A DNA stretch of 64,000 nt from Planctomycetaceae bacterium (GTDB lineage: Bacteria; Planctomycetota; Planctomycetia; Planctomycetales; Planctomycetaceae): contig JAKFWC010000012.1 of NCBI GenBank assembly GCA_021732975.1, positions 62,001 through 126,000 on the forward strand. The letters are read 5' to 3'. Of the stretch, positions 1 through 64,000 are shown one piece after another (position 1 is the first letter of the stretch; the number at the start of each line of letters is the position of its first letter). The notes under the pieces were generated by a model. The model was not told where the DNA came from, ran no database searches, and was given only the letters and a program-made list of their open reading frames with translations. Position numbers and translations under genes: made by a program.

Positions 1-1
1 T

Positions 2-1639
2 TCGATTCTTGCCAAAGGGAAACTCGACAACGAGGACACTTACACCGTCACGTTGATGTTGCCCGCGGGCAAACACACGGCGCTGCGGTTGGAAGCGATT
101 CCCACAAAACTGCCGGACGGACAACTTGGTGTTGGCCGCAAAGCCGCCGATCCGAATTTCGTCGTCTCGGAACTCACCGTCGAAGTTGTGCAAGGAGAGA
201 CCGCGCAACCCGTGAAACTCGCTAATGCCCGCGCCGACTTCGCGCAGGACGGTTGGCCGGTCACCGCGGCGATTGATGGCGATCTGAAAACCGGTTGGGC
301 GGTCAGTCCCCGGCAGCGCGACCCGCATGTCGCGCTCTTCGATTTCGCTGAACCACTGAATTTCACAGCGGAGTCGAAGCTACGGGTGACCCTCACGCAA
401 AACTATGGCGACAAACTGGTTCTCGCCCAGTTCCGACTGACCGCAAGCGACGCTGATCCCGCGACATTATCACCCCGAGCGGAGTCCCCGCAAACGCAGC
501 AAACTCGCAACGAATTGACCGCCGCGCAGAAATCGCTCAACGACTTCAACGCGGCTTTACCGCAGTTGCCGGTGCTGCGCGAATTGCCCGCCGGCAAACA
601 ACGCGTGACGAAGATCCACAAGCGCGGCAACTTTCTGGACCTCGGCCACGAAGTGACCGCGGATATCCCCTCCGCCTTCGGCAAGCTGCCGGAGGGGACA
701 TCCCCCAATCGGTTGAGTGTTGCGCAGTGGCTCGTGAACAACGACAATCCGCTCACGCCACGCGTGTGGGCGAACCGTGTCTGGGCGAGACTCTTCGGCC
801 AAGGCATCGTGGAAACAGAAGAGGATTTCGGAGCGCTCGGCAGCCCGCCATCGCACCCGCAACTGCTGGATTGGCTCGCTGCCGAGTATCGCGATGGCGG
901 CTGGTCGCTGAAGAAACTCCTCAAGGCGATCGTGATGAGCGACACATACCGGCAGGCGTCCGCGACCACGCCCGCGCTGCGGGAAGCCGATCCGCGGAAT
1001 ATTCTGCTGTCGCGTGGGGCGCGCTTCCGATTAAGTGCGGAAGTCGTGCGCGATCAATCGCTCGCAGTTTCCGGACTATTATCGCTGAAACAAGGTGGAC
1101 CATCGGTCATGCCGCCGCAACCATCTGGGCTGTGGCGGTCCACCTACAATGGTACGAAGTGGATCGACGCCGAAGGGGAAGACCGTTACCGTCGCGGAAT
1201 CTACACGTATCTCAAACGGACGACGCCGTACCCCTCGTTCATGACCTTCGATGCCGGCAGTGGTGAAGTCTGCCAGGTCCGTCGCATCCGCACCAACACG
1301 CCGTTGCAAGCGCTGGTCACGCTCAACGATCCAGTTTACCTCGAAGCCGCCGCCGCACTCGCGAAACGCATGGTGACCGATGCGAAGGACACTTCCGGTC
1401 GTGCCGCGCGGGGATTGCGACTCGCGCTGGTGCGACCAATCCGTGATGAGGAAGTCACGCCACTCGTCCGGTTGCAGCAGGAAACGGAGAAATCGTTCGG
1501 CAGCGTTCCGGATGAAGCCGCCGCCCTCATCAAGACAACGCGTGCCGATCCCGGTGCGATGCTCGCAACAGAGTTCGCCGCGTGGATCGTCACCGCCAGT
1601 GTTATTTTGAATCTGGACGAGTTCTTGACCCGCAACTAA
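2..1639 (+). CDS. DUF1549/DUF1553 (PSD1-type) protein, 5' truncated
   Basis: The reading frame is open from the first bases of the window, so the start lies upstream and only the C-terminal part is present. Visible landmarks are the DUF1553 signature around RLSVAQWLVNNDNPLTPRVW, then ETEEDFGALGSPPSHP, the RRGIYTYLKRTTPYPSF segment, and the typical ending ILNLDEFLTRN. In planctomycetes this family usually carries an N-terminal cytochrome-c-like domain plus DUF1549. It is secreted, and its gene is typically paired with a DUF1501 gene, as it is here. The biochemical role is not established. Family assignment is strong; function is unknown. Confidence 0.9.
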   Translation, partial: SILAKGKLDNEDTYTVTLMLPAGKHTALRLEAIPTKLPDGQLGVGRKAADPNFVVSELTVEVVQGETAQPVKLANARADFAQDGWPVTAAIDGDLKTGWAVSPRQRDPHVALFDFAEPLNFTAESKLRVTLTQNYGDKLVLAQFRLTASDADPATLSPRAESPQTQQTRNELTAAQKSLNDFNAALPQLPVLRELPAGKQRVTKIHKRGNFLDLGHEVTADIPSAFGKLPEGTSPNRLSVAQWLVNNDNPLTPRVWANRVWARLFGQGIVETEEDFGALGSPPSHPQLLDWLAAEYRDGGWSLKKLLKAIVMSDTYRQASATTPALREADPRNILLSRGARFRLSAEVVRDQSLAVSGLLSLKQGGPSVMPPQPSGLWRSTYNGTKWIDAEGEDRYRRGIYTYLKRTTPYPSFMTFDAGSGEVCQVRRIRTNTPLQALVTLNDPVYLEAAAALAKRMVTDAKDTSGRAARGLRLALVRPIRDEEVTPLVRLQQETEKSFGSVPDEAAALIKTTRADPGAMLATEFAAWIVTASVILNLDEFLTRN

Positions 1640-1642
1640 CCC

Positions 1643-1732
1643 GGCGAGCGGGGGGACGTGAGTCCCCCCGGTGATTCATTCTGCGATCAAACAAATTCAA
1701 TCACCGGGGGGAGTGACCTCCCCCCGCTCACC
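1643..1732. repeat. Long imperfect palindrome, single type
   Basis: Arms of 34 bp (1643-1676 and 1699-1732) are inverted copies with a few mismatches around a 22-bp centre. The arms are dominated by runs of G and C (GAGCGGGGGG ... CCCCCCGGTGATT). It fills the gap between the DUF1553 and DUF1501 genes, which read in the same direction. It could fold in RNA but has no T-tract, so it is not a typical intrinsic terminator. Confidence 0.85.
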
Positions 1733-1751
1733 AAGACGAATTGAGTCCTCA

Positions 1752-3245
1752 ATGAATCTTCTTCAAGACCTCACTCGCCGTCACTTCTTTCAGACCACCG
1801 GCCTTGGCTTCGGAGCGGTGGCGTTGCAATCGCTGATGGCGCGCGACAGCCGGGCAGATCAACCGCTGATCGTGAAAGAGCCGATGCTCGCGCCGCGGGC
1901 CAAGCGGGTGATTTATCTGCACATGGCGGGGTCGCCATCGCAACTGGAACTCTTTGAAGACAAGCCGGAGTTGCAAAAGCTGCACATGCAGGACGCACCG
2001 CAATCGTTCCTCGAAGGGAAGCGATTCGCGTTCATCAAAGGCGTGCCCAAGGTGCTCGCCGGGCAGTTCCCGTTTCATCGCTTCGGCGAATCCGGCCAGA
2101 CGATGAGCGAACTGTTACCGACGCTTGGCAAAGTCGCCGACAAGCTCTGCGTCATCCGTACGGTTCACACCGAGCAGTTCAACCACGCCCCGGCACAACT
2201 TTTTATCCATACCGGTACGCCGCGACTGGGCAGCCCGTCGCTAGGTTCATGGGCGACGTACGGGCTCGGCAGCGTCAACGAAAATCTGCCGGGGTTTGTT
2301 GTGTTGCTATCCGGGGGAAAGACGCCGGACGCGGGCAAATCGCTGTGGGGATCAGGCTTTCTTCCCAGTGTGTATCAAGGCGTGAACTGCCGCACCACGG
2401 GCGATCCGGTCCTCTATCTCAGCGATCCCGCCGGGATGGGCCGTCCGCTCCGTCGCAAGATGCTCGATACACTCGCCGAGATGAACGCGGCGGAAAATCG
2501 CCGCAGCGGTGATCCGGAAACGCTGTCCCGCATTTCTCAGTACGAACTGGCGTACCGCATGCAGACCGCAGTCCCCGATGTCATGGACATCTCCAAGGAG
2601 CCGCAACATATTCACGATCTGTATGGCTCGAAAGCGGGCTTCATTTCCCCCGCGGAAAGTGCCGACGACCCGCGCGTCCTCTACAAAGGGGACGACCCGA
2701 CGTTCGCGAACAACTGTCTGCTCGCGCGGCGGCTCATCGAGAACGGCGTGCGGTTCGTGCAACTCTACGACTGGGGCTGGGATCACCACGGCTCATCGCT
2801 TGGCGAGAGCATCGACGAAACGTTGCCGATCAAATGCCAGCAGACCGAACGCGCGATTGCGGGATTGATCACCGATCTCGATCAACGCGGGATGCTCGAC
2901 GACACGCTGATTATCTGGGGCGGAGAATTCGGGCGCACGCCGATGATGCAGAACAACGTCCGCAGCGAACTGAAGAAGGGCTACATCGGCCGTGACCATC
3001 ACCCGCACGCCTACACGATGTGGCTCGCCGGCGGCGGCATCAAAGGCGGCCTGTCCTACGGCAAGACCGACGACTTCGGCTACTACCCGGTCGAGAACCC
3101 CGTTAGTATCCGCGACCTGCAAGCCACCATCCTGCACGTCCTCGGCCTCGACCCGCACCGTTTCAGCTACGCCTACCAAGGTCTCGACAACCGCCTCATC
3201 GGCCCGACGGATGAAGGTCGGGTACTGACGGATATTCTGGCGTAG
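1752..3245 (+). CDS. DUF1501 family secreted protein
   Basis: A 497-residue product. The ATG at 1752 is chosen because it gives MNLLQDLTRRHFFQTTGLGF, a Tat-like signal with twin arginines followed by a hydrophobic stretch; longer forms would run back through the palindrome. DUF1501 hallmarks include VIYLHMAGSPSQLELFEDKP, the WDHHG segment, LIIWGGEFGRTPMMQ and GRDHHPHAYTMWLAGGG near the C-terminus. DUF1501 proteins are distantly related to the alkaline phosphatase/sulfatase fold, but their substrate is unknown. The gene lies directly after a DUF1549/DUF1553 gene, the usual planctomycete pairing, which suggests joint export and action. Confidence 0.92.
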   Translation: MNLLQDLTRRHFFQTTGLGFGAVALQSLMARDSRADQPLIVKEPMLAPRAKRVIYLHMAGSPSQLELFEDKPELQKLHMQDAPQSFLEGKRFAFIKGVPKVLAGQFPFHRFGESGQTMSELLPTLGKVADKLCVIRTVHTEQFNHAPAQLFIHTGTPRLGSPSLGSWATYGLGSVNENLPGFVVLLSGGKTPDAGKSLWGSGFLPSVYQGVNCRTTGDPVLYLSDPAGMGRPLRRKMLDTLAEMNAAENRRSGDPETLSRISQYELAYRMQTAVPDVMDISKEPQHIHDLYGSKAGFISPAESADDPRVLYKGDDPTFANNCLLARRLIENGVRFVQLYDWGWDHHGSSLGESIDETLPIKCQQTERAIAGLITDLDQRGMLDDTLIIWGGEFGRTPMMQNNVRSELKKGYIGRDHHPHAYTMWLAGGGIKGGLSYGKTDDFGYYPVENPVSIRDLQATILHVLGLDPHRFSYAYQGLDNRLIGPTDEGRVLTDILA

Positions 3246-3268
3246 CGGCTTCGCCCGGGAATGAGCAG

Positions 3269-3296
3269 CGTAGGGCAGGCTCCCGCCTGCCCTACG
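3269..3296. repeat. Perfect hairpin after DUF1501 gene
   Basis: An 11-bp perfect stem (CGTAGGGCAGG and its complement) closes a 6-nt loop, 24 bp after the DUF1501 stop. It may end transcription of that gene, but no T-run follows. It is one more palindromic sequence type among the intergenic elements. Confidence 0.7.
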
Positions 3297-3387
3297 TCTC
3301 TGCCGGCAGCGGAGTGGAGTCCCACCTGCAACGGGGCTACACTGACAGCGTGTGAACTGTCATGGCGGGTTTTCTGAGGATGATGCG

Positions 3388-3825
3388 ATGGACATGCAAC
3401 GTGGTTTGGGATTGCTCGTCGTGACGGGCTTGCTATCCGGGTGCATGCAATCGCTCGAAGAGCAGACGAAGAAAGACCCGAACAGCATCATTGGCAAGAA
3501 GACGCAGGACATCGGGCAGTTCGATCCCAACGCCGGGGCAAAGGTCAGCGATTCCAAGATTCACGCGACCGATCCGATCACCGCGCCGGTCTCCGCGTAT
3601 GGACCAATGGTGGAAAAGATTTCTCAATTTGAAGTTGTGCCTGCACTCAATCTCTTCAATGCGAACGAAGGCCGGTATCCGAATTCGCACGAAGAGTTCA
3701 TGACGCGGATCATCAAAGAGAACAACATTAAGCTGCATGTGCTGCCCGCCGGCAAGCAGTATCAATATGATGTCGAGAATCACAAGCTCGTCGTGGTCGA
3801 AGCGCCTGCCCCCGCGGCGCCGTGA
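3388..3825 (+). CDS. Small lipoprotein
   Basis: A 145-residue protein starting MDMQRGLGLLVVTGLLSGC. A short positive N-region, a hydrophobic core and the lipobox LLSGC predict a type II signal peptide and lipid anchoring. The mature part is hydrophilic. Around residues 75-110 it has a VVPALNLFNANEGRYPNSHEEF segment, a pattern seen in pilin/pseudopilin-like proteins with a DUF1559-style context, and it ends in an Ala/Pro-rich tail. ATG codons at 3388 and 3394 are both possible. Function unknown; the lipoprotein call is firm, the family is not. Confidence 0.75.
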   Translation: MDMQRGLGLLVVTGLLSGCMQSLEEQTKKDPNSIIGKKTQDIGQFDPNAGAKVSDSKIHATDPITAPVSAYGPMVEKISQFEVVPALNLFNANEGRYPNSHEEFMTRIIKENNIKLHVLPAGKQYQYDVENHKLVVVEAPAPAAP

Positions 3826-3835
3826 TTTTCTCATC

Positions 3836-3899
3836 AACGAGCCCGAAGCGCAAGCGCCGGGTTCTTGAATTCACCCGGCGCTCACACTTCGGGCTCGTT
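3836..3899. repeat. Long palindrome between convergent genes
   Basis: Two 27-bp arms (AACGAGCCCGAAGCGCAAGC... and its near-complement) flank a 10-nt centre. It occupies almost the whole gap between the lipoprotein gene and the leftward signal peptidase gene. That position would suit a bidirectional terminator, though no T-tract is present. Confidence 0.85.
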
Positions 3900-3913
3900 C
3901 GAGGCGATCGTCA

Positions 3914-5596
3914 TCACCGCAACATTTGCATGCGAGTAAAATCGGGCAGGCGCAGTTGCATCTCGTAACTGCCGACGCGCAAGCGGCCTGGCTTCGAGGG
4001 CAGATGCACCACGAACGGCTTGCCGACGAGCAGGCTGGTCTTCACGGCCCCATCAGCCCAGCGCCGGCTGTCATGCGACACCGGGCTGTTGTCACCCAGA
4101 ACGAACAGCTCATCGGTGTCGAGTTGATATGGTTTCTGCACCGCATGCTTGGCTCGGGTGGCGGTGTAGTACACATCGCGGTAAACGCAGAGATTGTTGA
4201 CGGTCAGGTCGAGCCCGCGGGCTCCGAAGCGGGCCGGATAGCGCGACACGGGCGTTTCCGCCGGCGTGGAGAATGTCCACGGTCCGAGCAGCGGCTTTCC
4301 GTCCGCGGCGACGAGCACTTGTTGATCGAACAGGGACATCTCAATCAGAGTCGGTTTCGTGTCCATTCCGCTCGGCCAGTTGCCCGTCACCACGGGATCG
4401 GGATTATCCCCCGCATACAATCGGACTTCCTGACGACTGTAGTCGAAGACGCAGGTGTAGTTGGCGGCCCCATCCGACATCTCCAGCGCGAATTCACCAT
4501 CGCCGTTGTGATGCTCTACCGACAGCGACAGCAGCAAGTCCCGCACTGGTGCGGGAACGTAATCTCCCTCGCGCGGGTTGTAGCCGTATGAGTCGTCCAC
4601 CGGCGCAAGGTGCGAGCGCTCGCTGAGAGAGCGCACAGCCCGATAGAAATCGTCGTCGGCCGCCGTCGCGAGCAACACGTCTCGGGCGGAATCGGGCAAG
4701 ACGCCGACGCAACTCAATTGTTGATGGACGGCATCGAACCGCAGACCCGCGGGGGGCAAGCGGGACGGATCGAGATCGACCGGCCAACTCGACAGTTTGA
4801 CCGACGTTTCATGTTGCCCGCGCTGGCGAAGGCGGTGTGCGTATTCCACCCACGACCACGCGGATTCATCCGTTACCTGTGACGCGGTCAGATGGAACTC
4901 GTGACCCTGCGGTTCCCACGCCACCGCAGCTTCCGCCGAGGTTTCAATGGGTTGCCAGGCGGGGTCGGCATCGGTCGAACGGAAGCGATGCTCATGGACT
5001 GGCACGCGAAGCACGCGGAGGTCATTCCAGTCTTTTCGGCAGAGGATGCCATCAGCGTAGATATCGCCGTCGATGATCTGCAATTTCTCGCCGGGCAGAC
5101 CGATGACCCGTTTGACATAAGCTTCGGTGGGGCAATACGGATTGCGGAAGACGACGACTTCCCAGCGTCGCGGCGGATGGAGGGCATACGCCGGTTTGAA
5201 GACCAGAAGTTGGTCGCCATGATTGCGCGGCACATCGGTGAGATCGATCGCCGTTTGCCCGCAGTTGGGGCATTGGGCGCGATTGCGGGTCGGTGACGTT
5301 TCCGCCGCAGCGTTCGTTCCTTCATCGGTGTCGTAAGCAACACCGAAGGGGAACTCATAACGACACTTCGGACAGCAGACTCGTTTGTGGTAACCGAGCA
5401 GATGCGGTGCCATCGATCCGGTAGAAATCATGTACCCTTCGGCAGCGAACGTGCGAAACAGCACAACTGCAAGCAGGAGACAGATCGCAGATTCACACAA
5501 CGACCGCGGCAGGCTGATGTGTTCGCGCACGGAGGCTCGCTCCGGTGTTGGCACCGGTTGCGCGTCGATTCGATTCTGTCCCCCCGTCGATTCCAT
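3914..5596 (-). CDS. lepB: Signal peptidase I with zinc-ribbon and large insert
   Basis: A 560-residue inner-membrane serine protease (family S26) that removes signal peptides. One hydrophobic segment (ICLLLAVVLFRTF, about residues 38-50) is followed by the catalytic-serine box STGSMAPHL (Ser61). The catalytic lysine is in AYVKRVIGLPGE (Lys162), and the conserved GDNSPVSHDSRRW box lies near the C-terminus. Two features are unusual. A CPKC...CPNC zinc-ribbon pair sits between the serine and lysine boxes. About 330 residues separate the lysine box from the GDNS box, including a beta-rich stretch. E. coli LepB has 324 residues in total. The ATG at 5596 is preceded by GAGAGG on the coding strand; an in-frame GTG at 5644 is the alternative. 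Confidence 0.9.
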   Translation of the reverse strand: MESTGGQNRIDAQPVPTPERASVREHISLPRSLCESAICLLLAVVLFRTFAAEGYMISTGSMAPHLLGYHKRVCCPKCRYEFPFGVAYDTDEGTNAAAETSPTRNRAQCPNCGQTAIDLTDVPRNHGDQLLVFKPAYALHPPRRWEVVVFRNPYCPTEAYVKRVIGLPGEKLQIIDGDIYADGILCRKDWNDLRVLRVPVHEHRFRSTDADPAWQPIETSAEAAVAWEPQGHEFHLTASQVTDESAWSWVEYAHRLRQRGQHETSVKLSSWPVDLDPSRLPPAGLRFDAVHQQLSCVGVLPDSARDVLLATAADDDFYRAVRSLSERSHLAPVDDSYGYNPREGDYVPAPVRDLLLSLSVEHHNGDGEFALEMSDGAANYTCVFDYSRQEVRLYAGDNPDPVVTGNWPSGMDTKPTLIEMSLFDQQVLVAADGKPLLGPWTFSTPAETPVSRYPARFGARGLDLTVNNLCVYRDVYYTATRAKHAVQKPYQLDTDELFVLGDNSPVSHDSRRWADGAVKTSLLVGKPFVVHLPSKPGRLRVGSYEMQLRLPDFTRMQMLR

Positions 5597-5720
5597 CCGC
5601 CTCTCGCAGGTGGGTGAGGGGTGCGCTACCGCGCAGCCGTTCACCGCTAACCAGCTTGTATTCTACGGAATTTCCATGCAAGGCGGGAAGATCATCCGCG
5701 AAGTGGATCGCTGATTTGAC

Positions 5721-6704
5721 TTACGGCCGTGTCAGTTTTGCGGCGATCTGATCGAGGTTGGCGAATTCGGCGGCGTTCCCGGCCTTTTTGACGAGGTCGC
5801 AGATCAAATCAATCGTCTTCAATTCGGAGTCGACTACTCCCAAGCACGAGGGATGCGCCAGAAAATCGAAGACCGCTTTATGCTCGATGGCCCACGTGAC
5901 CGCCCGGCGGACGGCTTCGAGGAACCACTCCAGCTTCCACTGGCCGGTCCGAAACGCCCCGATATCGCTGATGGGACACATCGGGATTTCGACGAGGCCC
6001 GTGGGGTACACAAACGGCTGAGCTTTGGCCTGGGCTTCGACGATGTTTTGATAAACCGCTTCGGTCGGTTGCTCCTTCGGCTTCGTATCCGCGTGGGGCG
6101 GATAGAGGCTGCTGACCCAGTGGAAGCCATTGTCCAAGAGCATCTGCTGCAAATCTTCGCGGCCCTTGAGACCGTTTGCGAAACCACCCGGCGTGCGGAA
6201 GCCGCGGTTGTCGATACCGATGCGATGCTTCAATCCCAACGTGGTAAGGCGGATGTTTTCTCGAAGGACATCCGCCGTGGATCTTCCTTCAATCAACCAC
6301 GGCGCGCGTTGAAAACGGAATTGCAGTTCAGCATTCGTCTTCGCCAGCAGATAGACATGATCGTACGTGTGGTTGCCAATCGGGTGTCCGTCCTGTGCCA
6401 GTTTTTGCAACCAGGCAACGTCAGGTTGCTCCAACACGCGGCCAACGCAGAAGTAATGGATGCGACCACCGTGCGTTTTCACTCGCTCGCCGGCTGCCAC
6501 GGCGTACTTTTTAGCGTCGTCGTTGAGATTTCCCTTTTCGTAATCCCAGTGCGTATCGTCCCAATGAGGAAAATTGCGACTCATCTCCAGGTCGAGTGTG
6601 ATCGCAATCTGCGCTTTCTTTGTCGACTCCGCTCGCGCGTCGCAGCCGAACATGCCGGAGACTCCGAGCGCTGCCGCGGCTTTCATCCAGTCTCGACGAT
6701 TCAT
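5721..6704 (-). CDS. Polysaccharide deacetylase-like protein (NodB/CE4)
   Basis: A 327-residue protein with a Tat-like leader, MNRRDWMKAAAALGVSGMFGC, in which a lipobox-like SGMFGC may provide lipid anchoring. The NodB fold is indicated by ITLDLEMS (metal-binding and catalytic Asp region) and GNHTYDH (metal-binding histidines). The family removes N- or O-acetyl groups from cell-wall or capsule polysaccharides, using a metal ion. The start codon overlaps the stop of the upstream isochorismatase-like gene by 4 bp (ATGA), so the two are likely co-translated. Substrate is not deducible. Confidence 0.85.
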   Translation of the reverse strand: MNRRDWMKAAAALGVSGMFGCDARAESTKKAQIAITLDLEMSRNFPHWDDTHWDYEKGNLNDDAKKYAVAAGERVKTHGGRIHYFCVGRVLEQPDVAWLQKLAQDGHPIGNHTYDHVYLLAKTNAELQFRFQRAPWLIEGRSTADVLRENIRLTTLGLKHRIGIDNRGFRTPGGFANGLKGREDLQQMLLDNGFHWVSSLYPPHADTKPKEQPTEAVYQNIVEAQAKAQPFVYPTGLVEIPMCPISDIGAFRTGQWKLEWFLEAVRRAVTWAIEHKAVFDFLAHPSCLGVVDSELKTIDLICDLVKKAGNAAEFANLDQIAAKLTRP

Positions 6705-7759
6705 GGCTTCTTTTCCGATTCCAGTTCAATCCACGAGACCTGCGTGATGAGTTGATTGAGTGAGGCATAGGAGATGGATGCGTTGGCCGCAAACCGTGGC
6801 GTGATGTTCGCCGCGAACGTCCCCAGGGTAGCGTCGGCGACGATAACGACGTTGAAATCCTTCGACAGATTCTCGTAGCCGGCGGTGGTGCGACACAGGC
6901 ACATGTCGGTCGCATAGCCGGTGAGGAGCACATGCCGCACGCCATTCTTCTTCAGAAAATCCCGCAGCGGGGGGTAGCCTTCTGCGTCGTAAATGACGAC
7001 ATCTTGCGGATCGACCGTGACCGATGTACTGACAGGAATCGGCAGTTTCCAGAAGCCCGCACCGTTGTAGCGATCCCCCGCATCCAGCCCCGGAAACTGC
7101 TTGAAATAATCGCGAACCGGCAGGTCGGGATTGAGCGGCAGTTGTTCCAGCAACGGCTCACCCTGATACTTGTATGCCGCGAGCGTTTGCCGCAACTGCT
7201 TCTCACCGACCACGCGCTCTTCGGCGGTGGGGGTCTTTTTGAAGGATCGATACACCTGCGTCCGAATGGGATCGGCTGGACCGGGGAGACTGTACATCAC
7301 GAACGCTGCGTGGTTTCGCAACCGTTTGAGCAGGGGATCAATCACCTGCTTGGTGTGCTTCGCCGCGAGTTCGTTTTTCCGCGGCGTGCAGAAGTCCGCC
7401 ACGCCATTTGGTTCGGGACTCTTCCAACCCCAGGAATCGTCAATCGCCCAGGGATGAACCATGATCACGGCCGTCTCTTTGGCCCGGAGATGATTCGGCA
7501 TTTCGATGATTCCGCGGGCGTTGTACGAAAACCGCCACGCGCGAACATGCAGATCGGCGGCGTCATCGTCGACAATCGCCGGGGCAGAAAAGTGGGCCTC
7601 TTCTTGAATGGGCTCAAAGAATTCAGGGTAGTCCGCCACCAACGGTTGCGGATTCTCGATCCGTTCCAGCCGATTCTGATATGTCCGCGTGATCCGCGGC
7701 AGTTCCTCAGCACACCCCGGAACGGTCATTCCGAGCATCAGCACGGCAAACAATCTCAT
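6701..7759 (-). CDS. Isochorismatase-like cysteine hydrolase, lipoprotein
   Basis: A 352-residue protein with leader MRLFAVLMLGMTVPGC, a type II signal peptide (Cys16). The C-terminal half is isochorismatase-like: AVIMVHPWAIDD supplies the usual Asp, and VLLTGYATDMCLCRTTAGY the catalytic cysteine region. A block of about 120 residues between these motifs makes it longer than the usual 180-220 residues of the family. The ATG at 7759 is fixed by an AAGGAGGT ribosome-binding site just upstream; a longer in-frame form from 7789 lacks such a site. Family members hydrolyse amides or vinyl ethers; here the substrate is unknown. It lies between the haem-binding dehydrogenase and deacetylase genes. 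Confidence 0.82.
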   Translation of the reverse strand: MRLFAVLMLGMTVPGCAEELPRITRTYQNRLERIENPQPLVADYPEFFEPIQEEAHFSAPAIVDDDAADLHVRAWRFSYNARGIIEMPNHLRAKETAVIMVHPWAIDDSWGWKSPEPNGVADFCTPRKNELAAKHTKQVIDPLLKRLRNHAAFVMYSLPGPADPIRTQVYRSFKKTPTAEERVVGEKQLRQTLAAYKYQGEPLLEQLPLNPDLPVRDYFKQFPGLDAGDRYNGAGFWKLPIPVSTSVTVDPQDVVIYDAEGYPPLRDFLKKNGVRHVLLTGYATDMCLCRTTAGYENLSKDFNVVIVADATLGTFAANITPRFAANASISYASLNQLITQVSWIELESEKKP

Positions 7760-7763
7760 CAGA

Positions 7764-7771
7764 ACCTCCTT
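7764..7771 (-). promoter_or_regulatory. Strong ribosome-binding site
   Basis: On the coding strand this reads AAGGAGGT, a near-perfect Shine-Dalgarno sequence 4 nt before the ATG at 7759. It decides the start of the isochorismatase-like lipoprotein. Confidence 0.8.
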
Positions 7772-7785
7772 GTCACGGCCGCGAT

Positions 7786-10700
7786 TCATTTCTGGGTTTG
7801 CAGGTAGGCGAAGAGGTCGCGCAGATCCTGCGGTGGGAATTGCTTATAGAGATTCTCGGGCATCAATGATATCGGCGAATCATGGAGTTCCTCGATTTCG
7901 GTCATGTTGATGGTCTGCCGCTCCCCTCTGGAATCGGCAAGTACGATCGCAGAATCGGTTCGCTCGATTGGCAAGCCGGTCACGATGCGGCCGTTTCGGG
8001 TTTGAATGACCACACTGACGTATTCCTTGCGGATGACACTACTGGGATCGACCAGGCTGACGAGGAGAAAGTCGCGATCCTGGCGATTCGCCGTGGTGAG
8101 GTCCGGGCCGACTTTTGTTCCTTCGCCGAAGAGTTGATGGCACGCCGCACAATGTTTTTTGAAGTGTTGTTGACCGAGGATCGGATCGCCGCGGGAAGCC
8201 CGGAGATCATTGTTCAGTCGGCGAACTTCGGCGAGTTTTTCTTCGCGCGTCGCACCATCGAGTTTGCCCCAGTGCTTGATGACGAGGGCATCGAGGCCTT
8301 TGTCTTCCAACAAGGCCACGCGCCGGATTTGCTCCAACGGGGTTGCCGCAACGGGAATTTTCCCTTCATCCACGGCCGTCAACCATGGCTTCGCCAATTC
8401 CGCTTTGCTCAGTAGAATATCTCGAATCCGCGACTGCACTGCCGGTGATGAAGTCTGATGGAGTTTCAGCAACTGAGGGGCGATACGATCATTGTTGAAT
8501 TGTCCGAGTAAAGTCGCAGCAGAGATCAGGATTTCTTCACGTTTCTCGGTTCTGATCAGGTCTAACGTTGCTTCAACGAGATCACCATCGCCGGACGTGG
8601 CAAGCAGAGTAAGCATGCTGGTTCGGACGGGGGTATCCACCTTCGAGTCGAACGCTTGGGACTTTGCAAACCGTAATGCGCTGGGGTTCCGAATCGCCAC
8701 ACCCACCGACAATAATGCGATGTCAGGCTGGTCCTGGCTCCAATCGAGCCACCACTTATGGCCGAACGGATTGACCTGACCAACCAAGCGCCGCCATTCG
8801 TCGGTCTGGACATCTCGCGGTTGCTCGTTCCAGCCGTTGAGAATTGGTTCCCAGAGAGCGTGGCGCGATTTCGCATCCGGCGCTGCCTGCAACAAGGCTG
8901 TGACGCAATCGATCCCTTGAAAAGTCCCTTCGGCGGTATAACGCCGAACCAGCCGTGGCAGCAGAAAGTCACGGCCCAATTTTGACTTCCACAACGTCGG
9001 CCGTGTGAACCGCTTCATCACTTCTTCGCGGCCGGATACGCTGTGTTGTTCCATGGCCCACCACCACAACAGTGGCAAGTAGGGATCATCAATGTCAACA
9101 TCGCGATTGATGTTCGCATTGATAATCGGCATCGCTTGCGCAGCGGGCAACCGGCGGGCTAAACACGCAAGCTCCTGCCGGACGGTGATGTCCGGTTCGC
9201 GCTCGGCGAACTCGTCCAACCGGTGGGCCATCTCATGGGTGACCCGTTCTTCTCCGAGAAACCGCACCGTCCAGGCCCGGACGGCCGGATGCGGACTTTC
9301 GAGCAGTTTCTCGATCTTGCGTTCATCGAGTCCGCCCAGGTTGTGCAGTGCCCAGAGACGTTCCAGCGCCGCGGTTTCGTCCACATCGGTGAGGGCGGTT
9401 GTCAGGAAACCGTCGATCAAACGTTTGCGTTCATGAAAGTTCATTGGGGGAGAACGGCGTGCGAGCTCCTGTCGAGCGCGGCGGACATACCACTGGTTGC
9501 GATGAGCGAGATTCTCCGCGAGTTCGTCGTTCGTGAAATTGGCCAAATCTATCGGCGGCGTGTGTCTAGGCGGCGCGTATTCCGTTCTTTTCGGAGCGAT
9601 GCGATAAATACGGCCATTGCTGCGGTCCCAGTCGGCGTCGGGATCGGGATGAGCCGTCCGCGCGTCGTGCCAGTCGGCAACGTAAATCGCACCGTCCGGT
9701 CCCATCGTGATGTCGGTCGGCGCGAACCACGGATCGTTCGCGACCAGCAACTCGCCGCCGTGAGCGGTCTGCACCGTCGACCCGCGCGGCTGAATGTCGT
9801 GCCAGTACACGCCGTGACCGAGCAGATCCCCTGCGATGTATTTTCCGCGGAACGATTCGGGAAACGCATCACCCTGATAGACAATGCCGCCGACGGTGAC
9901 GTGGCCACCGCGGAGATTCTGGTGCGGGACGTGTTCGAAGTATCCGTAAGCATGCGGATTGTGCAGGGCACCATGTTTACCGAATGACTTGACGTAGTAT
10001 CCGCCGGGCACGCCGTGGCACATGACGAAACCACCGTAGTTCGTGCTATAGAACAAGCGGCCGGTGCGATCAAAATCGAGGCCCCACGCGTTGCCACCCC
10101 CTTCACAGAAGAGCTCGAATTCCTTCGTGACGGGATGGTATCGCCATACGCCCTGCTGGAATTCGATCCCGCGGATGTTGGCGGTGACCGTGCTGCCCTG
10201 ACAGCCGTAAAGCCAGCCGTCCGGTCCCCATGTGAGAGAATTTGCCACGCTGTGGGCGTCTTCCATGCCAAAGCTGCTGAGCAGCACTTCGGGGTCACCA
10301 TCGGGAATGTCGTTGCGATCGCGATCCGGATAGAACAACAGGTATGGCACATTCAGTACGAAGACGCCGCCGTGACCGAAGGCGAACCCGGTCGCGAGAT
10401 TCAACCCGTCGACAAAATCGCGGCTGGCATCCATACGGCCGTCGCCATCGGTGTCTTCCAGAATCGTGATCCGGTCCGTCCCGCGCGGTCCTTTCGGCGG
10501 CGGTTCCGGAATGCGGTCGTATTTGGTGCGCGAGAACCGATCCACCGTCACCCGCTGCAATCCGTTCGGATTCGGGTATTGCAGATACTGAATGCCCCAC
10601 AAGCGACCGCGATCATCGAACTCAATCGCGACCGGTTGGCGGACCAGTGGCTCGGATGCGACTACCGTCACCTCAAAACCATCGGGCACGGTCATCTTCG

Positions 10701-10806
10701 CGATGGCGGCTTCCGGCGTCAGTCCCTGCGACCAGGCCGATGTCGCGAACAGGAGTACCGCGCTTCCCGCCGCGATCGCCATCCCGGCCCGTGCTCGTCT
10801 CATCAT
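7786..10806 (-). CDS. PVC-type dehydrogenase with HEAT repeats and C-terminal haem domain
   Basis: A protein of about 1006 residues, exported through a signal peptide (MMRRARAGMAIAAGSAVLLF...SAWSQ). The N-terminal half is a beta-propeller of the glucose/sorbosone dehydrogenase type (TVPDGFEVTVVASEPLVRQP, GPDGAIYVADWHD). Next comes an alpha-helical HEAT-like region. The last 130 residues match the Pirellula/Verrucomicrobium haem-binding domain, with the c-type motif CAACH and the SVIRKEYVSVVIQTRNGR and MPENLYKQF segments. Such proteins are thought to oxidise sugars or alcohols outside the cytoplasm and pass electrons to haem. ATGs at 10818 and 10806 are both possible; 10806 has AGGGA about 11 nt upstream. 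Confidence 0.92.
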   Translation of the reverse strand: MMRRARAGMAIAAGSAVLLFATSAWSQGLTPEAAIAKMTVPDGFEVTVVASEPLVRQPVAIEFDDRGRLWGIQYLQYPNPNGLQRVTVDRFSRTKYDRIPEPPPKGPRGTDRITILEDTDGDGRMDASRDFVDGLNLATGFAFGHGGVFVLNVPYLLFYPDRDRNDIPDGDPEVLLSSFGMEDAHSVANSLTWGPDGWLYGCQGSTVTANIRGIEFQQGVWRYHPVTKEFELFCEGGGNAWGLDFDRTGRLFYSTNYGGFVMCHGVPGGYYVKSFGKHGALHNPHAYGYFEHVPHQNLRGGHVTVGGIVYQGDAFPESFRGKYIAGDLLGHGVYWHDIQPRGSTVQTAHGGELLVANDPWFAPTDITMGPDGAIYVADWHDARTAHPDPDADWDRSNGRIYRIAPKRTEYAPPRHTPPIDLANFTNDELAENLAHRNQWYVRRARQELARRSPPMNFHERKRLIDGFLTTALTDVDETAALERLWALHNLGGLDERKIEKLLESPHPAVRAWTVRFLGEERVTHEMAHRLDEFAEREPDITVRQELACLARRLPAAQAMPIINANINRDVDIDDPYLPLLWWWAMEQHSVSGREEVMKRFTRPTLWKSKLGRDFLLPRLVRRYTAEGTFQGIDCVTALLQAAPDAKSRHALWEPILNGWNEQPRDVQTDEWRRLVGQVNPFGHKWWLDWSQDQPDIALLSVGVAIRNPSALRFAKSQAFDSKVDTPVRTSMLTLLATSGDGDLVEATLDLIRTEKREEILISAATLLGQFNNDRIAPQLLKLHQTSSPAVQSRIRDILLSKAELAKPWLTAVDEGKIPVAATPLEQIRRVALLEDKGLDALVIKHWGKLDGATREEKLAEVRRLNNDLRASRGDPILGQQHFKKHCAACHQLFGEGTKVGPDLTTANRQDRDFLLVSLVDPSSVIRKEYVSVVIQTRNGRIVTGLPIERTDSAIVLADSRGERQTINMTEIEELHDSPISLMPENLYKQFPPQDLRDLFAYLQTQK

Positions 10807-10923
10807 GATGAACGACATCCCTGACAACCAACAATCCGCCTGCGATTCGAGCGAGCCACTCGAGGCGATGGTGCCCCAGCATACGAGTCGCATCAAAAAA
10901 TCGCGATGGCTCGGCTGTCGGAT

Positions 10924-12117
10924 TTACTCGCGGGGTCGAGGTTGCCAATGCCCGTGCATCGCGGAGAAGCCTTCGGGAACGTTAGTGACGACACGAACAT
11001 CGGTACCATCGGCCCGCGCGACGTATAACTGCATCACACCACTGCAGTCGGAGCCGAACAGTATCCATTGGCCATCCGGTGAAGGACTCGGATGGTAGTG
11101 CCGTGTTTTCCGCGCCGACTTCGTCAATTGATCGACTATGCCATCCAATGTGACGCGCATCAGTTCAATACTATCCCCCACTTTCGCGGTGAAGTAGACC
11201 GCTTGCCCATCTCTGGTCCAGACGGGAACATCGCTGCTTTCGCTGTGAAAATCGGGGTACTTGAGTTTTTCGACCACACCGCGATAACCGCCGCGGTCGG
11301 CGAGTTTGCGCAGCCCGGTTCCATCCTTGCGAACGATGTGCGGATGACAGTCGTAGTGCTCGCCGGAGACGAACAGCAGCCATTCGCCATCGGGGGACCA
11401 GAGCGGCACGAAGTTGAACGGGTGGCCGGTTTCGATTCTGCGTTTGTTGGTTCCATCGGCATCGGAAACGTAGACCTGATAATTCTCGTGGTAGCTGATC
11501 CGCTTGCCATCGGGAGACGCCGTGTAACCGTACGCGAACCCGCCCCCTTGTCCGGAGACATCACGCTTGTTGCGACCATCCTTGTCCATGACAAACGGTT
11601 TGGAAATGCCGTTGATCAGCGGAGTAAAACCGTATCCCATTCCCTCCGGCAGAAAGAACAGTCCGGTGTTGTAGAGACTCACGCGATCCACGACCGTGAG
11701 ATTAGTCAGCGTGCCTGCTTGCAGATCGAGCAGGCAACTATCCACCAGCCAGCCTTCAGTCATGCGGAAGGTTTTGTGGGCTCGCTCCCATGCCGCATTT
11801 TCAGGGCTTTCCCACAAACTCAGGATCACCGCTTGCTTGCCGTCGGGTGACCAACCCGCAAACTGCGTCCATGCATGTGGTTTCTGCGTTAATGCCTCCG
11901 CGAGAACCTGGCGTCCGGTTCCGTCGGCACGAACAACACACGCCCGGTTCGTTTCCCAATTCACGAACTGGCCATCCGGAAGATCATTGCGGCCCTCGGT
12001 GTAACCGATGAGCCATGTCGGTCGGCGGCTGGGATTTGCCGCCGTCTGGCCGAACAGATATGTTGCGCTGGCGAAGAACACCGACAGGCAAACCATGATG
12101 CGGCGAAAGCATGTCAT
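10924..12117 (-). CDS. Secreted PD40/TolB-like beta-propeller protein
   Basis: A 397-residue protein with signal peptide MTCFRRIMVCLSVFFASATYLFG. It then carries repeated WSPDGKQAVI, SPDGKRISY, WSPDGEWLLF, WTRDGQAVYF and SPDGQWILF blades separated by ADGT motifs, the PD40 (TolB-type) beta-propeller pattern. Cell-surface or periplasmic binding is expected, without known catalysis. It is the first gene of a leftward block running through the haem dehydrogenase, isochorismatase, deacetylase and lepB genes, although 117 bp separate it from the next one. It diverges from the serine protease gene across about 60 bp. Confidence 0.85.
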   Translation of the reverse strand: MTCFRRIMVCLSVFFASATYLFGQTAANPSRRPTWLIGYTEGRNDLPDGQFVNWETNRACVVRADGTGRQVLAEALTQKPHAWTQFAGWSPDGKQAVILSLWESPENAAWERAHKTFRMTEGWLVDSCLLDLQAGTLTNLTVVDRVSLYNTGLFFLPEGMGYGFTPLINGISKPFVMDKDGRNKRDVSGQGGGFAYGYTASPDGKRISYHENYQVYVSDADGTNKRRIETGHPFNFVPLWSPDGEWLLFVSGEHYDCHPHIVRKDGTGLRKLADRGGYRGVVEKLKYPDFHSESSDVPVWTRDGQAVYFTAKVGDSIELMRVTLDGIVDQLTKSARKTRHYHPSPSPDGQWILFGSDCSGVMQLYVARADGTDVRVVTNVPEGFSAMHGHWQPRPRE

Positions 12118-12178
12118 CGGCAAAATCCTGGCGGGATAAATTCGTCGAATCGGCACACCCTACACAGTTTCCTTGGTC

Positions 12179-13006
12179 ATGGGAGCGCTCCCCTTGTTTC
12201 ACCGCTTGTTCTTCTCAGTTCCCACAGCGCTGATCTTTGGATTCGTTGTATTCATCATTGGTCAGCCCGTGTCAGCGGCCGATGTCGCGGAAGCGGCGCT
12301 GCGGGCCACAGTGCGAGTGACGGCTGACGGGAAATCCGGCACCGGCTTCTTCGTCACGCTGCCGGCGACCGATGAGCAGAAACCGCGGACAGTGCTCGTC
12401 ACCGCGGCACATGTTCTGGAAGACATGCCCGGGTCGAAGTGCGTGCTGGTGTTTCGTGCCGCCGACAATGAAGGCGGGTTTGTCCGCAAGGACACCGATG
12501 CCATCGTGAAAGAGGGCGACAAAAAAATGTGGCTACGACACCCCGTGGCGGACATCGCGGTGCTCGGCGTCACTCTGCCGGAAGGAGTTGATGTCCAACC
12601 GTTTCTGTTGAGCCAGATCGCGGACAGCCGTCATGTGGAAGAGCGCCTGGTGCGCGTCGGCCAAGACGTTTTTGTCCCCTGCTTCCCGGCGCAGGTGGAA
12701 GCGAATTCCGCTGGGTGGCCGTTGCTGCGGAAAGGATCGCTGGCCACGCATCCTCTCACACCGGTCGCCCGCACACCGACGATGTTCGTGGACTATTCCC
12801 ACTTCGGCGGCGACAGCGGAGCCCCATTGGTCGCGACGGTGAACGGCGAACCGCTCGTCGTTGGTCTGGTCTTCGCCATGTTGCGGCAGACGGACAAGAC
12901 CACCATGCCGTTTGAAGAGCGTACGCTGCATACGCCGTTGGGATTGGCCATCGCCGCCCAGGCACCGTTGATTAGGCAGACGATTGAAGCGTGGGAAGCA
13001 AAGTGA
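12179..13006 (+). CDS. Secreted trypsin-like serine protease
   Basis: A 275-residue protein with a hydrophobic signal segment (residues 8-32). The chymotrypsin-fold triad is visible: His78 in TAAHVL, Asp125 in HPVADIAVLGV and Ser213 in GGDSGAPL. The fold ends soon after the triad and there is no PDZ domain, unlike DegP/HtrA. It probably acts in the periplasm or outside the cell. An in-frame TTG 6 nt earlier is the alternative start. It diverges from the PD40 protein gene. Confidence 0.85.
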   Translation: MGALPLFHRLFFSVPTALIFGFVVFIIGQPVSAADVAEAALRATVRVTADGKSGTGFFVTLPATDEQKPRTVLVTAAHVLEDMPGSKCVLVFRAADNEGGFVRKDTDAIVKEGDKKMWLRHPVADIAVLGVTLPEGVDVQPFLLSQIADSRHVEERLVRVGQDVFVPCFPAQVEANSAGWPLLRKGSLATHPLTPVARTPTMFVDYSHFGGDSGAPLVATVNGEPLVVGLVFAMLRQTDKTTMPFEERTLHTPLGLAIAAQAPLIRQTIEAWEAK

Positions 13007-13011
13007 TCTCG

Positions 13012-13102
13012 AACCAGCCCGTAGCGCGAGCAAGGGCAGAATTGTTCCCGTGATCGCGTTTCCCGTGAAGATGGACTCCCTTGCTCGCGCTGCGGGTTGG
13101 TT
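13012..13102. repeat. Long palindrome between protease gene and metH
   Basis: Arms of about 27 bp (AACCAGCCCGTAGCGCGAGC... and its near-complement) sit around a roughly 37-bp centre, starting 5 bp after the protease stop. Sequence type is unlike the other elements in the window. Confidence 0.85.
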
Positions 13103-13239
13103 GGGGTGATCCTGAAAATCCGCCCGGTTGAGCTTTCGCCGAGCCCCGTCATCGGCGACAATACGCGGTTTCGGTCCCATTCCTGAGGGAAACCGTGGGC
13201 CCGCGCGAACCGTTGTCCTTTGTCGAGCCTCTGTCCAGC

Positions 13240-16200
13240 ATGGTTGATACGTCCCGCCCCGGCTTGTTTGAGCAGCTTCTGAACGACCGCATCCTCGTCA
13301 TCGACGGGGCGATGGGGTCGATGATCCATCGTTTCGAACCGACCGAGGCCGATTATCGCGGGGAGCGTTTCAAGTCGCATCCCATCGACCTGAAGAACGC
13401 CAGCGATGTGCTGGTCCTCACCCAGCCGCAGATGATCGCGTCGATTCATCGGCAGTATCTGGAAGCCGGTGCGGACATCATTGAGACCGACTCGTTCAAC
13501 GCGAACATCGTGTCGATGGAAGAATTCGGCCTCGCTGATTTGACATACGAGTTGAACCAGACCGCAGCGGAGTTGGCCCGTTCAGTCGCCGAGGAATTCA
13601 CAAAGAATAATCCGGCCAAACCGCGGTTCGTTGCGGGCAGCATCGGCCCGACGAAGGTGCAACTCTCATTCAATGCAGACAAGCCCGGTTACCGCCCGGT
13701 GACATTCGAGCAGATGGTTGCCTCCTATGCCGTGCAAATTCGCGGCCTGCTCGATGGTGGCGTCGATGTGCTGTTGCCGGAGACTTCGTTCGACACGCTC
13801 AACATGAAGGCGTGTCTGTACGCCATCCAACAGGTGTTTGAACAAGGCGGCCGCAAAGTCCCGGTGATGGTCTCCGGAACCATCTTCACCGGCGGAGTGA
13901 CGTTGACCGGTCAAACACTCGAAGCGTTCTGGGCGGCGGTGTCGCATGCGCCGATGACTTCGGTCGGTTTGAATTGTGCGCTCGGTCCGAAGCAGATGCG
14001 GCCGTATGTGGAAGCGTTGTCGCAGACCGCGAATCGCTACATCAGTTGCTATCCGAATGCCGGGATGCCCGATGGCATGGGCGGGTTCGATTCCACGCCG
14101 CCCGAGTTCGCCGGCATCATCCGCGAATTCGCTGAAAACGGCTGGGTCAACATCGTCGGCGGCTGCTGCGGCACCACGCCCGACTTCATCCGCGCCGTGT
14201 CACAAGCCGTGGAAGGTGTCACACCGCGTCGCATTCCGGATACGCCGCATTGGTCGACGTACAGCGGATCGCAAGCGCTGGTGATTCGGGCTGAGAGCTT
14301 AGAGCTAAGGGCTAAGGGACAGACTGAAGAAGTCCCCGCGTCCGATTCTCTGTCCCTTAGCCCTCAGCCCTCAGCCCTCAGCCCCAAACCCTTCCTCGTC
14401 ATCGGGGAACGGACCAACGTCACCGGCTCGAAGAAATTCGCTCGGCTCATTCGCGACAAACAGTACGAAGAAGCGTTGCAAGTCGCGCGACAGCAGGTCG
14501 AGAGCGGCGCGAATATGATCGATGTGAACATGGACGAAGGCCTGCTCGACAGCGAGCGGGAAATGGTCCATTTCCTCAACCTCATCGCCGACGATCCCGA
14601 TATCGCCAAAGTCCCGGTGATGGTCGACAGCTCCAAGTTTTCGGTGATCGAAGCCGGGCTGAAATGCCTCGCTGGGAAAGGCGTGGTGAACTCGATCAGC
14701 CTGAAAGAAGGGGAGGAAAAGTTCCTCGAACAAGCGCGGACAATCCGCAAATACGGTGCGGCGACCGTGGTGATGGCCTTCGATGAAGAAGGCCAGGCGG
14801 CGGATTGTGTCAATAAGGTCCGTATCTGTCAGCGGGCCTACAAACTGCTGACGGAGAAGATCGGTTTCCCGCCGGAAGACATCATTTTCGATGCCAACAT
14901 TCTCACCGTCGGCACAGGGATGGAGGAGCATGCGAACTACGCCGTCGAATACATCGAAGCGGTCCGTGAGATTAAAGCGACCTGTCCGTACGCCAAGACC
15001 TCCGGCGGCGTGAGCAACGTTTCGTTCTCGTTCCGCGGTAACGAAGTTGTCCGCGAGGCGATGAACGCTGCGTTCCTCTACCATGCCATCAATGCCGGGC
15101 TGGATATGGGGATCGTCAACGCCGGGCAACTGGCGGTGTACGACGAGATCGATAAGGAATTGCTGGAGTACGTGGAAGACGTGCTGCTCAACCGTCGCCC
15201 CGATGCGACCGATCGGTTGTTGACGTACTCCGACGAACTCAAGGCCCGCGGTACGCAGAAAACCGGCAACGAACCCACGGTCGAAGCATGGCGGTCGGAC
15301 ACGATCGAAGCCCGGTTGCAGCACGCCCTGTTGAAAGGGATCACCGACTTCATCGACGAAGACACCGAAGAAGCCCGCATCAAATACGGCCGCCCTTTGG
15401 AGGTCATTCAAGGCCCCTTAATGGCTGGCATGAATGTCGTCGGCCGCCTCTTCGGCGAGGGAAAAATGTTCCTCCCCCAAGTGGTGAAGTCCGCTCGCGT
15501 AATGAAGAAAGCGGTCGCGTACTTGCAGCCGTTCATGGAAGCGGAAAAGGAAGAGAAGGCTAAGGGCTTAGAGCTAAGGGCTAAGGGCCAGGCAGAAGAT
15601 GTCATGGCAGCCGCCACTTCTCCGTCCCTTAGCCCTCAGCCCTTAGCCCTCAGCTCTTCCCGCGGCAAGATTCTCATCGCGACCGTCAAAGGCGATGTCC
15701 ACGATATCGGCAAGAACATCGTCGCCGTGGTGCTGCGGTGTAATAACTTCGAGGTGCTCGACCTCGGCGTGATGGTGCCATGCGACAAGATCCTTGAGAC
15801 TGCGAAGAAGGAAGGCGTCGCCATCATTGGGCTGTCGGGGCTGATCACGCCGTCGCTGGATGAAATGGTTTTCGTTGCCAAGGAAATGCAGCGGCAGGGT
15901 TGCACTACGCCGTTGCTCATCGGCGGGGCTACCACCAGTGCGAAGCATACGGCGGTGAAGATCGCGCAGCATTATGCACACCCGGTCGTGCATGTGGTCG
16001 ATGCTTCGCTGTCCGTCCCGGCGGTGGAAAGCCTGCTTGATCCGAGTCGCAAAGAAGAATTCGCCGCGAAGAACCGCGCTTCGCAGGATCGTGACCGCAC
16101 GAACTTCGCCGGGATGCAGGCCAATCGCAAACTCGTGCCTTACACCGAAGCGTTGGCCCGACGGTTTGCGACCGATTGGAAAACGGTCGATATTCCTACC

Positions 16201-17418
16201 CCGGCGTTTCTCGGGACGAAGATTCTCGACAATTATTCGCTGGAAGAGCTGGTACCGTATATCGACTGGTCGCCGTTCTTCATGACGTGGGAACTGCGCG
16301 GCAAGTACCCGCGGATTTTTGAAGACGCCGTGGTCGGAGTCGAAGCAAAGAAACTGTACGACGATGCCCGTGCGCTGCTCGACCGCATCATCCAGGAGAA
16401 ACTGTTGACTGCCCGCGGTGTGTATGGCTTCTGGAAGGCCAGCACCGTCGGGGATGATATCCACGTCTATGGCTCGGAGAAGCCCGCTGTTGTGTCTCGT
16501 CCCGGGGTAGAAGAATCGCTGAAAAAATTCGAGCAGTACCTGTACTCGCGCGACATGCAGTTCTCTACCGACCGCCGCGTCGTCGCCGAAATCGCTTTGA
16601 AATCGCGGTCGCAATTCACAACGGACGAACTCATCAATCGCATCCCTCGGGCCAATCGACGTTCGCCGGCAACAGTCCATCGTACGGTCCGTCTCCTGGC
16701 GGAAACGGGTTTGCTGTCGATGTTCGGTGAAGGCGAAGGGGCACTCTATGCTCCACGGGCACAACTCATTTCCGAAGAGCTGGCCCGCAGTCCGGAACCG
16801 CTCGTCTGCTTCCCAATGCTCCGTCAGCAATGGGAACGCGAAGGTCAAAAAGATTTCCGTAGCCTCGCCGATTATATCGCCCCGGCAGACAGCGGCCGGA
16901 CCGATTATCTCGGGGCATTCGCCGTGACGACGGGCATCGGTTGCGACGAACTCGCCGGAAAGTTCGAGCACGAACTGCACGACGATTACCAGTCGATCAT
17001 GACGAAGGCCCTCGCCGATCGATTGGCGGAAGCCTTCGCCGAACGCATCCACAAGCAGGCCCGCGAAGATTGGGCGTATGGCCACGCCGAAGTGCTGACG
17101 ACCGATCAGTTGATTGAGGAGGAATACCGCGGCATCCGCCCCGCTTACGGTTATCCGGCATGCCCCGATCACACCGAAAAGCGAAAACTGTTCGATCTGC
17201 TCGACGCCGAGAAGGCTACCGGCATCGTCCTCACAGATAGCTATGCCATGCACCCTGCGGCCTCGGTCAGCGGCCTCCTCTTCGCCCACCCCCAGGCGCG
17301 GTACTTCTCGGTCGACAAAATCACTCAAGACCAGGTGGAAGACTACTGCCGCCGCAAGAACGCCCCCATCGAAGAAATCGAACGCTGGCTGTCGCCAAAC
17401 TTGGGGTACGATCGCTAA
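13240..17418 (+). CDS. metH: Cobalamin-dependent methionine synthase with Fur-like insert
   Basis: A 1392-residue cytoplasmic enzyme that moves the methyl group of methyltetrahydrofolate to homocysteine via cob(I)alamin. Homocysteine domain: zinc ligands Cys246 (GLNCALG) and Cys309/Cys310 (GGCCGT), one position off the E. coli ligands. The folate domain begins [16 protein letters not shown]. In the B12 domain the cobalt ligand is His821 in DVHDIG. The activation domain has [19 protein letters not shown]. coli MetH has 1227 residues. The excess is explained by two linker insertions encoded by palindromic repeats (near residues 351-383 and 773-806) and about 100 residues (roughly 1085-1187) inside the activation domain. 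Part of the last insert resembles a Fur winged helix ([27 protein letters not shown]). The ATG at 13240 is chosen over an in-frame GTG at 13195. Confidence 0.96.
14291..14381. repeat. In-frame palindromic element in metH, copy 1
   Basis: Arms 14291-14323 and 14349-14381 (33 bp each) are inverted copies with a few differences. Each arm is built of 7-bp units of the form GGGCTAA/GGGCTGA. It lies between the homocysteine and folate domains and encodes a low-complexity linker ([10 protein letters not shown] ... [13 protein letters not shown]) without breaking the frame. A related element occurs again later in the same gene. Confidence 0.9.
15558..15655. repeat. In-frame palindromic element in metH, copy 2
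   Basis: It uses the same 7-bp unit architecture as copy 1, with arms at about 15558-15589 and 15625-15655. It encodes [14 protein letters not shown] ... [12 protein letters not shown], very like the product of copy 1. It lies in the linker between the helical cap and the cobalamin-binding Rossmann domain, where an insertion is least likely to harm folding. Confidence 0.9.
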
Positions 17419-17555
17419 GTCAACATTGACAGGGTAACCCATTCTCATGCTCTACGTGGGAGTGTTTCCACCTTCACCCTGATTTCAGGTTCCTCGGCTA
17501 TGATCTCGGGTGTGTTGATCGTTCCGCCCCTCTTCGTCCGACGAAACCACACATC

Positions 17556-18149
17556 ATGGCGTTCTCGCATTCAATCTTTCGTTCCCCGTTGGCTGGAGGG
17601 AGTATTCTCGCCTTGATGATGCTCGGCGCAGTTGGTCATGCGGCGGAGACGAAAGTGCCGATCACGTTTTCCGGCGGCCATGACACGGACCGGAAAGATG
17701 GCGGGCGGCCGGTGGGACTGATTGCCGCGGCGCTCGGCGTGAAGACGGAAGTCTTTCGCGAGGCGTTCAGTGGGGTGACACCGGCGAAGAATGGTCGGCC
17801 ATCCGATGAGGATGCTCGCCGCAACAAGGCCGCGCTGATGAAGGTGCTGCAACCGCACGGCATCACCAACGACCGGCTCGATGAAGTCTCCGACTACTAC
17901 CGTTATCAGCCTCAACGTGGCGAACTCTGGACCAACAAAGCGGCAAAGGCGCACGCAGTCGTGGTAGATGGCAGGGTGAAGGAAATCGTCGTGACAGAAC
18001 CGGGGGCAGGTTACAGCACGCCGCCCAAAGCCACCGTGAAGGGAGTGGACGGTGTCGAACTGGAAGTAACGCTCAGCTTCGGCAAAGACCTGAAGACGAA
18101 TGGTTCGGTGAGTGGCATTGAGGCTACCAAAACCAAATCAGCGAAATAG
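17556..18149 (+). CDS. Secreted protein of unknown function
   Basis: A 197-residue product with a clear signal peptide (hydrophobic LAGGSILALMMLGAVGHA, cleavage likely after GHAAE). The mature part opens with ITFSGGHDTDRKDGGRPVGL and contains AAALGVKTEVFREAFSGVTP. It ends with an EIVVTEPGAGYSTPPKATV segment, a motif seen repeatedly in planctomycete exported proteins. No catalytic motif is recognised. It lies after metH and converges with rpiB. Confidence 0.75.
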   Translation: MAFSHSIFRSPLAGGSILALMMLGAVGHAAETKVPITFSGGHDTDRKDGGRPVGLIAAALGVKTEVFREAFSGVTPAKNGRPSDEDARRNKAALMKVLQPHGITNDRLDEVSDYYRYQPQRGELWTNKAAKAHAVVVDGRVKEIVVTEPGAGYSTPPKATVKGVDGVELEVTLSFGKDLKTNGSVSGIEATKTKSAK

Positions 18150-18161
18150 TGATGAAGAACG

Positions 18162-18208
18162 GAGACGCAGAGCGTCTCGGCCGTGGGTTCCCACGCGGAG
18201 CATGGGAA
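18162..18208. repeat. Degenerate copy of palindrome family C
   Basis: Two adjacent small inverted repeats, GAGACG-CAGAG-CGTCTC and GTTCCCACGCGGAGCATGGGAAC, match the right arm of the large element at 39914-40038. It sits between the secreted protein gene and rpiB, which converge, and looks like half of a once larger element. Confidence 0.7.
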
Positions 18209-18232
18209 CCAGTTGCAACCAGTTACACGCGG

Positions 18233-18700
18233 TCAACTCGCGAACTTGCCGGCAAGGGCGTCCGCTTCGATCGCGAGGACTTTGTTCAGTCGGCGTTGAT
18301 GCCGTTCTTCCTTGGTGAATTGGGCCGACAGAAATGCACGAACGAGTTCCACCGCGAGTTCTTCACCGACGATGCGGGCACCGAGACAGAGCACGTTCAT
18401 ATCATCATGCTCCACGCCCTGGTGCGCCGAGTATGTGTCGTGACAGACGCCGGCACGGATCCCGGGAATTTTGTTGGCCGCGACACTGATTCCCACGCCG
18501 CTGCCGCAGAGAAGCACGCCGCGGTCGGCTTTTCCCGCGAGGATCGTTTCGCCCACTTTCCGGGCGAAATCGGGGTAATCGACGGAGCAATCGCTGTCGG
18601 TCCCGCAATCGACGACGGTGTGTCCCGCCGACTCGATCACTGTCCGCACGCGCGTTTTGAGCGAAAATCCACCGTGATCACATCCCAACGCAATCCGCAT
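18233..18700 (-). CDS. rpiB: Ribose-5-phosphate isomerase B
   Basis: A 155-residue cytosolic enzyme that interconverts ribose 5-phosphate and ribulose 5-phosphate in the pentose phosphate pathway. It begins MRIALGCDHGGF (phosphate and ring-opening region) and carries VDYPDFA, GVLLCGSGVGISVAANK (with the catalytic cysteine) and CHDTYSAHQGVEHDDMNVLCLG. Length and motif order match RpiB/LacAB. The gene stands alone between convergent and same-strand neighbours. Confidence 0.95.
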   Translation of the reverse strand: MRIALGCDHGGFSLKTRVRTVIESAGHTVVDCGTDSDCSVDYPDFARKVGETILAGKADRGVLLCGSGVGISVAANKIPGIRAGVCHDTYSAHQGVEHDDMNVLCLGARIVGEELAVELVRAFLSAQFTKEERHQRRLNKVLAIEADALAGKFAS

Positions 18701-18710
18701 CGTTCGTCTC

Positions 18711-18732
18711 GCTTCCTCTAGTGAAGCGAGGA
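18711..18732. repeat. Short hairpin upstream of rpiB
   Basis: CTCGCTTC and its complement (8-bp stem) enclose a 6-nt centre, about 10 bp before the rpiB start on the coding strand. It would fold in the leader RNA; a role is only a guess. Confidence 0.45.
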
Positions 18733-18765
18733 TTATGACATGAGTGCCGGGCGAATGAAATCACA

Positions 18766-19557
18766 TCACTTCACGCCGGGCAATTGAACGGTATGAAACG
18801 GTTGATTGTCAGCGAGGCGAACATTCCAGCTTGCGGGGAGTTGCCACACGCGATTGTCGTCCAGATCGGCGGAAATCGGAATGGATGTCATCCGCGCGAG
18901 AGCATACCGCCATGCCGGACCGGGTGTCGATTCGACGAGCAACACGGCTTCCGGGTCGGTTCCCTGAACGAAAACAAACGCCGCGACATCCACCTTGGCT
19001 TCCATCGGGCTCCGATAAATCGGCTGCGTCAACAGGCGGGCATCGAATTTGTTCGCTCCGTTCCCCTGAACCCGAAAACGCTCGGCGATGCGGCGCATCT
19101 GCGTGAGTCGCAGCGCCCGCTGTTTGTGAGGCGGATCGGCGTCGGGAACATCCTTCCATTCGATGCCGCTGGTAAAGCGGTGCGTTCGGCCATCGTCGCC
19201 ACTCAATTTCAACGGCAGTTCCGACAACGAAGTCAGTTCCTGTTCGATGCCCATTTCATACGGATACGTGCTGGCAATCAATTGGGGGCGGCCTTCCATT
19301 GTCCATAAAAAAACGGCTCCCGCAGCGGTCTTACGGATAGGATTGCTCCAACTGAGCACAGACCCCTTCTCCAATGTCAGCGGCATTTCGCCCGATGAAG
19401 ACAGTTGCACAACTTGATATGCCGCGAATTCCGTCACGCGGCGGGCCTGCCAGGCTTTGATTTCATCTGCTGCGGCATCATCCTGACTGCGGGCAACACT
19501 GGTGGAGATCGCCATGACACAAACCAGACCCAGTCCCATCTGCCATTGGTGACCCAT
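18766..19557 (-). CDS. Secreted protein of unknown function
   Basis: A 263-residue product with signal peptide MGHQWQMGLGLVCVMAISTSVARSQ. The mature part is beta-rich, with a GMPLTLEKGSVLSWSNPIR-like start, GAVFLWTMEGRPQLIASTYPY and a C-terminal half lined with hydrophobic strands. I recognise no known domain with certainty; similar proteins seem frequent in planctomycetes. It stands alone and has a plausible promoter of its own. Confidence 0.75.
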   Translation of the reverse strand: MGHQWQMGLGLVCVMAISTSVARSQDDAAADEIKAWQARRVTEFAAYQVVQLSSSGEMPLTLEKGSVLSWSNPIRKTAAGAVFLWTMEGRPQLIASTYPYEMGIEQELTSLSELPLKLSGDDGRTHRFTSGIEWKDVPDADPPHKQRALRLTQMRRIAERFRVQGNGANKFDARLLTQPIYRSPMEAKVDVAAFVFVQGTDPEAVLLVESTPGPAWRYALARMTSIPISADLDDNRVWQLPASWNVRLADNQPFHTVQLPGVK

Positions 19558-19598
19558 CGTTGCCGTTCCTGTTCGGTTTGATTGCTTTGACCCACCCG

Positions 19599-19604
19599 AT
19601 TATA
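19599..19604 (-). promoter_or_regulatory. Candidate -10 box
   Basis: Reads TATAAT on the minus strand, about 42 nt before the start of the leftward secreted-protein gene. The -35 region is weak (TTCCTA at 18 nt), so this is only a candidate. Confidence 0.35.
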
Positions 19605-19684
19605 GACAATCCGCCTGTCGAATAGGAAGGATGCTTGTCCGATTGCGATGGGCGACTACTCGTTGCCATCGAGAGAAGATTACC

Positions 19685-20089
19685 ATGCAAGCGAACATTC
19701 AAAGTCTCTGTCCGTTGCTGCAAGTGTTCGATATGCCGCAATCGCTGGCATTTTATCGCGATGTGCTGGGCTTTCAGATCGTCGTGCAAGATCGCCCCGG
19801 CGACGACTGCGACTGGGCATTGCTCCGCTGGGGACCGGCAGAATTGATGTTGAACACGGCCTATGAAACTGCCGAGCGACCGGGTTCGCCCGATCTGAAT
19901 CGCGCGGCCGCGCATGCCGATACCACGCTGTATCTCAACACGCCGAATGTCGATGCGATCGCAGCCGAGTTGCTGGCCCGCGGGGTCGCCATGACACCGC
20001 CGGTGATCCGCGAATATGGCATGAAGCAGTTGATGCTCAACGATCCGGACGGTTACGGCGTCTGCTTCCAATGGCCTGTGGACCGATGA
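19685..20089 (+). CDS. VOC (glyoxalase/bleomycin-resistance fold) protein
   Basis: A 134-residue protein starting MQANIQSLCPLLQVFDMPQS with the VOC entry FYRDVLGF. It continues through DDCDWALLRWGPAELML and ends DPDGYGVCFQWPV, the usual closing strand with a metal-binding position. The superfamily includes glyoxalases, dioxygenases and drug-binding proteins, so the substrate cannot be told. It converges on a second VOC gene with only 10 bp between the stops. Confidence 0.88.
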   Translation: MQANIQSLCPLLQVFDMPQSLAFYRDVLGFQIVVQDRPGDDCDWALLRWGPAELMLNTAYETAERPGSPDLNRAAAHADTTLYLNTPNVDAIAAELLARGVAMTPPVIREYGMKQLMLNDPDGYGVCFQWPVDR

Positions 20090-20099
20090 ACTTGCCACA

Positions 20100-20555
20100 T
20101 TATGAGCACGATAGCGGGGCACTCACTCGGAAAGTGTGACCGTCCGGGTGGATGATGCCGCACTCGCGCACACCCCACGGCTCATCCGTCGGTGGCCACG
20201 AAATTGTGACTCCCTGTTGGACCGCGAGAGCATGGACGGCGTCAACGTCCTTTGACTCACGCAACCACCAACTCATCCACACGCCGCCAGTTTGCTCATC
20301 GCGCGGGTGTTGCGGATGAGGATTTCCGCGGGAACCCTGCGCACCCTCACACAGAAAAATCTCACACTCACCCGCGCCGATCCCGGCGAACTGCGCGGGA
20401 CCATGCTCGTTCCGGTCACCGGCTTTCGGGATCATGCCGCCGTCATTCCATGTGAAGGCGCGATTCCACCCGAGGCGTTCAAACCAGGCAAGGCTCGCCA
20501 CCACATCGGAAACATTCAGAATCGGTGTGATCCCAGTGAGTTTCATAAGATTCAT
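20100..20555 (-). CDS. VOC-fold protein
   Basis: A 151-residue protein beginning LTGITPILNVSDVVASLAWFERLGW and ending GIIHPDGHTFRV, the two ends of the VOC fold. It has an insert rich in Asn, His and Glu (GNPHPQHPRDEQ) around residues 75-90. The sequence differs enough from the neighbouring VOC protein that a recent duplication is unlikely. The start may be the first ATG or the one three codons later. Confidence 0.85.
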   Translation of the reverse strand: MNLMKLTGITPILNVSDVVASLAWFERLGWNRAFTWNDGGMIPKAGDRNEHGPAQFAGIGAGECEIFLCEGAQGSRGNPHPQHPRDEQTGGVWMSWWLRESKDVDAVHALAVQQGVTISWPPTDEPWGVRECGIIHPDGHTFRVSAPLSCS

Positions 20556-20627
20556 CCTGACGAATCGCTAACCCGAAACACATCCATGATATCGCATTCC
20601 TTTCACTGCAGAACCTTCGCTGGTTCC

Positions 20628-20656
20628 TTGGTTCATCGTCCTATCGCCTCTATGAT
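20628..20656 (+). promoter_or_regulatory. Sigma-70-like promoter of the MMPL gene
   Basis: TTGGTT, a 17-nt spacer and TATGAT give a good -35/-10 pair. Transcription would start only about 10-14 nt before the TTG start, giving a very short leader that begins near the ribosome-binding site. Confidence 0.45.
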
Positions 20657-20663
20657 GCGGTGC

Positions 20664-20670
20664 GGAGGGA
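20664..20670 (+). promoter_or_regulatory. Ribosome-binding site supporting a TTG start
   Basis: GGAGGGA lies 6 nt upstream of the TTG at 20677. No in-frame ATG precedes it, so it supports the non-ATG start of the MMPL exporter. Confidence 0.65.
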
Positions 20671-20676
20671 AGCGGG

Positions 20677-22941
20677 TTGGGTGGCGATGCGGGTGACAGT
20701 GGGGCGGCGGCGGAGCGAACGTGGCAGGCACGATTCGCGCGCTGGCTCGTGCGCTGGCAACGCCCGCTGTTGATTATCGCGTTAGTGCTTGGTGCGGTCG
20801 CCTTCTGGCCCGCGCAGCATCTGCATCTCGACGAATCGATCGAGTCGTTCTTCGCGCCGGAAGATCCGCTGCTGCGCGATTTCCTCGAAAGCAAAGCCTG
20901 GTTCGGCGGCGATGAACTGCTGCTCGTCGGTTATCCCGACGCCGATGCCCTCACCGACGACCATTTGCAATCGCTGCACGATTTCGCCGATGAATTGTCG
21001 GCGATTCCCGGCATTCAGGCCTCCGGCACGCAACACCTCGCCGCCATGCTGCATCCCGAAGGCGTTGCTGCGCGGATGATCATGCGATTTCCGTCCGTCC
21101 GCGAACAAGTACTCGCGTTCTCCGAAAATATCCTGATCAGCGACGATCGCCAAACGGTGGGGATAGTGCTGCGGCTTGCTCCCGAGAAGACGGCTCCGGT
21201 CCCGCGGAGCGACACCTACAAAGCGGTCCGAAAACTCGCGGCGGCCCACGATCCCCCCGCCGCCGTCGCCGGAGAACCGCTGCAGGTTCACGACATGTTC
21301 CGGTATGTCGAACAGGACAGCTTGCTGCTCGGTTTGGCGTCGTCGGCGTTGTTGATCCTCGTGATCCTGATTCTGTTTCGCAGTCTTCGCTGGGTAATGT
21401 TGCCGCTGCTGGTCGTGCATCTGTCACTGGTCTGGACGCAGGCATCGCTGTATGTCGCGGATGTACCGTTGAGCATGGTCAGTTCGATGCTCACATCGCT
21501 GGTGACCATCATTGGTATCTCGGTGGTGATGCACGTCACTGTCACGTATCGCGAACTTCGAGGGGAAATGGACCGGGAAGCCGCGTTCCGCAAAAGTGTG
21601 CAGGCCCTCGCGGAGCCAATCTTCTGGAACATTGTCACCACGATGATTGGGTTTGCATCGCTCATCCAAAGCACGGTCGCACCGGTCCGCAGTTTCGGCT
21701 TGATGATGACCGTCGGCTCGGGCATGGTGATGGTCGCCTGTATGATGGTCTTGCCGGGAGGCACGCTCCTCGGTCGCTGGGACGCCGACCCGCGGCAAAC
21801 GCCGTCCGAACACCGGCTGGTGGCTGCGTTGCATCGACTGACCGCGACACTCGACCGCCACCATTGGATCTTGTTGGTGACGAATGCGGTGGTGCTCATC
21901 ATCGGGTCTATCGGACTCGCGAAGCTGACGATTGAAACCGACTTTAGCAAGAACTTCCGCCGGACCAGCCCCATCGTCCAGGCACTGGAATTCTTCGAGA
22001 CAAAACTCGGCGGGGCCGGGAACTGGGAAGTTAATTTCTCGGTTCCCGAAGAACTCGACAGCACAACCATCGATAAAGTCCGATCGCTGGCCGAAGAACT
22101 GCGCGAACTGAAAATGCCCGACGGAACCGTGCTGACGAAAGTCGTCTCGCTCGCCGATGGGATCGATTTTATCCCATGGCTGGCGGCGCGCACCTTACCC
22201 GCAAAGCTCGATCTGCTGCGAGACTATCAACCCGAGTTCATCCCCAGCATTTACAACACCGAGCAGCACCGCATGCGGATTGTGCTGCGGTCGCTGGAGC
22301 GGCAACCGGCCGAGATCAAACTGCAGCTGATCGAAAAGGTGCGGACCGCGGCTCAACATCATTTTCCGGACGCCAAAGTCACCGGCCTGTATGTGCTGCT
22401 GGCCAACGTCATCACCAGTTTGATGGACGATCAACTCACCAGCTTCATCACGTCGGCCATCGGCATCTTTGTTTGTGTGGCCCTCGCGACGCGCAGTTGG
22501 GCCGTCGGTGTGATCGCCTTGTTTCCCAATCTCTTCCCGCTCGTCCTGGTCGTCGGCGGGATGGGCTGGTGTGGCGTGCCAATCAACATTGGCACCGCGA
22601 TGATTGCCAGCGTGTCGTTCGGCCTGACGGTCGATGCCAGCCTGCACTATCTCGCGGAGTATCTCGAACTGCGCCGGGCCGGTTGCGATCATCTCGCAGC
22701 CGTGCTCGCCACGCATGGGAATGTCGGGCGTGCCCTTGTCTTTTCCAATCTCGCGCTCATTTTCGGCTTTGCTGTGCTCGCGCTGTCGAACTTCATCCCG
22801 CTGGTTTATTTCGGCGTGCTCGTCAGCCTCGCGATGATCGGCGGTCTGGTGGGCAACCTCGTGCTCTTGCCGCTGCTGTTACACTGGATTCCGATCAAAG
22901 TGAACAGACAGCCTGAAGCCACGCCTGACCCGAAACCGTAG
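20677..22941 (+). CDS. RND/MMPL-family exporter
   Basis: A 754-residue inner-membrane protein with the RND layout: one N-terminal helix (LLIIALVLGAVAFW), a soluble loop (residues about 48-200), five helices, a central helix near residue 405, a second loop and five more helices. The loop starts LHLDESIESFFAPEDPLLRDF and the second half repeats the pattern (IETDFSKNFRRTSPI), as expected for an internal duplication. Family members export lipids or hydrophobic compounds using the proton gradient; hopanoid or lipid cargo is possible but not shown. The TTG start is supported by a ribosome-binding site. Confidence 0.88.
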   Translation: MGGDAGDSGAAAERTWQARFARWLVRWQRPLLIIALVLGAVAFWPAQHLHLDESIESFFAPEDPLLRDFLESKAWFGGDELLLVGYPDADALTDDHLQSLHDFADELSAIPGIQASGTQHLAAMLHPEGVAARMIMRFPSVREQVLAFSENILISDDRQTVGIVLRLAPEKTAPVPRSDTYKAVRKLAAAHDPPAAVAGEPLQVHDMFRYVEQDSLLLGLASSALLILVILILFRSLRWVMLPLLVVHLSLVWTQASLYVADVPLSMVSSMLTSLVTIIGISVVMHVTVTYRELRGEMDREAAFRKSVQALAEPIFWNIVTTMIGFASLIQSTVAPVRSFGLMMTVGSGMVMVACMMVLPGGTLLGRWDADPRQTPSEHRLVAALHRLTATLDRHHWILLVTNAVVLIIGSIGLAKLTIETDFSKNFRRTSPIVQALEFFETKLGGAGNWEVNFSVPEELDSTTIDKVRSLAEELRELKMPDGTVLTKVVSLADGIDFIPWLAARTLPAKLDLLRDYQPEFIPSIYNTEQHRMRIVLRSLERQPAEIKLQLIEKVRTAAQHHFPDAKVTGLYVLLANVITSLMDDQLTSFITSAIGIFVCVALATRSWAVGVIALFPNLFPLVLVVGGMGWCGVPINIGTAMIASVSFGLTVDASLHYLAEYLELRRAGCDHLAAVLATHGNVGRALVFSNLALIFGFAVLALSNFIPLVYFGVLVSLAMIGGLVGNLVLLPLLLHWIPIKVNRQPEATPDPKP

Positions 22942-22991
22942 TCGCATGGGTGATGGCTGTGCCGTCTTATGGAATCCGGAGGATCACATCC

Positions 22992-23402
22992 ATGTACGGC
23001 CGATCGTGGTATTCCCGCTTTGCAAAATGGGCATCCCATTTTTGCGGGCAGCCCTATGTCTTTTCTCTGGCGGTCGGCGTCATCCTGGTATGGGCGGTCA
23101 CCGGGCCGCTGTTTGCCTTCAGCGATACCTGGCAATTGGTGATCAACACCAGCACGACAATCGTTACTTTTCTGATGGTCTTCCTGATTCAGAACACGCA
23201 GAATCGCGACACGGCGGCAATGCAGATCAAACTCGACGAACTGATCCGGGCCACAAAGGGCGCCCATAACGCCCTGCTCGATCTGGAAGAAATCGAACAG
23301 GACACACTGGACGGGTTTCGGGCTAAGTACGAAGCCCTGGCAACGGCAGCCCGATCACAACTCGATCTCGGTAACCTCGATACCGATTGCCCGGAACCCT
23401 AA
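22992..23402 (+). CDS. Low-affinity iron permease family protein
   Basis: A 136-residue protein, MYGRSWYSRFAKWASHFCGQP, followed by two membrane segments (FSLAVGVILVWAVTGPLFAF and TIVTFLMVFLIQNTQNRD). It then has the charged helix MQIKLDELIRATKGAHN and an acidic ending. This matches the low-affinity iron permease family (Fet4-related). In bacteria transport activity is not well shown. GGAGGAT upstream supports the ATG. It follows the exporter gene closely and may share its transcript. Confidence 0.85.
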   Translation: MYGRSWYSRFAKWASHFCGQPYVFSLAVGVILVWAVTGPLFAFSDTWQLVINTSTTIVTFLMVFLIQNTQNRDTAAMQIKLDELIRATKGAHNALLDLEEIEQDTLDGFRAKYEALATAARSQLDLGNLDTDCPEP

Positions 23403-23442
23403 TCCTATCGTCGAAAACGTGATGACCTGATTCGTCGTGCCC

Positions 23443-23994
23443 ATGAGAGTTGCTGTGAACGAAGTGTTGTCAGATTCCTTGAGCATTCCCGCTCCATCGC
23501 GGCCGTGGCGATTATGGGTTGTGTGCATGTCCGTGGTGGGCGCGATATTGGTCGCCTGGGCGGGTGATCGCGCCAAGCCGCTCGTGCTGTTTCCGCTGGT
23601 TTTGGGCTGCGTCTTTGGCGGAATCGCGAGTTTGGCTGCGGTCTGGTGCGAACTCCCGCGGCAGCGAATCGCCATGTTAATGATCGTGATCGGGGCCGCT
23701 GCGCTCGTGCCGGCGAGTTATTACGTCGCCGCCCAACGGGCAATGAAGTCGGAGAAAATCGCAAATCCGCTGGCCGAGAAACTGCTGAAACAAATGGAGC
23801 AACAGTCACCGGCCGGGCCGGAATCGATTTCCAGCACCACGGCGATGGAGAACTATCTTCGACGACGCTACCAACGGACGGATGTCATGTCGTGTGTGAT
23901 GTATGTGATTGGCGAGGGAGCGCTGGCAGGAGTCGCCGCGGCGGCGATGATGGCTATACTGTGGCGCGGGCGAGCGGAAGAGCCCCAGGCATAA
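23443..23994 (+). CDS. Membrane protein of unknown function
   Basis: A 183-residue protein with about four hydrophobic segments: residues 25-45, 48-70, 78-97 and 155-175. A cytosolic or periplasmic loop in the second half carries charged, Gln-rich sequence. I recognise no family. It continues the rightward run after the iron-permease-like gene. An in-frame GTG lies 6 nt before the chosen ATG. Confidence 0.7.
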   Translation: MRVAVNEVLSDSLSIPAPSRPWRLWVVCMSVVGAILVAWAGDRAKPLVLFPLVLGCVFGGIASLAAVWCELPRQRIAMLMIVIGAAALVPASYYVAAQRAMKSEKIANPLAEKLLKQMEQQSPAGPESISSTTAMENYLRRRYQRTDVMSCVMYVIGEGALAGVAAAAMMAILWRGRAEEPQA

Positions 23995-24020
23995 GAATGC
24001 CCGGGCTTCCAAGAGGAAGA

Positions 24021-25022
24021 TTATTTCTTGCCGCTGCCAAGGAAGCGGGACCAGCGACGATCGGGGGTCGCGGCGCTATCGATTGCCGATGCAAGTTCAT
24101 CAATAGACGTGACACCCACCCGTTTGAGATGCTTCGCGATCATCTCTTGTTGAGCCGCGACTTGCATCTGGGTTCGTGAAACCTGAGCTCGTTCGAGTGA
24201 TAGTTCCACTTCCGCCATCCGCAAGGTCTCTTCCAGGCGGGCGGACATGTGTTGCAGCGACATGATGAGGTCGGGTGCCGATGGTTCCAGATGCGACCAA
24301 TCGGTGGGAAGCCTCATTTCTTCCACGGCCCGCAGGCGTCGTAGCAGCGAGGAGATGTAAGCATCCCGGGCATACACCGCGGTCTGTAAAGCGCCGACAT
24401 CGGCGGTCGCTTCGTCAATTGGCTCCGGTGCGGGCGGCAGCGGCTCGTGAGCGGCTGCAAAAGTTTCGTCGGCGGATTCCTCAGCCGGTTCCGGCGGCAG
24501 TTCCAGCATCTGCGACTTGAGTTGTTCCCACGCCGAAAGTCCCGTGGTCGGTGCTGGCGCGGTGTTGGATTCCGAACGGAATAATCGCGAGCCGGAAATC
24601 GGCGCGGGCTCGGTGATCACCGCCGGCGCATCGCTCGAATCCACCATCGTCCGCGTGAAATTCGAATTCTCCAGACGATCGCCGACGAACTCGCGGAGTT
24701 CCGTCAGTTGAATTTCCATCCGTCCCAGTGCGAGACCCGCTTGCAGGTCTTCCCACTGCTGGACGATGCGTTGCATGTCCGTCATCAATTGACGTTGATC
24801 GTCAATCAGATCGGCCGGCAATCCACCACTGCCACGGCGACGGTCGGCTCCCGAACGCTGCATGCGGTCAATTTCTTCCGCGGCGCGTTCGAGTTGTTCG
24901 GTGAGCGTTTCGACCAGGGAGTTCTTGGACGCAAGTTCCAGTTCGAGTTCCGCAAGCGGGCCGATGTGCGAGTGCGCATCGCATCCCATTGCCGATACGG
25001 AATCGGTCAGTACCGCGGACAT
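24021..25022 (-). CDS. Coiled-coil protein of unknown function
   Basis: A 333-residue soluble protein with a heptad-rich N-terminal coiled coil (LAELELELASKNSLVETLTEQLE, about residues 20-55) and a short basic region (GADRRRGSGG). A second helical segment follows, then a Pro/Ala-rich middle and a C-terminal coiled coil around QQEMIAKHLKRVGVTSIDEL. It has no signal peptide and no catalytic motif. A longer form from a GTG at 25091 is possible. A structural or scaffolding role is only a guess. Confidence 0.7.
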   Translation of the reverse strand: MSAVLTDSVSAMGCDAHSHIGPLAELELELASKNSLVETLTEQLERAAEEIDRMQRSGADRRRGSGGLPADLIDDQRQLMTDMQRIVQQWEDLQAGLALGRMEIQLTELREFVGDRLENSNFTRTMVDSSDAPAVITEPAPISGSRLFRSESNTAPAPTTGLSAWEQLKSQMLELPPEPAEESADETFAAAHEPLPPAPEPIDEATADVGALQTAVYARDAYISSLLRRLRAVEEMRLPTDWSHLEPSAPDLIMSLQHMSARLEETLRMAEVELSLERAQVSRTQMQVAAQQEMIAKHLKRVGVTSIDELASAIDSAATPDRRWSRFLGSGKK

Positions 25023-25157
25023 CGCGTCTGGCCCGGAACGAGTTCTCACGGTCACGCAGCTCCCCAGGGGAACAGGGATGTTGGCAATCACGAAGCGCAG
25101 GGATGCACATCGTCGCTGATGTACCGTAGCCCAGCGAACGAAGCCGTCACCGGGAAG

Positions 25158-26162
25158 TCATGCCGGAGAGGGGGCAACCTTCGACGAAGTAACCGCGCCG
25201 GAATAGATTTGCGGGTTAATCACATTTTGCGGCCGTTTCCCCTCGAGCGCGGCGACCAGTTGCTCGAACGCCTGCGTTCGCATTTGGGCAAGAGATTGGT
25301 CGGAGACAAACGCCGCATGCGGGGTGACGATGACCCGTTCATCGCGAAACAACGGCTGCAACAAATCGGGCGGCTCGGGATCGAAGACATCGAGCGCCGC
25401 GCCGGCGAGCTTTCCTGAGGTAATTGCCTCACCGAGAGCGACCTGATCGATCAAACTGCCGCGGGCCGTATTGATCACGTACGCCGTCGGCTTCATCCGA
25501 GCCAGCGACGCCGCATTCAGAATGTGATGCGTGGCAGGTGTCGATGGCGCGTGCAGTGAAAGATAATCGCTCTGCACGAGAAGTTCGTTCAAGGAAACCA
25601 TTTCGCAGCCGGTGCCGTGATCGCTGCCGCTCGCTGTGTGGGCGATGACCCGCAGTCCACAGGCCCGCGCTCGGGAACAGAGTTCGCGACCGATGCGGCC
25701 GAGACCGAGCAATCCAAGCGTTTGCATCGACAGCCGTTGCAAACCGGAGACCGCCGCGAGACAGTATTCGCCCTGCTTGGTCCGATGGTGCAAAAACGCG
25801 ATGCGCCGAGCACACGCCAGGAGCAATCCCAGCGCGTGGTCCGCAACTTCAGCAACGCAATAATCCGGACAATTGGTGACGGGAATGCCCCGTACTGTCG
25901 CAGCATCAACGGCGATGTTGTCGAGGCCGATCCCCATGCGGGCGATGACACGACATCGCGGGGCGGCTTCAATCACCGCGGGAGTGACTTTCGCCCAGTT
26001 GGTGGCGATGGCATCGCAATCCGCGGCGATCTGACAGAGCGTTGCTTCATCGGTCGCGGGCGGTTCGACGAGTTCCGCACCGATGCGATCAAGCACGGTT
26101 TGCTCGTAGCTCGTGTCCGGCCATGCGCGATCGGTCAACAGCACTCGCGGACGGTCTGCCAT
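25158..26162 (-). CDS. D-2-hydroxyacid dehydrogenase
   Basis: A 334-residue cytosolic NAD(P)-dependent oxidoreductase. The nucleotide-binding motif is GLLGLGRIGREL, and the catalytic residues are Arg in YVINTARGSLID, Glu in DVFDPEPPD and His in VIVTPHAAFVSDQS. The overall sequence is of the phosphoglycerate dehydrogenase/CtBP type without a C-terminal ACT domain. The substrate (a 2-keto or 2-hydroxy acid) cannot be assigned. The gene lies downstream of the ferredoxin gene, but a 77-bp palindrome sits between them. Confidence 0.9.
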   Translation of the reverse strand: MADRPRVLLTDRAWPDTSYEQTVLDRIGAELVEPPATDEATLCQIAADCDAIATNWAKVTPAVIEAAPRCRVIARMGIGLDNIAVDAATVRGIPVTNCPDYCVAEVADHALGLLLACARRIAFLHHRTKQGEYCLAAVSGLQRLSMQTLGLLGLGRIGRELCSRARACGLRVIAHTASGSDHGTGCEMVSLNELLVQSDYLSLHAPSTPATHHILNAASLARMKPTAYVINTARGSLIDQVALGEAITSGKLAGAALDVFDPEPPDLLQPLFRDERVIVTPHAAFVSDQSLAQMRTQAFEQLVAALEGKRPQNVINPQIYSGAVTSSKVAPSPA

Positions 26163-26194
26163 CGCCGCGTCCCATTACGTCGACTTGAACTGTT

Positions 26195-26271
26195 AGAGCC
26201 GCGACCGTCAGGGAGCGAGTTCTTCCTTTTGATCAGAAGGAAAAAACTCGCTCCCTGACGGTCGCGGCTCT
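26195..26271. repeat. Palindrome family A, copy 1
   Basis: Arms of about 37 bp meet at GATC and are almost perfectly complementary. The outer 27 bp (AGAGCCGCGACCGTCAGGGA...) are perfect. It lies between the ferredoxin and hydroxyacid dehydrogenase genes. The same core occurs at 34929-34997 and 63688-63761. Confidence 0.92.
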
Positions 26272-26281
26272 GAAGGAGAGA

Positions 26282-26671
26282 TCATTGGCTCGCAGCCAAC
26301 TCGGCCATGCGTTGTGCGGGGATGACGAGGCGATCCCAATTGCGTTGGACGTATTCCGGCGGGCCACCCTTGTTCGCGACGTACTGAGCGACCAGCACGG
26401 TCGGGAGCATTTCAATCGCATCCCACGGGCAGACTGTCAATTCATATGGATCGGACTTCTTCGTGGGGATGTGGACGCAGACTTCGCAGCCCACGCACCG
26501 TTCGACATCGATCTCGCAGAACGACTGCAGCACCGAAATGCTTTCGCCCGGCACCTTTATGATGCAGTCGACCGGACAGACTTCGAGACAGGACTCGCAG
26601 CCGGTGCAGTTGTCGGCGTTGATCACCGCCACTTCTTTTGGCAGCTTCTTCCGCCCGCCCGCCTTTGCCAT
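26282..26671 (-). CDS. Ferredoxin with two iron-sulfur motifs
   Basis: A 129-residue electron carrier with two cluster motifs: CTGCESCLEVCPVDC and CVGCEVC...CPWDAI. In the second motif the last cysteine is separated from the first three by an insert (HIPTKKSDPYELTV), an arrangement seen in some 7Fe and 8Fe ferredoxins. The C-terminal 40 residues are a longer extension than in small clostridial ferredoxins. Redox partners cannot be told from the context. Confidence 0.92.
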   Translation of the reverse strand: MAKAGGRKKLPKEVAVINADNCTGCESCLEVCPVDCIIKVPGESISVLQSFCEIDVERCVGCEVCVHIPTKKSDPYELTVCPWDAIEMLPTVLVAQYVANKGGPPEYVQRNWDRLVIPAQRMAELAASQ

Positions 26672-27020
26672 GTCAAATCGTCCTTATCAGCTTTCCGCAG
26701 ACAATTTCATCGTCTACGCAGTTTAACGGAAATCGGGGGCGGGAATCCATCGGAATGCCACCCGTCATGGAATCATATTCGACCGTGGGGGAATTCCCAA
26801 TCGAATCGAGTCTTCTAGAAGGCCCGGGAATGCCTTTCCTGGGGTGTTTTAGCGCGGACTGTGGAATCTGCGAAGCGCAAGCGGAGATAAATTCCTCTTT
26901 CGATACGCCGATCGGCAGTTTTTGCCGATTTTCGTGACCCGGACCCCGGTTGTCGTTTCGACGATTTTTCACTACAAATCGCCCCCCCCCAATCCAACCT
27001 CTTTAGGACCATCGCCACCG
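26672..27020. other. Gap between divergent ferredoxin and DUF481 genes
   Basis: No gene or long palindrome is evident. Near 26910-26934 a short inverted repeat (ATCGGCA / TGCCGAT) is followed by TTTTC, which could be a weak terminator. A C9 run lies at 26982-26990. Promoters for both neighbours are expected here, but I see no convincing boxes. Confidence 0.5.
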
Positions 27021-28058
27021 TTGTGGACGGACCGGTTTAAACTGAGTTTTCCCGTCACGCTGTCCTGGTTGGCAGTGATGATCGTCGTCTGCACATCAAC
27101 AGCCTGTGCCGCGGAACTAGTCGAGCATCTGCAACTCAAATCCGGGACGACACTTAGCGGTCACAGCAAAGCGGTCGAGGACGGAAATCTGCGGTGGGAA
27201 CTCGCGCCGGGTGAGGAAATGCTCATTCCGGTCGAATGGATTGAAAAAGTCCAACTCGATCCACAACCCATTGTTGTACCAGCAGTTTCGAAAACAGACC
27301 CCGCTGCAGACCCCATCCCGGAACCGTGGATTTATCAGTTGCCGATGGCAAAGCAGGTGGTCGACTGGTACTCGCAACTGGGCGGCGTCGCGGTAACGTG
27401 GACCCGTCGAATTCAGATCGGTGGCACCTTCGCTGACGGTAACACACAGACGGACCTTTTGGATGTCATCACCGAACTGGAGCGGAACACGCCGATCCAA
27501 TCGCGACAGGTCGACGCGGGCGGTCAATGGGCTCGTAACGGCAGCAAGCAGACCGCGAATCGCTGGTTCGTGAACACCAACTTCGACTGGCCGATGGAAG
27601 AAGGGAGTAAATGGATCACCTTCTTCACTAGCAAAAATGAGTACAATGAACTGCAGAATCTCGATTACCGGGGGACGATTTCCACCGGTTTAGGGTACCG
27701 CTTCATGTTCGAGCCGAAACGCCGGTTGATTGCCCGTTTCGGCCCCGCTTACACGCTGGAAATCTTTCGTTCGCCGAATAGTTTACGTCAGACGCCCGAT
27801 ATGTTCGGGGAGATCGAAGCTCGCTGGCCGGTCCTCAAGCGAATGTCGCTCGAACAGAAAATGCGCGTGCAGCCGAGCATTCTCAACTTCGAACTGGTGC
27901 GTATCTTTTCGACGACCGGCGTGCTGATGGACCTCGACGAAAAGGAGCGTTGGAAACTGCGGTTGGGCTTTCAGTACACCTACAACTCACAGCCCAATGA
28001 CGGCCGGCTGCCCAGCGATTATCTCTCGACACTGTCGCTGGTCTACATCCGCAAGTGA
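27021..28058 (+). CDS. DUF481-type outer-membrane protein
   Basis: About 345 residues from a TTG that gives a signal peptide (LSFPVTLSWLAVMIVVCTSTACAAE). The N-terminal 60 residues form a short beta domain (LQLKSGTTLSGHSKAVEDGNL). The rest is DUF481, a beta-barrel family, with RRIQIGGTFADGNTQTDLL, GQWARNGSKQTANRW and the closing strand STLSLVYIRK. Such proteins sit in the outer membrane; some are called salt-induced outer-membrane proteins. The start is uncertain: the first ATG is at 27078, which shortens the signal peptide, and a TTG at 26922 is too far upstream. Confidence 0.8.
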   Translation: MWTDRFKLSFPVTLSWLAVMIVVCTSTACAAELVEHLQLKSGTTLSGHSKAVEDGNLRWELAPGEEMLIPVEWIEKVQLDPQPIVVPAVSKTDPAADPIPEPWIYQLPMAKQVVDWYSQLGGVAVTWTRRIQIGGTFADGNTQTDLLDVITELERNTPIQSRQVDAGGQWARNGSKQTANRWFVNTNFDWPMEEGSKWITFFTSKNEYNELQNLDYRGTISTGLGYRFMFEPKRRLIARFGPAYTLEIFRSPNSLRQTPDMFGEIEARWPVLKRMSLEQKMRVQPSILNFELVRIFSTTGVLMDLDEKERWKLRLGFQYTYNSQPNDGRLPSDYLSTLSLVYIRK

Positions 28059-28211
28059 CGTTTCAAGGAATGCATTCCCGACACGAAGATGTTGATCGGG
28101 GATCATTTTCCACGTTTCTTGCATTCCGCGGGCATGTTAGCATGAATCGACAAACCGGTTCGAGCGAATTCCCGGCGGACTCCCGTCTCGCAAACTAAGG
28201 TGCCGTGCGCT

Positions 28212-30245
28212 ATGCTTCCGACTCATGCTGTCGGTATCGATCTGGGAACCACGTATTCCTGCATCGCGTATCTCAACGATCACGGCGAACCGGTGACGAT
28301 TCCCAATCGCGACGGGGAACTCTGCACGCCGTCGGTGGTCATGTTCGACGGCAACCATGTCATTGTCGGAACAGAAGCCCTGCGCAATTCGGTCCGCATG
28401 CCCGACCGCGTGGTGATGCACGCCAAGCGGTACATGGGCGACTTCAATCACCGTTGGATGGTCGGCGGGAAATCGTATTCGCCGATCGATATTTCGACGC
28501 TGATCCTGCAACAACTTTTAGCGGATGCTAAGGATCGGATCGGCAATGTCGAACGGGCCGTCATCACCGTTCCCGCGCAGTTCAGCGATGTCCATCGCCA
28601 GGCGACCGCCGAAGCCGGTCGGCGGGCCGGCCTGAAACACGTCGACATCATCAACGAACCGGTCGCGGCCGCGCTGTGTTTTGTGCTCGGCACCGAAGGG
28701 ATCTGGTTCACCGAACTCGCGACCGGCCAGACCATCATGGTGGTGGATCTCGGCGGCGGCACCTTCGATCTATCGCTGGTGCGATACGAGAAAAACTCCG
28801 TCCGCGTGGTGGCCAGCGGCGGCGATCTGTACCTCGGCGGTCTCGACTGGAACAACCGTCTCGAAAAAGCGATCGCAAAACAATTCCTGCAGGAGTTCGG
28901 CACCGACATACTCTCCGACCGCGAGGGCAAACAGGCGTTGATGCTGGAAGTCGAACAGGCCAAGCGGAGTCTGTCGGTGCGACCGAAAGCCGCGCTGACC
29001 TGCCAGCATGGCGGCCATCGCAAAACCTATCAGGTCGAACTCGAACAATTTGAACGGCTGACGAAATCGCTCGTCGATCAAATGGAAACTCTCACGAAGG
29101 GATTGCTCGCCGAAAACAAGATGGGCTGGGCGAAGGTCGATGTGGTCCTCACCACTGGTGGGGCATCGCGGATGCCGATGGTCCGTCGGATGCTCAAGAA
29201 TCTGAGCGGCCGGACGCTCAACACGTCGCTGTCACCGGACCAATCGATTGCTCACGGGGCCACATATTACGCGGGGATGCTGCTGGCGAACAACGCCTTT
29301 GCCAAGTCGATTCTGAATCCGCAGGCCGAAGCGCGGTTGAAGCAATTCAAGCAGCAGAGTGTCGCCGCGCGGGCGCTCGGAATTCTCGTCCGGGATGACA
29401 CGACGGGGGGCCGCGTGCCGCATTATCTGCTGGCGGCCAACACCCAATTGCCGGCGGAAGCGAAGCAGACGGTGGGGACCGTCGTCCCCAACCAACGCCG
29501 CGCTCATTTGTACGTCGTGGAAAGCGGGACCGCGGCCGATGCACACTATGTAGAACTGGGCACCTGCGTGGTCGATCCGTTGCCGGACGGGTTGCCCGAA
29601 GGCTCGGAGATCGAAGTCACGATCCGTTACGACGAACAGGCCCGCGTGCATGTTTCCGCACGGGAAATGAAGACCGGACAGGTGGCCCATACCGAAATCG
29701 TGCGGCCGGAAAATCTCATGGTCAGCGCGATCTCCGAAGAAAGCCGCGACGCCGACATCGCCGTGAAAGGCCGGCCCGGTCACAAACCGATTCTGTCACC
29801 TGCCACGATCGCCCAACCGATCTCGCAAGCTCCGGCTCCCGACGACGAAGCCTTCGATGAACCGATCCCGCTCTGCGACGACTGTGGCGAAGCGCTCGAT
29901 AACCGCGGCAAGTGCCCGAAATGTCAACCCGCCAGCGGACCCGCTCGTCGGCCGGTCCCCGAACCCCGTCCCAAAGCTCGCGGCGTGCCGGTTCCGGCAT
30001 CAGCACCACCCACGGTCAAGAAACCGGGCCCGCCCCGGCCGGTCCCTGCTCTGCCAGCAGATGACGAGATCATTGAGATGACCGCACCGCCATTGCCGCG
30101 TCTCAAACCGCCTTCGTCTCCATCACCCACCGGCAAGCCGAAAGTCAAAGCGCCGCCGCTCGCGAATCCTCCGCCGCGGGCCCAAGCCGAAAAAGCCGGC
30201 GAAGACGAGTTCTGGAAGTTGCCGCAACCGAAGAAGAAGTCGTAA
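28212..30245 (+). CDS. Hsp70-type chaperone without lid, with zinc-ribbon tail
   Basis: A 677-residue protein. The ATPase domain is typical of DnaK: AVGIDLGTTYSCIAYL, RYMGDF, MVVDLGGGTFDLSLV and VVLTTGGASRMPMVRR. A beta substrate-binding-like segment follows (ALGILVRDDT to VHVSAREMKTGQV, residues about 395-500). The usual helical lid is missing. Instead there is a disordered linker, a CDDC...CPKC zinc ribbon (about residues 555-572), and a Pro-rich tail of about 100 residues. It may be a specialised Hsp70 acting in assembly or signalling rather than the main DnaK. It precedes the FHA kinase gene by 436 bp. Confidence 0.88.
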   Translation: MLPTHAVGIDLGTTYSCIAYLNDHGEPVTIPNRDGELCTPSVVMFDGNHVIVGTEALRNSVRMPDRVVMHAKRYMGDFNHRWMVGGKSYSPIDISTLILQQLLADAKDRIGNVERAVITVPAQFSDVHRQATAEAGRRAGLKHVDIINEPVAAALCFVLGTEGIWFTELATGQTIMVVDLGGGTFDLSLVRYEKNSVRVVASGGDLYLGGLDWNNRLEKAIAKQFLQEFGTDILSDREGKQALMLEVEQAKRSLSVRPKAALTCQHGGHRKTYQVELEQFERLTKSLVDQMETLTKGLLAENKMGWAKVDVVLTTGGASRMPMVRRMLKNLSGRTLNTSLSPDQSIAHGATYYAGMLLANNAFAKSILNPQAEARLKQFKQQSVAARALGILVRDDTTGGRVPHYLLAANTQLPAEAKQTVGTVVPNQRRAHLYVVESGTAADAHYVELGTCVVDPLPDGLPEGSEIEVTIRYDEQARVHVSAREMKTGQVAHTEIVRPENLMVSAISEESRDADIAVKGRPGHKPILSPATIAQPISQAPAPDDEAFDEPIPLCDDCGEALDNRGKCPKCQPASGPARRPVPEPRPKARGVPVPASAPPTVKKPGPPRPVPALPADDEIIEMTAPPLPRLKPPSSPSPTGKPKVKAPPLANPPPRAQAEKAGEDEFWKLPQPKKKS

Positions 30246-30258
30246 TTGCTCATCACGC

Positions 30259-30336
30259 TGTGTGCCACGGCCGTGTCGGCCGTGCGAATTGGGCACACGC
30301 TCTGTGCACAGAGCACGGCTCACAGAGTGGTAGCAC
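30259..30336. repeat. Palindrome family B, copy 1
   Basis: Begins GTGTGCCACGGCCGTG and carries GTGCGAATTGG, as in the copy at 49382-49460. The right arm is more diverged, and there is a small inner hairpin (CTCTGTG/CACAGAG). It starts about 14 bp after the Hsp70 stop. Confidence 0.8.
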
Positions 30337-30417
30337 GCTGATTTTGTCTGTACGACCGTTGCATTTCGTCGGTCGAAGCAGGGCCAATGCTAAGTTCAAG
30401 ATAGAGAAGAAGAGCGT

Positions 30418-30509
30418 GGGTGGCCGGGGCTGGAGCGTACTCGCGAAGCCCCGGAAAAAACGAGCGCTGGCCGTTCCGGGGTTTCCCGTCGGTCCAGTCC
30501 CGACCACCC
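30418..30509. repeat. Long imperfect palindrome, single type
   Basis: Outer arms (GGGTGGCCGGGGCTGGAGCG and near-complement, about 4 mismatches in 20) enclose an inner pair, GAAGCCCCGGAA / TTCCGGGGTTTC. Confidence 0.75.
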
Positions 30510-30587
30510 CAACTTCAAAAAAAACGATGGCCCTGTCGGTCGACATCGCACGCATCGCGGCCGGTTCGGTGGAATGATATAGTGAAA

Positions 30588-30616
30588 TGACGGAGCGTCC
30601 GTGGAGCGCTCCGTCA
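30588..30616. repeat. Perfect 10-bp hairpin
   Basis: TGACGGAGCG and its exact complement flank a 9-nt loop, about 65 bp before the FHA kinase start. It may fold in the leader RNA. Confidence 0.6.
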
Positions 30617-30681
30617 GCCGGGACGAACGGGTTCGTGTCTTCGGATCAATGTCGGCTTCCACAGGCTGAGGACCGGCCCTG

Positions 30682-32367
30682 GTGGGGACTGCCACGCTGC
30701 TCGTCGTTCAAGGCTTCGAGCCCGGCGCACGCTTTGAAGTCGGCGATCAACCGGTGCAGATCGGCCGCGGACCGCAAAACGAAGTCCGCCTGCTCGACAC
30801 CGAGGTTTCGCGATCCCACGCTTCGTTGCAACCGGTCCGCGACGGTTTCGTCATCACTGACCGCAACAGTTCCAACGGCACCTTCGTCAACGGCAAGCTG
30901 ATCCGTTCGCAGCCCCTCACCAGCGGCGATCAGATTCAGATCGGCCGCACGGTGCTGCTGTTTACGGAAAGTTCCACGCCGAGTGATCCGCGCATCGTGG
31001 CCGAGCGCGTGCGGTTGCTGCAGCAGCACGATCCCGCAGATCGATCGAGCATCATCAGCCAGATTCCGCATGACGCTGTTCATGAACCGACGATGCAAGG
31101 GCCCATCCATGTCGAACAGCAGCAGGCCAATCTGCAGGTGCTGTATCGGCTGTCGGAAGAGGCGGTCCAACCTTCGGTGCCACTCGATCAGTTACTACAA
31201 CGGATTCTCGATCTGGCCTTGAAGGCCGTCGGCGCTGACCGCGGCTGTTTGCTTGTCGTCGATCCGCAAGACGGAGAAGTTCGTCCGCAGGCAGTGAGTG
31301 GGACGGTCTCCAACGATCCCTCCGGAAGAATGCCGATCTCCCGCAGCATCGTCGACTACGTCATGAAGATGCGACAGGGCGTGCAGACCTCCGATGCCCG
31401 GCACGACCGCCGTTTCGATACGGCCCAGAGCATCGTCCAAGCCGGGATTCGCGAGGCAATGTGCGTCCCCCTGCCCGGCCGCAATGAATTGCTCGGCGTG
31501 ATCTACGTCGACACCACGATGCCCAGTGATCAGGCATTGCTCGGAGGGAAGCCCTCGCAATTCGGCGACGATCAATTGCGGTTACTGCTGGCGATCGGCC
31601 GACAGGCGGCGCTCGCCATTGAGAACAACCGCTTCCAGCAAGCGTTCGTGAAAGCCGAACGGCTCGCCGCGATGGGGCAGACGATCGCTACGCTCAGCCA
31701 TCACATCAAGAACATTTTGCAGGGCGTGCGCGGCGGCAGCTATCTCATCGACATGGGCCTCAAGGACCACAATGAAGAGCTCGTCCGCAAGGGTTGGGGC
31801 ATCGTCGAAAAAAATCAGAACAAAATCTATCACATGGTGATGGACATGTTGACGTTCAGCAAAGAACGGCAACCGGCGTTGCAGCGGGCGAGTGTCAACG
31901 AGACGGTTCACGACGTGTTTGAGTTGATGCAGTCGCGAGCGGAAGAATGCCGCGTCGAGTTGAAGTATGAGCCGGAAGCGCTGATTCCCGATTGCATCTT
32001 CGACCCGGACGGGATTCATCGGGCGATCTTAAATATCGTGACCAATGCGATCGATGCCGTCGAAGGGGCCGATCACGCGGCCGTCTTGATTGAAACCGGC
32101 CATTCTCCGGAAGGCGACAACGTGTGGGTCGCGGTGAACGACAACGGGCCGGGCATTCCGGAAGATCAATTAAACCGCATCTTCAATATCTTCGAGTCGA
32201 CCAAGGGGGCTCGCGGCACAGGATTGGGACTGGCTGTGAGCCAGAAAATCATGCGCGAACACGGCGGCGAGATCAGCGTCGAAAGCAAGCTCGGCGAAGG
32301 GTCACGCTTCGTGCTCACCTGGCCGCGTCATGATGACGACCACCCGGTAAGTCAGACGATGGCATGA
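30682..32367 (+). CDS. FHA-GAF sensor histidine kinase
   Basis: A 561-residue cytosolic kinase without membrane helices. Residues 1-95 form an FHA domain (phosphothreonine binding), with IGRGPQNEVRL, VSRSHASLQ and NSSNGTFVNG. Residues 140-320 look like a GAF sensor domain (RILDLALKAVGADRGCLLVVD). The phosphoacceptor region reads AAMGQTIATLSHHIKNIL. The ATPase part has the N-box ILNIVTNAIDAV and the G-boxes NDNGPGIPEDQL and RGTGLGLAVSQKI. The residue after the presumed phosphoacceptor His is His instead of the usual Glu/Asp. The GTG start has AGGA 8 nt upstream. No response regulator lies beside it. Confidence 0.92.
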   Translation: MGTATLLVVQGFEPGARFEVGDQPVQIGRGPQNEVRLLDTEVSRSHASLQPVRDGFVITDRNSSNGTFVNGKLIRSQPLTSGDQIQIGRTVLLFTESSTPSDPRIVAERVRLLQQHDPADRSSIISQIPHDAVHEPTMQGPIHVEQQQANLQVLYRLSEEAVQPSVPLDQLLQRILDLALKAVGADRGCLLVVDPQDGEVRPQAVSGTVSNDPSGRMPISRSIVDYVMKMRQGVQTSDARHDRRFDTAQSIVQAGIREAMCVPLPGRNELLGVIYVDTTMPSDQALLGGKPSQFGDDQLRLLLAIGRQAALAIENNRFQQAFVKAERLAAMGQTIATLSHHIKNILQGVRGGSYLIDMGLKDHNEELVRKGWGIVEKNQNKIYHMVMDMLTFSKERQPALQRASVNETVHDVFELMQSRAEECRVELKYEPEALIPDCIFDPDGIHRAILNIVTNAIDAVEGADHAAVLIETGHSPEGDNVWVAVNDNGPGIPEDQLNRIFNIFESTKGARGTGLGLAVSQKIMREHGGEISVESKLGEGSRFVLTWPRHDDDHPVSQTMA

Positions 32368-32583
32368 TGTTGAATCCGTCTGCAGTCCGAGCCGGAGCGC
32401 CATCTTGAATGACGTTCCCGATCACGTCTTTCGCTTCGGCAAGATTTCCGGCGGATGTCTTCTATGTCACAGAGATTCGCACCCTTGCGATAATGTAAGA
32501 ACATTTTCTCTCACAACCATGTAAGCTAAGGAACTTGAACTGGAGAACGTCGTGCTATAGGACGAGCCCGGCTGCAGTCGACG

Positions 32584-32904
32584 ATGGACTCCGGATCAGC
32601 CTTGGATTGTCCGAACCTCTTTCAGCAGACAGCGCGACTGATGAAAGCCCCGTTCGACCGTAAGCCCGCTCCATCCCAGCGAGAAATTCTGCTCGACGAA
32701 TGCCGGTTGTGCTTCGCGGCCGCCGCAGGATGCTCGGCGATCGGCATTCTGGCGATGAGTTATCACAGTTGGTGGGGTCGATCGACACCGCTCGTCGCCT
32801 TGCTGGTTGTCGGCGGATTCTATGCCGTGATGGGCGTCGGCCGATTGGTGAAATATCTGATGACTCCCGACGGCGGTCAGCGGCGCGACGAACCCGGACA
32901 TTAG
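32584..32904 (+). CDS. Small membrane protein of unknown function
   Basis: A 106-residue product with two likely membrane helices (CFAAAAGCSAIGILAMSY and PLVALLVVGGFYAVMGVGRLV) and charged ends. It is well conserved in reading-frame quality (no stop, balanced use of residues), but I recognise no family. It lies just before sulP. An internal ATG at 32641 is a possible later start. Confidence 0.6.
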   Translation: MDSGSALDCPNLFQQTARLMKAPFDRKPAPSQREILLDECRLCFAAAAGCSAIGILAMSYHSWWGRSTPLVALLVVGGFYAVMGVGRLVKYLMTPDGGQRRDEPGH

Positions 32905-33005
32905 GATGCCTCGCTGAATGTCACACATTTTGCTTCCATGACTTCATTGGGTTTTCCATCCGCGGTCATAGGTACCGCCTTTTGAGTGGAATCGACACAC
33001 GCTCC

Positions 33006-34913
33006 ATGAACGCCGCCAATTCCACAAATTCAGCAAGGGGGAGTTCCCTTAAGAACGACCTGTTAGCGTCAATTGTCGTGTTCCTGGTGGCGCTGCCGCT
33101 GTGCATGGGCGTAGCGATTGCTTCCGGGATGCCGGTCGCCGCCGGAATCATCACCGGGATCATCGGTGGTACGGTCGTCGGACTGTTCGCGGGGTGCCCT
33201 TTGCAAGTGAGCGGGCCCGCCGCGGGACTGACGGTGATTGTGTTCGACATTGTCCAGCGAGAAGGTCCCCAATATCTCGGGCTGGTGGTCGTCGCCGCGG
33301 GACTGATTCAAGTGATCGCGGGAACGGCTCGTCTGGGGCAGTGGTTTCGCGCCGTTTCGCCGGCCGTCATTCGCGGGATGCTTGCCGGGATCGGTTTTCT
33401 GATCCTCGGCGGTCAATTCCACGTGATGCTGGACGGTAAGCCGCCGGGGAATGGATCGCAGAATCTGGCGGCGATTCCCGAGGCCCTCGAACGCGCTTGG
33501 CAACCGATCACGTTTCCCGACGAAGCCGAACGGGGGCCGAAAACAGCACAACTTCAACAAGCCCGCCGGTGGCAGACCGAGCAAGGCGCGATTCGTCAGT
33601 TACTCGGTCCGTCGGGCGGCGTTCACGGACAGCCCGCGGCAACTCCCGCAATGATCGATTGGGAGCATCTGACGACGCGCGAGAATGCGCTCGCCCAACA
33701 AATCGCGGAGGCGTTGGCGTCGGTGAAAGAAGACCCGCCGCCCGAACGCTTGGAGTCCGCGGTCATGGCCCTGCGTGCAGCCGCGGCGAGTGTCCAGACC
33801 AAAGACCGCGACGCTGCACTGGAGGGTGTGATCAGCGCGTCAAAAGCCATTGATCGCTGGCTGGAGAGCCTCAAGAGTCCGAATCTGGCGGGGTTGCTAG
33901 GCGTGATGACGATTAGCGTGATCATTCTGTGGTACGAATTTGCCCCACGTTCATTGCGGTTGATTCCGCCGGCATTGGTCGCTGTGATTGTGGTTGCCGG
34001 TGTGGCCGCGGTGTGGCGGTTTCCGGTGTTGTATGTCGACCTGCCCGACAGTCTGTGGAGCAGCTTGTCCTTTCCGACGATCGAGTTCGCGCGTCAAGCC
34101 GCGTGGGGAAAAGTCCTGAGCGATGGCTTGCTGGTCGCGGTCGTCGCCAGTGCGGAGACTTTGTTGTGTGCCGGTGCTGTCGATCAAATGCACACGGGTC
34201 CGCGCACTCGCTACGACCAGGAACTGTTCGCTCAAGGGGTCGGCAACACGCTCTGCGGCCTGCTCGGCGCACTCCCCATGACGGGAGTGATCGTGCGAAG
34301 TTCCGCCAATGTGCTCGCCGGGGGGAAGACGCGTTTGTCGGCCATTCTGCATGGGGTATGGCTGCTGGTGTTCGTCACCGGCATGGCCACGCTGCTGCGA
34401 CAGATTCCCACCAGTTGTCTCGCCGCAATTCTGGTCTATACCGGCTACAAACTGATCGATATCAAATCGCTTCGGGAACTCATCGGATATGGCTGGTGGA
34501 AGGTGGCCATCTACTCGATCACCGTGAGCGTGATTGTGTTCGAGGACTTGCTGATGGGCGTGTTGGTCGGTTTGGGTCTGTCGGCCTTGAAGCTGATCTA
34601 CATGGTGTCGCATTTGCGGATTGAAGTGGAACCGATGGACGGCGAACGCCGGATGCGGATGCGGTTGAACGGATCCGCAACATTCATCCGCCTGCCCATG
34701 TTGGCCTCGCGACTGGAACGCATTCCCCCGAATGTCGAGTTGCACGTCGATCTCACCGACTTGGATTACATCGACCATGCATGCCTGGATCTGCTCCGCA
34801 GTTGGGGCACGCAACAACGATCGCAAGGGGGCGAACTGATGATCGACTGGGATTCACTCCACGCGCGTTTCCGGCGCGACCGATTTGCTGAACCGTCGAC
34901 TCCACCCGCGTGA
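33006..34913 (+). CDS. SulP-type anion transporter with soluble insert
   Basis: A 635-residue inner-membrane protein of the SulP/SLC26 family, which moves sulfate, bicarbonate or other anions. Conserved pieces are LLASIVVFLVALPLCMGVAIASG, GIITGIIGGTVVGLFAG, SGPAAGLTVIV and GNTLCGLLGALPMTG. It ends in a STAS domain (LHVDLTDLDYIDHACLDLL). Between two membrane helices (about residues 165-290) it carries a hydrophilic, partly helical insert absent from typical SulP proteins. Substrate is unknown. No carbonic anhydrase gene lies beside it. The start is the ATG giving MNAANSTNSARGSS. Confidence 0.88.
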   Translation: MNAANSTNSARGSSLKNDLLASIVVFLVALPLCMGVAIASGMPVAAGIITGIIGGTVVGLFAGCPLQVSGPAAGLTVIVFDIVQREGPQYLGLVVVAAGLIQVIAGTARLGQWFRAVSPAVIRGMLAGIGFLILGGQFHVMLDGKPPGNGSQNLAAIPEALERAWQPITFPDEAERGPKTAQLQQARRWQTEQGAIRQLLGPSGGVHGQPAATPAMIDWEHLTTRENALAQQIAEALASVKEDPPPERLESAVMALRAAAASVQTKDRDAALEGVISASKAIDRWLESLKSPNLAGLLGVMTISVIILWYEFAPRSLRLIPPALVAVIVVAGVAAVWRFPVLYVDLPDSLWSSLSFPTIEFARQAAWGKVLSDGLLVAVVASAETLLCAGAVDQMHTGPRTRYDQELFAQGVGNTLCGLLGALPMTGVIVRSSANVLAGGKTRLSAILHGVWLLVFVTGMATLLRQIPTSCLAAILVYTGYKLIDIKSLRELIGYGWWKVAIYSITVSVIVFEDLLMGVLVGLGLSALKLIYMVSHLRIEVEPMDGERRMRMRLNGSATFIRLPMLASRLERIPPNVELHVDLTDLDYIDHACLDLLRSWGTQQRSQGGELMIDWDSLHARFRRDRFAEPSTPPA

Positions 34914-34928
34914 AGCCACCCCTTGCCC

Positions 34929-34997
34929 GAGCCGCGACCGTGAGGGAGCGCGTTCCTGAATTGGCGTGAAGCACTCGCTCCCTCACGGTCGCGGCTC
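34929..34997. repeat. Palindrome family A, copy 2
   Basis: Perfect 22-bp arms GAGCCGCGACCGTGAGGGAG... and complement around a 25-nt centre. It sits between convergent sulP and the leftward metallopeptidase-like gene. Confidence 0.9.
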
Positions 34998-35008
34998 AGA
35001 TGAGGACG

Positions 35009-36295
35009 TTACGGGCGCAATCCCGGCACGCTGATGAAACGCCCGAACGCCGCCGCGAGTTCTTCCGGCTTGAGTCCGAACGTGACATCGAGCGCTTCCT
35101 GCCAGGAATAGCCTTCTTTGATCGCGGTGATCATCGCCCGGTACGCATTCGCGTCGGTGCTGATGAGAAACTGTGTCAACACCGCCGCCGCGCCGTATTG
35201 CCAGCTTTCAATCCGCCCGGAATCGTCGAGAAAATCCCCTCCGAGACTCCCTTGCGAACGCAAAATCGGCAACGCTTCAGAGAATCGTCCCTGTACATGA
35301 TCGCTCTGCGGGACCACGACCTGGGCAATCCATTCCGAGAGACCTTCATTCATCCACGGCGGAATGCGGCCGCTGGATCGAATGCGATGCAGGAAACCGT
35401 GCGCCGTCTCATGCACCAGCACCACGGCGAAAAACACGGGGCTGTTACCGCGATAGCAAGTGGTCATTACCTTGCCGTCACTGGAATTATGGCTCAGCCC
35501 CTGCACGCCTTCGGTCGCCGGGTTGTCCAGCAGCTTGGCTTCAAAGTGCATGAAATGTTCTTTGTTCACGAAGCAGTAGACGGGACACTTGCCGACCCAG
35601 ATGTTCGTGTCTTTGGGGATGTTGAACAGCGTGCAGAGCTGCTGGTACATGGAATCGAGGTTCGCCGAGTAGGCCGCAATCTGTCCGGCAGGCATGTCGG
35701 TGTAGACGATGAAAAATTCGGTTTCCTGCCGAACGAAAGTTAACATCGGAAACTCGGCTTTGATCTTATCGAAGAGATCCTCGTACGATTTGAGCGCTGC
35801 CCGATTTTCCTCGGGGGTCGGCGTCTCCCAAAGTTTGTTCCGCGTGTCCCGCAACCGTTCGGTAGCAATCGTGTCCCGCTTTTTACGGTCGAGCAACACC
35901 CATGCTTTGGCAGAAGGGTCCGCGACCACGTCGAAATCTCCACCGTCGCGGACGCGCAGTTCATACAACGTATTCGGTGAGAGTTTCGTCGGCTGCCCTT
36001 TAGACGGCTTGAACGACAGCCCGCGGAAAGTGGTCGATTCCTTGCCGCGCTGAATCCCGGAGAGTTCCAAGTCGACATAGCTCTTGCCGGAGAGCAGCCG
36101 TAAGTCGAGAAGTTGCCCTTCTTTCAGGGGGCCGAAATCGCCGCCGAGTTCCGCGATGTAATCGCGCTCGAATTTCATGATCGACCGCGGGACCGCTTTC
36201 ACCCCGGCAATCCGTGGCGGAGCGGCTTGGATGTTCTGCCCCATTGCAAGGAGTACAACGATCAGAAAGGCGATTGGCGAGCACAATCGTTGCAT
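35009..36295 (-). CDS. Secreted putative zinc metallopeptidase
   Basis: A 428-residue protein with signal peptide MQRLCSPIAFLIVVLLAMGQNIQA. Residues about 295-330 carry LVHETAHGFLHR and, further on, WMNEGLSEWI. This is a HExxH-like motif with a downstream Glu, the pattern of gluzincin peptidases, and it resembles the DUF1570 family. The N-terminal third is beta-rich and probably a separate binding domain. Peptidase activity is inferred only. The ATG is chosen because a longer frame from 36463 adds residues that do not look like a signal peptide and overlaps the next gene. Confidence 0.75.
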   Translation of the reverse strand: MQRLCSPIAFLIVVLLAMGQNIQAAPPRIAGVKAVPRSIMKFERDYIAELGGDFGPLKEGQLLDLRLLSGKSYVDLELSGIQRGKESTTFRGLSFKPSKGQPTKLSPNTLYELRVRDGGDFDVVADPSAKAWVLLDRKKRDTIATERLRDTRNKLWETPTPEENRAALKSYEDLFDKIKAEFPMLTFVRQETEFFIVYTDMPAGQIAAYSANLDSMYQQLCTLFNIPKDTNIWVGKCPVYCFVNKEHFMHFEAKLLDNPATEGVQGLSHNSSDGKVMTTCYRGNSPVFFAVVLVHETAHGFLHRIRSSGRIPPWMNEGLSEWIAQVVVPQSDHVQGRFSEALPILRSQGSLGGDFLDDSGRIESWQYGAAAVLTQFLISTDANAYRAMITAIKEGYSWQEALDVTFGLKPEELAAAFGRFISVPGLRP

Positions 36296-36348
36296 TGAAA
36301 ATCCCCTTGTTTGTCGATGGCGCTCGGATCCCGCAAAGCGGCAAGCAT

Positions 36349-37830
36349 CTACCGCGGATGGCGAAACTGCAGCAGCGACGCCAGAGCCGGTTTCGGTGAA
36401 CCATCGGCGTTGAGCAATCCCGCATAGGGAAAATCGTGCGGATCGGCATCGCTGAAATGACACCAGTCGACTCCGGCCACCGCGGGTTTAGCCAACAACA
36501 ACGGCAAATAGCGCTCGATCCACCCCGCTTGTTCGGCGTCGGTAATCACATCGCGACCGCTGTGAGGATCGACTTCCAGATCCAGCGGACTGTCCAGATC
36601 GTGTGCGATCGATGAGGGAATCGCGAGTGTCAAAAACAGCGGAACGCCCAGCAAACTCCATTGATCGATCATTCGCGAGAATTCGAGAAGATCGCGATTC
36701 GGCGTCCCGCTCGGCAGATATCCCACCGCGATTTCGAGGTTGATCCCCGCCAGGCCAACGCCCGATCGCAACAGAGCATCGATCAATTGCAGCGGCGAAA
36801 GACGATGTTGTCCGCGGGCCTGATATTCGCCCCACGGTTGATCGACCCGCACGATGAGTTGGGCTTCCTCATCCACCTGCCGAGCCACTTCCAACACTCG
36901 CGCGACCAAACTCAACCGACTCTCTTCATTGAGGGTGAGTGCCCCACCCGTGTTCAACCGCGCGGCGACTTCCCACCACCGAATGCGGCCGCTGTACCGG
37001 GCAATCGCCGTTTCGACAAAATCGCAGACAAAGCTTTGCAGGTTGAACAGATCGTGTTCCCACTGCGCCAACCATTGCGGCAGCCCATTGGGGCCGAGAT
37101 CGATCAACGGACCACCGCGGACCACCAGCCGTTGATGCTCGGCCCACGCCATTTGCTCGTCGATCGCCTCCCAGTTGTATTCCCCTTCCTGCTGTTCGAC
37201 CGATGTCCAACGAATGGGCAATGCCACGGCATTGAAGGCAGCACAAAACAAATCACTTTGCGGGCCGGTGAGCAAACTGTTGATGCCGCAGCCCAGCGAT
37301 GTCGAGAGATGCGGATACCGCTGCTGTCGTCCCGCGAGCGCTTGCCGGGCGTAAGCATTGCTGAGTATTTCCGCAGCGCGACAGATATGGATGAGCGCTT
37401 CGTTGGCCAGTTCGCTGGCAACTTCGGGGGTGTCCTGCGTCGATGCCGCTCGGCCGAAGAATTTGTGTGCGGCGACCAGTTCCGGGTGATACTCCGGGGG
37501 GAGCGTCATCCCCGCGAGTTCCCACGTCCCGGCCTGATTACGAACCTGCACCAGTTTTCCGCGAGCCAATTCCACCGCCAGAACGTACGGCGTATCGCGT
37601 TCCGGCAGCGAGGTGGTATTGAGGACCGGACGCCCGAATCCGGGGACTTCCCAGGCAACGTGAAACTTGCAACTTTCGTTGCTTGCCCGTCGACACCCGA
37701 CGGTATTGTCGGCGATTTCGATCCGTGTCGGAAAAATACGGCCGTCCGCACCGGTCAGGTAACCGCGTTGGACCTGCGTCCAATCGGCCATGCGCGTTTG
37801 CGGAAAGACAGCAAAGCGAATGAGCCCCAT
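36349..37830 (-). CDS. GH10-like protein with altered catalytic site
   Basis: A 493-residue protein. The N-terminal 150 residues look like a carbohydrate-binding-type beta domain (MGLIRFAVFPQTRMADW). The C-terminal part has the GH10 (endo-xylanase) barrel outline: FNAVALPIRWTSVEQQEGEYNWEAIDEQMAWAE, then VVRGGPLIDLGPNGLPQWL. Where GH10 enzymes have WDVVNE, this protein has WWEVAARLN, so the acid/base Glu is not at the usual place. A Glu near the nucleophile position (GINLEIAVG) remains. It may have lost hydrolase activity or changed chemistry. No signal peptide is seen. It diverges from purC. Confidence 0.75.
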   Translation of the reverse strand: MGLIRFAVFPQTRMADWTQVQRGYLTGADGRIFPTRIEIADNTVGCRRASNESCKFHVAWEVPGFGRPVLNTTSLPERDTPYVLAVELARGKLVQVRNQAGTWELAGMTLPPEYHPELVAAHKFFGRAASTQDTPEVASELANEALIHICRAAEILSNAYARQALAGRQQRYPHLSTSLGCGINSLLTGPQSDLFCAAFNAVALPIRWTSVEQQEGEYNWEAIDEQMAWAEHQRLVVRGGPLIDLGPNGLPQWLAQWEHDLFNLQSFVCDFVETAIARYSGRIRWWEVAARLNTGGALTLNEESRLSLVARVLEVARQVDEEAQLIVRVDQPWGEYQARGQHRLSPLQLIDALLRSGVGLAGINLEIAVGYLPSGTPNRDLLEFSRMIDQWSLLGVPLFLTLAIPSSIAHDLDSPLDLEVDPHSGRDVITDAEQAGWIERYLPLLLAKPAVAGVDWCHFSDADPHDFPYAGLLNADGSPKPALASLLQFRHPR

Positions 37831-38042
37831 GCGCGTCACAGCCTCGGAGAGGGAACCTCCCTCTCCGTCAAAAACGAATGCCGTTCCGTGCGCGCACCAT
37901 GCGTCGCCGCCGCCCCCGCGTTTGGACAAATCGAAATCACCGCGAGGTTCAGGAAATTATTCGCAGAAGTGTAGTCCGTGGCTAGGGTGCTGTTCAAGAA
38001 GACGGGCGGTTGCTAGGCTCGTCACAGAATGAGATTCTGAAG

Positions 38043-38067
38043 CCCAAGGATGGCAATCCCTGGGTGG
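38043..38067. repeat. Hairpin in purC leader resembling terminator element
   Basis: CCCAAGGAT-GGCA-ATCCCTGGG forms an 8/9-bp stem and resembles the core of the hairpin after the Gfo/Idh gene (56890-56923). It lies about 27 bp before the purC start. Confidence 0.5.
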
Positions 38068-38093
38068 CTTGCGGTCAGAAATGTGAATTCACG

Positions 38094-38984
38094 ATGAACA
38101 ACACCGGCGTTTTACTCCAAAGCAACATCCCCGAAATCCCCGTACGCCGCGGAAAAGTGCGGGATGTTTACGACTTCGGCGATCGCTTGCTGTTTGTCGC
38201 GACCGACCGCATCAGTGCGTTCGACTGGATTCTGCCGACCGGGATTCCCGATAAAGGCCGCGTACTGACACAAATCAGCCGGTTCTGGTTTGCCCGGTTG
38301 GGTGTGCCGCACCATCTGCTCGACGCAGACCTCGATTCGCTGTCATTGCCCGCAGGAACGGATCGGGAAACGCTGGCCGGTCGCAGTCTCGTCGTCCGCA
38401 AAACGACGGTTTTCCCCGTGGAATGCGTGGTCCGCGGGTATCTCGTCGGCTCCGGTTGGAAAGAGTACCGCCAGACCCGCAGTGTCTGCGGTATTCCGCT
38501 GCGGGACGGTTTGGACGAAGCGGCAAAACTCGACGAGCCGATTTTCACCCCTGCGACGAAGGCGGAATCCGGTCACGACGAAAATATTTCCTTTGCAAAG
38601 ATGGCGGAAATCGTCGGTACCGAGACGGCGGAACGGCTGCGAGATTTATCGTTCCACATCTACACGCAAGCCGCGGAATATGCCGCGACACGTGGATTAT
38701 TGCTGGCCGACACGAAGTTTGAGTTCGGTTCCGTCGATAGCCAGATTCTGTTGATCGATGAAGTCCTCACGCCGGACAGTTCGCGATTCTGGCCCGCGGA
38801 TCAGTATCAACCGGGTCGGAATCCGCCGTCGTTCGACAAGCAATTCGTCCGCGACTGGCTCGAAACGACCGGCTGGGACAAAAACAGCCCGCCGCCCGCG
38901 CTGCCGGAAGAAATTGTCCGCAAGACCCGCGCGAAGTACATCGAAGCATACGAACGGCTGACCGGCGAAACATTCGCGACGTAA
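38094..38984 (+). CDS. purC: SAICAR synthase
   Basis: A 296-residue cytosolic ligase of purine biosynthesis: it joins CAIR and aspartate, using ATP, to form SAICAR. The start [14 protein letters not shown] leads into [29 protein letters not shown]. Further signatures are [31 protein letters not shown] and [19 protein letters not shown]. Length suits the bacterial/yeast-type long form. An in-frame TTG at 38010 is rejected because the extra residues would cover the leader hairpin and lack conservation. purM lies 1.4 kb away on the other strand. Confidence 0.96.
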
Positions 38985-38992
38985 TTCGTCCT

Positions 38993-39064
38993 GTGAGCGG
39001 CAAGGCGCTAGCCGCCGGTTCTTCTGTTCGGTGCGGAACCGGCGGCTAGCGCCTTGCCGCTCAC
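38993..39064. repeat. Perfect 29-bp inverted repeat
   Basis: Arms GTGAGCGGCAAGGCGCTAGC... are exact complements over 29 bp around a 14-nt centre. It fills the gap between convergent purC and the ABC-2 permease gene and could act as a two-way terminator. Confidence 0.93.
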
Positions 39065-39077
39065 AAACAAATGCCGC

Positions 39078-39899
39078 TCAACTGCTCGCGCTGCGGTAAT
39101 GGCGGAGCGACCACAGAAACACCCCGCGACTCGCCATCAATGAGAGCACGCCGGCGAGAACTGTCAGTGCCGCCAACCAACTTGGTTCGAGAATCAACCC
39201 CATCAGCACGCGAGCGGGAACGGTCACCACCAGCAGAATTGGCAGCACATACGAAAACGCAAAGCGGATGACTTCTCCCGTTGGCGAACCGCTGTAGATG
39301 CTGCTGGGGTAGCGGGCGAAAATGGTGATGTAGAACCAGAAGTCGATCAGACTCTGGTTGCGGCCAAAGAAGATGCTGGTACTCGCCAAGGCGATCATCA
39401 AACTGTAGAAAAACGCCACGGCGGACACCAGCAGCAGCACATACAATCCCGCGGCGACGAAACTGACCGAGCGTCCCGATTCGATCACGGCATAACCGAG
39501 CAATCCCAGCGACATCAATAATTGGCTGATCATCGCCAGGTCCATCTTCTCACACGACACCAGGAATTGCGTGTCGATCGGTTTGAGCAGCGCGAAGTCG
39601 AGGTTGCCCGTCCGAATCAGTTCGCTGAACTGCGCCATGTTCGGCATGAAGAACGCTTCCACCAGCGAGTTGATGAGCATCCCCGTTGCCATGAAGCCGA
39701 AGTAATCGGCCCGCGTCCAGTCGTTGATCGTCGGCACCTGCCGGTAGATCAGATCGAACAGCACATACTGCACGCCAAACCAGAACCCGCGCGTGACCAA
39801 AGTGGTCAGCAGATTGCTGCGAAACTGAAATTCGCGAATCGCCGCGTTCACAAAGAACGCCCACCAGACGCGGAGGTAAAACAGTGCGCGGGTCATCAA
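39078..39899 (-). CDS. ABC-2 type permease (DUF990)
   Basis: A 273-residue inner-membrane protein with six hydrophobic segments and the DUF990 features FRSNLLTTLVTRGFW, GNLDFALLKPIDTQF and SIYSGSPTGEVIRF. Such permeases pair with an ATP-binding subunit; none is adjacent here. Two ATG codons in a row begin the gene; either may be used. Cargo unknown. Confidence 0.88.
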   Translation of the reverse strand: MMTRALFYLRVWWAFFVNAAIREFQFRSNLLTTLVTRGFWFGVQYVLFDLIYRQVPTINDWTRADYFGFMATGMLINSLVEAFFMPNMAQFSELIRTGNLDFALLKPIDTQFLVSCEKMDLAMISQLLMSLGLLGYAVIESGRSVSFVAAGLYVLLLVSAVAFFYSLMIALASTSIFFGRNQSLIDFWFYITIFARYPSSIYSGSPTGEVIRFAFSYVLPILLVVTVPARVLMGLILEPSWLAALTVLAGVLSLMASRGVFLWSLRHYRSASS

Positions 39900-39913
39900 G
39901 GTTCCTGATCCTA

Positions 39914-40038
39914 CTCGTTCCCACTCTCCGCGTGGGAATGCCGGGCCGCGACGCTCTGCGTCGCTTGATGTCGACGATCATCGGAAGACGACGCGGAGCG
40001 TCTCGACCGTGCGTTCCCACGCGGAGCGTGGGAACGAG
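39914..40038. repeat. Palindrome family C, large copy
   Basis: Two 50-bp arms (39914-39963 and 39989-40038) match at about 43 of 50 positions. Each arm itself contains smaller inverted repeats (TTCCCACGCGGAGCGTGGGAA; GACGCTCTGCGTC). The 3' half is shared with the remnant at 18162-18208. It ends just before the zinc-ribbon protein gene. Confidence 0.9.
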
Positions 40039-40046
40039 GAAACGAG

Positions 40047-40385
40047 TTAAAGTTCTTCGATCTGTTGGCGAATCCGCGATACCTCTCGTTGGCGTCCAAC
40101 GTCATCAGGTAATAACTCTAACGATACGATTTGCCGTTCCAGCCGATGCTGGTTACGGACCTTCAAACGTTGTTTTTGCTCAAGAAATGACAGTCGCCAT
40201 TCACGAACCGTCAAGCGAAGCGCATTCCACGCCCGCAAGTTCGTCCGACTTGGAATCCGGATTTTGTAACCGAGTGAAACGCAAGGGCGATGACAACTGC
40301 AACACAATGGCGCGGATTCACTGGTTTGTGGTCGGCGATAGATTCGTCGACAGTCAAAGCAAGCCCAATTGAGGTTCGATGGCAT
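40047..40385 (-). CDS. Small zinc-ribbon protein
   Basis: A 112-residue protein. The N-terminal part has WACFDCRR and PLCCSCHRPCVSLG, two Cys pairs that can bind zinc, followed by IPSRTNLRAWNALRL. The C-terminal half is charged and helical. Proteins of this layout (Cys pairs, then a conserved xxPxRxxxxxW segment) occur in several bacteria without known function. The internal ATG is chosen over 40463 because conservation-like features begin there. It lies 20 bp after purM on the same strand and is probably co-transcribed. Confidence 0.7.
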   Translation of the reverse strand: MPSNLNWACFDCRRIYRRPQTSESAPLCCSCHRPCVSLGYKIRIPSRTNLRAWNALRLTVREWRLSFLEQKQRLKVRNQHRLERQIVSLELLPDDVGRQREVSRIRQQIEEL

Positions 40386-40405
40386 TGAGGCACCCAGCCC
40401 AACAG

Positions 40406-41473
40406 TTATCCGACCAGTTCCACGCCGCGTTTGTCCGCCGATTGCATTTCGCCAATAGTCCAATGTGCCACCTTCGCATCCGATAAATGCTTCCGCACCG
40501 CATCCGCGGCATCGGGGCGGACGATGACCACAAAGCCGATGCCCATGTTGAAGACGTGAAACATCTCTTCGCGGTCGATGCTGCCCAGTTCCTGCAACCA
40601 GCGGAAGAGCGGCGGCACCGGCCAGGATTTACGATCGATGACGAGGTGACAATCAGCCGGGAGGATCCGTTCGATGTTATCGTGCAATCCACCGCCGGTG
40701 ATGTGGGCGAGTCCGGTCACCTGTGTCCGCGGCGCGGCCGTTTTCAACAACGACAGAATCGTTTTCACATAAATCTGCGTCGGTTCGAGCAGCGCGTCCC
40801 CGACGGTTTTGCCGAGTTGCGGGACCATTGTGTCAAACGTCAGTTTCGCGTGCTCAAAGACGGCTTTGCGAACAAGGCTGTAACCATTCGAGTGGAAGCC
40901 CGACGATGCCAGCCCGATCGCGATGTCCCCCGGACGAATGGTGCTGCCGTCGATCAATTGCGACCGTTCGGCAACCGCGACGCAGAAGCCGGCCATGTCG
41001 AAATCGCCGGGGGCATACAGATCGGGCATGATCGCCGTTTCGCCGCCGAGGAGCGCCGCACCCGCTTGCACGCAGCCTTCCGAAACCCCTTCCACCAACT
41101 GGGCGATGCGGTCCGGATCGTCTTTGTCGAGGGCGAGATAATCGAGAAACAGCAGCGGTTCCGCACCGAGACAGAGGCAATCGTTCACGGACATTGCGAC
41201 GAGATCGATGCCGACCGTGTTGTACCGTTTGGCAAGCTGCGCAACCTTGAGTTTCGTCCCGACACCATCGGTTCCCGAGACAAGGACCGGATCGGCATAC
41301 GCCGCCGTCCCCGGCTTCGCAGTCGCATTCAGCCGCAGCAGTCCGGCGAACCCGTCCGCCAGCGGCATGACCCGCGGTGTGTGCGTCTTCTTCATCAGGG
41401 CCGGCAACCGGGCCATCGCCTGATCGTAGAGTTCCAGATCGACACCGGCGGACTTGTACGTCAACGGATGCAT
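40406..41473 (-). CDS. purM: Phosphoribosylformylglycinamidine cyclo-ligase
   Basis: A 355-residue cytosolic enzyme of purine synthesis; it closes the imidazole ring to form AIR, using ATP. Signatures are LTYKSAGVDLELYDQAM, VLVSGTDGVGTKLKVAQ, TVGIDLVAMSVNDCLCLGAEPLLFLDY, ALLGGETAIMPDLY and AHITGGGLHDNIERI. Length is typical. It is followed on the same strand by the zinc-ribbon protein gene. purC is near but on the opposite strand, so the genes are not one operon. Confidence 0.96.
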   Translation of the reverse strand: MHPLTYKSAGVDLELYDQAMARLPALMKKTHTPRVMPLADGFAGLLRLNATAKPGTAAYADPVLVSGTDGVGTKLKVAQLAKRYNTVGIDLVAMSVNDCLCLGAEPLLFLDYLALDKDDPDRIAQLVEGVSEGCVQAGAALLGGETAIMPDLYAPGDFDMAGFCVAVAERSQLIDGSTIRPGDIAIGLASSGFHSNGYSLVRKAVFEHAKLTFDTMVPQLGKTVGDALLEPTQIYVKTILSLLKTAAPRTQVTGLAHITGGGLHDNIERILPADCHLVIDRKSWPVPPLFRWLQELGSIDREEMFHVFNMGIGFVVIVRPDAADAVRKHLSDAKVAHWTIGEMQSADKRGVELVG

Positions 41474-41850
41474 GTCATCGCTTTCGAGTCAAAAATCATG
41501 GGCAGGCCCATCGTACCGTGTCGCGACCGGAGAGAGAATTGAGCAACAACCCACGAGCCAGATGCGTCATCGACGGACCATTCTTCAATGGGTTTCCCGT
41601 GGACAAACGGCGAATGAAGATGCCCATCGCTGACGCTTCCGGCTCGTGAAAGCGATGAAGTCGCGGTCCCAAGTGGGTCGTCGGATGCGGCGGGATTTGT
41701 TGCCGTGCAGCGGGACGGAACTTGCCGAGGTGTGGAGACCGCGGTATCGTCAAAGACTGGCATGTGATCGTCAGAATGGGACGGCATGCCCCTGCCGACG
41801 CCCGAGTGCCCGATTTCCCCGCCCCTTGCCTGCCGCTGTGAGGTACTTCC
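41474..41850. other. Gap between divergent purM and PQQ-propeller genes
   Basis: No credible gene; the open frames here are antisense or run on from neighbours. Near 41630-41660 there is half of a palindrome-like element (ATCGCTGACGCTTCCGGCTC) with a short 7-bp inverted repeat around it. GAGGT 8 nt before the ATG at 41851 is the ribosome-binding site of the next gene. Confidence 0.6.
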
Positions 41851-44412
41851 ATGCTGGCTCGTTTCTGGATATTCGGCCTGTTCGCCACCACTGTGCTCGG
41901 CCTGGCGACTGCCGACAGACCGGTCAATGCACAAGATCCGTTGGACTGGCCGTATTGGCGTGGCCCCGAGATGAACGGCATCTCCCGCGAGAAGAATCTA
42001 CCGGCGAGTTGGTCGCCCGACGGTGAGAACCTTCTGTGGAAGAATGAAGCCCTGGGGACACGATCGACTCCCATTGTGATGCGAGAAAAGCTCTACACGC
42101 TTTGCCGTCACAACCCCGCCACGTTGCAGGAAGCCGAGAAGGTTGTCTGTGCCGACGCCGAGACCGGCGAGATTCTGTGGGAACACGTTTTCAATGTCTT
42201 CCTGACCGACGTGCCCGATACGCGCGTGGGTTGGTCGTGTGTGGTGGGTGATCCGGAGACGGGAAACGTCTTCGCGCAGGGTGTCTGCGGCTCCTTTATC
42301 TGTTTAGACGGGAATGGAAAGCTCCTGTGGTCGCGATCACTGAGCGAAGAGTTCGGCCTGCTCACCACCTACGGTGGCCGCACGAACATGCCCATCGTCC
42401 ACGAAAACCTCGTGATCATCAGCGGCGTAATCATCGGCTGGGGAGAAATGGCGAAGCCGACTTATCGGATCATTGCGTTCGATAAGCGCAACGGGGAATG
42501 CGTCTGGTTTACCGGCACGCGACCGTTTCCCGAAGATACGACCTATAGCGGTCCGGTTTTGGCGGTGATCAACGGTCAGGCCCAGTTCATCGTCGGCTCC
42601 GGCGACGGCGGCGTTTACAGCCTGCAACCGCGGACCGGCAAGATCATCTGGAAGTACGACGTGTCGCTCCGCGGACTGAACACTCCGCCCGTCGTGTCCG
42701 GCAACATGGTCCTCTGCGGTCACAGCGAAGAAAATCTCGACTCCACGAAAATGGGAGCGTTGTTTGCCGTCGATGGTTCTAAATCGGGCGATATCACCAA
42801 GTCTGGCGAACTGTGGCGAACGACCGAAGAGTTCATTGGTAAGACTCAGCCCGTCATCGTGGACGACCGCGTCTACTCCGTCGACGACAGCGGCAACTTC
42901 TTCATCAACGATTTGAAGACCGGCAAGATCATCGGCAAGCAGAAGCTCGGTACGATGGGACGCAGCAGCCCGGTGTATGCCGATGGAAAATTCTATGTCG
43001 CTGACGCCACGGGGCGGTGTTACATCTTCGCGCCGGATGAAGCCAAGGGTCTGAAGAAGATCCACCAACTGCGGCTTGATTCCGAAGTGAATGGTTCGCC
43101 GATCGTGTCTCACGGTCGAATTTATCTGCCTGCGGAAGGGGCGATGTACTGCATCGGGCTGAAAGATGCGAAGCCGACGGCGGATCCGCGTCCGCCCATG
43201 CCTGCGGAAACGCCGTTGTCCGCCGATCAGAAAGCCGCTCAGGCACTGATTGTGCCCGCGGAATCGTTGATGAAACCCGGTCAGAAACAGCGGTATCAGG
43301 TCTTTTTGTACAACGCAAACGGGCAATATCTCGGTGCGGCCGATCCGATGAAGGTCAAATTTTCCGTCGCCGGAAAAGGCAGTATCGAACCAAGCGGACG
43401 ATACGTCTCGGAAGCCGGGACGGATCACTACGCGGCGATCATTTCCGCAGAAATCGACGGTCTGAAGTCCGAAGCCAGGGTGCGGCTGGTTCCTAATCTG
43501 CCGTGGTCGTTCACCTTCGATGACGGCATCGTTCCCGTCACAGCCGTGGGGATGCGGTACCGGCACATCGGACTCGATTTCGACCTCTATCAATCCTTGA
43601 AGAAGGCGAATCCGCTTGCAGCCCGATGTTACATCGCTCTGTCCACGCAGTATACGAATTTTCCCGCTCCTGTGGCCAAATACGATGACACCACACCGGC
43701 GCAAGGTTGGACCGGTTTCAAGCGGTACCTCGGCCATCTGGAAGACTGGACGAACCAGGATGAAGCCAAAGCGGCGCTCGACCCCGCCCTGAAGTTACTG
43801 CAGGATGAAGGCGTGATTGCCAAGTGGGAATGGACCGGAACCGACAAGATCGGCACGCAGTTGCAGGTCACCAAGGGCATGCGCAAGGTTACTGGCAACG
43901 GTGTGATGTGCAAGATCTCCACGATCCCCAAGGGCACGCGCAGTCAGGGATGGCTGGGGCACCCTGAAAGCTCAAACTACGAAATTCAGGCCGACATGTA
44001 TGCCGAAGGCGTGGCGATCGGCGCTGCCGCCGACAAGAACTCCAAATTGACGGATATGGGACTCATCTGCCAGCGGTACCGGTTCGACATGCAGGGAACG
44101 AGCCAGAAACTGAAACTCTATTCGTGGATTCCGCACGATCAGAAATACCACGATCAGCCGTTCAACTGGGTGGCCGATACGTGGTACACCATGAAGTTCC
44201 GCGTGACGACATCGAAAAAGGACGACGCCGATGTCGCCCTGCTACAAGGAAAAGTCTGGAAGCGCGACGACGCGGAGCCGAAGGACTGGTCGATCGAGTG
44301 GACCGACAGTCCGGCCAACCTGATGGGCAGCCCGGGCCTCTTCGGTAATGCCGGCAATGCGGAAGTGTTCATCGATAACCTGAAAGTCACGCCGTTGTCG
44401 GCGGGAGAGTAA
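41851..44412 (+). CDS. Secreted PQQ-like beta-propeller protein with C-terminal domains
   Basis: An 853-residue protein with signal peptide (WIFGLFATTVLGLATA). Residues 30-440 form a PQQ/BamB-like propeller with tryptophan-docking blades (DWPYWRGPEMNG, TGEILWEHVF, GKIIWKYDVS, TGKIIGKQKL). Residues about 470-560 resemble an Ig/Big-type domain (KVKFSVAGKGSIEPSGRYVSE). The end (EVFIDNLKVTPLSA) has the look of a LamG/concanavalin-like domain. It is likely periplasmic or surface-exposed. A cofactor (PQQ) need not be bound. It is first of a rightward cluster with two more propeller genes. Confidence 0.88.
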   Translation: MLARFWIFGLFATTVLGLATADRPVNAQDPLDWPYWRGPEMNGISREKNLPASWSPDGENLLWKNEALGTRSTPIVMREKLYTLCRHNPATLQEAEKVVCADAETGEILWEHVFNVFLTDVPDTRVGWSCVVGDPETGNVFAQGVCGSFICLDGNGKLLWSRSLSEEFGLLTTYGGRTNMPIVHENLVIISGVIIGWGEMAKPTYRIIAFDKRNGECVWFTGTRPFPEDTTYSGPVLAVINGQAQFIVGSGDGGVYSLQPRTGKIIWKYDVSLRGLNTPPVVSGNMVLCGHSEENLDSTKMGALFAVDGSKSGDITKSGELWRTTEEFIGKTQPVIVDDRVYSVDDSGNFFINDLKTGKIIGKQKLGTMGRSSPVYADGKFYVADATGRCYIFAPDEAKGLKKIHQLRLDSEVNGSPIVSHGRIYLPAEGAMYCIGLKDAKPTADPRPPMPAETPLSADQKAAQALIVPAESLMKPGQKQRYQVFLYNANGQYLGAADPMKVKFSVAGKGSIEPSGRYVSEAGTDHYAAIISAEIDGLKSEARVRLVPNLPWSFTFDDGIVPVTAVGMRYRHIGLDFDLYQSLKKANPLAARCYIALSTQYTNFPAPVAKYDDTTPAQGWTGFKRYLGHLEDWTNQDEAKAALDPALKLLQDEGVIAKWEWTGTDKIGTQLQVTKGMRKVTGNGVMCKISTIPKGTRSQGWLGHPESSNYEIQADMYAEGVAIGAAADKNSKLTDMGLICQRYRFDMQGTSQKLKLYSWIPHDQKYHDQPFNWVADTWYTMKFRVTTSKKDDADVALLQGKVWKRDDAEPKDWSIEWTDSPANLMGSPGLFGNAGNAEVFIDNLKVTPLSAGE

Positions 44413-44440
44413 GTTCGCGTTCCGTTGGAAAGGGGGAAAC

Positions 44441-45058
44441 ATGAGCACCGACCTTGCACCGCCGCGTCCACTCGGCCCGTGGGCCAACGGTATGCTCATG
44501 ACCCCCGAAGAGTTCGACACCGCTGCCGAGTGGGATCCCGATTACCGGTATGAACTGGTTAACGGCGTGTTGATTGTGAGTTCACCTGGTGACATCGGTG
44601 AACGTGGTCCTAGCGATTTACTCGGCGGGCTCCTACTGATCTATAAGATGATGCATCCGCAAGGACATCATCTCGATGCAACGGTGTTTGAAGAACCGGT
44701 GGCGACAGCGGTGGGTCGCCGTCGGATGGATCGTGCCATTTGGACGGGACTCGGACGCAAACCCCGTACGATGGAGGATATTCCATCCATCGCCGTGGAG
44801 TTTGTGCCAGACTCATCCCGAGACCGGAAGCGTGATTACGTTCACAAACGACAGGAATACGAAGAAATCGGCGTCCGCGAGTATTGGGTGATTGATCGCT
44901 TCCGCCGACAGATGACCGTGTTTCACGGCCCCGATCTACAAATTGTCCCCGAATCGGAAATCTATCGCACCGACTTGTTGCCCGGCTTTGAACTCGATCT
45001 GGCGAAGCTTTTCGCAGACGCCGACGATTGGATCCGGAACAACCCGCCCACAACCTGA
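44441..45058 (+). CDS. Uma2-family putative nuclease
   Basis: A 205-residue protein with the Uma2 (DUF820) layout: YELVNGVLIVSSPG, a PD-(D/E)XK-like acidic core (DRAIW ... IAVEFVPDSSRDRKRDYVHKRQEY) and REYWVIDRFRRQMTVF. Uma2 proteins have a restriction-endonuclease fold and are very numerous in planctomycetes and cyanobacteria; their targets are unknown. A purine-rich ribosome-binding site (GGAAAGGGGG) lies upstream. It sits between two propeller genes, 28 bp after the first. Confidence 0.88.
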   Translation: MSTDLAPPRPLGPWANGMLMTPEEFDTAAEWDPDYRYELVNGVLIVSSPGDIGERGPSDLLGGLLLIYKMMHPQGHHLDATVFEEPVATAVGRRRMDRAIWTGLGRKPRTMEDIPSIAVEFVPDSSRDRKRDYVHKRQEYEEIGVREYWVIDRFRRQMTVFHGPDLQIVPESEIYRTDLLPGFELDLAKLFADADDWIRNNPPTT

Positions 45059-45086
45059 TTGCGTTCACTACCACAAGGGTTTTGTC

Positions 45087-46799
45087 ATGTTTCGATGGTT
45101 GATGCTCACCAGTTTCCTGTTGACGACGGCGACGGCTTTCGCCCAGGCCAAGTTCGATCCCACCGCCGAGGCCCTCAAGCACATCGCCACCATGAAGGTC
45201 GGCAAGCTCGATTGGCCCAGTTGGGGCGGCACGCCGTATCGTAACAACACTCCGGAAGCGAAAGACCTGCCCGATTCGTGGGATCTGACCACTGGCGAGA
45301 ACGTCCTTTGGGCCTCGCCGCTCGGCTCACAAACCTACGGGAATCCGGTCGTTGCCAACGGCAAGGTGTTCGTCGGCACGAACAACAATTTTGGCTATCT
45401 CAAGCGCTATCCGAAGAATGTCGACCTCGGCGTTCTCGTCTGCTTCGACGAGAAGACCGGCAAGTTCCTGTGGCAGGCATCCAGTCCGAAGTTGCCCAGC
45501 GGCCGCGTGAACGATTGGCCGCAACAGGGGATCTGCTCAACGGTCTACTGCGAAGATTCGCGGATGTGGTACGTCACCAGCCGTGGCGAAGTGATGTGCC
45601 TCGATGTCGAAGGCTTCCACGACGGCAAGAACAACGGTCCGTTCAAAGCCGAATCGAACGAAAACAAGGACGAAGCGGACATCATCTGGCGGTTCGACAT
45701 GATGGGCACGCTCGGCGTCTCGCAGCACAATATGTGCAGTTGCTCGGTCACCGCGTGGGGCGACTGGTTGTTTGTCGATACCGGCAACGGCGTTGACGAA
45801 TCGCACATCAACATTCCGGCACCGAAGGCTCCCAGCCATCTCTGCATGAATAAGAACACCGGCGAAGTGCTGTGGACCGACGGCGCCCCCGGCGTGAACG
45901 TGCTGCACGGCCAATGGTCGTCGCCGTGCGGCTTTGAAGCCGGTGGTCAGAAGCAGGTGGTCTTCGGCTCGGGCGATGGCTGGATCTACAGTTTCGATCC
46001 CGCTGGTGACGGCAAGGGTGGTGCCAAACTGCTGTGGAAGTTTGACGGGAACCCCAAGGAGTCGATCTACGTGCTCGGCGGCCGGGCGACCCGCAACCAC
46101 ATCATTGGTACGCCGGTCTTCTACGATGGTTTCGTCTTCACCGCCGTGGGCGAAGACCCGGAGCACGGCGAAGGCGTCGGTCACCTGTACTGTCTCGATC
46201 CGAAGAAGCGGGGCGACATCAGCCTCGAACTCGCCATGGACAAGGACGGCAAAGAGCTCCCTCCGCGTCGCCTTCAGGCCATTGATACCAAGAAGGGCGA
46301 AAAGGCCGTCCCGAATCCGAACGCCGGAGCCGTGTGGCATTACGACAGCTACGATGCCAACGGCAACGGGAAGATCGAGTTTGAAGAAACGATGCACCGT
46401 ACCATCGGCAGCGTCGCCATTAAGGATGATCTCCTCTTCGTCGCCGACTTCAGCGGTCTCGTCCACTGTCTTGATGCAAAGAAGCTCAGTTCGAATGGCA
46501 AGCCGGTCGTCTATTGGACGCACGACATGTTCGCTGCGTCCTGGGGTTCGCCGCTGATCGCCGACGGGAAGGTTTACATCGGCGACGAAGATGGTGACAT
46601 CAGCATTTTCAAGTTGTCGAAGGACAAGGAAGATCCGACGGAAGTCAGCATGGTGAACTCGGTTTACAGCACCCCGGTGGCGGCCAACAACACGTTGTAC
46701 ATCGCCAACAAGTCCACGATTATGGCGATCAAGAAAGGTGCCAAACTCGAAGGGGGCGTGAAGTTCGGTGGTGCTTCCGAATCGGGAGATTCCGAATAG
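45087..46799 (+). CDS. Secreted PQQ-like beta-propeller protein with an EF-hand loop
   Basis: A 570-residue protein with signal peptide MFRWLMLTSFLLTTATAFAQ. Propeller repeats include LDWPSWGGTPYRNN, GKFLWQASSP, GEVLWTDGAPG and KLLWKFDGNP. Residues 423-434 are DANGNGKIEFEE, a complete EF-hand calcium loop, set in YDSYDANGNGK. The ATG is chosen because of AAGGG upstream and the clean signal peptide. The last gene part is followed after 71 bp by an alcohol dehydrogenase gene. Secretion and propeller are firm; calcium binding is inferred from the loop only. Confidence 0.9.
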   Translation: MFRWLMLTSFLLTTATAFAQAKFDPTAEALKHIATMKVGKLDWPSWGGTPYRNNTPEAKDLPDSWDLTTGENVLWASPLGSQTYGNPVVANGKVFVGTNNNFGYLKRYPKNVDLGVLVCFDEKTGKFLWQASSPKLPSGRVNDWPQQGICSTVYCEDSRMWYVTSRGEVMCLDVEGFHDGKNNGPFKAESNENKDEADIIWRFDMMGTLGVSQHNMCSCSVTAWGDWLFVDTGNGVDESHINIPAPKAPSHLCMNKNTGEVLWTDGAPGVNVLHGQWSSPCGFEAGGQKQVVFGSGDGWIYSFDPAGDGKGGAKLLWKFDGNPKESIYVLGGRATRNHIIGTPVFYDGFVFTAVGEDPEHGEGVGHLYCLDPKKRGDISLELAMDKDGKELPPRRLQAIDTKKGEKAVPNPNAGAVWHYDSYDANGNGKIEFEETMHRTIGSVAIKDDLLFVADFSGLVHCLDAKKLSSNGKPVVYWTHDMFAASWGSPLIADGKVYIGDEDGDISIFKLSKDKEDPTEVSMVNSVYSTPVAANNTLYIANKSTIMAIKKGAKLEGGVKFGGASESGDSE

Positions 46800-46822
46800 T
46801 TACGAAAGGTTTCCGACGCCAC

Positions 46823-46842
46823 TTGCGGTTTCGCGCCCCGCC
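46823..46842. repeat. Half-element of palindrome family D
   Basis: CTTGCGGTTTCGCGCCCCGC equals one arm of the element at 60816-60907. No full inverted partner is present; a short diverged remnant (GAACGCTTGCC) follows. Confidence 0.75.
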
Positions 46843-46869
46843 CCGAACGCTTGCCAGTGCCTCCCGCCT

Positions 46870-48057
46870 ATGATGTCGACTTCTTCCAACGGTGAAGTTC
46901 TCGATCCGTTCGATTACGACCCGCGCACGCGGGTCGTCTTCGGGCCGGGTGTGGTGCGACGATTGGGGGAACTCGTCGCCGGTTACGGGGGGAAGCACGC
47001 GCTGCTGGTGACTGATCACGGCATCGAAGCCGCCGGACATTTGGCTCCCTGTCTGGCTAGCCTTCAGGACCACGGGATCGAAACCGTCGTCTTTCGTGAC
47101 GTGCAGCCGAACCCCACCACCGATGACGTGGCTCGGGGGTTGGCCGTCGCCAGACACAAACAGATCGACTTTTTCATCGCTGTCGGTGGCGGTAGCGCGA
47201 TGGATTGTGCCAAGGGGATTAACTTCCTGCTGACGAACGGCGGGGAGATGCGCGATTACTGGGGCGTCGGCAAGGCACACTCACCGTTGCTGCCGTTGAT
47301 CGCGGTCCCGACGACGGCCGGAACGGGCAGTGAAGCTCAATCGTTCGCCCTCATCGCCGACGCTATGACTCATCGTAAAATGGCCTGCGGCGACAAGAAG
47401 GCGGCTTGCTGTGCCGCGCTGCTCGATCCGGAACTCACGCTCAGCATGCCCGTGGGGGTGACGGCAGCGACAGGAATCGACGCCATCAGCCATGCGGTCG
47501 AATCGTTCGTCACAACGAAGCGGAATCCGATCTCCCAAGTCTTCAGCCGTCGCGCCTGGAAGCTGCTGTCGACGGGATTTCCCGCGGTCATCGCCGATCG
47601 CAGCAATGTGCAGGCCCGCGGGGCGATGCTGCTCGGAGCCCATATGGCCGGGGCCGCCATCGAGAATTCAATGCTCGGAGCCACGCACGCGCTCGCGAAT
47701 CCCCTCACCGCGCACTACGACATCACGCATGGTCTGGCGATTGGTCTGATGCTGCCTCATGTCGTGCGGTACAATTCACAGGTGGTCGCGTCGTTGTACG
47801 GCCGATTGGCGGCGGACTCCGCCCTGTGTGCGGTGGATGATCCACAAGCGAGCGAACTATTGGCAAACCGAATCGCCGAATGGGTCCGTATGGCGGGTTG
47901 TCCAACGTCACTGCAGGAATGCGGCGTCGATCGGGATCGGTTGCCGCAGCTCGCCGAAGAAGCTGCACAGCAATGGACCGGAACCTTCAATCCTCGACCA
48001 GTCGCCGCGACGCAATTAGAGGAGCTGTACCGATGCGCCTACGAGCCTGCCGTTTGA
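46870..48057 (+). CDS. Iron-type alcohol dehydrogenase
   Basis: A 395-residue NAD(P)-dependent enzyme of the iron-containing (type III) alcohol dehydrogenase family. It shows DPRTRVVFGPGVVRRLGE, AVGGGSAMDCAKGINF and PLIAVPTTAGTGSEAQSFALI. The metal site is at ATGIDAISHAVE and HALANPLTAHYDITHGLA. Substrate cannot be told. The start is one of two adjacent ATGs (46870/46873). The C-terminal 120 residues look complete. Confidence 0.92.
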   Translation: MMSTSSNGEVLDPFDYDPRTRVVFGPGVVRRLGELVAGYGGKHALLVTDHGIEAAGHLAPCLASLQDHGIETVVFRDVQPNPTTDDVARGLAVARHKQIDFFIAVGGGSAMDCAKGINFLLTNGGEMRDYWGVGKAHSPLLPLIAVPTTAGTGSEAQSFALIADAMTHRKMACGDKKAACCAALLDPELTLSMPVGVTAATGIDAISHAVESFVTTKRNPISQVFSRRAWKLLSTGFPAVIADRSNVQARGAMLLGAHMAGAAIENSMLGATHALANPLTAHYDITHGLAIGLMLPHVVRYNSQVVASLYGRLAADSALCAVDDPQASELLANRIAEWVRMAGCPTSLQECGVDRDRLPQLAEEAAQQWTGTFNPRPVAATQLEELYRCAYEPAV

Positions 48058-48087
48058 TTGAAGACGATTCTTCATTTCCGCATCCAT

Positions 48088-48162
48088 GTGCCACTGGCTC
48101 CGCCAGTGTCTTTTCCTCGAATCGGCGGCAATTCGTAAGAGCACTGGCAGAGCCAGTGGCAC
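48088..48162. repeat. Palindrome related to family B
   Basis: Arms GTGCCACTGGCTCCGCCAGTG and its complement match at 20 of 21 positions around a 33-nt centre. It lies between the dehydrogenase and the next propeller gene and helps place that gene's start downstream of it. Confidence 0.88.
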
Positions 48163-48200
48163 ACGCCAAGCATCCCCTTTTCCGTTGCGTTGTCGGAGCG

Positions 48201-49340
48201 ATGGTGTGTCTTTCTCTTGTCGCAGGACAATTCGTCTTCGCCGCCGAGCCGTTGAAGACGCCCGACGATGCGAGTTGGGCCTCGTTCCGCAAGAACATCG
48301 CCCAGACCGGTGTTGCGCTCGCGACGTTGCCGGACAAACTCGAATTGCTGTGGCAGGTGGAACTCGGCGAACAAGTCGTCGCCACCGCCGCGATTGTCGG
48401 CGAATCCGTCTACGTCCCGTGCTTGTCCGGCGAACTCGTGTGCCTGGATCGCAAGACGGGACAGCGTGTCTGGACATATAAATCCGTCGAGAAAGTCGAA
48501 CCCAATTCCTTCGCGCCGGGCTTCAAGTCTTCGCCGACAGTCACGGCCACCTGTGTCTATCTCGGCGACGAAGACGGCATTTTTCACGCCATCGATCGCG
48601 TCACCGGCAAACCAAGGTGGACCTTTGAAACACAGGGCGAGATTTATAGTTCCGCGGCCGTCGTAAATGGTCGGATCATCTTTGGGTCGTACGACAATCA
48701 CCTGTATTGTCTTAACGAAGCCGACGGCAAGTTCGCATGGAAATACCAGACGGAAGGCTACGTTCACTGTGCCCCGGCGATTTCGGATAAGTACACCTTC
48801 ATCGCCGGTTGCGACGAACACCTGCGGGTGATCGACATCGAGACCGGCGAACTGTTCGTGGACATGCCGCTGCAGACGTATCTCATCGCCTCGCCATCGG
48901 TCGTGGGTGAATTGCTGTATGTGGGGACGTATGCCAGTGAAGTCGTCGCCGTCGACTGGCGGAAGTCGCAAGTGAAGTGGACCTACAAAGCCGGAGCGGG
49001 GGATTTTCCGTTCCACTCGTCCGCCGCGGTGACCGATCAGACGATCGTCGTCGGCGGTCGCGACAAACTGGTGCACGCCATCAATCGGGCCACCGGCGAA
49101 AAACGCTGGATCTTCCCCACGCGCGCGAAGATCGACAGTTCCCCCGCAATCATCGGCGACCGCGTGTTCATCGGCTCGAACGACGGCAACCTGTATGAAC
49201 TCGGCCTCGCCGACGGGAAGGAACGCTGGAAGTTCAACGCCGGGAAACCGATTTCCGCCGGCCCCGCCATCGGTGAAGGCGTCCTCGTCATCGGCAGCGA
49301 ATCCCGCGACGGAAAAGTGTATTGCTTCGGGAAGAAGTAG
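48201..49340 (+). CDS. Secreted PQQ-like beta-propeller protein
   Basis: A 379-residue protein with signal sequence MVCLSLVAGQFVFA. Blades repeat the pattern FHAIDRVTGKPRWTF, YCLNEADGKFAWKY, VAVDWRKSQVKWTY, HAINRATGEKRWIF and YELGLADGKERWKF, seven or so in all, as in BamB-like propellers. The ATG at 48201 is chosen because upstream in-frame sequence is encoded by a palindromic repeat. A GTG at 48156, at the repeat edge, would give a longer signal peptide and cannot be excluded. Confidence 0.85.
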   Translation: MVCLSLVAGQFVFAAEPLKTPDDASWASFRKNIAQTGVALATLPDKLELLWQVELGEQVVATAAIVGESVYVPCLSGELVCLDRKTGQRVWTYKSVEKVEPNSFAPGFKSSPTVTATCVYLGDEDGIFHAIDRVTGKPRWTFETQGEIYSSAAVVNGRIIFGSYDNHLYCLNEADGKFAWKYQTEGYVHCAPAISDKYTFIAGCDEHLRVIDIETGELFVDMPLQTYLIASPSVVGELLYVGTYASEVVAVDWRKSQVKWTYKAGAGDFPFHSSAAVTDQTIVVGGRDKLVHAINRATGEKRWIFPTRAKIDSSPAIIGDRVFIGSNDGNLYELGLADGKERWKFNAGKPISAGPAIGEGVLVIGSESRDGKVYCFGKK

Positions 49341-49381
49341 ACGGGCGGTTTAACGCCTCAACGATTTTAGCTATGCAGTTG

Positions 49382-49460
49382 GTGTGCCACGGCTCTGTGA
49401 GCCGTGCGAATTGGCAGAACGCTTTGGCAATCAGGCACGGCCGACACGGTCGTGGCACAC
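49382..49460. repeat. Palindrome family B, copy 2
   Basis: Arms GTGTGCCACGGCTCTGTGAG... (26 bp) and near-complement around a 27-nt centre, between the propeller gene and the radical SAM gene. The first 37 bp resemble the copy at 30259. Confidence 0.88.
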
Positions 49461-49478
49461 GCGAAGAGGATGACCGCG

Positions 49479-50789
49479 ATGTCTCTCGAACTCGCCGATA
49501 CGACCGAAGTCGGCAGCTACTTTGTGTCGAACTATCCGCCGTTCTCACAATGGGGCCGGGCGTATGTTTCGGAGATCAACGCCGCGCTCGATGCCGAACC
49601 CGATACGTCGGTGCCGCTCGGACTGTATCTGCACATTCCCTTCTGCCGGAAGCGGTGCAAGTTCTGTTACTTCCGGGTCTACACGAATCAAAATGCCGCC
49701 GCGATTGAGCGCTATGTGAATGCGCTGGCGGCGGAAATCGAACTCGTCAGTCAGCGCCGCGGCGTGCAAGGCCGTGAACTGAAATTCGTTTACTTCGGCG
49801 GCGGGACACCGTCGTACCTCAGCGCGAAACAACTGCGGTTCCTGCGCGACTCGCTGCATCGATCGGTCTCGTGGGATCATGCCGACGAAGTCACCTTTGA
49901 ATGCGAACCGGGGACGCTGAGCCTCGAAAAAGTCCAGACACTCAAAGACATCGGCGTGACGCGAGTATCGCTCGGCGTCGAGAATTTCAACGATACGATC
50001 CTCGAAGAAAACGGCCGCGCTCATCTCTCGCCGGAAATCGAACGGGCCTACGGCTGGCTGCAACAGGTCGGATTTCCGCAGATCAATGTCGACCTCATCG
50101 CCGGAATGATCGGTGAGACCGACGACAACTGGCGGAATTGCGTGGAGCGCGTGAAGGCGATGGCGCCCGACAACATCACCATGTATCAGATGGAATTGCC
50201 GTTCAACACGCTCATCTCGAAGGACATGCGCGAGCACGGGGTCGAATCGCCGGTCGCGAACTGGGCGACCAAACGCCGCTGGGTGAGTGAAGCGATCGAC
50301 ACGCTCGCTGCGGCGGGTTATCACGTTTCCAGTGGCAACGAAATGGTCCGCGATCCGGTGAAGGATCGCTTCATTTACCGCGACAATCTCTTCCGCGGAA
50401 ACGATATCGTCTGTGCCGGCGTATCGTCGTTCGGCCATTTCCAGGGCGTGCATTATCAGAACGTCGATGGCATCGACGAGTATCTGACCACCGTCGAAGG
50501 CGGAGCGCTTCCTATCAACCGCGCTTTGCGGCCGACAGCCCATCAGCGCCTCATTCGTGAGTTCGTCCTGCAGATGAAAGAAGGCCGCGTGGCGATGGCA
50601 CCGCTGCGGGAAAAATTCGGCGTTGACCCGAAAGAAGAGTTTGCGGAAGCGTTGTCGAATCAGCAGGCGAAGGGTTACCTCGAAGTGCAGGGCGACGATG
50701 TCGTGCTGACCCGTCGTGGATTATTACAGGTGGATAGCCTGTTGACGGAATACTTCGAGCCCCAGCACCGGGCCGTTCGATATACTTGA
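49479..50789 (+). CDS. HemN/HemW-like radical SAM protein
   Basis: A 436-residue protein with the HemN-family cluster motif CRKRCKFC in [16 protein letters not shown] (CX3CX2C). Further signatures are [22 protein letters not shown] and [11 protein letters not shown], and the C-terminal HemN-type helical domain ([10 protein letters not shown]). It may act as coproporphyrinogen oxidase-like, haem chaperone or an unrelated radical SAM enzyme; the motifs do not decide. The ATG is chosen for AGAGGA about 8 nt upstream. A DUF1501 gene follows on the same strand. Confidence 0.88.
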
Positions 50790-50839
50790 TATCCTTAAGT
50801 CCGCCGCGAAATCGTTCGCCATTTGTCGTGGAAGCTGGA

Positions 50840-52165
50840 ATGCACGCACTGTTTGGATCGCCGCGAAAATTCTGCGACGGGCTGTCGCGCCGGTCGTTCG
50901 TTCAGGCTGGGGCGCTCGGCGTCGGTGGGCTGACGTTGCCGCGATTGTTGCAGGCGGAATCGGCAGCCAAGACGCGGTCGCACCGGGCGGTCATCATGGT
51001 TTACCTGTCCGGCGGCATCGCCCATCAGGACACATTCGATCTGAAACCCGACGCCCCGGCGGAAATCCGTGGCGAGTTCAAGCCGATTGAATCGTCTGTG
51101 CCGGGGATACAGGTCTGCGAACATTTGCCGAAGTTGGCGAAGGTGATGGATCGATGCACGATCATCCGTTCGGTGGTCGGCCAGCGCGACGAGCATTCGA
51201 GCTTTCAGAATCTCACCGGTTACACGATGGGGGAAACGCAGCGGAACAATCTGCCGCATTTCGGTTCGTTCGTGTCGAAGATTCAAGGACCGACGAACCC
51301 GGTCGTGCCACCGTTCGTCGACCTGTTCCCCACGATGCAGCATCGCCCGTACAACAGCACCGGCGCGGGTTTCCTCGGTCCGGCGTATCAGCAGGTGCGG
51401 GCCGACGGGGAAGACGTGGCCAGCATGAAACTGCGGTATATCGAAAGCCCGCAGTTCCGAAATCGTCGCGGTTTGCTCGAACAACTCGATGGCCTGCGGA
51501 AGACGGTGAGCGATACCGACCTCGGCGCGATGGACGAAAACTATCGCCGGGCGTTTGATGTGCTCACCTCATCGCGCGTGGTCGAGGCGATGGATGTCGA
51601 GAAGGAAGATCCGAAAATCCGCGACCGTTACGGCAAAGGATCATCCAAGCATCTCGGCGACGGCGCACCGCTCTGGAACGATCAACTCCTGACAGCTCGG
51701 CGGCTGGTGGAAGCCGGTGTCCGCGTGGTGACCGTGGGGTACGGCTTCTGGGACACACACGGCAACAATTTCGCCCATATGAAACAACACCTGCCGACAT
51801 TCGACACCGGCCTGTCGGCGCTCATCGAAGATCTGGCGACACGCGGCATGGATCGCGAAGTACAGGTCGTCGTGTGGGGTGAGTTCGGTCGCACACCGAA
51901 GATCAACAAAGATGCCGGTCGCGACCATTGGGCCCCGGTGCAGGCCGCATTGCTCGCCGGCGGAAGTGTTCCACGGGGGATGGTCCTCGGTGCAACGGAT
52001 AAGACCGGTGGGTATGCCTCCGAACGCCCGGTCCACTACCGTGATGTTCTGGCAACGGTGTATCACCATCTGGGAATCGATCCACATAATTTCGTCCGCG
52101 ATCAGAACGACCGCCCGATCGCGCCGCTGCCGGAAGACTGTCGGCCAATCCGCGAGCTGATCTGA
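50840..52165 (+). CDS. DUF1501 family secreted protein
   Basis: A 441-residue protein with Tat-like leader KFCDGLSRRSFVQAGALGVGG. DUF1501 landmarks are AVIMVYLSGGIAHQDTFDLKP, SVVGQRDEHSSFQNLTGYTMG, WDTHGNNFAHMKQHLP, EVQVVVWGEFGRTPKIN and DAGRDHWAPVQAALLAGG. Unlike the copy at the start of the window it has no DUF1549/DUF1553 partner beside it. It follows the radical SAM gene closely and may share its transcript. Confidence 0.92.
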   Translation: MHALFGSPRKFCDGLSRRSFVQAGALGVGGLTLPRLLQAESAAKTRSHRAVIMVYLSGGIAHQDTFDLKPDAPAEIRGEFKPIESSVPGIQVCEHLPKLAKVMDRCTIIRSVVGQRDEHSSFQNLTGYTMGETQRNNLPHFGSFVSKIQGPTNPVVPPFVDLFPTMQHRPYNSTGAGFLGPAYQQVRADGEDVASMKLRYIESPQFRNRRGLLEQLDGLRKTVSDTDLGAMDENYRRAFDVLTSSRVVEAMDVEKEDPKIRDRYGKGSSKHLGDGAPLWNDQLLTARRLVEAGVRVVTVGYGFWDTHGNNFAHMKQHLPTFDTGLSALIEDLATRGMDREVQVVVWGEFGRTPKINKDAGRDHWAPVQAALLAGGSVPRGMVLGATDKTGGYASERPVHYRDVLATVYHHLGIDPHNFVRDQNDRPIAPLPEDCRPIRELI

Positions 52166-52185
52166 TTTTGTCGTGAAGTCGGTGA

Positions 52186-54321
52186 TCACGCGGACAAACT
52201 TGGCGCGGTGCGCGAAACCGCAAGCGGAGTGGGTGCGCGGGTTACCAACACAGTGGCAATGGTGAGCGGGATAAGCGTACCGACTGGTACCCACCACGGA
52301 AGGTGAGCGTGGTTCTCTAACCCTTGCGCCCATGTGCCGAGAAACGGACTGAGCAGCGGTAATGCCAACACCGTGGTGTTGTGAATCGCATGCATTAACA
52401 CGCCGGGCCAGAGGCTGCCGCTACGGTATGCCAGCCATCCAAGCACTAATCCCAGCATCGCCGTCGGGGGAAAGCGTTCCAGCAAGAGCGCATCGCGGAC
52501 GAGGACGTGGAACAGTCCGAAGAGCGCCGCAGTGAGGGTGATTGCCACACCGGGCCGCATCGCTGAGCCGAACGCTTTTAGCAGGAAGCCGCGGAAAAAG
52601 AGTTCTTCGCAGATCGCCGGACACAACGCCAGTGCGAAGAGTTTCACGGCGAACGGCGTGCGGTCAAGTTCTTCCTTGAGCGGTTTGATGAGTTCCACGA
52701 GAGACTCCAACCGGCTCGCAGGAATCAGCCACACTTCCAATTCATACGCCAGCGGCCATAGCGAGAACCCGGCGAGCACCGCAGCTGTCCACATCTGCGG
52801 CGATGGCGGTTTCAATCCGAATGCCGATACCCACGGCACGCGGCCGTACGCCGCCAGCCACAACGGCCAGACGGCGAAGAGTGAGATCAGCACCACAGCA
52901 TTCGCCATCAAACGGGCATTGATCGACCACTCCGCAAACCGCCCGGGCACACTACTGAGAATAATGAACGCGGGAAACAGCACGACGAGCGCGGTCAAGC
53001 CCTGCTCCCAACGCAACCGGGGTTGAACGTCTTCCGGTCGCCGCAGCGCATCGCGCCAACTGCCGCTGCTGCCGTAGAGAACGGCGTCGGTTCCAAAGAT
53101 ACGAACCGCAATCGCCAGGGCGACCGCGGTCCAGACTCCGTTCGCGATCAGTGCGACCGCCATCGCCGCGCCGCTGACGTGGCCATCGAGCAAGTCACGC
53201 GTCACCAGCACCATGTTGGCCAAGGGGACGAGCGCCCAACCCAGCGTGAGCTTCAGTCCGGGCAACAACGCCAGCACACCGGGTGCGATGGACAACATCA
53301 TCAACGGGATCAGGTACGCCTGCGCTTCTTTGAAACTGCGGGCGACGCTGGTCAGCGCCAAGATCACCGCAGAAAAGAACGCTGCAAATGCGGCCAGTAG
53401 ACCGAGCATTTGCAGCAAGCGAGCCGGCGTCAGCCCCCCTGCTCCGAACAAAAGCGACTCGAATCCCGTCGAAAACGCGGTGACCACCATCGCCCCGAGA
53501 TTCACGAACGCCGTCATCAATGCAACAAACACCACCGCCGCATATTTCGCCAGCAACACGCGCGTGCGGGAAATCGGAGCGGCCATTAGCGCTTCGAGCG
53601 TCCCCCGTTCGCGCTCGCCCGCTGTGAGATCAATCGCCGGGTAAACCGCCCCCGTCACCGTCATCAGAATGAGAATCAAGGGGACCAATGTCGCCAGAGA
53701 AAATGAAGGCGCAGCCACACCCGGCACCGTTGTTTCCGACCAGGCGACGGGCAACTTCACCGCAGGTTGCTGCATGGCAAAGTACCGGGAGACGAATTCG
53801 TCATTCACCGCGCGGAACCGCTTCTCGATGTGTTCCCGCACTTCCCGCCCCAACGGCGAACCGCTGCGAACCACGAATTCGACTGACAACGGCAGTTGTC
53901 GGCCTGTGGGAAACCGCACGGCGAGATCGGCCATCTGCGTGCGGACCATCTCCTCGAGTGTCGGCGCATCCTCAACTTCATCGCCCTGAATCAGACGCAA
54001 CTGCGGTTCGGGCGGCTCGCCCGGTTTCACCGGTAACGGGCGGCCCGGATCGATCTCGCGCCCGAGCAATTGATTCCCGCTGGAATACGTTGTCCGGAAG
54101 AGCGCGAGATCCTGCTCACTCTCCAGTGCGATGTGGTACTCCGCCGGTGATTGCTGATCGAGTTGTGCGAACAGAAACTTGGAGAACGCCATCCCCAGCA
54201 GCGGGTAGACGAGGATCGGCATCAGAATCAACGTGGCAATGGTCCGGCGATCCCGCAGTGTCTCGCGTAGTTCTTTGAGTGTCAGCCGTCCCCACGCGGC
54301 GAGGTTCTGGGCTGCACTCAT
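52186..54321 (-). CDS. ABC-2 permease fused to CPBP membrane protease domain
   Basis: A 711-residue membrane protein. The first 400 residues resemble NatB-type ABC-2 permeases ([54 protein letters not shown]). The last 220 residues form a CPBP (Abi-type) membrane protease domain with [23 protein letters not shown] and HAIHNTTV. The start codon overlaps the stop of the ATP-binding gene (ATGA). The final residues ([15 protein letters not shown]) are encoded by a family D repeat half, so the C-terminus may have been extended by it. Confidence 0.88.
52206..52228. repeat. Half-element of palindrome family D inside a gene end
   Basis: GCGCGAAACCGCAAGCG, related to the arms at 60816-60907 in inverse orientation. 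It overlaps the last codons of the ABC-2/CPBP gene on the other strand. Confidence 0.65.
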
Positions 54322-55073
54322 GACGCCCGCCCCAACGCCGGCGCGGCACTACCGAGGAGTTGCAGGAACATATCATGCAAGCCCGAGCATCCGGTGGCGG
54401 CCTGCAGTTCCGCGAACGTGCCCTCTTGTTGTAGACGACCGCGGTTGAGTAGCCCCATGCGATCACAGACGCGCGACGCTTCTTCCAGACGATGCGTGCA
54501 AAGAATGATGGCTTTCCCCATCGTTCGCAGTTGGGCCACGTACTCGAAAATCACATGCGTACCGATAATGTCGAGGCCACGCGTCGGTTCATCGAGCAAC
54601 ATCACCGGCGGGTCGTGCATCAAAGCGCGGGCCAAAGTCACCCGTTGTTTCTGACCGGTGCTGAGGGTTGCACAACGTTGGTCGAGAAACCGGCCGAGGT
54701 CCAGCAATGCTGTTAGCTCCTCGATGCGGCGAATTTTTACGGCCGTTGAGAGATCGTACAGATCCGCGAAGTAATGGAGCGTCTCTCGGGGCGATAACCA
54801 TTGATAAAGCCCGGCACTCGCGGAGACCAGACCGATCGAACGTTTCACGGCATCGGGATTGACGGAAACCTTTTCCCCGCCAACGGTGACATCGCCCGCC
54901 GTCGGCGCCAGGAGCCCCAGAATCATCCGCAGTGTGGTCGTTTTGCCCGCACCGTTCGGCCCCAGCAGACCGTACACTTCGCCTGCGGGAACGGTCAACG
55001 AAAGTCCGTCGACCGCCCGGAGCGTTTGCCCTCCGGTGACGAATTCTTTGGATAAATCGGAAACGACAATCAT
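54318..55073 (-). CDS. NatA-like ABC transporter ATP-binding protein
   Basis: A 251-residue ATPase with Walker [17 protein letters not shown], signature [16 protein letters not shown], Walker [15 protein letters not shown] and the switch His in [10 protein letters not shown]. The C-terminal part is short. It starts at [11 protein letters not shown]; a longer frame upstream runs through the palindromes and is not used. The 4-bp overlap with the permease/CPBP gene indicates translational coupling. Cargo may be sodium, a peptide or a drug. Confidence 0.92.
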
Positions 55074-55461
55074 GCGTGGGTCATTGACGACGGGATGTCT
55101 GAATGGAGCGCAGCCAAGGCACTTTACGCCGTTCGCAGTCGAAAACGCGAACGTAATTTGCCGGAAATTGTTTAACCGCGACCCGATAAGAGGATCACTT
55201 GCGTTGTGCGCGGGTCTCCCGACCCCGCACAGGCGTTTGACCGCAGGTCTCCTCCGAATTGATGCAAAGTGGCCCGTACGCCGGGAGACCTTCGGTCGCG
55301 ACAAGGTGCGGGGTCGGGAGACCCGCGCACAACAACGGTCGCGGTTAAACATTGCGATACATTTGCATTTGGTTGATTGAGCGGAGTTCGTTGATGCACT
55401 AGACTGGTGGATTGTGTTTGTGCCGGTGTCGGGACATCGATCATCTTTGAGGAAGTCTGCT
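55074..55461. other. Divergent gap between ABC and Gfo/Idh genes
   Basis: It is dominated by the nested palindrome at 55170-55350. A promoter for each neighbour is expected outside it, but no clear boxes are seen. GAGGAAG near 55449 serves the Gfo/Idh start. Confidence 0.65.
55170..55350. repeat. Nested palindrome, about 180 bp
   Basis: Outer perfect 14-bp arms (GTTTAACCGCGACC, 55170-55183 and 55337-55350) enclose perfect 28-bp arms (GTTGTGCGCGGGTCTCCCGA..., 55203-55230 and 55306-55333). Inside these a third pair matches loosely (GACCGCAGGTCTCC / GGGAGACCTTCGGTC). It lies between divergent genes. Confidence 0.93.
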
Positions 55462-56835
55462 GTGAGCGACATGTTGAAGGACGGCCTTTCGCGCCGTGAT
55501 TTGTTGAAGACGACGGGGCAAGTCGCTGCGGCGTCGGCACTGGTCGGAAATCTGTCGTCGGGCTTGTATGCCGGGCAGAACAGCACCATTCAAATGGCCC
55601 TCGTCGGTTGCGGCGGGCGCGGCACCGGGGCGATTGCCAATGCGCTGTCCCGCAAGGGCGGACCAACCAAGCTGGTCGCGATGGCCGATGTCTTCAAGGA
55701 CCGCCTCGAAGCCAGCTACTCCGGCACGAAAGGTCCGTTCGACTCTCAGGTCGATGTGCCGGAAGACCGCAAGTTCCTCGGGTTCGATGCGTACAAGCAC
55801 GCAATGGATGCTCTGAAGCCAGGCGATGTTGTCATTCTCACCACCCCCGTAGCGTTCCGTTGGCCGATGTTCGCCTATGCGATCCAGAAGGGCCTGAACG
55901 TCTTCATGGAAAAGCCGACGACGGTCGACGGCCCCAGCACTCGCAAGATGCTGGCCCTCGCCGAAGAAGCGTCGAAGAAGAATCTCAAGGTCGCCGTCGG
56001 TTTGATGTGCCGCCACTGTGACGCCCGGCAGCAACTGCATGACAAAATCAAAGACGGTGCCATCGGCGACATCACGTTGCTACGGGCTTACCGAGCCGCG
56101 GGGACGACTGGCAACGCCGATGTCAAACCGAAGCCGGCCGACAAGAACGAACTCGAATACCAGATTCGCAACTTCCACGGCTTCCTGTGGCTCTCGGGTG
56201 GGGGGTTCAGCGATTTCCTCATCCACAACATTGATGAATCGTGCTGGATGAAGGATGCATGGCCGATTGAAGCCAAGGGCTTTGGTGGTCGGCATTACCG
56301 CGGCGATCTCATCGATCAGAACTTCGACAGCTACACGGTGGAGTACACTTTCGCCGATGGCACGAAGCTGATGCTCGAAGGCCGCACGATGCCCGGTTGT
56401 CATAACGAGTTCGCGAGCTATGCCCACGGCACAAAGGGTTCGGCGGTCATCTCGACCTCCGGCCACAGCCCGGCCCGCCCGCGGATTTACAGCTCGCAGA
56501 ACATCGGCAAGAAGAGCGATCTCGTCTGGGAATACGGTCAGAAGGAACCGAATCCCTACGAACTGGAATGGGATCACTTCCTGGATGCAATCCGTCAGAA
56601 CAAGCCCTACAACGAAGCCACGCGCGGCGCGGAAGCCAGCTTGGTGACCGCGATGGGCCGCATGGCGTGTCACACCGGCCAGGTCATCACCTGGGACGAC
56701 ATGCTCAATTGCGAGCATGAGTTCGCACCCAATGTCGACCAACTCAAGCTCGACGGCCCGTCCCCGCTGCTCGCCGACGCCAACGGCAAGTACCCACTGC
56801 CGCAACCGGGCTTGAAGAAGACCCGCGAGTATTAA
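55462..56835 (+). CDS. Gfo/Idh/MocA-family oxidoreductase, Tat-exported
   Basis: A 457-residue protein with Tat-like leader [22 protein letters not shown] Rossmann domain follows ([20 protein letters not shown], with EKPTT after the conserved loop), then the substrate domain ([22 protein letters not shown]). Export of NAD(P)-dependent enzymes of this family is common in planctomycetes; a sugar or sugar acid is the likely substrate. GTG at 55462 has GAGGAAG at good spacing; an ATG three codons later is the alternative. Confidence 0.9.
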
Positions 56836-57183
56836 CCGCCAATTTTGCCCCTCGTTGACCGCAACCGGGGCATCCATCACCGCCATTGAGAGACGCCCAG
56901 GGATCGCCATCCTTGGGCGTCTCCGTTTCTTGAGTCGAAATCCCATCCCTTACGAAACGCGAGGCAGATCTTCTCGATGACACTGCCCTTGCTGATGCAG
57001 ATGTAAGCATTTGCGCTCGCTGCCTATCCGGAATCTGCCGATCTTTTTCCCTAAGCGATGTGCGAAAAACGCGGAGATCGTTCAAGTTTCCGTAAGGAAT
57101 GAGGACAGAGACGTGATCGCGTTTCACGATGTGCGTTTCACGTGGCGAATCAATCTCTCGCGAAAACCGGCGACTGAGGATCG
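56836..57183. other. Gap between Gfo/Idh and porin genes
   Basis: It contains a strong hairpin with T-rich tail (56890-56932) and no gene. The last part before the porin gene carries a purine-rich GAGGATCG ribosome-binding region. I see no clear promoter. Confidence 0.6.
56890..56932 (+). terminator. Intrinsic terminator of the Gfo/Idh gene
   Basis: A 15-bp stem with one mismatch (GAGACGCCCAGGGAT and complement) closes a CGCC loop and is followed by CGTTTCTT. It lies 55 bp after the stop codon. A related stem occurs in the purC leader. Confidence 0.75.
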
Positions 57184-58698
57184 ATGATGGTTGCACCTTT
57201 CCGAATGATCAGCGTGGCGTCGATGATCGTCACATTGCTAGTCTCAGGAGCCGCCGGCGCGGTACCGCATCCCATTCATCCTGAACCGGGCGCGTCACCG
57301 GATGCTGGTCTTTCACAGCGTGTGGAAAGTTTGGAAGCCGAATTGCAGGCGTTGCGGAATCGATTGTCCGCCGGAGGGCCGGTGGGGGCTCCGCCTAGCG
57401 ATGGCGTCACTCCAGCGAACGCCGAGTTCCTGCCGCCGTCCCCGGCAATCTACGAAGGGGGCTACAACTATCTCGCTCCGGCACCCGCCGCACCCGTTCC
57501 AGCGAAATATCCGAACGTCTCCATCAACGGCTTCTTCCAGGCCGATTCGCTGTGGTTTGGACAGGACGCCGAGAATCGCGCGAATGTCGGTGACATTCAG
57601 GACGGTTCCGACTTCCGCCGCACGCGGCTCTCCGCCAAAGGCGCGGTGGCCGACAACGTCAATTACTTCGTGCAAATGGACTTCGGCTTCTTCGGTCGGC
57701 CCACGTTCACCGACATCTGGGGCGAAGTAACACACGTCCCCGTGCTCGGTAACGTCCGCGTCGGCCAATGGAAGCAACCGTTCGGTCTCGAAACGGTAAC
57801 CAGTGTGCGGTATCAACCATTCCTCGAACGGTCGTTGTTGTTCCAAACCTTCATGCCGTTCCGCCACATCGGGGCGGGGTTTTACGATGTCAACGAAGAG
57901 CAAACGGCGACCTGGGCGATGTCGGTCTTTCGGACCGGGAACGATCAATTCGGCGGCGACATCACCGATGACGGGGGGTTCTCCACCGCGGGGCGTGTGA
58001 CCTACCTGCCCTACTTTGAAGATCATGGCGACAAGACACTCGACTACCTGCACCTCGGCATGGCGTACTGGTTCGGTGCGCCCGATAATGGCAAGTTCCG
58101 CTATGCCACGATTCCCGAAGCGTTCGTTGGCGCTTTCGGCGTCCCGGCCGGTTCAGTCCCCGGCACGAGTAAAGTCAACGTACCGTCCATTGCCAACGGG
58201 ACGCCTCCGTTTGCCGATACGGGGACGTTTGATGTCAACACGTTCGTTCATTTTGGCAGTGAGTTCCTGTGGGTTCGCGGACCGTTCTCCATTCAAAGCG
58301 AATCGATTCTGGCCAGTGTGGAGCAAACCGCAACGCGACCGCTGATGTTCTGGGGTTCGTATCTGGAAGGCTCGTACTTTCTGACGGGAGAAAGCCGAAC
58401 CTACGACCGTAAAGCCGGAGCATTGGATCGAATCACCCCGATCCACTCATTCACCCGCGACAACTGCGGCGATTACGGTCCCGGTGCATGGGAGGCCCTG
58501 TTCCGGGTCTCTCATCTCGATCTTAGTGCCGGCAACATCCGCGGCGGTGTGATGACCGACCTCACCGCCGGACTGAACTGGTACCTCAATGGTTACACGA
58601 AGTTCCAGTTAAACTACATCCGCTCGATGCTCGACAAAGCTCCCGCGGGTCCGAGCCGCGCCGATATCGCCGGCATCCGCATGCAGGTCGATTTCTGA
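57184..58698 (+). CDS. Porin O/P-like outer-membrane protein
   Basis: A 504-residue protein with signal peptide MISVASMIVTLLVSGAAGA. A short coiled coil follows (LSQRVESLEAELQALRNRL, about residues 44-63), as in OprP/OprO-type or OprB-like porins where it anchors to cell-wall material. A Pro-rich linker leads to a beta-barrel (VSINGFFQADSLWF, NVNYFVQMDFGFFG, NVRVGQWKQPFGLE, closing TKFQLNYIRSML ... AGIRMQVDF). It should form an outer-membrane channel. The solute (phosphate or another anion) is not certain. Confidence 0.9.
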   Translation: MMVAPFRMISVASMIVTLLVSGAAGAVPHPIHPEPGASPDAGLSQRVESLEAELQALRNRLSAGGPVGAPPSDGVTPANAEFLPPSPAIYEGGYNYLAPAPAAPVPAKYPNVSINGFFQADSLWFGQDAENRANVGDIQDGSDFRRTRLSAKGAVADNVNYFVQMDFGFFGRPTFTDIWGEVTHVPVLGNVRVGQWKQPFGLETVTSVRYQPFLERSLLFQTFMPFRHIGAGFYDVNEEQTATWAMSVFRTGNDQFGGDITDDGGFSTAGRVTYLPYFEDHGDKTLDYLHLGMAYWFGAPDNGKFRYATIPEAFVGAFGVPAGSVPGTSKVNVPSIANGTPPFADTGTFDVNTFVHFGSEFLWVRGPFSIQSESILASVEQTATRPLMFWGSYLEGSYFLTGESRTYDRKAGALDRITPIHSFTRDNCGDYGPGAWEALFRVSHLDLSAGNIRGGVMTDLTAGLNWYLNGYTKFQLNYIRSMLDKAPAGPSRADIAGIRMQVDF

Positions 58699-58705
58699 TC
58701 GCGTG

Positions 58706-58783
58706 GACGCCCAGGGGTTCTTAACCCTGGGTCTCTTTGTATTGGTGATTCAGGAGACCCACGGTTAAGAAACCGTGGGCGTC
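58706..58783. repeat. Long palindrome overlapping a stop codon
   Basis: 30-bp arms (GACGCCCAGGGGTTCTTAAC... and near-complement) around an 18-nt centre, between the porin gene and the convergent DMT transporter gene. Its right end overlaps the TGA of the transporter. Confidence 0.9.
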
Positions 58784-59645
58784 AGGCTTGTTTGGCGCTG
58801 CCGTATTGTACGAGCAACACCATCACCAGTACGCCACTAACGGCGATCAGTTGCCGAGCGGAAATCTGTTCGGCGTCGACCCATCCCCAACCGATGGCGA
58901 ACAATGGGACGAGGTTCGTCACCATCGCCGCAAATAACGGGCCTTCTTCCTGAATGAGCCGGTTGAACAGGCACGTCGCGATGCCCGTACCGAGAACGCC
59001 AAGGATCGCGATCGACCCCCACGCCGTGTTCCATGACGCCGTCACCGTTTCCGGTCCCGGCGTCATCATCGCCAGCGGCAACAGCATCACTCCCGAGCCA
59101 AACAGACACAGAAACGTTAACTCGATCGGCGGGATGTGCATCAACGACCGGCGAATCCAATTGTTCGCCATCGCATAAGTCAGCGGGACCGAGAACGCCA
59201 ATAGTAAATCGGCCACGGGCACCGCGCGCTGCCAGCCGTCCCACATCAGCACACACAGACACGCCAGTGCGCCACCGACACCAATGACCTGCCGTGCCGT
59301 CGGAACCGTGTTCAGAACGACGGTCGAAATTAACAACGTCAGCAGCGGCGTGAAGCCCACCGTCATGCCGATAAACGCGCTGCCGTGGCGACCAATCAAT
59401 TCCGGCTGAATGCAATATGGCCAAGCAAAGCCGGTGACGATGATCCCGAGGAGCGGCCAAAAATCTTTACGGCGAAAAGCTTGCGGTCGCTGCATCAGCC
59501 ACAACACGAGCAACAAGACCGCGGCCCCGAACAGCACGCGACCGGTTCCGATGGACAACGGTGATAACCGTCCCATCGCCCGCTTCATCAGAATGAAGCT
59601 GCTGCCCCAAATCGTGCAAATCAACGCAAACCAGACATACGACAT
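58782..59645 (-). CDS. EamA/DMT-family transporter
   Basis: A 287-residue inner-membrane protein with ten helices in two EamA repeats: FALICTIWGSSFILMKRAM begins the first and PLTYAMANNWIRR the second. Such proteins export amino acids, metabolites or drugs; substrate unknown. The ATG at MSYVWFALIC is chosen; 12 further codons upstream lack signals. The stop codon lies inside a palindromic repeat. Confidence 0.9.
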   Translation of the reverse strand: MSYVWFALICTIWGSSFILMKRAMGRLSPLSIGTGRVLFGAAVLLLVLWLMQRPQAFRRKDFWPLLGIIVTGFAWPYCIQPELIGRHGSAFIGMTVGFTPLLTLLISTVVLNTVPTARQVIGVGGALACLCVLMWDGWQRAVPVADLLLAFSVPLTYAMANNWIRRSLMHIPPIELTFLCLFGSGVMLLPLAMMTPGPETVTASWNTAWGSIAILGVLGTGIATCLFNRLIQEEGPLFAAMVTNLVPLFAIGWGWVDAEQISARQLIAVSGVLVMVLLVQYGSAKQA

Positions 59646-59730
59646 TCGCGGCTCCTGACGAGCCGACAATCGTCGTCGCACGAAGGTTCGCTGACAAGTC
59701 GAAGGATTGGTCTTTTATGGCGTTACGCTC

Positions 59731-59760
59731 TCTCGTGTGCCACGGCCGTGGCACACGAGA
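59731..59760. repeat. Palindrome family B, minimal perfect form
   Basis: A perfect 30-bp palindrome without loop, with arms TCTCGTGTGCCACGG. It carries the GTGTGCCACGG core of family B and lies between tdh and the transporter gene. Confidence 0.93.
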
Positions 59761-59772
59761 ATTATCAGGTTG

Positions 59773-60798
59773 TTACGACCAATCCAGGACCACTTTGCCG
59801 CAGTCGCCCTGCAGCATGGCGTCAAAGCCCTTCTGGAAGTCGGTATAGTGGAAGCGGTGCGTGATGACCGGCTTCAAATTCAGGCCCGATTGCAACATCA
59901 CGGTCATCTTGTACCATGTCTCGTACATTTCGCGTCCGTAGATGCCTTTGATCGTCAGCATGTTGAAAATGACGGCGTTCCAGTCGATCGCCATCTCTTT
60001 TTCGGGAATGCCGAGCATCGCAATCTTACCACCGTGGGCCATGTTCGTGATGAGGCTGTTGAACGCGGCAGGGCTGCCGGACATTTCGAGACCGACATCG
60101 AAGCCCTCTTTCATCCCGAGCTGTTTCTGCACATCGGCGAGACTCGTTTCCCGCGGATCAATGGCCACGGTCGCCCCCATTTTGCGCGCGAGTTCGAGGC
60201 GATACGGATTGAGATCGGTCACCACGACGAACCGCGCCCCCGCATGTTTCGCGACCGCGGCGCCCATCACACCAATCGGTCCAGCACCCGTGACGAGCAC
60301 GTCCTCGCCAAGCAGATCGAATGACAATGCCGTATGGACTGCGTTGCCGAACGGATCAAAAATCGAGGCGACTTCCAGATCGATATCGGGCGCGTGATGC
60401 CAGACGTTGGTCATCGGCAGGCTGATGTACTCGGCGAACGCCCCATCTCGGTTCACACCCACGCCTTTGGTATGCGCACACAAGTGCCGACGCCCCGCGA
60501 GACAGTTGCGGCATTGCCCGCAAACGACGTGTCCCTCACCACTGACGATTTCACCAGGATGGAAGTCGGTCACGTTCGATCCGACGGCGACGATCTCACC
60601 GACGAATTCGTGACCCACCGCCATCGGAACCGGAATCGTCTTCTGTGCCCACGCATCCCACTTGTAGATATGCAGATCGGTCCCGCAGATGCCGGTTTTC
60701 TTCACCTTGATGAGGACATCGTTGATCCCCACCTTCGGTTCGGGAATGTCATCCAGCCAGAGTCCCTTTTCGGCGTATTTCTTCACCAAGGCTTTCAC
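59773..60798 (-). CDS. tdh: L-threonine 3-dehydrogenase
   Basis: A 341-residue cytosolic zinc enzyme that oxidises L-threonine to 2-amino-3-oxobutyrate with NAD. The catalytic zinc ligands are Cys38, His63 and Glu64 ([19 protein letters not shown]). Structural zinc cysteines are 93, 96, 99 and 107. The NAD-binding loop is [19 protein letters not shown]. Length and residue numbers equal E. coli Tdh. The 2-amino-3-ketobutyrate ligase gene (kbl) is not beside it. It diverges from an XRE-cupin regulator gene. Confidence 0.96.
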
Positions 60799-60815
60799 AG
60801 TCAGTCCTTAATCTA

Positions 60816-60907
60816 CGCTTTGCGGTTTCGCGCCCCGCGCTGAATTTTCCACAGTGTGAACCGACAACACCGGGAAGCGATTACCGCGGGGCGCGAACCC
60901 GCAAGCG
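60816..60907. repeat. Palindrome family D, full copy
   Basis: Arms of about 22 bp (CGCTTTGCGGTTTCGCGCCCC... and near-complement) around a centre of about 47 nt. It fills half of the 203-bp divergent gap between tdh and the regulator gene. Confidence 0.88.
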
Positions 60908-61001
60908 GGTGGGTGTCCTGTATTTCGGAATCGATGTGCGGTATCCTAGAATGATCTTTTCCGACTTGCAAGACATTTTTCCGAAATAACGGACAACGAC
61001 G

Positions 61002-61586
61002 ATGCCCGCGCGGAAACCTATTGTCGACTCCGATCCCCTCAACAGTCAGGTCAGCGAACGCGTCAAAGCGCAGCGCCAACATCGGGGATGGTCCCTCGAA
61101 CAGTTGGCCTCCGCCAGCGGCGTCAGTCGGTCGATGCTCAGCCAGATCGAACGCGGTGAAGCAAACCCTACGTTGGCGGTGACGTGCAAAATCGCGCTGG
61201 CCTTCGGTATGTCGCTCGCCGAGTTTGTGGATGTCCCCGGCGCAGGCGTGGCGATTCACGTCGTCCGAGTCGATGACCGGGCTGCGCTGTATCGCTCCGA
61301 CGAACATTGCGAAATTCGCACGCTGTCGCCGTTGCATCTCGAGAAGGATGTCGAGTTCTACCAGGTCCGTCTCAAACCCGGCGGGGCGCTCAACAGTGCG
61401 GCTCATTTTCAGGGCACGCGCGAGTTCCTCACCGTCGAACAAGGCAAGGTTCGCATTACCTCAGGCACCGAGAAATCGGAACTCAATCGCGGCGACTCCG
61501 CCAGCTACCGGGCCGATGTCCCGCACATCCTTGAAAACCTCGGCAAGTCGGACGCCACCGTGTTTCTGGTCGTGATCTACCAGTAG
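61002..61586 (+). CDS. XRE-cupin transcription regulator
   Basis: A 194-residue protein. Residues 18-72 form an XRE helix-turn-helix (RVKAQRQHRGWSLEQLASASGVSRSMLSQIERGEANPT). A linker leads to a cupin domain (about residues 105-190) with AAHFQGTREFLTVEQGKV and SYRADVPHILEN. Such regulators bind DNA and sense a small ligand in the cupin. The gene diverges from tdh, so it may control threonine breakdown; this is inference from position. Confidence 0.92.
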   Translation: MPARKPIVDSDPLNSQVSERVKAQRQHRGWSLEQLASASGVSRSMLSQIERGEANPTLAVTCKIALAFGMSLAEFVDVPGAGVAIHVVRVDDRAALYRSDEHCEIRTLSPLHLEKDVEFYQVRLKPGGALNSAAHFQGTREFLTVEQGKVRITSGTEKSELNRGDSASYRADVPHILENLGKSDATVFLVVIYQ

Positions 61587-61612
61587 AATGGCGACATCCA
61601 CGGAGAGAACCC

Positions 61613-62221
61613 ATGTCGACCGTCCCTATCCCGACTTACACGCCAGAACAATATCTCGAGCGCGAACGCCGGGCACAGACGAAGAGCCAATACTATCGCG
61701 GCGAGATTTTCGCGATGTCCGGTGCGAGCCGCGAACACATTCTGATTGCGGGGAACTTACACGCGGCTCTGCATAACGCCTTACGCGACCGACCGTGCGA
61801 GGTCTACACCAGTGATTTGCGTGTCAAAGTTCAACAGTCGGGACTTTACACATATCCCGATGTCACTGTTGCGTGCGGGGAACCAAAATTCGAGGACAAG
61901 CACGTCGACACCCTACTCAACCCACTCGTGTTGATCGAGGTGCTGTCCGAATCGACTGAAGCGTATGACCGCGGAGCGAAATCGGCGCAATATCGAAAAC
62001 TGCCATCCTTGCGGGAACTCGTGCTGGTGTCGTCGACGGGGATTCAAGTGGAACATTACCATCGCGGCGAGGATGGCCAATGGGGTTTCTGGGAAACCAG
62101 CGATAAAACCGCCTCGCTGGCACTGACATCCGTCGACATCACCGTTCCGCTGGAAGAGATCTATCGTCGTGTCGAATTCCCGCCGGTTTCTCCCGCCACC
62201 TCTGAAACAGGAACACCATGA
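61613..62221 (+). CDS. Uma2-family putative nuclease
   Basis: A 202-residue protein with the canonical Uma2 layout: TYTPEQYLERERRAQTKSQYYRGEIFAMSG, REHILIAGNLHAALHNALRDRPCEVYTSDLRV, TYPDVTVACG and LIEVLSESTEAYDRGAKSAQYRKLPSL. These supply the acidic and lysine positions of the PD-(D/E)XK fold. Its last codons overlap the sulfatase start by 4 bp (ATGA). Nuclease activity has not been shown for most members. Confidence 0.92.
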   Translation: MSTVPIPTYTPEQYLERERRAQTKSQYYRGEIFAMSGASREHILIAGNLHAALHNALRDRPCEVYTSDLRVKVQQSGLYTYPDVTVACGEPKFEDKHVDTLLNPLVLIEVLSESTEAYDRGAKSAQYRKLPSLRELVLVSSTGIQVEHYHRGEDGQWGFWETSDKTASLALTSVDITVPLEEIYRRVEFPPVSPATSETGTP

Positions 62222-63663
62222 TGTACAGTGTCAAAGCCGGGATCGGGTGCTGTTTGTTCTTCCTGATCACAAGCGTGACAACAGCGGCGGAGAAGTGGAA
62301 TGTTCTCTATATCGTCTCCGACGATTTGAACAACTCGCTCGGTTGTTACGGGCATCCGCTGGTGAAGTCGCCGAACATTGATCGGCTCGCCGCGCGGGGA
62401 ATGCGGTTTGACCGGGCGTATTGCCAGTTCCCGCTGTGCAATCCCAGCCGGTCGTCATTCCTCACCGGTTTGCGGCCCGACCAATCGACCGTCTTCGACA
62501 ACGCCCGTGAGTTTCGCACGGAAGTTCCCCAAGTCGTCACGCTGCCGCAATTGTTTCAACAACACGGTTACGCGGTGATGCGTGTCGGCAAGCTCTATCA
62601 CTACGGCGTCCCGACGCAGATCGGTACGGACGGTCTCGACGACAAGCCGTCGTGGCAGCGCGTCATCAATCCGCGCGGGCGGGACAAGGATGACGAACCG
62701 AAGATATTCACTTTGCAGCCAGGCCAATTCGGCGGCACCCTGAGTTGGCTGGCGGCCGATGGCGAAGACAGCGAACAAACCGATGGCAAAGGAGCCGCCG
62801 CGGTCGTGCAGTTGCTCGAAGAGCATAAAGACCAACCGTTCTTCATCGCCTGCGGATTCTATCGGCCCCACACGCCGTATGTGGCCCCCAAGTCCTACTT
62901 CACTCATTACCCGCTGGCAAAGTTGACACTGGCCGGTGGACCGGCGAATGATCGCGAGGACATTCCGCGGCCCGCACTCCCTGTCAATCCACCGCATTAC
63001 GGCATCAGTGAAACGCTGCAGCGGGAAGCGATGCAGGCCTATTTTGCCTCGATCGAATTCATGGACGCGCAGGTCGGCCATGTGCTCGATGCGCTGGATC
63101 GATTGAAGCTCACGGAGAAGACCGTTGTCGTCTTTCACAGCGACCACGGCTATCACCTCGGCGAACACGGGCTGTGGCAGAAGCAGAGTTTGTTTGAAGA
63201 ATCGGCTCGTGTCCCGGTCATCGTGTCCACACCCGGGATGAAGGCGCGAGGGAAGTCTTCGTCGCGATTAGTGGAATTGATTGATCTGTATCCCACCATG
63301 GCTGATGTCTGCGGTTTGCCGGTGCCAAAATGGCTTCCCGGCAAGAGCGTTGCACCCCTACTCGATGAACCGTCGCAACCCTGGAAACCCGCAGCCATTA
63401 CCCAGGTGCGGCGGGGTGGCGGCGGCAACAAAAAGAAAGTCGCCACTCCGGCCACGGTCGGTTACAGCCTGCGTTCCGAACGCTACCGCCTCACCGTGTG
63501 GGGCGATGGTGAGCAAGGCCTCGAACTCTACGATCACGAATCTGACCCACACGAATACACCAACCTCGCGCCCAGCCCAGTCCATGCGGAAACCGTTGCA
63601 ACACTCCGTAAGTTGTTGAAAGACACGTTGTCCGCCGCCCCGAGCGTGGATGAATTAAAATAG
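62218..63663 (+). CDS. Sulfatase (formylglycine type)
   Basis: A 481-residue secreted enzyme with signal peptide (CCLFFLITSVTTAAE). WNVLYIVSDDLNNSLGCYGH provides the metal-binding Asp pair. CNPSRSSFLTGLRP (Cys74) is the site of conversion to formylglycine. DHGYHLGEHGLWQKQS closes the active site. The sequence fits iduronate-2-sulfatase-like enzymes that cleave sulfate esters from polysaccharides, a common planctomycete theme. Translational coupling to the Uma2 gene is expected from the overlap. The substrate is not determinable. Confidence 0.95.
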   Translation: MMYSVKAGIGCCLFFLITSVTTAAEKWNVLYIVSDDLNNSLGCYGHPLVKSPNIDRLAARGMRFDRAYCQFPLCNPSRSSFLTGLRPDQSTVFDNAREFRTEVPQVVTLPQLFQQHGYAVMRVGKLYHYGVPTQIGTDGLDDKPSWQRVINPRGRDKDDEPKIFTLQPGQFGGTLSWLAADGEDSEQTDGKGAAAVVQLLEEHKDQPFFIACGFYRPHTPYVAPKSYFTHYPLAKLTLAGGPANDREDIPRPALPVNPPHYGISETLQREAMQAYFASIEFMDAQVGHVLDALDRLKLTEKTVVVFHSDHGYHLGEHGLWQKQSLFEESARVPVIVSTPGMKARGKSSSRLVELIDLYPTMADVCGLPVPKWLPGKSVAPLLDEPSQPWKPAAITQVRRGGGGNKKKVATPATVGYSLRSERYRLTVWGDGEQGLELYDHESDPHEYTNLAPSPVHAETVATLRKLLKDTLSAAPSVDELK

Positions 63664-63687
63664 CCTTCGCTTCGACAAAACTCCGTC

Positions 63688-63761
63688 AGAGCCGCGACCG
63701 TCAGGGATCGCGTTCTTGGACTAAAGATTTCAAAGAATACGCTCCCTGACGGTCGCGACTC
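63688..63761. repeat. Palindrome family A, copy 3
   Basis: Arms AGAGCCGCGACCGTCAGGGA... and near-complement around a centre of about 16 nt, just after the sulfatase stop. Matches the copies at 26195 and 34929. Confidence 0.9.
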
Positions 63762-63784
63762 GGGGGGTAACCAGGAATCATCCC

Positions 63785-64000
63785 ATGACTAGCGATGAAG
63801 CCGCGATCCGTGCGTTGCAGATGGAATGGTTTCAGGCAACGGCTGTTGGCGACCTAGATCGTCTGCTCGCGCTAATGGCTGAAGATGTTATCTTCCTCAC
63901 GCCGGGACGCCCTCCCTTCGGACGCGAGGAATTCGGGGCCAACTTTCGGGCCGGGGCCGCAATGGTCGCCCTGCAATGCGGGGGAACGATGGAGCACGTC
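63785..64000 (+). CDS. SnoaL/DUF4440-like protein, 3' truncated by window
   Basis: The first 72 residues of a small protein: MTSDEAAIRALQMEWFQATA, then VGDLDRLLALMAEDVIFLTPGRPPF and GREEFGANFRAG. This is the N-terminal pattern of the SnoaL/DUF4440 fold (cone-like alpha+beta barrel) that includes ketosteroid isomerase-like and SgcJ/EcaC proteins. Function cannot be told; the rest lies beyond the window. Confidence 0.75.
   Translation, partial: MTSDEAAIRALQMEWFQATAVGDLDRLLALMAEDVIFLTPGRPPFGREEFGANFRAGAAMVALQCGGTMEHV

Follow-up and report, generated by a model that had tools for sequence, protein, structure and literature searches.

Probable insertion of a small palindromic element into an older palindromic repeat in a planctomycete genome

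A 131-bp palindromic element, here named REP1, was very probably inserted into an older, outer palindromic repeat after the lineage of the window had split from that of G001, a genome of the same genus, as judged by comparison of the two sequences. The window is the whole stretch of 64,000 nucleotides that was analyzed, and it is part of a 3.76-Mb genome of 24 contigs with a completeness of 64.8%, so that 35% is missing. The nested palindromes can be taken as the record of a real insertion because the sister species keeps the older repeat without the insert. An empty site in a sister species allows the entry of one small palindrome into another to be positioned on the tree, and the analysis also describes a two-tier, REP-like repeat family that is widespread in Planctomycetota.

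The nested palindromes and the orthologous site in G001

Three inverted pairs were nested at positions 55169-55351, forming a symmetric structure of 183 bp (Table 1). The original prediction had named perfect 14-bp outer arms, perfect 28-bp inner arms, and a further inner pair between divergent genes. All of this was recovered except the length of the outer arms, which were perfect over 15 bp; the inner arms were 100% complementary over 28 nt, the further pair comprised 14 nt with one mismatch, and the neighbors were indeed divergent, an ABC ATPase gene on the minus strand and a Gfo/Idh/MocA oxidoreductase gene on the plus strand. The predicted fold of 55165-55355 as RNA had a z score of -11.0 and that of the inner 131 nt as DNA one of -10.1, with 0 of 200 shuffles equally good in either case, so the structure is not due to chance.

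Table 1. Positions in the window of the nested palindromes, the neighbor genes, and other palindromic repeats
Feature	Position	Strand	Remarks
ABC-2 permease fused to CAAX-type (Rce1-like) domain	52186-54321	-	After the ATPase gene
ABC transporter ATPase (PF00005)	54318-55073	-	Left neighbor
Outer arms	55169-55183 / 55337-55351		15 nt, 100% complementary, 153 nt apart
Inner arms	55203-55230 / 55306-55333		28 nt, 100% complementary, 75 nt apart
Innermost pair	55239-55252 / 55284-55297		14 nt, 93% complementary, one mismatch
Left remnant of outer element	55169-55202	+	Perfect 15-mer 55169-55183, diverged inner arm half, first loop bases
REP1 left arm	55203-55230	+	28 nt; lone hairpin, bulged C, TCCC loop, 5' GTT ahead
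Variable spacer, REP1	55231-55238	+	6-8 nt across family
Inner conserved motif, left, GACCGnAGGTCTCC	55239-55252	+	
Variable loop, REP1	55253-55283	None	10-43 nt across family
Inner conserved motif, right, inverted	55284-55297	-	One mismatch, at n position
Variable spacer, REP1	55298-55305	None	
REP1 right arm, inverted	55306-55333	-	28 nt
Right remnant of outer element	55334-55351	-	Right arm, outer half only
Gfo/Idh/MocA oxidoreductase	55462-56835	+	Right neighbor; GTG start assumed
Other palindromic repeats	3836-3899, 13012-13102, 14285-14387, 15559-15654		
Other palindromic repeats (further)	26195-26271, 34929-34997, 39914-40038, 63689-63761		

The locus was compared with that of G001 as a check on the original prediction. 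The same two genes were found there in the same order, with flanks 81% and 87% identical, and the orthologous site (C11, L121) contained a complete 92-bp outer palindrome with few arm mismatches and without REP1. The ancestor shared with G001 would already have had the outer element between the two divergent genes. In the window lineage, the 131-bp REP1 would then have entered the outer loop, at the cost of what remained of this loop and of the right arm's inner half. The opposite history, in which G001 lost REP1 and regained a complete right arm, has a much lower likelihood. The predicted insertion of one element into another was thereby upheld, although it was not a clean one, and the three layers did not turn out to be separate units: two elements are nested, not three, because the 28-bp arms and the inner pair form one element.

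The stretch 55184-55202 next to the left outer arm reached a mean score of 2.3 against 81 real arms of the outer family, compared to a mean of -4.1 and a maximum of 0.6 for 300 shuffles. It matched the right arm of G001 with a P value of 0.0018, and its likeness to the left arm of G001 alone was weak (P = 0.087). A test for the REP1 loop being the retained loop of the old outer element gave a P value of 0.033, which is too weak.

Eight REP1 sites were compared with G001, of which seven were unoccupied there and one was occupied. Besides the present locus, REP1 was absent from G001 at the counterparts of L028, L007, L018, L040, L008, and L036; the present locus is the only one with a clear empty target because the other six lie in diverged intergenic DNA. 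Two more REP1 copies (L005 pair) are located in a stretch of about 2.1 kb that is missing from G001, as judged without alignment. Opposite the REP1 copy of L028, G001 contained a different hairpin, GCATCCCGGCTGC-gaagaa-GCAGCCGGGATGC (L175, around G001:C7:152970-153018). The 6.7 Mb of G001 contained 3 REP1 arm matches versus 72 in the genome of the window.

REP1 and the outer repeat as separate families

The two inner layers make up a single element. When the genome was searched with the sequence 55160-55360, 91 matches were obtained, nearly all of them confined to the inner 131 bp or to parts of it. Scoring of 40 of the 69 candidates places REP1 at no fewer than about 40 positions in 3.76 Mb. 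In a screen that tolerated up to 6 substitutions but no indels, both inverted arms were accepted at 33 of the 40 places and one arm alone at the remaining 7, including L040, where the second arm is present with a small deletion. The 33 two-armed copies follow a common plan: a 28-nt arm, 6-8 nt, GACCGnAGGTCTCC, a loop of 10-43 nt, and the inverse of these parts. Their identity to the consensus was 97% in the arms and 98% in the inner motif; the end sequence of REP1 is GTTGTGCGCGGG. The arm core, searched as a 21-mer with up to 3 mismatches, accounted for the 72 genome matches mentioned above, compared to 0 for a reversed control.

Between copies, paired arms were on average 94.5% identical and loops 52% (496 pairs of 32 loops). 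The closest relative of the loop in the window was 72% identical, and L018/L038 was the only one of the 496 pairs with an identity of at least 75%. The loops are far more diverged than predicted for recent copying, although the insertion in the window would postdate the split from G001. Either the parent copies are located in the missing 35% of the genome, or the loops change faster than the flanks, or the loops were not copied along with the arms.

Each 28-nt arm is predicted to fold by itself, as GTT followed by GTGCG-c-GGGTC-tccc-GACCC-CGCAC with a single bulged C; the DNA fold had -10.4 kcal/mol, and 0 of 200 shuffles were equally good. Covariation was evaluated in 105 distinct REP1 arms, each of which occurs at one or more loci of other genomes than that of the window. 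Positions 4 and 28 were paired in 90 of these arms and positions 5 and 27 in 95, compared to maxima of 68 and 74 in 5,000 shuffles. The pairs 6-26 and 7-25 were near-invariant in the same arms, with no excess of pairing. Pairing between the arms of an element cannot explain this result because the covarying sites are both within one arm. Most of the covariation is due to two main subtypes, so that few events may be behind it. Among 133 distinct arms, the first three letters were GTT in 73 and GCT in 44, which differ from the 5' tags GTAG and CGTC.

The n positions of the inner pair were equal in 6 of the 33 copies compared to 11.0 expected, a weak deviation (P = 0.039). A GACC-GnA-GGTC minihairpin, which may resemble the stable GNA triloops, had a weak fold, with 15 of 200 shuffles equally good.

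REP1 occurs in high copy number in extragenic space, with the intergenic setting judged roughly. According to gene calls by a greedy longest-ORF rule, which wrongly placed the window copy inside a tandem pair, 21 of the 33 copies were associated with tandem genes, either between or within them, and 2 had a divergent setting. Some copies in other genomes sit within reading frames. In L239:581-2005 (minus strand), REP1 is apparently inside a reading frame and apparently translated (GARRGSPDPAA...GDLRS...GSGDPRRAP), and L186/L251 seems to be a copy of this kind common to two genomes, as judged by eye. Locus L126 of G035 (980-1335) contains two occurrences of a REP1 half-unit, separated by 335 bp and in similar surroundings, as if duplicated with its flanks.

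REP1 cores with up to 3 mismatches were present in 42 of the 99 genomes searched, many of them at control level, and outside the genome of the window their number was highest in G072 (30), G035 (28), G007 (17), and G094 (15). The matches listed carried 80 source titles for at least 115 stretches; by our reading, 71 titles named planctomycetes, 6 "bacterium" alone, 2 Armatimonadota, and 1 Verrucomicrobia.

The outer pair is a separate repeat family unrelated to REP1, with the arm consensus GTTTAGCCGCGACCCG-nnA-GGGGAGCGC. The 16-mer GTTTAGCCGCGACCCG with up to 1 mismatch matched 47 times in the genome of the window (control 0), 71 times in G001 (control 0), 70 times in G010 (control 2), and 183 times in G014 (control 0), and 11 of the 40 genomes searched had any match. 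A 13-mer pattern was noisy because 56 matches stood against 20 of the control. The genome was also searched for outer pairs without the inner one, as proposed with the original prediction: among the loci of this genome that were read, 15 of the 16 paired outer copies contained no REP1 between the arms. These 15 spanned 48-100 bp, compared to 179 bp by the same measure for the window copy. Conversely, 28 of the 33 REP1 copies had no outer arm within 75 bp, so that the two layers are not always carried together.

The two arm halves of the outer repeat are separated by a hinge, which had 4-6 nt in 82 of the 105 outer arms, from three genomes, among the matches listed. A 13-nt hinge, 8 nt longer and at a fixed place, was found in 20 of these arms, and a hinge of 26-27 nt, which is itself palindromic (21-22-nt palindrome), in 3, all from G010; the search pattern was blind to larger insertions. 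Four G010 loci (L300, L301, L303, and L326) contain an extra GGCACCGCCGCGGATAGCGGTGGTC-like hairpin at the mid-arm hinge of one or both arms.

An arm of the outer family was located within 75 bp of 5 of the 33 REP1 copies (L001, L004, L013, L020, and L027, with the window copy included) but in 0 of 1,018 control windows 200-1400 bp away, a contrast that is overstated because the control windows are probably coding for the most part. The right junction of REP1 in L001 is at the mid-arm hinge, and the same may be the case in L020, where six letters (CGGGTC) remain as a trace. A sixth REP1 copy, L007, adjoins a sister family.

Candidate mechanisms of insertion

REP1 resembles non-autonomous elements of the REPIN/BIME type. 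Two inverted, REP-like palindromes, each of them a short, bulged hairpin, surround a spacer, which contains the inner inverted pair and the variable loop. The outer repeat likewise resembles such an element. REPINs, as described in PMC3116915, share with REP1 the two inverted REPs, the less conserved spacer, the long hairpin, compensatory changes, and many extragenic copies. REP1 differs from them in the lack of a linked RAYT among the loci covered, in its first letters GTT or GCT, in its conserved inner inverted pair, and in having one copy nested in another family. The REP/BIME elements of Escherichia coli and their TnpA-REP (PMC8266576) also have a REP and an inverted REP with a linker, a bulged hairpin, and unpaired 5' letters, whereas REP1 is without GTAG and has a single bulged C instead of their AA-GC mismatch. 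GTAG- and CGTC-tagged palindromic repeats are known from Planctomycetes as well, according to PMC3733652. They are small palindromes of the same phylum with units often near each other and in opposite orientation, as in REP1, but their tags fit neither REP1 nor the outer family.

Nesting of small repeats has a precedent in the BOX, RUP, and SPRITE repeats of pneumococcus (PMC3049150). BOX and RUP differ from the present elements in that they duplicate their targets and that candidate parent transposons exist for them, neither of which was seen here. Palindromic repeats also serve as landing sites in REP-targeting insertion sequences (PMC1525189), but the incoming DNA in that case is a transposase-bearing insertion sequence and not another small palindrome. 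Nesting of small repeats is thus known already, while no published description of REP1 or the outer family was found in the literature searched, which covered few subscription papers.

Since no RAYT transposase was found, we infer the mover of REP1 from its anatomy and from the TnpA-REP biochemistry in PMC8266576. REP1 would have spread as single-stranded hairpin DNA, with a Y1 (HUH) enzyme of the TnpA/RAYT type acting in trans; by analogy, such a mover is plausible, at slightly less than an even chance. The genome of the window contained five Y1 matches, two of them above the Pfam cutoff. The Y1 gene of L032 (1225-1885), above the cutoff, was bracketed by AACGAGCCCGAAGCGCGAGCGCCGGG-type palindromes. 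A Y1-like gene in L034 (1350-1998), which scored 18.6 bits and thus fell below the cutoff, was bracketed by CGTTCCCACGCTCCGCGTGGGAACG palindromes; its frame as cut gave no Pfam match, and its letters NHLH and YIHQNP agree with one of the TnpA subclasses tabulated in PMC6006769. Both loci are perhaps REPtrons of other repeat families, with palindromes similar to ones in the window.

No Y1 gene bracketed by REP1 or by an outer arm was found among the 35 Y1 loci read out of 69, comprising 5 of 5 from the genome of the window and 30 of 64 from eight relatives. In the flanks of these 35 loci, REP1 occurred only in L034, about 1.1 kb off and with a gene in between. No accepted Y1 gene was within 2 kb of REP1 among the at least 115 REP1 loci listed, five of which contained matches to Y1 queries. 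Those in L239, L217, and L242 came from the query L138, a 472-amino-acid frame from a crude rule and probably no transposase, and the L239 match, 0.6 kb from REP1, is on a reading frame read as a MoxR-type ATPase. The matches in L224 and L206 were about 4.6 and 5.8 kb away from REP1. A linked RAYT for REP1 was consequently absent from these 35 Y1 places and at least 115 REP1 loci, with 35% of the genome missing.

By inspection, no target duplication was visible in the flanks of the 33 REP1 copies or at the empty site. A pyrimidine directly preceded 30 of these copies and a purine directly followed 31, a bias that may reflect a preferred target or an additional base pair that tolerates wobble.

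Insertion by template switching without a transposase is a possible but rather unlikely alternative to a Y1 enzyme. A replication fork stalled on the outer palindrome would have replaced the loop and the inner right arm by REP1 DNA copied from another site. This agrees with the loss of these parts from the outer target, with the absence of a target duplication, with the junction of L001 and perhaps L020 at the hinge, and with the longer, in part palindromic hinges in 23 of the 105 outer arms among the matches listed. The correlated arm changes and the seemingly flipped core described below also fit template switching as reported in PMC8604942. In that paper, however, the process acts between the arms of one locus and inverts spacers of 2-5 bp, and copying of 131 bp from a distant locus would be an extra step.

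It is improbable that a DDE transposase mobilized REP1 through its terminal inverted repeats, as in a classical MITE. The perfect 28-bp terminal inverted repeats, the small size, and the many copies are those of a MITE, but no target-site duplication was visible in the copies or at the empty site, and the arms of REP1 are hairpins in their own right, with covariation within the arm. Even less probable is a regulatory structure of the divergent genes, such as an attenuator, a terminator, or a protein site. The layers do lie within the shared upstream region and have a strong predicted fold, but G001 has no REP1 at its orthologous site, nor at six of the seven other sites compared, and most copies are in the tandem setting by the rough gene calls that misjudge the present copy. 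A described structured RNA family was rejected as well, since an Rfam search of 54900-55600 gave a single match outside the element, with an E value of 0.7 and far under the gathering score. A single composite element, with all layers always traveling together as the symmetry of the whole 183-bp structure might indicate, is refuted by the separate copies of each family and by the outer palindrome standing alone in G001.

Arm homogenization, core flipping, and layering

Private variants common to both arms of one element were observed in 5 cases compared to 1.4 expected (P = 0.0056). A single REP1 copy was common to both genomes, L013 in the genome of the window and L122 in G001, with flanks 82% and 77% identical. 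When the flanks of this pair were aligned, the element scored 84 in inverted and 66 in native orientation, and the loops alone gave P values of 0.0016 inverted and 0.09 native. Among 528 pairs of copies in the genome of the window, 8 differed by at least 18 between the orientations and 9 reached a score of 84. Of the 33 REP1 copies, the one that the G001 copy matched best was its positional ortholog, in inverted orientation. The core of this pair thus seems to have been flipped, although in this one case REP1 may instead have inserted twice independently, in opposite orientations. No flip was found in two pairs from other genomes, L186/L251 (100 native versus 15.5 reversed) and L201/L258 (71 native versus 50.5), with only one flank of the latter aligning well.

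The correlated arm changes together with the apparently flipped core suggest template switching. During replication, template switching between the arms would keep them alike and may flip the core. In yeast, template switching between inverted repeats homogenizes the arms and inverts spacers of 2-5 bp, as given in PMC8604942.

The site in the window, the five contact copies, the lengthened hinges, and the inverted core of L013/L122 suggest, tentatively, that palindromes of planctomycetes might grow by layering. Hairpin repeats would preferentially enter the loops or mid-arm hinges of other hairpin repeats and replace part of them, and template switching would then homogenize the arms and flip the cores, so that tiers would be built module by module. 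If layering into loops and hinges is general, it would be a route to study the assembly and the near-perfect upkeep of long bacterial palindromes. The window is also rich in other palindromic repeats, for instance, GAGCCGCGACCGTnAGGGAGCG in three copies and CGTTCCCACGCTCCGCGTGGGAACG-like ones (Table 1).
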